Shown: in pieces, positions 1 through 64,000 of the stretch
Position numbering within the stretch: the first letter of the stretch is position 1
How the letters are laid out: each line of letters opens with the position of its first letter
From: Cucumis sativus
Lineage: Eukaryota > Streptophyta > Magnoliopsida > Cucurbitales > Cucurbitaceae
DNA length: 64,000 nt
Direction of reading: 5' to 3'
Assembly (NCBI RefSeq): GCF_000004075.3
Contig: NC_026660.2
Coordinates: forward strand, 20,339,498 to 20,403,497
The notes under the pieces: generated by a model
Told to the model about the DNA's origin: nothing
Databases searched by the model: none
Seen by the model: the letters and a program-made list of their open reading frames with translations, nothing else
Made by a program: the position numbers and the translations under genes

Positions 1-3000
1 TATAGTAATTTGTACCCACAAAATACTATATACTAAAATCATCAATTCATTCAAATTTGGCTTTTATTTCAATCATTTTTCTACCACCATTTTCAATAGA
101 ATAAACCTTTTTCCCTTTAAATTATAATCGTCTTAGAGAATTTTAATATTTCACAGTTTAAATTATAAGTTTAGCTTTTAAATTTATTTTAGAAAGTAAA
201 CATATGATAAGTTCTTTTAATAAAACTCTAAACTATTCATTTTTACGTCGGATAATTTTTTTAACTTTAATATATATAGGTGAATGACCCGTTAAAAAAT
301 CTATTAACATATAATTAAAAGTTGAATGCCAAATTAAGAGATTCTTAGACATATGTAAGATATTGTCTGGTCTTAGGATTAGGGAGAGTGGTGTGAGCTA
401 TTTTAGTCCACTTGATCATATTTGGCCGTGATATTATACCCTCACTCTCCTCTCTCCTCTTTGTCACACCATCTCTCACTAAATTCCAAATATTTACCAC
501 GTAAAAGTAAAAGGTCAAGCCAAAGCAAAATTCCAAATAGTAGCCACCAAAACAATGTCGACAAAAGTTGAGATAACAGCCTACGTTCCAAACATAGACT
601 ATTAGAATTTTTGCAAATGTCCTTCCAACATGATTACAAGTTAAATAAACATAAATCTCAATTTTGATGTCTAAAGTTGTAATTTAACATTGGAATGTAT
701 ATATATATATATTCCAAACTTTTTTGTTTTGTGAAAAAGATTAAGAAGTTAACTTTTTATAGTATGTGTATTTTAAGATATTTGAAAAGGTTACCCAATA
801 TTAATGTTTGAAGGATAAAAAGAAAAAGAAATGATAGATCCAAAGGGTTTTATTTGATGTATAAAGCTATTCCTTACTGGCAAAGGATCAACAAAATCAA
901 CAAAATCATCATTTTAGTAATAATAATAATAATAAAAGTAAAATATATTGTGGAATAATTCCATTTTCAAAGTTTGTGACAAAGCATTTTGAAAGTGAAG
1001 GGTTCAAACTAAAATAAGCTTATCTTTGTGAAGTAAAGAGCCTTATTCATATATTCCTTTGTGGGGAGAAATTAGAACAAGTTTAGGTTTTTAATTATTT
1101 GATTATAAAGTTTATGATTTGAGTGGATTTTTGTAACACATGGAACCCACAAAAATGAAAATCAAATAGAAAAAAATAAAAGATATAATTATAAAAAAGA
1201 AAAATGCAAAAGCTAGAATATGTCTCACATTATGCCTTCCTTTTTAAAAACAACAAATAGCTTTACCAAAACATTTATGAGTCACCGACTTAGTATATAG
1301 TTTCTTAGCTTTTGACAATACAAATGGTTTTAGTTTGATAGTGAAGGTCGTGTAATTAATAGATAGATTGATATTAGGAAGTGTGTTAATGTATGTAATG
1401 ATGACAGCTTTTGTGTAGACCTTTGTTTTCAAATTGTGATATTTTTGTAGATTTTAAAACAATCCAAGCAATTTTACTATTTAAAAGTCATGTTTTTGGT
1501 AGAAATACTGATTAGCAAATGGTTTTAACAATTGGGCCTGACCTTTCAAGGACTGGGCCGGACACAAGCCCATATTGTTTCTTTTTATTTTTTTGCAAAA
1601 TTACATTTATTAAATGTGGATGGTACTTTAAATTACAACTTTAGTTTTAAAACTTTTAAATTGTATTCTATAAGTATTTAACTTGTTATTGTTAATGTTT
1701 TGTATAATAAATCATTTTAAAATTTCTTTTACTTTTATAACTCATAGGTTAGGTTTAAGAGGTATTAAAAAAAAACTAACAAGAATCTTATTTTAAGATT
1801 TTAATTTTAATTTTTTTTATGTCTAATCAAGTTTTCCATCTTTAATTTTGTAACTTATGGTCTTCATGTTTATGTTTCGTGTTTCCTATTTTTGTTTTCA
1901 TTTTTTAAGTTGGTAACTTATGGTCCTTTTGGTAAAGTTCATATTCCATGTTTCTATTTTTGTTTTCATTTTTTAAGAAACATACGTGTTTAATAGCTTT
2001 TCTTATTTCTCGTTCTAAAAAAAAAGTAAACATTTCTCATTTTGTAAGGGATTATTGGAGAAAAAAATAGTTTCTCCCGACGTCATTTTTCAATTATTTC
2101 TATTGTTTTTTTTTCCTTTTTCTCACTTCTTTTTATTGATTCTCTCTTCACAATTTTTTTTATTGGTTTCCTTTCTCTCAATTTTTTTTATAGGTTTCAT
2201 TTTCATTTTTTTCAATTGTTTTTCTATTTCATTTTCCTTTTCCATTTTCCTCCGGTGAATTCCTTTTTCTTCCTCTTATTTCCATCTTCTTCTCCAAATA
2301 ACCAGTCTCCACGTGGTTACCTTTTTCTTCTTCTTATCTCCATCATCTTTTTCAAATAATCATCATCTTCCTCTTCCTCTCATCATCTTCATTGTCTTCC
2401 TTTTTGCCTCACACCATCTTCCTCTACATGACACATCCATCTTTGCTGGATTTGAGTTTTTCTCTTCCTCTTTGTGCAAATTGTGTTTTCACTAGGGGTT
2501 TTCATCGAATTTGTGAGGTTTTGTTATATTTATGTTTTAGCCGTGAGTTTTTGTCTTCATCTTTGCCATGAGTTTTCGTCTTCCTCGCTCGGCTCTGTCC
2601 TTTATATCTCAATCTTCATCTCGTTCTTAAGATTACAAGAAGACTTTCTTATCTAGGTTTGATAATTTTATTTTTTTTATGTTTAGTGGAGAACATATAT
2701 TTTTGTTTGATGTTTAATTTAATAATAAAAAAATGAATCTTAAAGAAAATCAACAAAAAAGAAACAGTTATCAAACACAATTTCTATTTCTGTTTTTTTT
2801 TTTCTTCCAAAAACATAAAAGTTATCAAACACATTCATGTTTTTTGTTCTAAAAAAAATGAACATGAAACAAAAAACAAAAAACAAAAACGTTACCAAAC
2901 GAATACAAATATCGTTTAAGTTTAAAAGTTCAAAAAGTTATGAATATTGATTAAAGTTTCAGTTTTGTAGCAAATAGACTTTTTTTTTTATATATTCGGA

Positions 3001-6000
3001 AGGTCAAATAAATATTATATATATATATATTTGATGTTTAATAGATTGTATATTTTCAAATTATTTAAAAACAATTTTAACGTGTTTACTGACTATTTCG
3101 TTCTTTTTTTTAAAAAAAAAAAAAAAGCAAAGTTATTTTTCTTAATTCTCTGCATACAAAAGTTATACTCTTAGTCAAATTTCAATTTCTTTTTTTTTTT
3201 TTTTATAACAATAATAACTATACTTTTTAGTTCTTAAAATTTATCTTGTTTTAAAAAGTAGATACAGAAAAAAGTAAACATTTTAGGAAGAAAAAAAGAG
3301 ATAATGTTTATGAACTTAATCATTAAAAATAAAAAATAAGAAATAGAATAATAACTGAGTGGGACCTAACATATTTACATTTAAACTCAAATTGAGATTT
3401 TTAATAATAATTAATTGTTGATGTGCTTATTAATAGTATATTTTTAAATAATCATTGAGAACATGTTATCCATTGCGTACGATTTTATTAATTTTTCTTT
3501 CTTAAGAAACATCAAATATTATTATAAAAAACAAACAATTAATTTATGTTTACTCACTTTATTATTTATTTATTAATTAATTCCTATTTTTTCTAATACT
3601 CAACATTAAACAAATTAAGTAAATATAATTTTAGTTGACAATTTCATACACCTTCTAGAATTCTAGCTCATTTACCAACTTTTCCCACATCATCTCATTT
3701 TATTATATAAACATTCACATTTCAACATTTATTAAAATATTGATATTGACAAAAGAAAAAAAAACAAGTCATAAAATTTATAAATTTTGTTTACATTAAT
3801 CTTTCATACTTCATTTCATAACTATTTTATTTTTTTCACAATTAAATTTATAGGCCACTACTTCCAAACTTCATTGCTTGCATTTTGATAATTTCATATA
3901 TTTGAATTAGTTTACACGTTGTGTAAGAATTATTAATGCACCCAAGATTATAAAAATAATCTTTATAAAATGTTTAAATGAATTTACTAATGTGATGATA
4001 GTTGCAACAATGAGAGGTGAGGATAGATCATTCCATCTCTAAACATTAGCAAATTCAAAACTTCTATGTATAGAGGCATGCATTAATGAATATTAGGTTA
4101 GAAGTTTATCTTAAATTTATGTTTAATAATGATCGACCCTAAATTAATATACATTAATTTTGTATCTTACTACATAACTTTTTATATTGTAGAATGTTAA
4201 AATTTAAACATTATATTATACCATTAAATTTAACTTTATGCTTAATAGGTACACTTAAACATAATTCCAACATTTAAGTTTTTAAATATTTTGAAGATTT
4301 GTTTAAACTGAAGTAATTTTTATATTTATATAGTTTATTAGACAAGGTCAAATTAATATACAATGAAATGAGACAGAGTTAAATGAACGTCAAATTAAAA
4401 TACAACTAGAATGATCAAATTCTAATAGTACCACGTTTTATTAGTGGTTTGAACGGTTAAATTTCTTTAGTCTCACGTTTATAATGCAATATTTTAAAAT
4501 ATTAAATTGATATTATTTAGATGTCTTTGTAATAATTAAATAAATACTTCAATTGAAAACAGTCCGTGTGTAATAAAAAGAATTCACGGTGATTAAAAAG
4601 ATCTTATTTGTTAAACTTTAAAGCTTTGATTTTTTATCCTGCAATCATGCACACTAAATAAAAGATTAAAAAAATGAATTAGTACTCTGACGACAAAATA
4701 AAATTAAAATCGAAATTTCCATATATTTTTCATCAACTTCACAATAAAAAAATGGATAAACTGTTTGATCGTAAAATAAAACTCAATGTCACAAACGAGA
4801 TATATTTCGTTTCTTAACTTTTAGAAAAGAGACGTTGTTTTAATAAAAATATAGAAAACGTTATGTCACTGTCTTAATCTAGATGATGACAGAAGAAACT
4901 TATCATACAATCGAGATGGAATGGTTTTTTAAAAAAATTTATGGTTTAGTTTTCAAAAACAAAATGAAATTTAAAACCAACAAAATTTAGCCTAACTTAG
5001 TAGCTTGAAATTAAATTTTGTAAGTTTTATTTAATTAATTGTCCAACTAATACCATATAAAGTCCTAAGTTTGGAAGACTCTTATTTTTTCATGGACATT
5101 AAAAACCATATATTAATTAAGTTGAATTCACTCGTAATTAAAATTGGAAGGTCCACTCAAATAAAAGGTATTTTCAAAAATAAAATAAAGCAACAAAATA
5201 TTTATATCGTATAGAACCATTGTTTAGATTTCCTATTATTCTCTAGATGATCATTTACATTTGATCCAAATCTAAACGAATTTTTAAAATGATTTTTTGG
5301 TATGCAATTATTTTGATTTGACACACGATCGTTTAAATTTTGGTATTAAAATCTATACAAATTTTCTACCACATTTAGTACACGATCATTTACAATTGGC
5401 AATCTAATATTCCAACCATTTTTCACGATTTTTTATATTTGGTGAATGAAAATATTTAAAAAGAGGAGGGAAAGGAAAATAAAATAAGTATTAAATAATA
5501 TAAACAAATTGGAGAAGAAATAATACGAAAAGAAAGAGCAAATATAAATATTTAAAAAATCCGTAAAAGAATAGAAAAAACCATGGAATGAAAAAATATC
5601 GTAAGAGATGAAAATAAAAAGGATAGCATAAAAAGAAGAAAGAAATAAAAATAGCAAACCTAAATATTTTGCCTATTTATTAAATAAAAATTAATCCTAA
5701 AACAATGTATATTATACATTTAAAAATATTCCATTAATTTGCACCAATTTCATTTATTCATTTTTTTTAATTCATACCTTATTAAACCCATTTCTATTTA
5801 ATTTCTTTTCATGATTATTTTTTAGAGTACAGAGTATTTTTAGCTAAATGCCAACAAAAAAAAAAAAACAAAACCTTTTGTAAAAATTTAGAAAACTAGT
5901 ATTTCTCTAGAAAAATATATTTTTAGAAAATAGCTAATAAAACAATATAAATTTAATTTTAGAAAGAAAAAAAAAAAGAATTAAGAGTCTCGATTTCTTA

Positions 6001-7480
6001 CATGAATTGAAAGTTATTCTAAATTCAAATCATTAATTTAAATGGATTTTTTTCTTCTAATTTTAGTAAAGAAATTAGAACAGTGAAGATGAAAGTAGAG
6101 TTAGCAAAAGAAGAAAAAGAAAAAAAGGTTATAGTAGGTGGGGAGTGGTGACACCAAATACCTAAATTTCCATTACCTACTACCATTTTTCAACTCTTCT
6201 CTTTTTTTCGATTCATTTTTTTTATCATACTAAATACACCAACGCCTTTCTAACATTTTTTCAATTTCTTTTTTTATAAAATCACAACTCCCCCACTAAA
6301 GTAATTTTCAATTTCACTTTAGTGTTTCACGATCATATAATTTATAACATAAGTATAGTAATTTTAATTTAACATTATAAAAAACCAATGGTACAAATAA
6401 CGCAATTAACTTCACATATACAAAATTTGTATTATTATGATTAATATTATATAGAAAGTTATTTGTATTAAATAATGTAAATATTTAACACTTGTTCTTC
6501 CTACATTTTAACCGAAACTAAAATTGATCAAAAAAGTTAAGAACAATCAATAATTATAAAAACATTTATGAAAAATGTTTCTATTTTTTTATTTAATTAT
6601 TGAAAAAAGAAGGAATAATAAACATATGCTATTTTAAGAATCGTGTGATAACAAATTCATATCAAACTATGCATCATTTAAGATTGTGAGATAGAAATCA
6701 TTCAACAGCAAATTGATTTTCAACTGTCGTAATTATATTTTATATTGAATGTATGTATGCATGCATATATATGTATATGGGTGTGTGTAAATATATACAT
6801 AAAAAGAACACTTACATTGTTTTAATCAACATTATTGGTAGAAAATTTGATATTACAAACAATTTATCAAATCCTCTAAATTACCTATTCTCTTAAAATT
6901 TCAAAGAATAATTGTAGAGTTAATGTTAATATCAACAATAAATTAATGTATACAAATAAACAATGGTAATATGTATCTCATTCATTATACTGTATTTAAT
7001 TTGTTAGATGCTTTTTTTTATATATAGAGATATTACCCATAGCATAATTCATACAAATCCATCTTTTATAGAACTTTAATTCAAAAGTTTCCATCCTAAA
7101 AATAAATAAATAAATAAAATTCATAGTTTATTTTTTATTTAATTTGTAATTTCTATTAAGCCCGCTGAAATCTCAACCTACATATTTAAAAAAGAAAGGC
7201 ACATTTCCTATGTAAATACTTTATATTTTATTCTATTTACGTAAATTCCTCTTTTCTTTATTTTAAAAAGGTGTACAAATTTAAATTAACTTACTAAAAT
7301 AAATTTAAAAGTGATTTAAATTAAAATATAAAAAAAAGAACATAGGATATTTAAAAATAGGTAGGGAACTAAGAACTTAGGATATATTAAAATGTACTAA
7401 TAACTCCAAACTCTTCAAATTCTTCTACAAATTTGTTACATTAAGAGAGAGAGAGAGTCGGAGGAGTAAAGCGATGGAGT
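1..7480. other. AT-rich intergenic region, no gene recognised
   Basis: I see no supportable gene here on either strand. The open frames are short, low in complexity and start in poly-T or poly-A tracts, as expected from chance in very AT-rich DNA. The stretch holds many homopolymer runs, short (TA)n runs (for example near 3018 and 6770) and a pyrimidine-rich block at about 2050-2660. That block lies inside an inverted-repeat unit listed separately. The last few hundred bases belong to the PAL promoter. Confidence 0.6.
1927..2902. repeat. Inverted-repeat unit, possible non-autonomous DNA transposon
   Basis: The left end carries TTTTGGTAAAG at 1927-1937 and the right end carries CGTTACCAAAC at 2890-2900, which is close to its reverse complement. 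Further inside, a T-rich segment with ACATACGTGTTTAATAGC (about 1980) resembles the reverse complement of 2817-2856. Such imperfect, T-rich terminal inverted repeats are common in plant Mutator- or hAT-derived elements. I could not identify a clean target-site duplication or any transposase frame, so the boundaries and the class are inferred. Confidence 0.35.
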
Positions 7481-7506
7481 TGGAAAAGTGGGGTCCACAG
7501 AAGTTC

Positions 7507-7647
7507 ACCAACCAAACCCCTCCGTATCAAAATAGTGATAATTTCCACGTGTCAGTATCTCCAGAAAAAGATCCAACGGCTAACCACAGCTTTCAACTAA
7601 CCCATCCTACCTACCCACTTTTTTGTTTGTGTGTGTGTATATATATA
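7507..7647 (+). promoter_or_regulatory. PAL promoter: two AC elements and TATA box
   Basis: ACCAACC at 7507-7513 and ACCTACC at 7609-7615 match the AC-II and AC-I elements bound by R2R3-MYB activators of phenylpropanoid genes. An alternating TA tract at 7638-7647 (TATATATATA, followed by GA) is a good TATA box. It would place the transcription start near 7675 and give a leader of roughly 140 nt before the PAL start codon. AC-type elements with a TATA box just upstream of a PAL gene are the standard arrangement. The motif matches are direct; their activity is inferred. Confidence 0.6.
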
Positions 7648-7812
7648 GATTACCCGAATTCCATTCATCCAAAAATTAAGCCAACTTTCTATAACTTTAA
7701 ATTTTTGCTTCCATTTATACATTAACAAATTTTAAAAAAAAACGAAATTTATTTCCCCCTAAAGTCTTCCTCTCATTTGTTCTGACTTTTGAGTTCTTTT
7801 TTGGAGAAAACA

Positions 7813-8810
7813 ATGGAACCCCGTCCAGAAAATGGCCACCATGGATGGGAGAAGGAGCCCTCTTTGTGTGCTGGTGTGGCCGCGTACTGGAGTGGTGCGG
7901 CGAAAGGGCTGGAGGGGAGTCATTTGGAGGAGTTTAAGCGTATGGTGATGGAGTTTCGTCGTTCTGTTGTGCGACTTGGAGGCGAGAGTCTTACGATAGC
8001 GCAAGTTGCTGCCATTGCTGCTCGTAGCTCTGACGTTGTGGTGGAGCTTTCTGAGGAGGCTCGTTCTGCTGTGGAGGCGAGTAGTAGGTGGGTCGTTGAA
8101 AGTATGACTAATGGAACTGATAGCTATGGAGTTACAACTGGTTTTGGTTCTACGTCTCATCGGAGGACTGACCAAGGAGAAGCCCTTCAAAAAGAACTCA
8201 TTAGGTAATTACATTGACAGTATTTTTTATAGGCACTTTTATTTCTCGTTCTTTAACGTTATATAAAATTAATCTTAACATAAGTATAGATGATACCTTA
8301 ACTATTATTATGTTCTAAAGTTTATAATAATTCATTTGTCTAGTCTATGAGAGCTTTGCATTAAATTTCTTTTAACTATAACTTTATACCTTTTTTCGGT
8401 CAATGATGTTACTAAGTAAGAGATTAAAACCCTCAAATTTCTTATTGAATTTATCTATGTTAGGTTAGTCTAGCTATGTTTATGTTCACAATTTTACTAA
8501 TCAATCATACAATAAATAAAATTGTTTAAGAAAAAAAAAATATTACTCTTATACATCATCTAGTAAATCTACAAATTTTAAAGCATTAATTAAAATAAAT
8601 ACTAAAGCTTAATATATTTAATTGAGGGTTTTTTTGTTATGAAATAATTAATCATAAATACGACCATATCAACCATATCAAGTGGCTAAAACTTTATTGT
8701 ATAATTTATTTTTTTTGAACGAATTAAAAAATAATATCTAATTGTCAAAACTTAATGATTACATTTATACTTTTTGGTGAGATATTATCATACTTCATTC
8801 TTAGTCAATC

Positions 8811-8874
<64 letters not shown>

Positions 8875-11091
8875 AAAATTCATAATCTAAAAGAAAGAAA
8901 ATAGATTTAAAATTACTTTTATTGTTTTTTGACCAATTTTTTAAAACCCATAAATCGTCAATGAAATAAATTGTATTTTTTCTTTTAAAAAAAAAGAGCT
9001 AAAAAGGTTACAAAATGGAACTACATAACCTTTTCTTTTTCCATCTAATTTCTTTAAAAGAGAGTTTCTATAATTTACTCAAACTTCGCACAAAAATAAT
9101 ATACTTTATCTTCTTAATTTATCTTTTTTTTTTAAAAAAAGGTAAACCTTTTTTGTTTTTAGTGTGTTAAGTTATTGGTCCTCTTAAACCTTATACAATT
9201 TTATTTGTTTGGTATATAAAATTTTAAACATGTCTAGTGTTTATAAATTTTGGTAGTGATGAATTTTGAAATCAATATAATTAATTTAACATACTAGTAG
9301 GTTTAATATATTAGTGATAATTTAAACTTTGCACGAAACAGGTTCTTGAATGCTGGAATTTTTGGAAAAGATTCAAATTCTTGTCATACATTGTCTCAAC
9401 AAGCCACAAGAGCTGCCATGGTAGTGAGAATCAACACACTTTTGCAAGGCTATTCTGGCATTAGGTTTGAAATTTTGGAAGCGATAGCCAAATTACTCAA
9501 TCACAACATAACTCCATGCCTCCCTCTTAGAGGCACCATCACAGCTTCTGGTGATTTAGTTCCTCTTTCATACATTGCTGGACTTTTGACTGGTAGGCCT
9601 AATTCTAAGGCTATTGGGCCAAATGGTGAATCTCTTAATTCAAATGAGGCATTTCATCTTGCTGGGATTACTAGTGGTTTCTTCAATTTGCAGCCTAAAG
9701 AAGGTCTTGCTCTTGTCAATGGCACTGCAGTTGGGTCAGGCTTAGCTTCTATGGTCCTATTTGAAGCTAACTTTCTTGCAATACTTTCGGAGATATTGTC
9801 AGCAATTTTTGCTGAAGTTATGCAAGGAAAACCTGAGTTTACAGATCATTTAACCCATAAATTAAAGCATCATCCTGGCCAAATTGAAGCAGCTGCTATT
9901 ATGGAGCATATATTATATGGAAGTTCTTACGTCAAAACTACTAAAAAGTTGCACGAGATTGACTCGCTTCAAAAGCCTAAACAAGATCGATATGCTCTTA
10001 GAACTTCTCCCCAATGGCTCGGTCCTCAAATTGAAGTCATTAGATACTCCACCAAAATGATTGAACGTGAGATTAACTCAGTGAATGATAACCCGTTGAT
10101 TGATGTATCGAGAAACAAGGCTTTGCATGGAGGGAATTTTCAAGGCACTCCCATTGGTGTCTCTATGGATAATACTCGTTTAGCGATTGCTTCTATTGGT
10201 AAACTCATGTTTGCACAGTTCTCAGAACTTGTCAATGACTTCTACAATAATGGGTTACCTTCAAACCTTACTGCTAGTAGAAACCCAAGTTTGGATTATG
10301 GGTTCAAAGGCGCTGAGATTGCAATGGCTTCATATTGCTCTGAACTTCAATATTTGGCAAATCCAGTAACCAATCATGTTCAGAGTGCTGAACAACATAA
10401 CCAAGACGTAAACTCATTAGGGTTGATATCATCGAGAAAAACAGCTGAAGCTATTGAGATTTTAAAGCTTATGTCCACTACTTACTTAGTGGCATTGTGC
10501 CAAGCTATTGATTTAAGACACATGGAGGAGAATTTGAAGAAAACAGTAAAGAACACTGTTAGCCAAGTGGCAAAAAAGATCCTTGTGTTGCATTTTAATG
10601 GCAATCTCCATCCATTTAGGTATAGTGAGAAGGATTTGCTTCAAGTTGTGGATAGAGAACACATTTTTACCTATATTGATGACCCCTGCAGTGTTTCATA
10701 TCCATTAATGCAAAAGCTAAGACAGGTATTGGTAGATCATGCTATAAAAAATGGTGAGAACGAAAGCAACCCAAATGCTTCGATCTTTGGAAAAATCACA
10801 GCTTTTGAAGACGAATTAAAAGCACTTTTGCCTAAAGAAGTGGAAAATGCGAGAAGGGAAGTAGAAAAAGGAAGTGCCGCAATTGAAAACCAAATCAAAG
10901 AATGCAAATCTTATCCATTGTACAAGTTTGTCAGAGAAACATTGGGAACTCGATTGTTGACGGGAGAGAGAGATGGATCACCGGGAGAAGAGTTCGATAA
11001 GGTTTTTACAGCTATTTCTGGTGGAAAATTGATAGATCCAATGCTTGAGTGTTTAAAGGATTGGAATGGTGCTCCACTTCCTCTGAGTTAG
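7813..11091 (+). CDS. PAL: Phenylalanine ammonia-lyase
   Basis: This enzyme deaminates L-phenylalanine to trans-cinnamate, the cytosolic entry step of phenylpropanoid metabolism (lignin, flavonoids, salicylate precursors). Exon 1 is 7813-8204 and exon 2 is 9342-11091, giving 713 residues, the usual PAL length. The intron (8205-9341, GT-AG) splits an Arg codon at the position typical of plant PAL genes. The Ala-Ser-Gly triad that cyclises into the MIO cofactor is at about 199-201, the catalytic-loop Tyr at about 105, and the Phe132-Leu133 pair marks phenylalanine rather than tyrosine preference. Start choice: the ATG at 7813 gives the typical MEPRPENG terminus. An in-frame TTG at 7789 lies upstream and is not needed. 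AC elements upstream fit MYB control. Nothing appears broken. Confidence 0.96.
8815..8871. repeat. (TA)n microsatellite in PAL intron
   Basis: A nearly pure TA dinucleotide run of about 28 repeats lies inside the single PAL intron. It is visible directly. Such runs are usually highly polymorphic, so it would be a length marker for this locus, and its exact length may be affected by assembly. Confidence 0.95.
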
Positions 11092-14955
<3,864 letters not shown>

Positions 14956-16633
14956 ACAGCTTTGGTATGATGCAGGATTATCAAATCCTTTCCTTCCATG
15001 CTAGAGCAGCAGCAATTTTTCACCTCACATCTCCTCTATTACTTTATTATGAAAAGTCTTTATATATTCACTTCTAAATCCATCCATCGAGACTCGGGAG
15101 TCGATTCTATTTTTTGAATTGTCCAATTTTTCTCAGAGTATTTCATCTCATGATGGAAAATTTTCATTTGAGCTAGACTCTGAATTTGAATTGATATCGT
15201 TTAATCTCGAACCATGTGTATCTCAAGTTATGAAGTTTGTAATTTTGGATGCATCTTTGAACTGATCGGAAGAAATTTTTTGACTCTATAATTTATGCCA
15301 TGCTCATTTTTCGTAAGGAGTTGATAGGGAAAAGAATTAACCTAAAGGCCTAAAATACAGTGTGGATTTGATCGACTTCATAACTAAAAATATGAGCGAC
15401 AGCAACTTTAAACTATTTTGTGTTTTGTTAGTTTAGCGGAGGGATTCCAACTTTTGATTTTAAAATTGATAGCAATACAACTGACCCAAAAGGACTTTCT
15501 TGTTTTTACTAATTATAAACTACTTTTCAAGCTTGTCTTCTAATGAGAAGTGCTTGTGAAAATATAGAATATGCTTTAATAGTGTCCTAAAAATCCTTAA
15601 CTATTTAAAAATATTTTAGGCAAAAATAACATTTCAAATGATCTGTGGGTTGATTGAGCTAAGGTTTAAAATTGGGATACTAATTATTTTAAGTTAAAAT
15701 TGAAATTTCAGAGTATGACTGAGAACAACTAAAACAAGTTAATGGTCAAATTTGATTTTCTCCAATAAAGTTTAGAACCTAAATTGTTTTTATCCTTTCT
15801 TGTTATACTCTTAATAAATTCTCATTTTTTGTGTATGAAATTTTAAATCAACAAGCAGTGAGGCAAATGTACCTTAAAAATTTAGGTAGAAAAGTAAGAT
15901 TCCACACTAACCAAATTAATGCCTTTTAAATAAGTTTAGATCTAGCGAACCAATACCATATGGTCACGAGGCCTTATATTTTTGGTAAAACAAAACACAA
16001 TGTTGAGTTTACAATATTTGCAAGGAAACGAAATGAACATTGTGTAAAATAAAGAACTTCGCACTAGTCCCCTACTTGACCACCAATACTTTGTCGATCA
16101 AGCTAACAATAGTTTAGAGAAAAAGCTAGAGATAAGAGAAGTTAAGATATTATTTTAGTGTTCCTCAAATGACTCGAACCCTTTTCATGATATAGAAAAA
16201 TGTTTTCGAGATGGTCATTAGGCCTAATTAATTTGCCCGTTACTAATGTTTCTGGGCGTTACAAATGAATCCAAAGACATGTAGTTGGCTTCATAGATTG
16301 ACTTTGGCTCATAATTTGTCTAGGGTCGACCTCTATACTTGGGGATTATTTTTCTCTCAGGGCAGATCCTATGAATTGATCTCTTAAACTCTAAAAATCG
16401 GGTTTGCCACGATACTTAACTAAATAAAACAAATCACTTATTTGAATTGCTTCATCCGATTATCCTTATGGAGTCAAATACTTAACCATATCTTTCACCC
16501 ACACCACATTTAATTTTCATTGTCACGAGTATGGAGTGAAGCTACACATTTACCAACCAAGAATTCAAAAGAGAGAAAAAAAAAACAAAATATTGGTTAC
16601 ATTTCAAATCCACTAGTGCCATATTCTTTATGC
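14956..16633. other. Spacer between ADK and SAUR 3' ends
   Basis: About 1.7 kb between two convergent genes. The first few hundred bases should be the ADK 3' UTR. The remainder is AT-rich with short unrelated open frames. I recognise no gene, RNA or clear mobile element here. Confidence 0.55.
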
Positions 16634-17011
16634 TCAAAATACAAGTTCCAAAGAAGGGGTAGAAGAATGTACACATTGAAGAATTGTAACAAAAACACAC
16701 TCCTTACAAGGTAAGTATAGTTTTGAATTCCCATTATCAAATCCAAACGTTTCCTCAGCAGAATCAAGTAATATCTTAAACAAAGGATGTCTCAACACTC
16801 CAATCTCAATAACATATCTCTTCCAATCTTCACCCACATACACTACAAAATGACCCTTTGGTACATCTTTAGGAATTGCTTTTGCACCTTCTTTCACTAC
16901 ACCCCAGCACAACCTCCACCACTTTTTTCCATACTTCACAACCTGACTTCCCAAATTCTTGCCTTTCTTCAATTTCCCTTCTATCATCTTGTCTTCCCAA
17001 ATCCTAACCAT
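16634..17011 (-). CDS. SAUR family auxin-responsive protein
   Basis: This is an intronless gene of 125 residues. The C-terminal half is a SAUR domain: KDVPKGHFVVYVG, then a basic KRYVIEI strand, LRHPLFKILLDSAEETFGF, and the closing LPC..C.F pair. The N-terminal third is basic and rich in Lys and Trp, typical of this family. SAURs promote acid growth by inhibiting PP2C-D phosphatases that restrain plasma-membrane proton pumps. I chose the ATG at 17011. An in-frame ATG at 17089 would add 26 residues, but it abuts a TATA-like CTATATAG just upstream, so transcription probably starts later. A TGTCTC auxin-response core at 17515-17520 lies about 0.5 kb upstream. The subgroup is not certain; the LPC ending resembles the SAUR41/71 clade. 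Confidence 0.85.
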   Translation of the reverse strand: MVRIWEDKMIEGKLKKGKNLGSQVVKYGKKWWRLCWGVVKEGAKAIPKDVPKGHFVVYVGEDWKRYVIEIGVLRHPLFKILLDSAEETFGFDNGNSKLYLPCKECVFVTILQCVHSSTPSLELVF

Positions 17012-20000
17012 GATTGATCTGTTGTCTCTCAACCGTATCCGAGATTCGATACCCTCTTCGACTAGAGATATGGGACTATATATACACATATATATATCTA
17101 TATAGAAGGAAGTAGGAGTCGTACTTGTGCATGCATTAAATGGGTTGAAGGATAAGAGAGAGTGATGGTTTGGTTTGACTGCTATATTTAATATGGATAA
17201 TGAGTTTGTTTTTTTGTTTGTCTGAATATATGAATGTGTTTAATTATAACAACAGTAAGTCTAGAGAAAGCCAAAATTTGAAGGTTATGCCCCCACACAC
17301 TGATAACAAAAAGGAAACAGGAATGGGACAGAGTTGGTTGGTAGTTTTTCTTTTCTTCTCCTCCTCCTTCTTGTGTATATTTTGTAGTGCAATTTGCATA
17401 CTCAGTCTTTGGATAACTTAAATTAATTACTCTTTTTCTCTCATACATAGATGACGATGTTTTATGGCTCATTTTTCAAGACAATCATTGGTACCAAAAG
17501 TAAAATATACTGTTTGTCTCTGTTTAATCGTAGCTAACAATTGTGAGTTGGGTGAACAATGATTCAAGATTGGTAGATTGTAGAAGTGCACAATCAAAGT
17601 CTCACATAAGAAAATCCATGATATTTAAGGAATGTCAATTATTTTTATTTGTATGAGACATTTTACGATAAAACAAGAAACAAATTAAAGTCTCGAGCAT
17701 TTATGTCCAATTATATTAGCAGAGACGTGTTAGAGGTATACCTCTAACAAGTGGTATCATAGTCATGTCTCTTAGTCATATTAGCGTGCTTCAATCAGTG
17801 ACATGTATGGACATTGTGATCTATGTCAATGAACTTAATTGGCAGAGAATGAACTTTAGTGAAAAGGAGTTTGCTTGGTTAAAAGTGATTTGATTGGGAG
17901 TAAGTAGAACACATTTCCTTTTAAGGGGTGACCTTGTAAACGAAGACCAAATCTTTAAGTAACTATCTAGAGATCGTATGTCCGAATATGTGGATGAGAT
18001 TATAATAAGAGTTTTTTTTGTCACCAAAATCAAAGAGCCGCCTATATGGTTATTTTATTATGACAATAAAATGTATATATAAAAGTTCTTTACTATCTTG
18101 TGAGATTAGTCAAAATTCACATATGTTCTCAAAATTATAGTAGATCGGTTTGATAGATTGTCACATGAAATTTTCGATGTTGGTAAATTAAGCATGTGTG
18201 CTTAGCAAACAACCTTGTTAATTATATGACATCTTTATGATTTGGGATCATATACTTGGTTTCTCACGATAAAAAGCCTTGTAAATGAGACGTTTTCTCA
18301 TCCATGAAACAACGAATGTTGGTTGTGTTAGAGATATATAACAAATTTCTCCATCTATCTCCACAATATTATGATCTTAATCTTTTACTTTTGATTTTCG
18401 GTTTCATCCAAATAGTTTCATATTATTGAAAATTGTTACGTTCATCTCTTATAAATCAACCAACGACCATCATCATTTGATGTGATATGGAAGAAGTTGG
18501 CATTAGAAGGAAGACGTAGCTTGTGGAGTCATTATGCTTGATGGTTTTGGCCCCATGTTTGTTTTGGTCCCAAAAGTTAATATTATATTAAATGTTTCAC
18601 AGAAAGTAGTGAGGGTGTGGGGTTGGGTTTCTTTTGAATGTGAAGCAAAAACCTAGAGCTATAGCACACAGATTTAGCTTCAAGACAAAAGTTTCAAACA
18701 TTTTTGTTTGTAGTTTTTTTTTTCTAATTTTAAAAATTCATTCAATCTATTGGTTTCTCTTTTAAGAACCAACACATCAAAACCTTTCATCATCACCCTC
18801 ATGGCCAACAGATTTGCAAAGATTTCCCATCTCCACACTCCAATTATTATTACTGCCCTTTTTCCCCTTCTATTTCTCTACTCAATTTAAAGAGAAAGAG
18901 AGAGGGAGAAGGATTGGATATATTTGGATTTCTATGGTTGGAGGGGAAAAGGGGGAAATCCTTCACATGCATGCAACATTATCAAAATTGGGTAAGAAGG
19001 AGTGAGAGGTGAAAGTGAACTTTTTTTTTTTTTTTAATTTCTTTGTAGCTACTAGATATTTAATTTTTCATAGCCTCAAGCAAAAATAAAGTTAGGAATA
19101 TTGTTTGATGCTTTTGATCGTTTTCTAACATATGTTAGCGGTAGATGTAGATTTGAATATGAGAGAAAACCCCCCACTATTGCACATCAATAGATACAAA
19201 GTTAATTGAGAAATTAAAAGAAACTAGTCAAAATCGAACCATGAAAATAAAAAACATAACAAAGTTCGTTTTTGTTAGTTAGCATAGATACAAGTAAAAC
19301 ACAATTTAAAAAATATTAACATAAAAAAACTTGAAAGATGTAATGTCTAATGAGTCAACAAAAATGAATTAGTTAAAGGCATACTAAAATGATGAGAAAG
19401 TCACAATGGTCACACACCTTAGACCATTTGCACTATCCATACCTCATTCTTTCAATTGTCTTTGTCACTAGCCACTTTGTCTCACTCTCCTCTAAGACTA
19501 CACCTTCTAAAAATATAGATAGCTTCACATGAAAGTACGACTTTTGAAAATATATATAAGGTTAAAGATTAAGTTATAATTAGCTACAGTGAACTTCTTA
19601 TTTTCTATAGTATTTACTAAATGTGATCGTCTTTATTATTTGACATTCATAATTTTTTAATTATTTGTTATCATGTTTACTATTTTCTTGTTAAACCAAA
19701 ATAGTCATTTATCCCTCAAACACACAGGTTATTATTTTTGTCCCTAGTCACGTGTAGGAAATTCACTCCATTCTCGCTATTTGAAGGAGATGATAGAGGC
19801 CGGGGTTTTGTATCGAAAAATGGAAAATCTAAATGTGGGTGGCGACCCTTTCAATTAAGAAGATGTGAATAGCAACATGGTAGACTTCTTAAACGAAGAC
19901 AGATCATAGAGGGGAGAAACCGAAAGAGTGAGACGTGAGAGATTTAGTGTTTACTTCAACGACAAATGTGAATGATAGCTCAACAACATAATTCAATAGA

Positions 20001-21780
20001 GATGAACAATAGGTCTCTAATGTTGACAAAGGTAGAGGACTAAATGAACACGAATGACAAAGAGGGAGAAACCGAGAGAGTGAGTGGATATATTATTTTT
20101 AGTTAATTTTTTTTAATGAATATTGAAAAAAAGAAGATAGCTAGGAGTTTTTTTTGGATTAAATGTTTGGGCTTGGGCTTGTAGTAAGTGAACTTTATTC
20201 ATTGGGGCCGCAAGGACTCGATCCTACGAGTCTTTTTTTGCTCCCTACTCCTTACCTCAAACACACTCTAATTTTTTTTATATCTTTGAAGCTTGGGGAT
20301 TGTGTTTCTATCATGTCTTTGAAATTTTAAAAGCGACCCTCTAATTTCTAAAGTTTAGAAAAAATGTTTTTTTAAATGGTCATAGAGTGAAGTTGGACTA
20401 ATGCTTTGCTGAAACTCAAACCACATCAAAGCATCTTCTAAATCTCAAGAATAAGTGTCATTTTGCAAGTCGTAAGGAATAAAATGAATCCTAGTCTATT
20501 TAAACTTGAAAGACTAAATAATAAAAATAATAATAAGCATATGGCTACACTTTTAGTTGAGGAAAGCGTTATATTTCTAATGTAAAGTTCTAGTGGAAAC
20601 AAAGCAAGGTCAGAATATTCATAAACATAAACATAGTTCAACAAATGTATAACATAATAATCAACTAAAAGTTTATAAATTTAAATCCTTTATTTTATAT
20701 TATTGAATTATTTTTAATTCAAACTAAGCGACTAACACATGTTAATGGTTTAGAAGTTATCACTACGAACATAACTCAACAATATTCAACACAAAAGTTC
20801 AATTCTCTATAATTATGTATAAAAAGTTTGTCAACTCTATATTTACTATTTAAAAAGTTTGTCGAATAGGATCCAAAAAACTATGTCCGGTTTGGTAGTG
20901 ATTTGAAAACAAAAGATTGAATGAAAATAAAGTTTCACTTATTTTCTTATATTTTGTAAATAGTTTCAACTTTTTGCTATATTTCAAAATGTGACTATAG
21001 TACGTTTTTAATAAATTAATTAAGCATATAACATAAATTACTATAAGTATATTATCTTTTGTTAATACAATTCTATATTTAAAAAATTTGAAATTAAAAT
21101 TCAAAACTCACCAGTAACATAAAGATGGTGTTACTATTATTAAATGGAGATAAAGTAAGAATAAAAATAAAATCACAAAGAGAAAACATTTTAAACCCCT
21201 GTTTATAGGATTGTGATAATAACGATTACAAAAGCAAACATAAGCAGAGGACGTGAAAGTTTTGGAGATTGATAAAGAGGTTAATGACACAACTTGTAAC
21301 CCAAAGAGACTATGGACATATAATAGTATCCAAAGATAATTTATGAAAATATTGTTTTCGCTCTTTGGATTACCAAATTTAAAAAGAGCTTACCCTTTTG
21401 AATCCCTAAATTTGAAAACAGTTTTTAAAAACACAATTCATATTGCCTACCAAACACATATTTTTGATTGAGTATGCACTTTTAATTATAAATAATGCTT
21501 TATCTATTGAATTATATTAAAACGAAAGTGTAAGACAATTATCATGAAGCTAACGTTACTTAAACCATGTTTCAGAATATAACAAAATTTATACTCCTAA
21601 TGTTAGCTAAAAAAAAGTGGTGCATGATTTATGGAGGATAAGAGGAGTCCATAAAGACGTAGAAGCAGTGGAAATGTAAAAAAATTAAACTAAAGAAAGT
21701 TATATAATTATTAGTTACTTTAATTCCACAATCCAAATATAAGTAAATACAGCTAAGCAACTATGACGCAAAACATTTAT
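17012..21780. other. Gene-poor spacer between SAUR and ELF6
   Basis: The first kilobase is upstream DNA of the minus-strand SAUR gene, with TATA-like runs at about 17070-17105 and TGTCTC at 17515-17520. The rest is AT-rich. Open frames are short and show no family resemblance. A possible LTR retroelement remnant at about 17575-17765 is listed separately. Near 20886 and 21455 two segments containing TTTGGTAG and CTACCAAAC lie in opposite orientation and could bound an old non-autonomous element. That is too weak to call. Confidence 0.5.
17575..17765 (+). mobile_element. Possible LTR end with primer-binding-site remnant (decayed)
   Basis: A segment containing AGTCTCACATAAG resembles the start region of many plant LTRs. 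It runs to a short palindrome TTAGAGGTATACCTCTAA at about 17730-17747. Soon after, at 17752-17762, comes TGGTATCATAG, one base different from the initiator-Met tRNA primer-binding core TGGTATCAGAG found just inside Copia LTRs. A similar TTAGAGATATATAACA stretch occurs near 18329. No polyprotein frame is visible. This is weak pattern evidence for a retroelement relic and the boundaries are approximate. Confidence 0.3.
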
Positions 21781-21781
21781 T

Positions 21782-22230
21782 TATATAAATATATATAGAA
21801 AAGATGACAGAAAACACGGTGTATTTTAGCAGTTGAGTATTAGATACTGGTATCATGCGCAGAATAAATAAGGGAGTGGTGAGATCGGTCTTCGTTGGTT
21901 CTTTCTCATTGCTTGGGGTTTGTTTTAGTTTAGAAGGTCAAATTTATCCCATTATCCTTCATGTTACAACAACAGGTGCTGTTTCTTGTTTATTCTCTTC
22001 AATTTCCAAAATATTTTCCTTCTCTGTTCAAGTTTCATGGTCCCTTTATTCGCAGTAATTTCAAATCAGGAACCGTTCTTTTTGTAATTTTCAAATTTAG
22101 GGTTTCCATCAGCTTGGCCAATCTAGTCGGTGTTCATCATAATAGATTTACAAGCAGCGAGTTTTGTGTTCTTTCTCAAACTTATGGTGGCCACCGATTT
22201 CTGTAGTTGGAACTCTGATTTCTTTGTCTA
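21782..22230 (+). promoter_or_regulatory. ELF6 TATA box and leader with upstream ATGs
   Basis: TATATAAAT at 21782-21790 is a plausible TATA box, placing the start of transcription near 21815-21825. The resulting leader of about 400 nt contains upstream ATGs that open frames of 67 codons (21855-22058) and 81 codons (21961-22206, ending 24 bases before the ELF6 ATG). A very short frame also begins in the CTTATGGTGGCC context near 22182. Unless a leader intron removes them, these would lower translation of the demethylase. The ATGs are direct observations; the transcription start and any effect are inferred. Confidence 0.4.
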
Positions 22231-30258
<8,028 letters not shown>

Positions 30259-31519
30259 ATGTGCAGGCAGTTTGTTTCCTTGTGTAGTGAAGAAAGGGCT
30301 GAAGAAGCTCAATGTAGTGTTGTACTTCTAAACTTAGGTTCTCTGATAGTCATGTTAGTGGTCATAAACTTATTTATTCAGAGATTTGTATAGTTTGCTC
30401 AAGGTAACTGATGATATCTCTGGCTGGAATGGAAGCAAAACCAAAAGGTTGTTATGGGGTTTGGTATACATATACCATGGAAAGGTTCTATCATCCTTTA
30501 GAAAAGGATTAAATCTCCCTTTTTGTTGCAAATGTGGAGAGAATTTGTATCTTGTAAAGAGAGAGATTGGAGGATGCTGGAAGACTTCCATCTTGAAAAG
30601 CATACTTGGATATGTTCCAAGTCATGTTACTTCCAAAATTTCCCAAAACCTTCCTTTTATTCTCAAGCTCTCCATGTACAAATTTTGCAAGTAAATAGAA
30701 AATTAGCGATCACTAGGTGTTAGGTTGCATGCATACAAATTTTTTCCGTTTAAAAAATATTTGATGGAAAGTATTGAGGTTGGCGTTACTATTTTTTTCT
30801 TTTGGAAATATTGGTAAAATGTTGATGTCAATAAAAAAACTGTGAAAATAAAAAATTAAATACGCAATGAATAGTTTACACTTTATACATTTAAACAAGG
30901 TAAAGAAGTTTATCGATTCATAATTAAGGTGTAATTGTAATGAGATTATTTATCATTCTTAATGGATTTCAATTTCAAACATTCTGGATTGTCTTTATAT
31001 TTTAAATAAATGGAACTCACTTTTCAGATTACCATTAATTGATTATATATATTTTTTATTCTTTTCATTGTTTGTGATTGTAGTCATGATATATCATACA
31101 AAAACTGGAACTATGACAAAACCACCCATAGTTTGCACTTTATACGCTGTATATCTATGACAAAACACCCCAAATAAGGGAGAACTCAAATTGATAAATT
31201 TGATCTTGCAGAATCCTAAAATCTTACAAAATACACTTGTATTTAATGGTTAGTAACTACAACTATAGATAAAAATATACAAAGAAAGAGAGATGATTTG
31301 GCTTATCTACTTTTGACCTTCATCATAGAATACAATGAATGAGCCAGAAGAAGCAACAAAGCCAAACAAAGAAAAAGAATCAAAATATATACAACCTCTG
31401 AATTGGATCCTTCATGTGATGTGTAAATCCAAAGCTTCTTAGGTGCCTGAAAATGGTTTATTGTTGCTAACTACTTGAAGCAAATGAGAGAGGGGTCTGA
31501 ATTGCACGCAGTTAAGGCA
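30259..31519. other. Convergent 3' flanks of ELF6 and ABCG24
   Basis: The two genes point at each other across about 1.26 kb, which must hold both 3' UTRs and terminators. ELF6 probably ends within the first 450 bases, where short open frames are fragmentary. The middle is AT-rich with no recognisable gene. Confidence 0.55.
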
Positions 31520-34500
31520 TCACTTTCTTCGAAAGATCAACATACATATATACGAAAATATCCGAAAAATCACACCGGTAACCATTAGGAGAAGTAGGCA
31601 TAGGCCCCAGTCATGAAGGTCAAACCCACTTCGATCCAAAGCTCCACAGCGAGTTATCAGCCACACTCCATCATACCTGCAGAACATAGCCAGTTATCTT
31701 AGAAAGTTTGCTCTATCAACCATTTTTGTCCACAAATAACAATTTAGTTAAAAACTCAAATCATTTTTTTGTCCTCTTTAGGCAGAAGCACAAAGATTTG
31801 TGGCAGTCTAGCTTCTTTACAATTTTGCGGAGGTTTTGGATGAGAAATAATGGAATTTTAAGACAGGTTGAGAGATCATGTGAAAATATTTAAGATGTGG
31901 CTAGGTCTAATGCCGCCTTACAAACACTGGTCACTAGACTTTCTTTTTGCAAATATGAGCTTGGTCTTGATCTTTTGGATTGGAGTCGTTTTCTCTAGAC
32001 TCCTTTTTTGTTAGGGCGTGTCTTTTATATGTGTCATTGTATATTCTTTTATTTCTCTTAGAATTTTAACATGGCTAATAAGCCAGTCGATAGCAGCAAA
32101 AGCTCTGGTAAATGGGGCATTCTAAGCATAGTACAAAATTCTGTACTAGCTCACAATGGGAACCAAATTCAAGAGCAAACATGAAATATGAATACTCTAA
32201 GGGACCATTTGGCTCATCAAAGAAGTTGTAAGCAACTCAACATGTTTGCACATTTAGTGAGTGACTCTATCTTTCTATTTTTTTTCTACTTTTCACATTT
32301 ATCCAGAAACTACATCTTTTCCTCTATCTCTACTTTTCACATTTTTCGAGTAACTTCATCTTTCCCTCTTAATCTATTTTTTGTAGTTATCGAGAAACTC
32401 CATCTTACAACTCTACACCCCCAACACAAACTTGTTGACTCTATTCACTCTATTTAATGGGCTGAATGCCCCTGACAAGGAAACTTCAGTCATACCTTTC
32501 AGCATTTGAAATCACTAATGCTTCCACAGCCCATTTGGGGTAGCAAATATCAGATAAAGCCTTCAATACTGAACTAGTTTGAGTCCTTGTTATAAAGAGG
32601 GTTAAAACAACAGGAAGAATGGCTGACCACTGCATAAAACAATATATTTTTGTTAGTGAAAATACAAGAAAACATGGATACTCAAATCAGCAAGCTAAGA
32701 ACTTGTTTATGCAATGCTTTTCACTCACCAGTTGGGCTGCACCTGGCTGAAAGAGGATGGCCAAAGCGTAAGCAATGCCAGTGACACAGTACAAAAGGCA
32801 GAGTAAAACAACATAATGATCTGTAAAGGAAGATCTTGGGTTTGTGAAGGAATAGAACATAGAGAGATACACCAACGGCTTAATCGCTGTATTGAAATGG
32901 TCGACAGTATCCTTTGCCAGAAAATAAGCCAAACTGCTCATCCCAGAAGAACTCTCTCTCCAATACTCTAACTTATCCAAAGAAAATGTTCTCAAAGCCG
33001 CAATTTTTCCTAGAAGGGCTGAAATCAAGACAGAAACATGGTCAGTGGTTATGTAATGAAGCCCAGATAAAAGAGAACACACTGCGTGGAAAAAACGAAG
33101 AGGTAATAAGTAAATATGTTGACATTCGTCATTCATGGAAAGAGATAAATCAGAGAGGACAGGACATGAAGCAGAAAGAATTGGTGACTTACAAACTGCA
33201 ATAACGGTGAAAGCATAGCCACTAACACCAAATGATTGGTCGCTCACATTTGAAATAGATCCAAGGCAGGCACCAGCAAGAAGTAAGATCAAATAATCTA
33301 TAACTTGTATTTTCGAGTCACGTAATCGCTGCTTACCAATTCTGAAAATTCATGGTTATGAAAGAGACAATTTGTCAGCAATTAATGATAAGAGATCATG
33401 AAAATATACAAAGGTGTAAAGCTCTGAGAACTGGAACATAAAGACTTGCTTGACACAACATATCTCAAGATCATTTTTGTTGAAGATTTCTAATTGATAG
33501 TTGTAAATTGTTATATTTCTTTTCAAAAATTGGAAGGAATGTGAAAGATAAATGTAATGTACCTCCCAAGAAAGTATCTGTACTGTTTTAATATGCCTGG
33601 AGTTTTTCGATGGGACAGATCTTTGTTCTTCAAATGCATTCTTAATTTGTCATGATGCTCCTCAACATTACTTCTCATGCCCTGCCATAACTCCCCAGCA
33701 AAAGAAGGTTGTCGCTCGCCAAGAACACGGTTTCTTGTTCCATTAGTTTGCTCCATGTCTGCCGTGCTTGTAGAGTGTCTGACTGACTTCTGTCGCAAAT
33801 CTTCTGGCACTGGGTAACCATTATGAAGCAACCATCTAACAGGGAGCTCTTCATAGCTAATATCTGCATTAGGAGTCACTATACCCTCCAAAATATCAAT
33901 GAAGTGATCTGGAGGGGTAACACGCTCTGGGACATTGATTCCAAGGCCAGAAAAGTATTCTTCAACTCTCCTTGCTGGTCCATGATAAACCGTAAAACCG
34001 CCTTTTGCAAGAAGAACCAAATCGTCGAACATTTTGAATAAGGTGTAGCTGAAACGAAAAATTGCACATTAGTAAACAAGAGACATAATCAAACAGGCAA
34101 CCAAGCTAAAAAGATAAAAGAATGGATTTTTGCATATGTATGGTTGGAAAAGTTACCTTGGTTGATGAACCACCATGCAGATGGTCACACCTTCAAGAGC
34201 TTCTCTCCTGAGTGCTCTAAGAAGCAGTTGGGAAGAAGAGCTGTCCAAACCAGATGTTGGCTCATCTAACAGCAAAACTGAAGGCTCTATCACCATTTCT
34301 AATCCAACATTCACCCTCTTCCTTTGACCTCCAGAGATTCCTCTCTTTTCCACTGTCCCGACCAAGGAGTTTCGCACAGTCTGGAGCCCCAAGAACTCAA
34401 TAACTCTTTCAACAATTAGAACTTTATCTGCTTTGGATAAGTCCACAGAAAGCCTATGACAGTAGGTAGTCCATTATCAAATTGCTTACAGATAGTAAGG

Positions 34501-37500
34501 AATCTCAGCATAAGCAACCAAAATAATACAACCAGACAAGTAGATATACAACTCTAGAAAATAAGTTTGTCAATACTTCTTGGATGAAATAGTCAGTCTT
34601 GAACATAAAACAATATAAGTAAATTTCAATTTCTGAGACTTCATATCTTTTTCTTCACTGCAGAATGTAATCAAATTAAATGTTGGTATGCGCCTATTTA
34701 AATGTGTGTGTCTAGCTGCTAACTAAATATGCACCAGAGGAAGCTTATGCCAGAAATTAGCTCAAGTCAGACCATACATCAATTTCCCATATCAAGTTGT
34801 CACTTTATCTCTCAATTGTTTATCTCGCGCTTTCGAGAAGGTTTCTGAATTCCTCAACGGTTTTCTCAGAGGGAACTTGACATATTCCTCATTACATAGT
34901 ATAAAATCTTAGCTTATTTGTTCATCCAAATGTGATGTCCTTTAGTACCATCTATAACTCAAGCTAATAGCACATGATGATCATCATTTATAGTTATAAC
35001 CCTGATTTAAGATGTCAGAGAATCAGTGAACTGCACACAGACACAAGGAACTCTAATGACTAATTTCTTTGAGATGAGTGAAATTCCCTTGAATAGTTCA
35101 TGTTAATGCACTGAGAGAAAGATACTTCAAGCTTGAATAACAAAGGAAACTAATTATGCAATCCAGAAAATCGAAGTTTAAATCTTGTGGTCAACCACAG
35201 TCAAGATGGTCAGAACAGTTACAAGTTAAAGCATTAAATAAAATAAATTTCAAGTAGATAAAGAACTAAACAAAGAAGAAAAGTTCAAATACCTGCAGTT
35301 TGCACTGAACCATAGATTCTCTTCCACTGTCAAGTTCCCGTGTACGATATCATCTTGAGGCACAAAACCCATAATTCTTTTATAGGACAGAATCGATTCA
35401 TTCTTTCCATTTATTAGAATAGAACCTGTAGTCTTGCATCCAATTGCTTTTCCAGCCAAAGCAGAAAGAAATGTTGTTTTTCCAGCCCCAGATGGGCCCA
35501 TGACAGCAGTAATCCGACCAGGCTTAATATTTCCAGTGACACACCTCAACAGATGCTTGTTTTTTGCTTTCAAAGTAAGATTTAAATCTTTAAAAGAAAC
35601 TTCAATAGGAGGGCGCCTTTTATTCTCAGGATTAGTTGCCATTTTAATTACACCAGAGAAAGTAAGATTTTGATCCTCTTGCTGCTGAGCTTTTTCTTTC
35701 TCAAGTTGCACATAAGCATACTTAAAAATCTGGCTGTGAGTGCTTGAACGTTTTCCCTTTGGGATATGTTTCTCAACACCATCACCACCAGATTCAAAAT
35801 GATGGCCTGCATGACCATTCGGGTCTTTTTCAGTTTCATGTGTTATCTCCATGAGATCAATCTGGTTATCTTTTCTTCCTTCTATATGATCAGACGAAGC
35901 CATTGACGTGGTTGGGATATGTGAATGTGAAGTCGATAAATCATCATCTGTTACAGATTCGGATTGATCCAAAATCTTGAATTTTTCTGTACCTGAGTTC
36001 TTCACACGTGAGAACTTTCGTGATAGTTGAACTTGCAAACCACTAGCATGCTTCTTTGCAGCATCTTTTGCAGCTTTCCACCTTTGTTGTGCTTTGGCTG
36101 TTGCTCTAGCACTTTTTGCTGCTGCCTCCCTTGACTTGGCAAGTCTCCTTTCTCTAGCAGCAAGAACTTGGTCGGAGAAATTGTAAATTATGAGAAGCAA
36201 AGTGCTCAAAGCCACCTGCATAAGCAAATAAAAGAGCCGGCTCTTATCCCTCATATTACCTTACTCTTACTAGAGTTGATACAAGACTTCTCTATTTTCA
36301 GAATTATCGATGGAACGCAAGAAAATAACACTTGAAGACTTAAATGAAAAGAAAAGGTTGAGCGAAAATATATAACGACGCTTGATTGGCAATCTAGAGA
36401 TTCAGATTTTGACTTGGATAGATGACTTACCAAAAGCATTACTCCATAAGCGTGAATATTTTGATTTGAGGAGTTTGCATCACATGAAGTAAGCTTGAAA
36501 CATCCTGCAAGATGTCCATAGTAGAATAGCTAAATATCAATAATATGTCAAAAGAACATCTATATTCCTTAGACATCTGTTGGAAGTATATGAAATTCAG
36601 CAAAAACACTTACTATTCTGAGAAGTTGAACCCATTCTGCAGTAATTTCTGAAATAACAGCAAAATAGATAGATATGATTAGAAAGCTAGATATTCTTTG
36701 CCCTCTTACCTAAGAACGGTGATTAAATAGTACAGTTTGAACCAAGAAACATTGGTTTACAACAAAGCAGTGGTTAGATATAGGTCAATACCCAGTATCA
36801 CAAGGAAGTTTTTCGGTGCTTGTTGGACAAAATGATCCCTCTGAACAAAACATTTCACTACTACGATCAACATCAGCCCACATATTTGCTCCTCCACAGG
36901 TATGGTTGGGCCGCCCCGGCGGTAGTTGGTAAAGGTATCTGCAAAACCAAGAAAATGAATAACTTCATTGAGACTTTATGCTGAAGACCATACACAAGTG
37001 ACATACAGAGTTAAGTTTTGTACTTACGGTTCACATACTCCAGTTGTTGCATTTAACTTAGCAAGAGGACAATAGGATCCTAAAGGACATGCTGGCAGAT
37101 GCAATAATACAAGATGAAAACATTGTTAGAATGTGAGAGACTTCGTGCACGGCCAAGGGGAGAAGCATAAGATCACAAATCAGCAACTTATAAGGGTACA
37201 AAACAAGCTTATAAAAGTTCAAAATTTACAAAAGGCAATGAAAATGATGAAATTTCTATATATTCAATATGCATTAACAAAACACTTCAACGACTCCACA
37301 GTAATATATGTAGATTATACAGTCAAATGGTTAATAGGAAGCAGTTATAGATCAAAATACTTACGTATCATGCATGTAAGACCCTGAGGACAAAAGAAAC
37401 CCTCACAACAAGCTTGGCAATCTTGCACTCTTGAAGGAATTTGCTGGGAATTACTAAGGTCAACGTGCTGATCAGGACCCACACTACATGCCCATCCTGG

Positions 37501-38328
37501 CTCACAACCAGAAGCCCATGATGTCAAATTGCAATTCTTGTTGAGTTTCAAGAAGGAACCGCTTGCAGGATTTTGAAGAATGATACTATCAAAGTAAAAG
37601 TTGACTTCTGCTGCAGTACACAGACGCTTTGTGAAATCTCCTGTCGCAAAACCAACACAAGATAGAAATCAACACCATGTGACTGAAGGTAACTATTACA
37701 AAAATGGAAGAGTTTTCTTTTTTATTTTTCTTCTTTCTCCTTAAGGATTACTCATACCATTGGTCTTCTGAAAGCAAGAAGACAAGAACTCCAGATTAGA
37801 ATAGTTAAAGGCTCTATTCCAATCAGCATCCCTAAAAAGCCATCAAACCATCAAAGTTTCAGACTGAATGAAAATCTAAGGAAAATGTAAAAGGATATTA
37901 GAACACTTCAAAACTAAGAATCATTAAGCTAAAACAAAAAAAGGCGCCAAGCTCAAGATTTCATAATTGAACTTCATATCACATCTCAGAAATCCAGAAA
38001 TAAGTAAAGTGCCAACCAAGATTCCACATCCATTCCATTTCTCTCAAATTCTCAACAGCCAAACAGAGCAAAAATTTGAAAGTACAAGGATTAAAAAAAA
38101 AACTCACGTGTCCCTGGAGCAAAAACGGAAGCGGGTACTGAGTTCTGTGTTAATGGTTGAACTCAAATTGGAGAGCTGACCATTGGCAATCGACAAGATA
38201 AATGGAAGTGCTGCAGGGCTGGCAAGCTGATTGGCATCCACATTCTGGCTATAAACAAACTGATTCCAGCTCAAACCGAGGAGGAGTAAAAGAAAGAAAA
38301 CGAAAGAAATTGTGGGGATCAAGTTCAT
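31520..38328 (-). CDS. ABCG24: ABC transporter G family member, ABCG24/28 type
   Basis: Half-size ABCG exporter: signal-like hydrophobic start (about 1-25), Cys-rich extracellular domain, one membrane span near 300, then nucleotide-binding domain and C-terminal membrane domain. Exons 5' to 3': 38328-38108, 37831-37758, 37640-37365, 37091-37028, 36938-36792, 36648-36614, 36504-36431, 36215-35293, 34453-34157, 34048-33563, 33341-33193, 33018-32729, 32629-32496 and 31676-31520. They join in frame to 1,108 residues, close to Arabidopsis ABCG24/28. Walker [10 protein letters not shown] is at about 537-545, signature ISGGQ at 644-648, and Walker B LLLDE ends at Glu669. The last exon ends FRRK then TGA. 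Wording around DLSHRKTP and DLSKADKV is nearer ABCG24 than ABCG28, from memory. The substrate is unknown; ABCG28 acts in pollen-tube secretion. It must work as a dimer. Confidence 0.93.
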
Positions 38329-41300
38329 AGCTTTAGAAGAAATATGAAGATATGAAGCAAAAAAATTGAAGTCAGAAGAGAAATATGAAGATCTAAAGAA
38401 AACGGAGAAATGGGTTTTGTAGGATGGAGTTTGAAAAGCTCAACGACCATATTGGTCATGGCCGTCAGAGGTCAAGAGAGGAAAGTTTGGTGATTGAGAG
38501 AGAAAGACAGGAACGTGGGGTCACGAAGGAGGCGGCTGTAAGTTTTTTCAGGTAAACAAGTTGCCATTAGGGAGGTTTTTAGACGCCAATTTGACAGACT
38601 TGGTAATCTTCTTCTTCTTCTTCTTCGAATTGTCAATAGACGCCAGTCGTTTGATATCAATGCTAAGCAGCTTCCTGTGTTTCAATTAGGTGAATTTATA
38701 TTGCAAAGATTAATTGATATGAAAATAGATGATTTTCCTTTCTTGAATATACCAAGTGAATGTTTGAAATTTCAACTTTGAAGTAAGGCGTAAGAGATGT
38801 CAATTACTGACCTAAGTTGCTATAGTTGAGTTTGTTGGTTCAACATTAAACATTACTTTATATTTTCTTTTTATTAAAAGTCTATTTTAATTATCATATA
38901 AAAAACAGAGATGTTTTTATATTTATTTATCAAACACTATTTTACTTTAATATTGGCTAACAATTTTAGCAAATTTAAGCGAAATTTAAATCTCTTAATT
39001 CATCACAAAATGATAAACAAATAGAAAAGATAGATACATAAACACCCCAAGAGAGGAGACTTTTCTTAACATTCTACTCATTGGCATAAAAAAGTTGAAG
39101 GAAAAAAGAAAAGACAACAAAGATGATGAGTTCATTGTTAAAAAGATTAAGAAAATTAAGTGACATTGCAATAATCTATTATTGCATTTATTTAAAAAAG
39201 AAGTAAATAATAGGAAGCAAAGATAGTCTTAGTAATTCTCACGTAAATGAATAGACATAATTGAATAGTAAGCATTCATTCTCAATCACTGAATTTTCAA
39301 ATTTGGATTCATTAGAAATTTTCTAACACAAAACATACTGTTAATTTCATGTCACTTTCAAATTTCTCTTCCACTCTTTGAAAAGTATTTGGTGTGTGGA
39401 AATAAGACTAAGATATATATATATAATCTTCCTTAAGTGATTGAAAAGGCTTCTTTTGGAATTTAGGGCAGTGTCCTCTTTTTTTCTCATTTTTTGTTCT
39501 ATTATAGATTAGGATATATTTCTATACTTATAAATATTTTACAAAATTTAATTTTTAAAAATAATTTATCCTAAAAATATCGAGTGATATAAAATTATAA
39601 ATTAAACCATTTATTTGTGAAATCTGTTAAAGCAAATCAAATTCTTAAGAGTGTGTTTGTGTTTTTGGAGATGGAAAATGATTATATGTTTGGGGAAGGG
39701 TTTATTCAGTCTCTCCATCTTTCCTCACTCATCCCTCCTTATTTATAATTAATCAATTTAAGTTTAAGTGTTATTTAATTCATTTTTTTCTCATTTATAA
39801 ATTTTATACTTACCAGTTCTTGTTAATTTTAATCTTAAGTTGTGAATTTGTACCATTACATTAATTTAAAATTTTAATTTCTTATTCTACTACTCAATTA
39901 AGTAATTTGTTGTGATTTGGTAAAGATAATATGAATGTTGTCTTTGAAAAAAATACTAGAAATTGTTTTAGGAAAGCTAAGATAATTTGGCAAATTAAAT
40001 ATATATAATTTGTGTATTAAAGTTAAAATACGAATTTAAAAAAATAACAATAATTTATTGGCAAAACAACCGTTGTATAAATAGCGTTGAAAATGGATTA
40101 TCAATTTGTATTATTTTGCTAGTTATAACCTACAACAAATATTTAACATGTTTTCGATTTAAAATCTAATTTGCTTAAATATTTGATGCATGATTGATAA
40201 TTTATAATTCCATACAAACAATTATGTGATGAAACAAAAGAAAAAAAGAAAATCTTCTTAACTCTCAACTTAGTAGCTTGAAACATTTCTAGCTCTCTAA
40301 TTTGATGAACCTCAATTTAATATCATCTAACTTAGATACATATATCCTCAAGTTGAGGGGTAATGGACAAAAATGTTATGAAGACTTCAACAATATATAT
40401 ATTAGAAGACAATATGTTAGCACTTTCTTGGAACCTCTCTAAATGCATATATCAAATCATTTGGGCAATTGATTGGCTAATTCCACGGAACCAGTTTTTG
40501 TTGCTGTTAGATACGATAAACATTATTTTAATACTTTCATTTTGTTACGAAATTTATTATTTGTTACCGTTTTTACTGTTTGATATTTATCAATTTTTAT
40601 TTTTTTTGCTATAATATTTACTATTTTTTTTTATCAAAACTAAAACTAAAATAATCTACGCACCAAACACATATTATTATAACTCAAACTAAAATAATCA
40701 ACACATCAAACATAAACTATTTTAATCAAACTATAATAACCTAAGACTATAATACTCATTCCTTGTTTTAAACACTCATTTAGAAAATTACGAAGATGAG
40801 CCTCCTCGCTAGTACTATATTAAAGGGATTTGACAACCATCTCACGAAAAGAAAGAAAGATTCACAAAACAGCTCTATAACTACTCCTTACCCTTTACTC
40901 CTTCTTGAAATCACATCTTAACATAGTTGGTTTATTTATGTGTTATCTATTATGGTACATTAAATTTACGAGTTTAGTTTAGTTTAGCTTATCAACTTTT
41001 CAACACGTTATTCCTTTAGTTTCAAAATTAAAAAAGAAAAAACATTAATATCTTCATCTTTCGGGTGCGTACATCTACTAAAACCTAAAAAAAGAGATTA
41101 ACAAAAATGAAAATTGAATGTTTTATTAGATAGATGTATTGAATACAAAATTTACAATTTAAGTGTCTTATTAACCACCCTCTAAAGTTCAAATTAATAT
41201 GATTTTATTTTAAATCAACAAAAAAAAAGTGTAGAGATTTAAATCAACTAAAATATTTGATTGAGCTCTAATCATTAATGTCAAATTTAATTGGAGACAC

Positions 41301-43082
41301 CTTAGCAATTTATTTGATTGCACTACTCTAATCATTAAATGCTCTATCCATTCCTTTCAAATATTCAACCTTCATTAAGTTTCTCTTTTCACACATATAT
41401 TTTGGCATCAAATTTCTTTTCTTAATTTGAAATTTCTTCAAATTCATTTCTAAACAATATTTTATCTTCAAAATTTCAAATCTAAATTTGACTTTTTATA
41501 TTTCTATATAATTTTGAACATTATCTTGATTATAATTTTATTTTAAACAAGAAATATATGACTATTTTTTTAACCTAACCTTCTTATTTTTAAAATTTGG
41601 AATGATCTATCATTTTTATCATAGTTTTGTTTAATTTACAATTCATTATCCAACCTCGAAAAAAGTCTATGAAAGGTTTTATACTAAAAAGAAGAATGGA
41701 ATTGAGTATTATATGGATAGTTGAAAGATGAGATATGGGTCTGTTTTTCTTTTGGTTGGAAAACTTGATACTGCCAATGGATGATGAGTCGGTGTTGTTG
41801 GGGCTTAGGAGAGTGGTTTTAGTTACAATGTATTTAAAAGTATTTCTTAAGGACAGTAGTTTAAAACTTTTTACATGGTTTGGTATTTTTTTTTTCTTTT
41901 GGAATGAATGGTTGAAATCTACTTGTCAGCTCATAATTTTGGGTATTTAATTAGAGGGCCAAAAGAATATCCATTTGGTGGATTTTTCTTGACATTTGAA
42001 CCTGAAAAAGACATAGACACGTAATGATAGAGTTATTAATTTAACAATAATATGGAGCAAGTCAAAATCATTCATTCTTTCTCATCTCTCCTTCAGTTTA
42101 CACTTTCATAGACTTTTTCTTCCTTCCTTAAGCTTCCTACAAAACAACAAACATTTTTGTTTCTTTCTTTCTTTCTCAACCCAACCCCTTTTCATACTCA
42201 AATCCTTCATTTCCTCCACCATTGTCCCCTTGTCCTTGTCAATTTGTCTTTGTATTTAATGTTTTTCTTTCTACTTGCCTCTGTTTACTGTTTCTATACC
42301 TCTAATTTTTAATCTTTTTCGAGGGGTTTTTTCTTTTTTCTTTTTTTCTTTTTTTCTTTTTTCAAATGAGTTTTTTGGTTGGTGAGCTGAATTTTAGCTG
42401 CCCTGTATTGACTTCCCCTAGATCATGGCCACCTCGTCGTGTTCTTCAATGTTCTCAAAACCCTTCTCTGGATCCTCTTTTTCTCTTCTTCAACCTCCTC
42501 AATTTTCATATTTCTGCTGATTTGCAAGTTTGGACTTATGTGAAAGGTGATTTTTCTTTCCTGCCTCCTCAATCTTTTTAGTTTTCTGTGTAAAAGTGAT
42601 CAAGATTTCTTGTTTTTCTCAGCTTTTAGTTATAATATCCATTATAAAGTTTGTCTGATTGTGGGTTCAATATCCAAGGCTTCCAAGAAATTGCAGATTT
42701 TCCTTGATATTGGTTGTGTAGTTGGAGGGGAATGGAAAATCAATCTGGGTTTTTGAATTCAAAAGCTAGAAAGAAGGGGTTAATTTTGAATGAATGGAAT
42801 TTCTATGTGATTGGTAAGTGTTATAGAAATGGACATTTTGTACGTGACTTGAAGAAAGCGAGGGAAAGTTTTATGGGGTTTCTTCAACAGCTAAAAATTA
42901 TGCTTCTTTTTTTTTCCCCCAAAGCGATGGTTCTTTTATTTTATGGTTTGGTCTTATTGAATCAAGATCAGTTAGAGTTGGGGAATTTGTTAGCAAAAAT
43001 ATGTCGTTGATGAACTAGAGTTTAATATTGTTGTGGTATTTTGTTTCTGTGCAGAGAGGGGAACTTGGTTTTGGAGGAGACT
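38329..43082. other. Divergent spacer between ABCG24 and the PCRK kinase
   Basis: The two genes diverge across about 4.75 kb. The first 350 bases are the ABCG24 leader and promoter side and include a TTC-repeat run near 38607-38627. About 38.9-41.7 kb is AT-rich with no recognised gene. From about 42.07 kb the sequence becomes pyrimidine-rich and looks like the kinase leader, with a T6-7C repeat at about 42325-42362. An acceptor-like TTTCTGTGCAG ending at 43054, 28 bases before the ATG, suggests a leader intron. A possible donor is AAAGGTGATT near 42547. Both sites are inferred. Confidence 0.5.
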
Positions 43083-43473
43083 ATGAAGTGTTTTTATTTC
43101 TTCAACAATGAGAGAACTGTTGGGACAAGGACAACTACAAAATCGAATTCGTTTCTTTCGTGTACTTCTAACTCTACGTCGATGAATCAAGATTTTAAGA
43201 TGTTTGACTCAGCTGATTTAAATTCTCAAAATGTATCAGAGATCAGTGTGGCATCTTCTGCTGTATCATTTGCAGCTTTGTCTCAAAGACAGAGTAATCT
43301 TAGGGAGTTCACATTCTCGGAGTTGAAAGCAGCCACAAAGAATTTTAGCCGCTCGCTTATGGTCGGAGAAGGAGGATTTGGTAGTGTGTATAGGGGTGCT
43401 ATTCGAAACTCAGAAGATCCACATAAAAGAATAGACATTGCTGTTAAGCAATTAAGCAGAAGAGGATTGCAGG

Positions 43474-43516
<43 letters not shown>

Positions 43517-45673
43517 ACTCTTACCCCTTGCTTACCCAATGTATTTGGTTTGATATGAACTGATTTCCATTATTTTGGGTTATCTAAGAATTCTACATAT
43601 ATGCATCTGATTTAAGATTTCTCTGTGTTTTGTGGAGACAAGAAAGAGCCATGTTGAAGAGGAGTAATGGAAAGATAAGACATTCTTCCATTTCTCCTAA
43701 ACAAAAAGGCTCCCCATTGGATACTAATATACAAAAATAAGAACGATAAATTTTTTCATTGGAGGTAGAGTGGTCTGGGGAGAAACTTTGGGATATAATT
43801 AAATTTAATTCCTCTTTGTGAGTGTTTTTGTTATGTAATCGAAAATCAAAGAGAAAAAAGACGTAAACAATATAGAAATTGACACAGAGATTTTTGTAAG
43901 TGGTTCATTAAGAGTGTATTAACTATGTTCTTAAGCAGAGGGAGAGAACAGTTTTATTATTAGAGAGACCGTATCTGATTTCGGATTATAGAGGCACTCG
44001 AGGGTTAGAGAGTTTATGTATAGCACACTCCCTCATAACCTAGGATCAAAGTTGAAAATAACAAATATGAATATAATTGAAATAGCTAAGCCTCAATAAC
44101 AAATTCAAGACATTTCCTTTTGGTAATTGGCTGTCAGAGTTGATTTGGTTTTTTCTAAAAAGTATTTTTATTATTTTTCTTTTATGGGTCTTTGTATATT
44201 CTTTTCATGTATATCAATGGTTCATGGTTTCTTATTAAAAAAAGATAATAAAACAATTCAAGAAACATGAGAACAATAAAATGCTGGGGGAAGATTACTT
44301 TGAACATGAACTGCTTCGATATAGGAATGAACAAGTATACCAATGAAGTACATCAGTTTTAGCTGTGAGCCAAAAACCAAAAGATGATCAGTGTTGCATT
44401 TCAGAAGTTCCTTTGTAAGTTATATGATTTGGTTTCTGTCCTATTCAATAGGGTCACAAGGAATGGGTGACAGAGGTGAACTTTTTGGGCGTGGTCGAAC
44501 ATCCAAATCTTGTCAAGTTACTAGGCTACTGTGCCGAGGACGATGAAAGGGGGATCCAGCGATTACTCGTATACGAATATATGCCTAACAGGAGTGTGCA
44601 AGATCACTTATCAAGCAGGTTTAACAGTTCTCTTCCATGGGCAATAAGAATGAAAATAGCCCAGGATACAGCTCGTGGTCTGGCATATCTTCATGAAGGA
44701 ATGGATTTCCAGGTAACTTGTCATTTTGCAAGATTTTTATAGCATGAGATATGTTTTGAGCCAAAACTAGTGAACTTAACTATCACTCTAGCATTAATCA
44801 GCGGCGAATCTTCTCGTTGATACATCTGGGAAAATCGATGTTATAGAAGACTGTCTACATGCTTAAAACTGAGATGAGAGAAGAAGTAGTTGATTTTTGT
44901 TCTTTTCTTTTAAATGGTTAGCCTAAATGTCATCATTCTTTTTGCAGATAATATTTAGGGATTTCAAGTCTTCAAATATACTTTTGGATGACCAATGGAA
45001 TGCCAAGTTGTCTGATTTTGGATTAGCCAGGCTGGGGCCTTCGGACGGATTAAGTCACGTATCGACAGCGGTTCGTATACAACACTAATCTAAAGTCCAT
45101 TTATTTGAATAAGTTTGGGAAAGCCATTTATTTTATTAATCTGTATTTGTGCAGATTGTAGGAACAATTGGATATGCAGCTCCTGAATACCTTCAAACAG
45201 GAAGACTGACTGCCAAAATTGATGTATGGAGCTATGGAGTTTTCCTATATGAACTGATTACCGGTAGGCGTCCCCTAGATCGGAACCGTCCTAAAGGCGA
45301 GCAAAAGCTGTTGGAATGGGTGAGACCACACCTATCTGACTTAAAGAAGTTTGAGCTAATACTCGACCCAAGACTCGGAGGTAAATATTCCATAAAAGCT
45401 GCCTATAAACTAGCTGCTGTTGCTAGCCGGTGTTTGGTTCGGAAGGCTGCAGCACGTCCCAAAATGAGCGAAGTTTTGGAGATGGTAAATCGGATTATGG
45501 ACGGGTTCAATCTTGAGAGCCCTCTGATTCCAGAAAAGAGCTCAACTTCAAACAGTGATTCCGAAGGATCAAAAAGTGAATCTTTGAGAAAAAGGATTTT
45601 GAATCCATTTATTGGAGAGAATGGTTGTTTGATTTGCTTATCATGGAGACCAAAAGTTGTGAGAACTTGTTGA
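43083..45673 (+). CDS. PCRK1: Receptor-like cytoplasmic kinase, PCRK1/PCRK2 type (RLCK VII)
   Basis: This Ser/Thr kinase relays signals from pattern-recognition receptors; Arabidopsis PCRK1/2 support pattern-triggered immunity. Exons: 43083-43472, 44452-44712, 44948-45070 and 45155-45673, giving 430 residues. Seen: P-loop GEGGFG at 95-100, Lys122 in VKQ, FRDFK at 220-224 with catalytic Asp222 (the usual His of HRD replaced, normal in this subfamily), DFG at 240-242 and APE at 267-269. The N-terminus MKCF and the stretch [19 protein letters not shown] match PCRK rather than BIK1; there is no Gly2 for myristoylation. Intron 1 has a GC donor in a CAG|GCAAGC context, directly before a CT microsatellite. 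The start at 43083 gives the family's MKCF terminus. A CACTA transposon begins 266 bases after the stop codon. PCRK1 and PCRK2 cannot be told apart by eye. Confidence 0.92.
43478..43510 (+). repeat. (CT)n microsatellite beside GC splice donor
   Basis: An uninterrupted CT run of about 16 repeats begins five bases after the GC donor of the kinase gene's first intron and continues into ACTCTCACTC. It is read directly. Its length may vary between accessions and could influence recognition of the neighbouring weak donor. Confidence 0.93.
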
Positions 45674-47213
45674 ACAAAGGAATGATAATGAGGTTTCTCT
45701 TAACTTTTTTTAAAACGAAATTTACTTGTGTAAAGAATTACTTCCTTCTTTAACTGTTGAATCAAAGTTCAGTAGTTTTGATTGTGGAAAGAGTTAAATC
45801 AATTGGTGGGTGGTAATTTGAATCAATTCTTTTTAGTGATTATTAAAATGTTTGTTTGTGTTCAACAGAAATTTGACCTTTAAAAAAGATTTAAAGGGGT
45901 CTCAAGCTTTCAACAGAGGTTAAGGCTATATGTACTAGCACTACAACAAAAACTTTTACTATGACAGTTATATACATCCTAAATTGAAAGGAAGAAAGAA
46001 AAAATTGTTACGAAAACAAAAAATCTGTGTTTTTGACAGGAAAATACGGAATTTTTCGGATTTCACTTTCCGTGACAGTTATTTGGTGTTATAAAAGATA
46101 AAAAAATAATTTATTTAATTTATTAAAATAAAATTCATTTTAAATCAAAAGTTTATTAAAATAATATTTTTTTCCAATTCTAAAAACATTAAATAATTTA
46201 TTTATTAAAGTAAAACTTATAAAATATATATAAAAAAAGCTCATTGCTTACCTCCTCCTCTTCTTCTTCGTCTTCTTTCTTCTTCCTTTTTTCTTCTTCT
46301 TTGTGGAAGATCCACGTGTCACCCTTCATTCTCAATATTTCCTTCCTTCCGCTAACCATCTCTCTCCCTCTCTCACGTACGTCGAGAACAACGCAATTTT
46401 TCGTCAACAACACGTCCGAAATCCTCATCTTTCTCTCCTTCAGCCGACGCCACTACCCAACACCTCTTGCACCACAAAACTCACCGGTGAATCTCAACCA
46501 TTATTTCTATTGTTTGTATTTGTACAGTATATTAACTTCAAATGCTTTCATTTTACCCACAATGTGATATATTGATGGTTCTTTTTATGAAAAACATCCC
46601 TCATAGTTTTGCTTTTATAGAAGATATGTGTTTGTTTTGTCTACCATCCTATTCAATATTGCTGTTTACAATCATTTTTCTAATGTGAATATACATTTTT
46701 TCTTTATGGTTGGCTATGTGATGAAGCATTTTGATAGTTTACAATGTGTTTGATGAAATGTCCAATGAAGCATTTGGTTGATTTTTAATTGAATTTTGTT
46801 CATTCGAATTAGGAAATCAAGGCGAAGGGAGATTTCATGGCTATGGTCTGAAACTTTGAGAAAAAAAGAATGAAATATGAAGTATGAGATTTTAAAATTT
46901 GATGATGTGTAGGCTCTTTTTGTTTGTCTATGCATTTACCAAGTGAATATGAGTACTTTTAATTTTTCTATTGATCTTTTGTTTATGGTTGCTATTGAGA
47001 TGTATTGTAATTGCATGATAGTTATAGCATAAATAAACTATATATATAAACTTGAACACAAGTACTTGTTATCTAACTCATTACTAAATTGTTGTAATTT
47101 GGTTACTCTTGATTTACTAGTGATTGAAGATTAAAAAAAGTTATGAACGTTTTCAGTATGAGCAAAAAATAAACTCTTTATGTTGCTAATGAACATATCT
47201 TGATTTATAGAAA

Positions 47214-47267
47214 GCTTTGATAAACCATCAATTTAAGTAAGCTTTGATAAACCATCAATTTAAGTAA
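47214..47267. repeat. 27-bp tandem duplication inside CACTA element
   Basis: A 27-base unit beginning GCTTTGATAAACC occurs twice in direct succession (47214-47240 and 47241-47267) with no difference seen, so it is probably a recent slippage or repair event within the element. Confidence 0.9.
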
Positions 47268-48471
47268 GGTTAAGAAACACAAAGAACAAAAGTAAAACCC
47301 AACACTTTTCATAATGTAATATAATATAATGATAATAAGAAGTACAAAGAATTAAGTTTGAGAGTTATACTCCTTTTACACTCATTTATACTATCCACAA
47401 TAACATCATATATGTGTGTAGAATATCTTGATTCCTATGCTTTCACTAGATAATAGAATGCTCCCTTCCAAATTTCTATGGAAGTTGTTGCTTTTTCTAG
47501 CTTTGTTTTGAGAAACTCCCTCTAATTACTAGAAAAATCATGGTGATTTCTGAGTTTTGACTAAACATATTTGGAAACAAGAAAATAGAATAAGTATTAA
47601 GCAAAAATCTCTTTCATTCAACTTTTGGAGGGATGTTGTTTAGGGCTAGATTGGTATTGATTTCATTCTAATTTTCTGCCTATAATTTACTTGATATTTT
47701 TTCTTAAGCTCATGAGATGTAGAGATTTTTATTTATACGCTTTGATTGTTTTTTTGTTTTTTGTTGATTGGGAGGTTTTCTTTCTCTACTGATATAATGT
47801 AATGTAAATTTAATTTTAATTGTAGAGAACTTATGTTTAGGGTATCAAAGAAGAAGTTGTTTTGTCCATTACTCATGCTCTTTCCTTGATAGCATCTGAA
47901 GAAGGTTAGAGTAGTATAAAGCTACTTTTAGCATTTGATCTATTGACATGTACTAATTTTTTGGGTTAGTTATTTGTTCGGTTTATGATTCCTTAAATTG
48001 TGTCATTTTGATGGTTTCTTGTGTTTATTTTTGTTTCCACTTTGTACCTATTCAATACTTAATCATTTTCTTTACCAAACTCCATGCTCTAGTAATATAG
48101 AATCAAACCATTAGCATAAATTCAAAGAAAGGAAAGCAGGAACTTAATAGAATTATTAATACAGTCGTACCTAATTGTGTTCCTTAACCCACTTTCAGCC
48201 TATTTATTTCATAGACCATGAGTTTAATCCTATCACAATTGTGGTGTGGTGAATATTATTTATATTAGGTTTAAGCTTTGCTTATACAAAAATGCCCCTC
48301 CATCTCCTAATCTTGATTCATTGGCCTATGTTGACAAATCTAGAGTTGCTATCATAAATAGTTAAATTTATCTAAATCCATCAACAAGGATATAACTTGG
48401 ATGTTTGAAGACTTAGGTGCTTTCTAGATTCTATCATCTATTTAATTATTCTATAGGTGTTATTGGATAAC

Positions 48472-48720
48472 ATGGATAGAAGTTGGATGCAAATTGGAAC
48501 TCGAGTATTGAAAGAATACAAAAATGGAGTTAGAAGTTTTTTAGATTTTGAGTTTATGCATACAACATCAAATCATATATCTTGTCCATGCAAGAGGAGT
48601 AGTAATGCAGTACTTAAAACTTGAGATGATGTTAAAGCAGATTTGTTGGTGTATGGAATAGTTCCAAGTTACACTAGGTATATAATGCATGGTGAGGAAA
48701 GTTTTTCTTATAAAGTAGAA
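48472..48720 (+). pseudogene. CACTA transposase-associated domain fragment, broken
   Basis: From the ATG at 48472 the frame reads MDRSWMQIGTRVLKEYKNG, then a LDFEF stretch and a CPCKRS motif, then DDVKADLLVYGIVPSY and MHGEE. This follows the transposase-associated domain at the N-terminus of plant CACTA TNP2 proteins (R-W-M start, CPC motif, then a V...L...G hairpin and a W/Y...HGE end). A TGA stop interrupts the frame after the CPC region, just before DDVKADL. The downstream transposase core is not recognisable, so this is a remnant. Confidence 0.75.
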
Positions 48721-50286
48721 GAAAATGACGTCTACATTTTCCATCTTTTGTTATTCCTTAAGAACTTGCTTGTTGTTCTCAAATTAGTGCTCAACCATTT
48801 TTTGTTCATCATGAAGGGATAAATTCAGTTGTTACAGATAAAGTTTTGTTTGTTTCTTTGTTTGTTGTTTAAATTGACGGGGTCTAAAGCTTATTGATAT
48901 TCAGTTTTTTAATTTAATTCCTATTGGGTAATTTATTTATTTTTGTATGTAATTTTTAGTTTTGGTTTTGGGCTTCCTTGTTTCTAGTTAGTGCTACTGA
49001 TAGTTGTCGTTAGATTGTAAATTTAATTATCATTAAGAACTTTTTTATTGTGTGACCTTTTCTTATATGTATGATTGTTAGTGATTCTGTTGCTTTTGTG
49101 GTGCCTTTAGAAATTTAATGGTAAACTAGTTTTTGGGTATCTCCCATTTGGAGTTATTTTAAACTTGCAAGACACGAAAAATGTTTATGTACTTGCTTAT
49201 AATTGCAGTTTTAGTTCTGTGTCTTTACCTTTTTTCTGTTTATGGAGAAGAAATTCTTTTGCAATGTTTGATTTATTATTTATCTTTTCCATTTGTATGA
49301 GTGTTTAGTGCTTTTATTTATAGGTATTACATTTTTCATTATTGAAAATTGTCTTAACTTTATTTCCTTCGTATATGCTCTCCAGGTTGGTAGAAATTAC
49401 TTTAGCCCATTGTATGTCGTAGTTTATACTGTGGATTTGTGAAGTGGTGCATGGGAAAAGTAAGTTTATTTGTTCATACATTTAAATTTACGAACTTCAG
49501 TAATTTGGCTGGTTCTTTTACGCATATAATTATGCTTTATGATATACATCAACAAGAATAGTGCTTATGCTTTCTTTTTTATCTTGTACCCTCCTAAAGA
49601 AAAAGGATGGAAGTGATAGTCTTGCAGTTCAACTTGCGGATGAGAAGCACTATGTTTATTTCTTATGTCTAGTTACAATTTTGTTTCACCTGCATAGCTA
49701 ATTAGAGGGTATATGGAAGTTTCACTAACCATCTCATTCTGTTTATTTTTATGAAGGGTTGGGAGGGGGATGAAAATTTTATCACAGAAGTTTGGGCACT
49801 CTATTTATTCTTCTATAATCTCAATATTGTTTTTTTTCAATCTTATATCAATGATAATGTTCCTTAATTACCTTTAAATAGCTTTAAGTAGAACCTCCTC
49901 ATAGGTAATGTTCTTGAATCATACTCTAAATGAGATTTTGTTTTCTTACTAGGTTTGGAAGAATCCATTTGAAGCATTGAAGCCAATTTGGAGCAATTGA
50001 TTGATATAACATCTTTTGTATGGTTGGTAGCAAACTCTTATTCAATGTATTGATTTTAGGTTTCTTGCTTCCAATGTCAATGTATATTGTTTTTTTATGG
50101 AAACTACATTTGAACTAAACAAATGGTTATTAGTCAACGGGTGTACGAATACTACAAAGTGTATCATTATGCATATATATATATTAAAATGTTGACTTAT
50201 TGTTTTCATATGGGTGTGATTCAACGACAAGAAAAACAGGAATTGAGAAATACACAATAGGGAAAAAATATCATAATATTTTTTTC

Positions 50287-50508
50287 TGTCGTCAATACCG
50301 AAACAATGACAATTAAATTTTATAAAAACTGTCACGATTGGTCTATCCATGACAGGAAAAAATGTCGTAATATATTAATTCATGACATTTTCATAATTGT
50401 CGTCAATATCGAATCAATGACAATTAAATTTTACAAAAAGCTATCACAATTGACATATTCTTGACAGTAAACAATATCATAATATAAGAATTCGTGACAT
50501 TTTTGTAG
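50287..50508. repeat. Subterminal tandem repeat of CACTA element, about 111 bp x2
   Basis: Two diverged copies in tandem, each starting TGTCGTCAATA, begin at 50287 and 50398 and share the order CAATGACAATTAAATTTTA, a TCACRATTG-like box and a CATGACATTTT or CGTGACATTTT box. The sequence just before the first copy resembles the tail of a third. They lie in the right subterminal region and are probably transposase-binding repeats. Confidence 0.8.
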
Positions 50509-50736
50509 CTGTCATAAATATGTAAATAGTGACAGTTATTTGTTGTCATAAAAAAATGATATTATTTGTTGTCATAAAATACTAATTAATGACATTTATT
50601 TTTTGTCATGAAAAAAAAAAATCGTGACAATTTCAGAATGACTTTCCACAACATACATATTATGATTGTAAATAATTGTCACAGATTTTTTCGTGACAAA
50701 AAATAACTATCATCGCAAACCATTTTTCTTGTAGTG

Positions 50737-51280
50737 TAGGTTCTTTCTCTAGACTACATGAATTTAGTTTTTAATTGAATAAGAGAAATGACAATTCAAG
50801 TATTAAAAACTAATACTTCAATCTCTTCTGTGAAATACTTTTAAGTACATATTGTAAATGTAATTTAATCATTTAGACGAATATTAAAATATCATTTCAA
50901 ATAGATTCTAAATGGAACAAATTAAAGGTTTTATTTTGAATTCACTAAGCGTAAATAGAAAGTTGCAGCCGTAATATGCAATCTGAAGAACAAAGATCAA
51001 AATTCCATTACAAAAACAAAATGGTTTTGATTGATATCTAAATTTCGAGTGAAGGACCAACTTATGAAAATAAATCAACGTATTGGCATCACAAGGGGGA
51101 TGATAACATAGTTATCAATCAACAAATTTAACTCACTTGCGTTTCACGGGGAAACATGATATTCTATATAGTTTCTCTATTATAATTCAATATACATTCT
51201 GAAAAAAAGTACACAAAATCTACCAGATCTATGCTGCATAACCACCGAGTGTTGGTGTGGTGTTTGGGATGACGAAATCT
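50737..51280. other. Spacer between CACTA element and AVT1 3' end
   Basis: About 540 AT-rich bases after the transposon's right target duplication. The part nearest 51280 should be the 3' UTR of the minus-strand AVT1 gene. Nothing else is seen. Confidence 0.5.
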
Positions 51281-54200
51281 TCAGCTGCTCAATTCCTCAA
51301 CGATTTTCTTGAGAGCTGAAAATGATCCAAATGCTGATGCAACAACTCCTACCGCTATAACTATGCAACAAAGGGCTCTCTGTGGAAGGAGAAAACAGGA
51401 GGGAGGGTGGAAAATATGTAATTGTAATCCTTCTATGTGCTCTTGTATAGTTAAATGCAAATAAAGGAAAATTTGAGGGTGTTTTTACCTGCAAAATTGT
51501 TACCTTCCCCCTCAAGATGCTCAGGTAGCAAACACAAGGGAGTATTAAAGTCTGCAGTAAGGCACATTTAATAGTTCAGCCATAAAAAAAGAATGAGTTT
51601 AGGCTCTCCATGGTGCAAGGATGAGCAAACTTACCACAAGCATTGTTAGCAATGATCCAATCAATGACATCATAAGACCTGCGCGTTGGAGAAGTGAAGA
51701 TTTTCAAATATTGGTACTCTCGTTTTTTCAGGGCCAAAAGTTTCTTAATGCTTAGAGAAAACACAATTAAACGAGACATAGAAATGTGAAGATATACTTA
51801 CCAAAAAAGGGGACAGAAAGGCCGACTAATAAGGTAGAAAATACAAGTCCAGTTCTAATTAGGATGGAATAAATGTGAGACTTAGGATGATTTGGTGGTA
51901 TGAACTCCTCCAGACTCATTGCAACTGGAGATATTGTTAATGCATATGTGGGACTAATTAAGGAAAAACATCGTTTTTCTAATTCAAATACACTTGCAAA
52001 AATTATGGTAAAGGAAAATAAGGAAATATAAAACGATGAAAATAAGAGTGTGTTTGGGATGCATAAAAAAAAGTGTTTATTTTGAAAAGAAACTCTATCA
52101 ATAAAAATTGTTTAAATAAGTTTTGAAAGTGTTTTAAAGGTTATTAAGAGTGACTGTCGAATATTTTAATTTTTTTCAAAATAAATTATTTTCAAAATTA
52201 AACACTCCCCCAGAAAAAATCCTAATATTAGTTTTTGATATTATGAGTAATATGCATGCTGCTCAGCACATTATGAGATGTGAGGCCCAAGACCCTTCTG
52301 GAACCAAGAATATGGATATGAAGTAACAAGTACATATCACACTTTGAAAGGATATTTGGTAAAGGGGTTGACAACCTGCCAAAGAACAAATAAGAAACAT
52401 GAGAAAAATAGTTTTCTGGCAGTGACGGTAGATATCGAGTACAAGATTAACAACATAACAACTTCAGGACACTGAAAACAAGAAAATGCAAGCGAAACCG
52501 AGCACTAAAACATGTTCGATTCGTCAAGGAATGATCCGGAAGATCCCTTCATTGACTTTACGACCAAATCATATCAATCTAAACATTTGATATGTCTAAT
52601 GCTTTCAAATCACAAATGAGCTTTCTTCAGCAAACAAACAATACAGCACGTGGCCAACTTGCCAATTCTAATAGTAATGTTCTAAATATAAGAGTATTTA
52701 AAAACAGGAGTACACTTAAAGTTAATGTCATCATGCCAATAGCCACCATTCCATATTACGAAGAAATAAGACATCAAAATTTCTTTCTTAAACTTCACAG
52801 CACGTCATGTAAATATGTAGCAGTTTGGTGGAACTATATATATATATTTGGAAACGAAACAAAATTGGTTATTTTGACAAGGATAAAAACATAAGAATCA
52901 ATCACCGTACCGTAGTCCACACAGCGATCTTTGAAGCAACCAAATCCTGGGGCAGGTTAAGAGTGTACTGGGATAATGTCGACTCTCCAAACATTAAGTA
53001 TCCCATAACAGCGACTCCAGCATACATCAAAGTACAAATACCAAAACTGCATTTTAAAGAAAATTAGATGCTATTAATGTTATAAACATCTTAGATGGTG
53101 ACTGTTTTTTTTAATAGTTGGCAGGATCTCATAGCTTAGACGCTCATTCAAAAGGGTGACAAACAGATATATTGCATTACAAAGACCTTAAATGAAAAAG
53201 TCAATTCCCATTTTTTCTTTACATTATACTACATAAATGAGGATCAATAATTTTGATTGAAGCCAACTTCATCAACTAGGTAAATGATTAAAAAAAAAAA
53301 AGAACACTATAAGACTTGTTTATTATATTAGTACAATTGCGGGGATGGAGGATCAAACCTCCACCTTGATTTACATGATTTTAGCTCACTTTGGTTTACA
53401 TTATTAATACTTTGGTTTGCCTAAACCTCTAAGAAGGAAGGTCAAAACAATTAACATTGAGTTTAGCTCACTTTGGTTTACATGATTAATACTTCAAAGT
53501 CTGTATAATTAAGAATGATTCATACTTAAATCAAATTAATCTACATGCAGAAGCAGACATTAGGAGATGAACAAGATAAATTGTTTCTGAAAATGGATGA
53601 AGATTTCACATTACCATGTTAAAAGGACTGCTGGGAATTGGCTTTGATTACCCATTGAGCTATAGATATTAGGAAATACAGCATGTCCTGAGTAGCAGAA
53701 ACCGTACAGACCCAGAGCAACTGGGAGACTCGAGAGGTTCAGTGGAGTCACCTTTCCGTGGAAACCAACATCATCTACCAACCCAACCCAGAACAAGCAT
53801 AAAACAACCACAATTGATGCAACAACTCCACCAGCTGCAAGGAAGGAAAAAGGAAAAGAAAATAAAATAAATCATTCATAATAATTTTTTGGAAGCCCGG
53901 CTTAAATTAGGAACATTTCATAAGAACAGAATAATAAGAAAAATCATTTTTTAACAGCAGCATCTGTCTGTGCAAAGAAGCAAACAGACGCTTTAGTTTG
54001 AGTAATGTCATTGATACTTGAGAATTCTAATAGTTGTTTGACACATGTCATTCACTCGTTAGCATAATAGGTATGTGTTATACAAGTTACTTGATAGGCA
54101 TCATATTCAAAACTTCTTGTGTTGAACATATAAATGGATGAGCCTTATTGACTTTAGCATCTTGTATAAATGATATATAATTAATAAACTTGTTCTTGCC

Positions 54201-57200
54201 AGATCTGTATTCTAGACCTTTAGAAAAAAAACACAGCATTGCGTGTTTTTGCTGTGTCAAGTACGTGGTATCATATCCATTTATTGTGAGTATTCAAAGC
54301 AGAATATTTTGGTTAAAAATTGATCTACGATGCTACGCTAGGCAATACTAATTGATCTACGATGCTATGCTACGCTATGGACAGTAGGTTGCAGCTATAA
54401 ACAAAAGTAAAGCAGCTAATATAAGACCAACTAACAAAACTCATAAACATATACATGTATATAGGCGTGATAAATCTAGCCAGCTTACCAGAGATATAAC
54501 TTAGAATACTGAGATCTCGAAGATAAACGGTTGGAAGAACAGCAAGCGCAGTTGCTATAGCGAATAAAAGGTGTGCATTTATTTCCAATCCGCCAAAACT
54601 AATGTGCGCACGGGGAAACAATGAAGACAGATTGTCGCTCTCCAGAATTACATACTCAATACAAGAAGCCTGCAAGACTAGCATATCTAGTTGGGTCACT
54701 TTGTCAACATAAAGCTTAATTTGATTTGTTGTTCAAAATCATTAGGAAAATGAAAAAACACGTTGCATGATTAGCAGAGACACAATATCATCATGCAAAG
54801 TACTGATTGGGTCATAATGCAGATACCTTCCCACGTTTTATTTTAACTAGAAACAAAGATTAAGCTTTAGCTTTTCTGTTTTCATAACATCTTTGTCAAA
54901 ATTTTGAGGTTACAATTATGTTCTGGTTTAAAATTCACTAATATTGCTAAAGATTTTACCTATTGGGAATGAGATGAACGAGGGTAATAAGGTTGAAAGA
55001 TTCTCTACCCTTATCTGAATAAGAATGAGAATAAATGGATTTGTGGAACAGAAATAACCCAAAGACTATCAGGATGGCAATGGTTCTTGCTTCTATACTA
55101 AGCTCCATTTTTTCAAAATAGAAAAGCCGTTTTGCCTATTCAATTAGCCAAAGGTCGAAAGAAGCTACGCTACAAAATCCGACATGAACATGGATATGGA
55201 TGGTTAAGCTTCATATATATTCTCAGTCATTTTCTGAAACACTTGATAAGCATCTGCCGAAGACATCAAGCAACATATGCAAAAGAGAGTTTTGAACATT
55301 TGTACTAATATTTTTAAGTGTTATTTTCTTTTTCTGGTTGTCACAATTAAAAGAAAATCATCATACAAATAAGTAAGAGAAACAATGAAAAGTGAAGATA
55401 TATGTAGGTAGATATTAACAAGCTCAGCTAACAAACCTAAAATTTAATATTTCTCGTTGCTTCAGAAAAAAAAAAATATATATATATATTTCTTTTCCAC
55501 CACGGATGCTGAAAGCGACCAAAAATCAAAATGTGGTTCTTAAGTAACAAAAAGAGAGCTGGCGGACAAGAGACTTGCCACTTGGTTTGTGATGTAGGAT
55601 ATTAAATTTAGGCAGGTCCCTTACGTACGTTAACCATTATCCAATAAAATATTAAAATAAAAAACCCATTATCAAATAAAATAATAATAATGAATTATAA
55701 TTAAAAGCCGGAGACAAAAAAATAGTACTTACGTATAATTCCACGTATAATACGATCTGCATACACAAGAATTCGAAACAAAATATTAAACAAAAGAAAT
55801 TCAGCAAAGGAAAGAAAATATAAATAGTTTAAATCAAATATTGGTTCATTTTCCGTTAGGTTTCTATCCTAGTTATACTTAAGAGTTTAGGTAGAAAAGA
55901 AAAGAAAAATATTATTTATTTATAACAAAATGAATCAAAATATTTAGAAAAATATATAGTAAAATATCATATATCACCGTAAGTCAAGATAAATTATTAT
56001 ATTTATCTATCTATGTCATAATTTTGAAGTAAATTGTGATGAGTTTTGTTATTAAAAGTAATTTTTTAGTAATAAAAGTGGGAGTGGGTGAAGAATAAAA
56101 TTATATTAAAAAGTAATACCGAGATGGCGACACGACCCATGGCACCAAAAGCAGCTTGGCCAATGTCAGGGTAAGTTTCAAGGCCAGGTCTGCTATCCAA
56201 ACAAGCTCTCAAAAGGATTCCAGTGTAGAAAGAAAGTACTGCAAATATCATCAATATTGATAGCCCCATCCATCCTCCTTCTTTCATTGCATATGGTGTT
56301 GAAAGTATGCCCACTCCACATAGCACATTGATCCCTACCAAAATTACAATCAACTTCCATCAATATTTCATATAAACCAGTAGTAGTGACTAATAAATTT
56401 AAATTTATTAGAACCAAAAGAACTAAAATTGGACAAAAACTTGGTCAAAGTATAGTACAGTAAAAGGACAAATTTTGTAATATTACCATTAACAACAGCT
56501 TGGCCGAAGGTACTATGGCGAGAAATGGGAAGGCCATGAGAATCAATGACGACGGGTTTGTCTTTGTCATCTCTTCGGACGGAAATGGAAGAGCGGCGGG
56601 AAGGAAGTGAAGGGCCGAGAGGAGAGTGAGGAGGGGCATGTTTATGGGGATCGTCAATTACTGTGGGAAGAAGAGGTTTAGAAATGGAAGAAGAGAAGGC
56701 TTCAGGAGTGAATCTCCTTGTCAATGATGAAGAAAGAAATGAGCTTCCAAATCTTGCTAATGATGGAGTTCCTAATAACCCAATACTTGGTGAATGTACA
56801 CTTCCCAACATATCAATTGATTGCCTGCCCAACAAGTACCATTATACATCCTTAATTCAAAATTAATAATAATTGGACACCTAATTTTTTAACATAAAAC
56901 AAATTTATAAAATTAGTTTATATTCAATTCGGGATGGATGACAACCTCAATCATTTGGAACATATAGGTTGGGTGAGTAAAAAAATCAGTTCACCATTTG
57001 GTTCATCAATAATTAAAGATGTTTTATCATTCGTTATTCATATCAACACATATTTTTCACTGAAACACTCACATTTCTTACTTTTTTATTCATGTCAATT
57101 CCTCCAAGTAGTCCTCTATAATTATTATCAACTCAATGTTTTTATCTTTAACCAAATGTTCGTTTGGTATTTTGTAAGTAAATATAGTTTAATGTTAGAT

Positions 57201-59221
57201 TATAAATAAATTATCAATCACATTTTAAAATATCATAATGTATTTGTGATAAATTAAGATAGTTTCTAATATTATTAACATATTATGAATAAAGTACAAA
57301 TTCTAAAATATTGTTCGTAGTTAACCCTACCTTCATTTAGAAAAATTGTCATAAATAAGAATTTTTTTTAGGGAAGATTAAATAGTTGTTCAATTTTTTA
57401 TTTTTGAAAATTTTTAAATTTATTTATAATGATAAAATAAGACGTGGCAACGGGCCAAATTTGGGTGGGAAAAAGGAAAAGAAAAGGAGAAGATTATATT
57501 GTTTTTGTTTGTGAGTTGTGAGATGTGACCATCAATAGTTGTTTTCAACTTAAAATCAAAAATATTTTATATTTATATTTTGACCCAGAAATAGTTTCAA
57601 TTTTAAAAATTATAGGTATCGTATGGTTTTCAAAAAAAGAAAGAAAAAAAGGACAACAACAGTAATTTAGAAAAGAATAAGTTTAAGAGTGTGGATGTTA
57701 AGTCAGAAAAATCACTTTTGGAAAAGACATACTTTATTAGGTGGAGGGTGTGACGACTCGTGAGTGGGCCTCTTCTCCCCAATAATCACCACGATACCCA
57801 AACAAGCCCAAAAACTTATCCATAATCAATAATTTTATGACTCTTTCCATATTCAATACCTCTTTACCCTCTCAAAAACTCAATAACTACAAATTTGACT
57901 ATAACTATATAATCTTCATCATAATGCAGAAACTATTTATTAAAATTTTATCCAATCATCATCTAACAAAAACTATATTTTAACTTTCTCATAAACATTA
58001 AATTTCCTACTTTATCAAATTCTAGGAATTATTTATAAATTTTATCAACTAACCTTTCCACTTACACCCAGTTTTAACATTTTAAGGTCTCATTAGTATT
58101 CTTTTATTGTTTGATTATTATATTGTTATGATTTGGGTTTTTCAAAAATTAGACTTGATTTCTTTCCATTTTCGAATCTACGTATATCTTAGTTTATTTA
58201 TTGAATTCTTACCAAAATTCTCAAATAAAAGAACTTTGGAAATTAAAATAATAACAAAAAATAAGTACTTTAGTCTTGATTTTTAAAAATTAAACAATAA
58301 ACCAAATAATTAAACTAACCATCTTGTTTTTTTTTCAAAATTAAACCTACATATGTTATCTATATTTTAACAATGATTTAAAAAATTAAGTCAAAATTTT
58401 AAATTTATTTTTATTTTCGAAATGGGCAACAATTCGACAACGAAAGAAAAAAAGATTGAGAGAAAATTAGCTTAATTAGAAAAATAACAAATAAAATGGT
58501 TACCAAACAAATAATCTTATTTCTTTTTAAAATTAAATCTTATTTTTAAAAGCTAAAAACCAAACTTCAATAGTTATCTAATTAAAATATGAATAGCTAG
58601 GGAATGAAAACTAAAATTTAATATTTTATTCTTCTAAAAAAATTAAATCTAACCCTTAAAAAGCTAAAAATCAATAGTTATTGTAGTGTAGTGGTGTGTT
58701 TGGATTATATTTAAAAAAACTAAAATGTTTGGAAAATTATTATAGAAGCTAAAATCATTTAAATAAAATTTTTAATTTAAAAAGTAAGTGGTTTTTTAAA
58801 AGAAAACTAAAATGTTTATAGGTGACTTTAACTAGATTTTTTAGTTCTATTTTAAATAAAAATAAATGTGTGAAAAAACATTTTAAAACCGACCCAAAAT
58901 TTTAAAATTTAACCTAAATTGATTTTTCTCAAAAAAAAAAAAAAAAGAGGCAGACTTAACCTTCCCTGGATCCCATCCCACCGTTACCTCAAAAAAATAG
59001 AGAAAGAAGGGGAGAAGTTGAGAGGAAGATCAGAAAGCGAACCTGTAACTTTGAGGCCAAGCGGCGGTATTATAAGAACTTGGTTGATTATGATTCTGAT
59101 TATCCGCCGATAAACCCGAAGAATCCGATTCGTTTCCGTCCTCATTATCGATTTCCTTCTCCAAATCTTCATCATCAGAACTTTCAATGTAAAAACTACG
59201 ATCCGAAACAGAGTTCTTCAT
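51281..59221 (-). CDS. AVT1: Vacuolar amino acid transporter, AVT1 type
   Basis: An AAAP/SLC32-like carrier of 554 residues. AVT1 proteins move neutral amino acids across the tonoplast using the proton gradient. Exons 5' to 3': 59221-59043, 56824-56487, 56334-56120, 55756-55733, 54669-54489, 53834-53615, 53046-52911, 52375-52356, 51947-51802, 51678-51635, 51551-51489 and 51379-51281. Exon 1 ([14 protein letters not shown], acidic tail, WPQSY) matches the AVT1A-C N-terminus. It is separated from exon 2 by 2.2 kb, and joining AG to GCAATC restores RQSID. The membrane core starts at [15 protein letters not shown] (about 174). Roughly 10-11 spans follow, including [11 protein letters not shown]. 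Exons 4 (24 nt) and 8 (20 nt) are micro-exons. The intron after exon 8 fits only AT-AC splicing. An exon-2-only start near 56811 would lose the conserved N-terminus. Confidence 0.92.
51948..52355 (-). other. Probable U12-type AT-AC intron of AVT1
   Basis: Read on the minus strand, the intron begins ATATCCTTTC at 52355, a perfect U12 5' splice site. It ends CCCAC at 51948. A branch sequence TTCCTTAAT at 51965-51957 places the branch adenosine about 10 bases before the 3' end, inside the 10-20 base window of minor-spliceosome introns. Using these ends joins ACC-AA with A-TAT-GCA and gives the conserved PFTKYALT. No GT-AG pair restores this frame. The motifs are seen directly; splicing is inferred. 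Confidence 0.88.
52046..52210. repeat. MITE-like inverted repeat within AVT1 U12 intron
   Basis: AGTGTTTATTTTGAAAA at 52072-52088 pairs, with a one-base gap, with the reverse complement of 52189-52206. Outside it, GAGTGTGTTTGGGA (52046-52059) loosely mirrors the CACTCCCC at about 52203-52210. The unit of about 165 bp could be a small non-autonomous DNA element. No clear target-site duplication was found. Confidence 0.5.
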
Positions 59222-62200
59222 TTTCTCAATTCAAATTCCCAATTCCTCCTCCCTTTAATAAATCAAGTTCACCACAAACACCAGATTCAAATCAGAGAGA
59301 GAAACATATACAACGTCAATCCTTTTCCTCTACCGATAATGAAAACACAAAAATATATATATATATATTAATATTAAAATCAAATGAAAACACCTAAATT
59401 AAGGCGCCAAATGCGTTCATGAAATGAAAAAATCACCATATTTTAAATTAATTTTCACAAGTATACGCCATGAAGATCGCCTAAAAATTAGTGTAATGAC
59501 ATGGCTTCAAATTTCAAAGACGGAGGGAGGACTTGACTCTCTGTTTGTTTGGGTAGCGAGAAAAATTGAGAAAAACGGGTTGAAGAAACTAAGAACGTGA
59601 ATCCGAAGTTCACGTAACTAGAAAAACTATCATGAAAAATTCATTCACAAATTCGCAATCCATAAAGAAAATCAAATCTCATTCTGAAAACAAGAAAATG
59701 AGGGGGGGAAACACTGACCTTGAGAGAGAATTGCAAAATCTGTAGATCTGTGGCTCGCTGTTCCTTCTGACAATTCCTATATATATATATATATATATAA
59801 AGAAACCCTGACGGCGGGTTTTCTGTCAAGAACATTCTTCATAATTCAAAACATTTTGAATTAGTTGGTGATTGAAACTCTTCTACTTTTTTTTCTTTTT
59901 CTCTTGAGATCATCTTAACTTAATTTTAGCTAAACATAGTTCGTAATCTTTAAATTAGATTAAATTTGAGAGATGATAGAATAATTAATTTCACCCTGAC
60001 CTATATTTTTCATTCAACAATTTTTACTTTTTAAGTAGGACGGTAAACAAATTGGATCGGGACGTTTCCAACCCATATTTTCAGATTGATTGGATTGATA
60101 ACCTAAATAATGAGAAATATATTGACAACTCAAATATAAGTTGGATTGGATTGTCGGATTATATTGTTTTTTATTTAAAATGATTATACATGTCATATCA
60201 ATAAATATTAAATATATATTTTTAATTTGGAGTTGGATGAGTTTCAATCAAATTTTTCAACCAAAATTTTCAATTCAACTCAACTCACGTCACATTTTAA
60301 ATTAACTCAATTCGACCATGTAGATTTGGATAGTTCGAGTTGTCATGTCTATCTTTTAACTTTCGTATAGATGAGAGTTCATTTGTTTAATGCTTATTTT
60401 TTAAAATTTTTAATTGAGAATTTTTTTTTCTCAATTTAATTAAGAAAATTCATCATCATTATTATTATTTATATGATTACACAGAGACATAGTTAACTAT
60501 TACGTAGCCATCTCCAATTGCATTTCCTTCCACTTTGATCAAAATGTGTCATCAATATTGTTTGTTAATTAAGTTTAATGCACATATTTATAAAACATGT
60601 CATGTTATTTTACATATATTTAATTAATACACATTGTAGGGGTTTTCTTGTCTTTTTCTATTTGGTGTGAATATATAATAATCTCAACATAAATTACTAC
60701 TTGGTTTTCAACCTTATACAAATCCTTACAACTTCATCATTATATTATATTTGAAAATGAGTTATGGACTTAGACCATATGTCATGTTATTTTACATATA
60801 TTTAATTAATACACAACCTGCATGATGGAAAGATTGTATTTACTGTCTGTAAAGAGTAGAGAATTTTAGTATTAGAATAAACTTACTTTCTTTAAATTCA
60901 TATGGTACATCCATATCGGAGCTTTTAAGTCATATAGATTACCTCGAACCAAAACATGCATTTAGCAAGCCCTATTCTCAAATTTGAAGAGTTGGCCTCA
61001 ACTTCGCATCCTTGGAATGAGGACAAGGAAGTTGGTTTGAGCTTTTTACTCAAACTATCATTGTCCGAATAGGACGCAATACACACTCTATTCACCAAAC
61101 AAAGAAGGTTGGCCTCGACCTCATCCTTGGTCGAGGTCAATTGGAGTACTTTGACTCAAATTAAAGTCAAATTAATAATTTATTTTAAGTTGATCATTTC
61201 TTTCTCTTGGCACATTTGTTTGTCTACTTATAACTATTGTTTTCATAATCTCATAGCTTCCTCTTCTTCGTTAACTGTGTTGATTCTAATTTCTACCATT
61301 TAGCTCAAAAATCACCTATAACACTACATATTATACATATTCTTTCTCTCGATCGACTTGTAATGTAAAAAAATAATGCAGGTCGAGATCAAAAGACTGA
61401 GATTGGTATAGTTAAGTAATCTAGGACTAGGAAAGACATAATGGGATGTATGTGGTTATAATGATGTGTTGGAATGAAGTTGTGATAAGATTTGGTTGTT
61501 ACCTAAGTTGCTATGGAAATATGAAATATATGAGATGTGATAACACACATTTGTTTTGGATCTCTCTTATCATTCCAACAAGGATTGGGACACCTCAATC
61601 TTTGATCTTTTATGTTTTAGTTTTCTCTTTTATTTCCTTTTTATTTTTCATGCCAATTGCCAAACAAAAGCATGGGTTCTATTTTGTCTCTTTCCTTCCT
61701 TATTATCTCAAAATTTTGACAATAATTTCATATTTTACAGCTTCACAAACCAAACTTTCATTTATAATTCTAATAGAATCAAAAGCGTGAAAAGTCATAT
61801 AATCAAACCAAATATTTTAAAAAATTATTTATGATATGTCAATACGAGAAAAGGAATTCAAGTTTAAAATGTCAATGTCGATGAAAATGTCAATAAAAGT
61901 GTTGATGTTGATAAATGTTTCTTAAAAATTTAAAAAAAAAAAACTTTTTATTATTTATATCTTACTCATATCAAACTACATAAAGTATTAATCAATGTAT
62001 GTCGAATTTGTGAAAATATAAAAGTATCAATTGAAATATTTTGGATGGAAATATTAAGCAGCAGGTGGAATAATTGATATGCACATTTTGTTGAGTTGAA
62101 CGATGGAAAGAAAAGTAATTATAAATTTTGCCATTGGTTTTTCTTCATCAATTGAACAAACCTAGTAAGCTCCTACTCATCTTTCCCACATCCAAACAAA

Positions 62201-62977
62201 CAAGATGTGCAAAATTTGCACTCTTCCACAAATTTTAAATCTTATCTTTCATCTTTGTTTGTTTTAATTTAATGTTAATTTTCTTTTTACAACATTTGTT
62301 TTATTGGTTGCTTTTCTATACTCAATTTCCCAAATCTATGTAAGGTAGCATTTGATTTCCTATTCAAAATTTGCAAGGTTTTTTATGAAAAATATTCATA
62401 ATAATCCTTTTTATTAAAATTTTAAAAATATAATAAACATATTCGGCCTAAATGAAAGGAGAATGTACCAATGTACTCATTTTACTACGTATAATAAAAT
62501 ATATACTTTATACGACAAAAATAGATAGATATTTTGAAAGTTCAATCAAAGTAGAAGAATCAAATCAAATAAGAAAATAAAATGGCACTGAAACCATTTT
62601 AAATTGTATTCAAAATTTGAGACGGGAGGGGGAAAGAAACTATCCGAGATGAATTCAATACGACACCAAAAGAAATAAAAACAAGCTAAAGACTTCTAAG
62701 ACTTTTCTACAGCCATTTGAAATTCACAAACTTGGAATGGTATTTAAGATTTCTATTTGAACACATAATTGCAAGTATACACATTATCCCTTGTTTCTGA
62801 GCTTGATTACTTTGATCAGAATCAACCCAGACTCTTCTCTTTGTTTCCTTTAATGGGTTGATGAGTGGAGAAATTGCAGTGTATTTATCTACAAATTTAG
62901 ATCTCCACTTCACTATGCTCGCCATTGAAGTATTCTTCTAACCAAAACAAAAACCAGGTCAGCTCAGTTGAACTCGT
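59222..62977. other. AVT1 upstream region and spacer to PAT gene
   Basis: The first several hundred bases are the promoter side of AVT1. A TA run lies at about 59778-59800. The remainder is AT-rich with no gene recognised. Two kinds of direct repeat occur: a perfect 37-bp pair near 60.6-60.8 kb (listed separately), and a GTTGGCCTC...ATCCTTGG block at 60991 that recurs at 61109 with an internal CCTCGACC/GGTCGAGG palindrome (61113-61136). The last few hundred bases should include the PAT 3' UTR. Confidence 0.5.
60597..60815. repeat. 37-bp perfect direct repeat pair
   Basis: The same 37 bases, beginning ATGTCATGTTATTTTAC, occur at 60597-60633 and 60779-60815, 182 bases apart. The sequences between and around differ. 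This may be a small duplication or the flanks of an old insertion; no terminal inverted repeats are seen at its edges. Confidence 0.85.
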
Positions 62978-63641
62978 TCATGAAGTATCGCGTAAAGTCG
63001 GAAAACTGAGTCCATCTTTGAGATGGCCAACTGAAGTAGGCCATGCCCATTTCAGAATGTTTGGACCTAAGACCTGAGAATATTAACACCCTGGATAAGT
63101 TTACCTTGTTCTGCTTTTATTCAGAACTCAAATGAGTACCATATGGACAGATCATACATTCAATAATTATGAGATAAGATGTGACAAAAAAAACTTGAAT
63201 GTTGAGTTATAACAAGGTTTTCTCTTTTATATAAGATGAACAAGGAAACTTTGAAAATAATCCAACATTCAGAATGTAGAACACATGGGGGCATGTGAGT
63301 GCAGACATACACATATAGAAGACAAAAAGGGTAAGAAGAAGACACCAACCAAGGTCATATTTTTATAAGCACTGATATCGAATGGATGCTGGTAGCTCTG
63401 TCCAGATTTTCTAGCCAACCATGCTGCACGTATTCCTTCATAATACTGGTTGGAAGAAACATGATTCTTACTCCATGATCAGAGGGGGAAGGAATTCATG
63501 GTCATAAGTCAAAATATCCAACTGCAGGAATCCATATTATACCTCTATAGTTGTCATATTTCGAATGATGAGGTAGACATGCCAGCCCAAGAGAGTTCCA
63601 AGAGTCGAGCTCAAGGAGATCATCATCACCGCACAAATAAT
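62978..63641 (-). CDS. DHHC protein S-acyltransferase (PAT15/16 type), 3' part
   Basis: Only the last three exons are in the window: 63641-63543, 63445-63350 and 63073-62978, all phase 0, giving the final 96 residues. The first encodes a membrane span ending GTLLGWHVYLIIRNMTTIE. The second reads YYEGIRAAWLARKSGQ and HPFDISAYKNMTL. The third begins VLGPNILKWAWPTS and ends RDTS. This is the TTxE, YD-NL and LGPN order that follows the catalytic Cys-rich domain in plant DHHC S-acyltransferases such as PAT15 and PAT16, which attach palmitate to cytosolic Cys residues of membrane-associated proteins. The DHHC motif itself must lie upstream, beyond base 64000, so catalytic integrity cannot be judged. 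Confidence 0.85.
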
Positions 63642-64000
63642 CTAAAACATAAAAGTCAAGAAAAAAATTCTCGGTAAAATTTGACCAAAGACCATATTTA
63701 TTAGGATGTATGACGGTCAAAATTTCTCAAAGCAGCTTGCGGTAAAGTTGAAGATATGTGGGTTCAAGCATGTGTCATTTAGGTGAAATATAATAGTAAA
63801 TTAGGTGAGGACTAAATCGATAACCTAGTGACTCTAGGCTTAGCCTGATTCAGCTCAGTTTATCAACCTTCTAATTTCTAACATTGATATGTCTAGAAAA
63901 CGTTTTGACAATTTTTTTTGTTCAAAAGCAGCTTAGAGAGTTACAGCTCAACCAATGAAAATCCTACTCGAGAATTTTACAAGCATTTTGGTTGCTTTAT
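63642..64000 (-). other. Intron of PAT gene running off the window
   Basis: Upstream of the acceptor TTTTATGTTTTAG at about 63642, the minus strand shows no coding segment of a DHHC protein as far as the window edge, so this stretch is read as intron. Confidence 0.5.

Follow-up and report, generated by a model that had tools for sequence, protein, structure and literature searches.

Intron 8 of an AVT1-like amino acid transporter gene, read on the minus strand from 52355 to 51948 of the window (the whole 64,000-nucleotide stretch of cucumber DNA analyzed here), is almost certainly an A-type (AT-AC) U12-dependent intron. An earlier note on this DNA had proposed a minor-spliceosome AT-AC intron in such a gene, and the proposal draws support from the protein family, the exon structure, the 5′ splice site, the branch element and its distance from the 3′ end, the same codon position in three paralogues and the uninterrupted residues of intronless paralogues. 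The identification appears well supported—though it adds one more member to an established class of introns and is not surprising in itself. The features concerned are as follows.

51281..59221, minus strand: coding part of the AVT1-like amino acid transporter gene, 554 aa in 12 exons (open-frame gene model, Pfam and PDB sequence match)
52376..52910, minus strand: intron 7, ordinary GT-AG, 535 nt, upstream of the 20-nt exon (gene model and paralogue comparison)
52356..52375, minus strand: exon 8, 20 nt, between the GT-AG intron and the AT-AC intron (gene model; 20 nt long in 4/4 intron-bearing genes)
51948..52355, minus strand: intron 8, AT-AC, 408 nt, phase 2, with U12-type signals (gene model; position common to three paralogues)
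52347..52355, minus strand: 5′ splice site ATATCCTTT (letters; 9-mer identical in 4/4 intron-bearing genes, the window gene included; predicted duplexes with U6atac and U11)
51957..51965, minus strand: branch-site element TTCCTTAAT, in which 51958 is the presumed branch A, 10 nt from exon 9 (letters and paralogue comparison)
51948..51950, minus strand: 3′ splice site CAC (letters)
51802..51947, minus strand: exon 9, 146 nt, starting with the last base of a split Lys codon (gene model and paralogue comparison)
51954..52340, minus strand: possible in-frame GT-AG alternative adding seven residues, a rival that is not preferred (junction scan)

When 52356 is joined to 51947, the 554-aa frame of the gene model stays open across all 12 exons, and ten of the 11 introns are GT-AG, the eighth being the remaining one. 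Both the intact frame and the GT-AG form of all other junctions speak against a decaying or unexpressed copy whose splice signals are relics, a reading to which we attach next to no credence. The product scores 224 bits against Pfam PF01490 (Aa_trans, E 3.6e-66; family cut-off 25.6), which places it among the AAAP amino acid transporters, and its PDB sequence matches comprise proton-coupled amino acid transporter 1 (E 2.7e-12) and, at E 2e-5 and weaker, auxin transporters (five distinct sequences altogether). The Pfam Aa_trans domain is common to the window gene and the AVT1 members of the AAAP family; the AVT1 name is taken over from the earlier note and is used here as a putative assignment. 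Elsewhere in the window, repeats with a spacing of ~111 nt and inverted arms occupy 50260-50740 and adjoin TTTCTTGTAGTG at 50725 (reverse complement CACTACAAGAAA), which we take to resemble a CACTA-type transposon end.

U12-type AT-AC introns have the consensus ATATCCTTT at the 5′ splice site and TTCCTTRAY close to the 3′ end. In intron 8, ATATCCTTT matches the U12 5′ motif at 9/9 bases (scored against the consensus, not a position matrix), TTCCTTAAT fits TTCCTTRAY and puts the presumed branch A 10 nt upstream of exon 9, and the last bases are CCCAC (full end, TTCCTTAATTAGTCCCAC). The letters and coordinates given in the earlier note are thus all present on the minus strand, and its claim that the 5′ end, a branch element about 10 bases before the end and the 3′ end agree with the U12 consensus holds for each of the three. 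Set beside A-type U12-dependent introns in general (AT-AC, AT-AN), intron 8 has in common the 5′ ATATCCTTT, the branch element TTCCTTAAY 10–12 nt from the end and the AC end, and differs in no feature compared. The same note overstated its case in calling AT-AC introns a small minority even of U12 introns, as they make up 26% of these in Arabidopsis, 23% in soybean and 13% in maize, according to an excerpt of PMC7367187. Among the matches listed for literature on U12 introns with amino acid transporters, AVT1 or plant microexons, titles and abstract openings contain no description of this intron, which may already be in U12DB, ERISdb or supplementary lists.

A rare U2-type AT-AC class, excised by the major spliceosome, does exist (PMC2831892, in part). 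The sodium channel introns of that class have the same terminal dinucleotides as intron 8, but carry G at +5 (PMC2831892, same portion), whereas intron 8 has C at +5 (CCTTT from +5 to +9) and, in addition, a U12 branch element; we consider it exceedingly improbable that intron 8 is one of them.

The chance of meeting these signals where they lie appears small. The motif ATATCCTTT occurs 2448 + 2446 times in the 226.6 Mb genome (reversed control pattern, 2379 + 2378), a frequency of ~1.1e-5 per strand position, and within the window it has two occurrences on both strands taken together, i.e., the intron 8 site and one at 37898. The pattern TTCCTTAA[CT] has four occurrences in the 128,000 strand positions of the window, or roughly 4e-4 for the ~14 places that the allowed distance range of a U12 branch site affords. 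With both treated as independent, arithmetic gives a joint chance of ~5e-9 for ATATCCTTT and a branch element at a junction fixed by homology and reading frame.

The exact register of the junction requires care. The first four intron bases (ATAT) are also the first four bases of exon 9, with no base common on the other side, and because of this repeat five registers produce an identical mRNA; AT…AC termini arise in one of the five, and in that AT-AC register only does the U12 5′ motif sit at the intron start. The earlier note had held that a single junction restores the conserved PFTKYALT, a claim that stands with one qualification: five registers give the same message, of which AT-AC alone fits the U12 signals. 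No in-frame, stop-free GT-AG pairing in the scanned range restores the sequence. Specifically, with the start of exon 8 kept, GT or GC donors from 52372 to 52286 were paired with last intron bases from 52011 to 51892, and none of the seven in-frame, stop-free GT-AG pairings yielded PFTKYALT. The pairing that preserves most of it would be an ordinary U2 intron with donor GTGATATGT at 52340 and an acceptor ending TTAATTAG at 51954, and would insert seven residues between K-Y and Y-A-L. Though in frame and free of stops, this intron is very unlikely to be the one used instead of the AT-AC intron: its extra residues would lie beside KYAL, where the genomic DNA of the four paralogue places lacking the intron (three different sequences) has no insert and where the AT-AN junctions of three intron-bearing paralogues yield KYAL; its acceptor would follow the U12 branch element by three bases; and it leaves a perfect U12 5′ motif unexplained. 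The same pairing, 51954-52340 on the minus strand, may be noted separately as a possible cryptic isoform at a minor intron.

The strongest support for the AT-AC intron is the comparison with paralogues, all within one genome, in which a protein search returned 41 matching stretches and from which seven AVT1-like places were retrieved. Three of the seven have an intron at the same place inside the Lys codon of KYAL.

C5:28518000-28526500 (L039): intron at the same codon, AT-AC
C3:32969500-32975000 (L040): intron at the same codon, AT-AA
C3:32981500-32985500 (L041): intron at the same codon, AT-AA

Successive exon lengths of 136/20/146 nt are found in all four intron-bearing genes (window gene, L039, L040 and L041), and in all four ATATCCTTT opens the intron. 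The element TTYCTTAAY is likewise present, and the distance from its eighth base to the following exon is 10, 12, 12 and 10 nt, respectively, in introns of 408, 364, 116 and 98 nt. The L039 intron ends CTAC and its next exon begins with G, so that the AT-AC register is unambiguous there. The introns of L040 and L041, which are neighboring paralogues, end CTCAA (i.e., AT-AA), an assignment that rests on the 5′ motif because the junction again spans a repeat. Plants do have AT-AA minor introns—in an excerpt of PMC10639083, non-canonical introns are ~4% of orthologous minor introns in plants, and AT-AA, the commonest, almost 75% of these—and L040 and L041 have them at the very position where the window intron ends in AC instead. 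Between the splice signals, the six pairs of intron interiors show identities of 0.42–0.63 vs. 0.42–0.60 for shuffles (same procedure, five shuffles per pair). As interiors thus align about as shuffled sequence does, the signals have been kept while the remaining intron largely drifted. Two of the six pairs exceed all of their own shuffles (window–L040, 0.57 vs. 0.49–0.54; window–L041, 0.63 vs. 0.47–0.57) and four do not, so that some relatedness persists among the interiors.

At the other four places (L042, L043, L044 and L045) the intron is absent, and query residues 382 to 552–554 fall within one exon. All four read NP-x-x-KYA or KYG in genomic DNA with no insert at the junction (NPICKYA, NPLSKYG and NPITKYA, three distinct sequences). 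Because this DNA runs straight through, the family reading is that of the AT-AC junction and needs no splicing assumption. Two more distant outgroups likewise align there free of any insert, though they lack KYA. L043 (C5:7640000-7643500) and L044 (C5:8393500-8396800) are identical over 3301 bases and lie 753 kb apart on one contig, the mark of either a recent duplication or an assembly duplicate.

Gain or loss of the intron was approached through a tree of ten sequences—the window gene, the seven AVT1-like paralogue places (L043 and L044 being identical) and two outgroups, with L070 and L071 excluded as too distant—which does not fix the root (support of 28/52 for the branch joining the outgroups to the intronless clade). 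The intronless paralogues lack several neighboring introns at once, which fits loss via a reverse-transcribed copy, and this may be how their intron disappeared. We also considered an intron common to the whole AAAP family and rejected it, as no shared position was found in 14 of 20 distant AAAP stretches inspected by eye. Where an exon end is recognizable in these distant genes, nearby introns lie at other residues (e.g., AUX1-type IHQ|FITFG and AAP-type AYQ|VFCQP); by eye, no ATATCCTT donor was seen in the region of the 14 stretches, among which the exon end of L056 is indistinct and L068 has no intron visible at the place.

Components of the minor spliceosome are encoded in the same genome. 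Genes for U12 (90.4 bits) and U11 (76.6 bits) are present, and U6atac has 12 matches above the family cut-off (best, 100.7 bits); two of the U6atac matches score at least 91 bits and ten score 33–63 bits, the weak ones perhaps being pseudogenes. U4atac was not found in the genome search, in which all controls were silent too. In silico, the genome's own RNAs form duplexes with the 5′ splice site of six pairs (U6atac) and seven pairs (U11), and U12 RNA pairs with the branch region at −10.1 kcal/mol. Pairing is better (−11.3 kcal/mol) for a stretch with TTTCCTTAT that lies farther upstream, ~70 nt from the intron's 3′ end; that distance is too far for a U12 branch site by the usual rule, and as this stretch outscores TTCCTTAAT we rejected the idea that duplex energy proves where the branch site lies. 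Exon matches to the CCDC84 (CENATAC) family occur at one place in the genome and those to the DIM1 family at three, the weakest on C7. As excerpted sources have it, both families are tied to the splicing of AT-AN or AT-AC introns: in human cells, A-type minor introns (AT-AC, AT-AA, AT-AG and AT-AT) require CENATAC (PMC8280824), and mutations of DROL1 affect AT-AC introns in Arabidopsis (PMC11039992, citing the original work).

We infer transcription of intron 8 and its removal at the AT-AC junction. In such splicing ATATCCTTT and TTCCTTAAT would be recognized by the U11 and U12 RNAs, U6atac would take the place of U11 on the 5′ splice site, and excision of 52355-51948 by the minor spliceosome would connect the 20-nt exon with exon 9 and recreate K-Y-A-L; this order of snRNA action is established for minor splicing. 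Translated in silico with intron 8 retained, the window gene runs into a stop after a few intron codons, and retention leads to a stop in each of the three paralogues as well, so that minor-intron splicing would be required for the full-length protein and retention would be expected to lower protein output. Skipping of exon 8 shifts the frame, as 20 nt is not a multiple of three.

What the analysis offers is a clear-cut minor intron of the A type, retention of which would leave a transporter truncated. It is a rather doubtful idea that AT-AC and AT-AA versions of one minor intron diverged within one genome's gene family, at the same codon and beside a 20-nt exon of constant length, and that their endings could set different levels of retention, thereby tuning transporters via the A-type branch of the minor spliceosome (CENATAC/DROL1). 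With AC and AA endings at a single site and paralogues devoid of the intron, the family provides a ready comparison for the evolution of minor-intron 3′ ends and for CENATAC/DROL1 dependence. The findings also suggest that, next to the 20-nt exon, gene models of AVT1-like genes should admit both AT-AC and AT-AA junctions.
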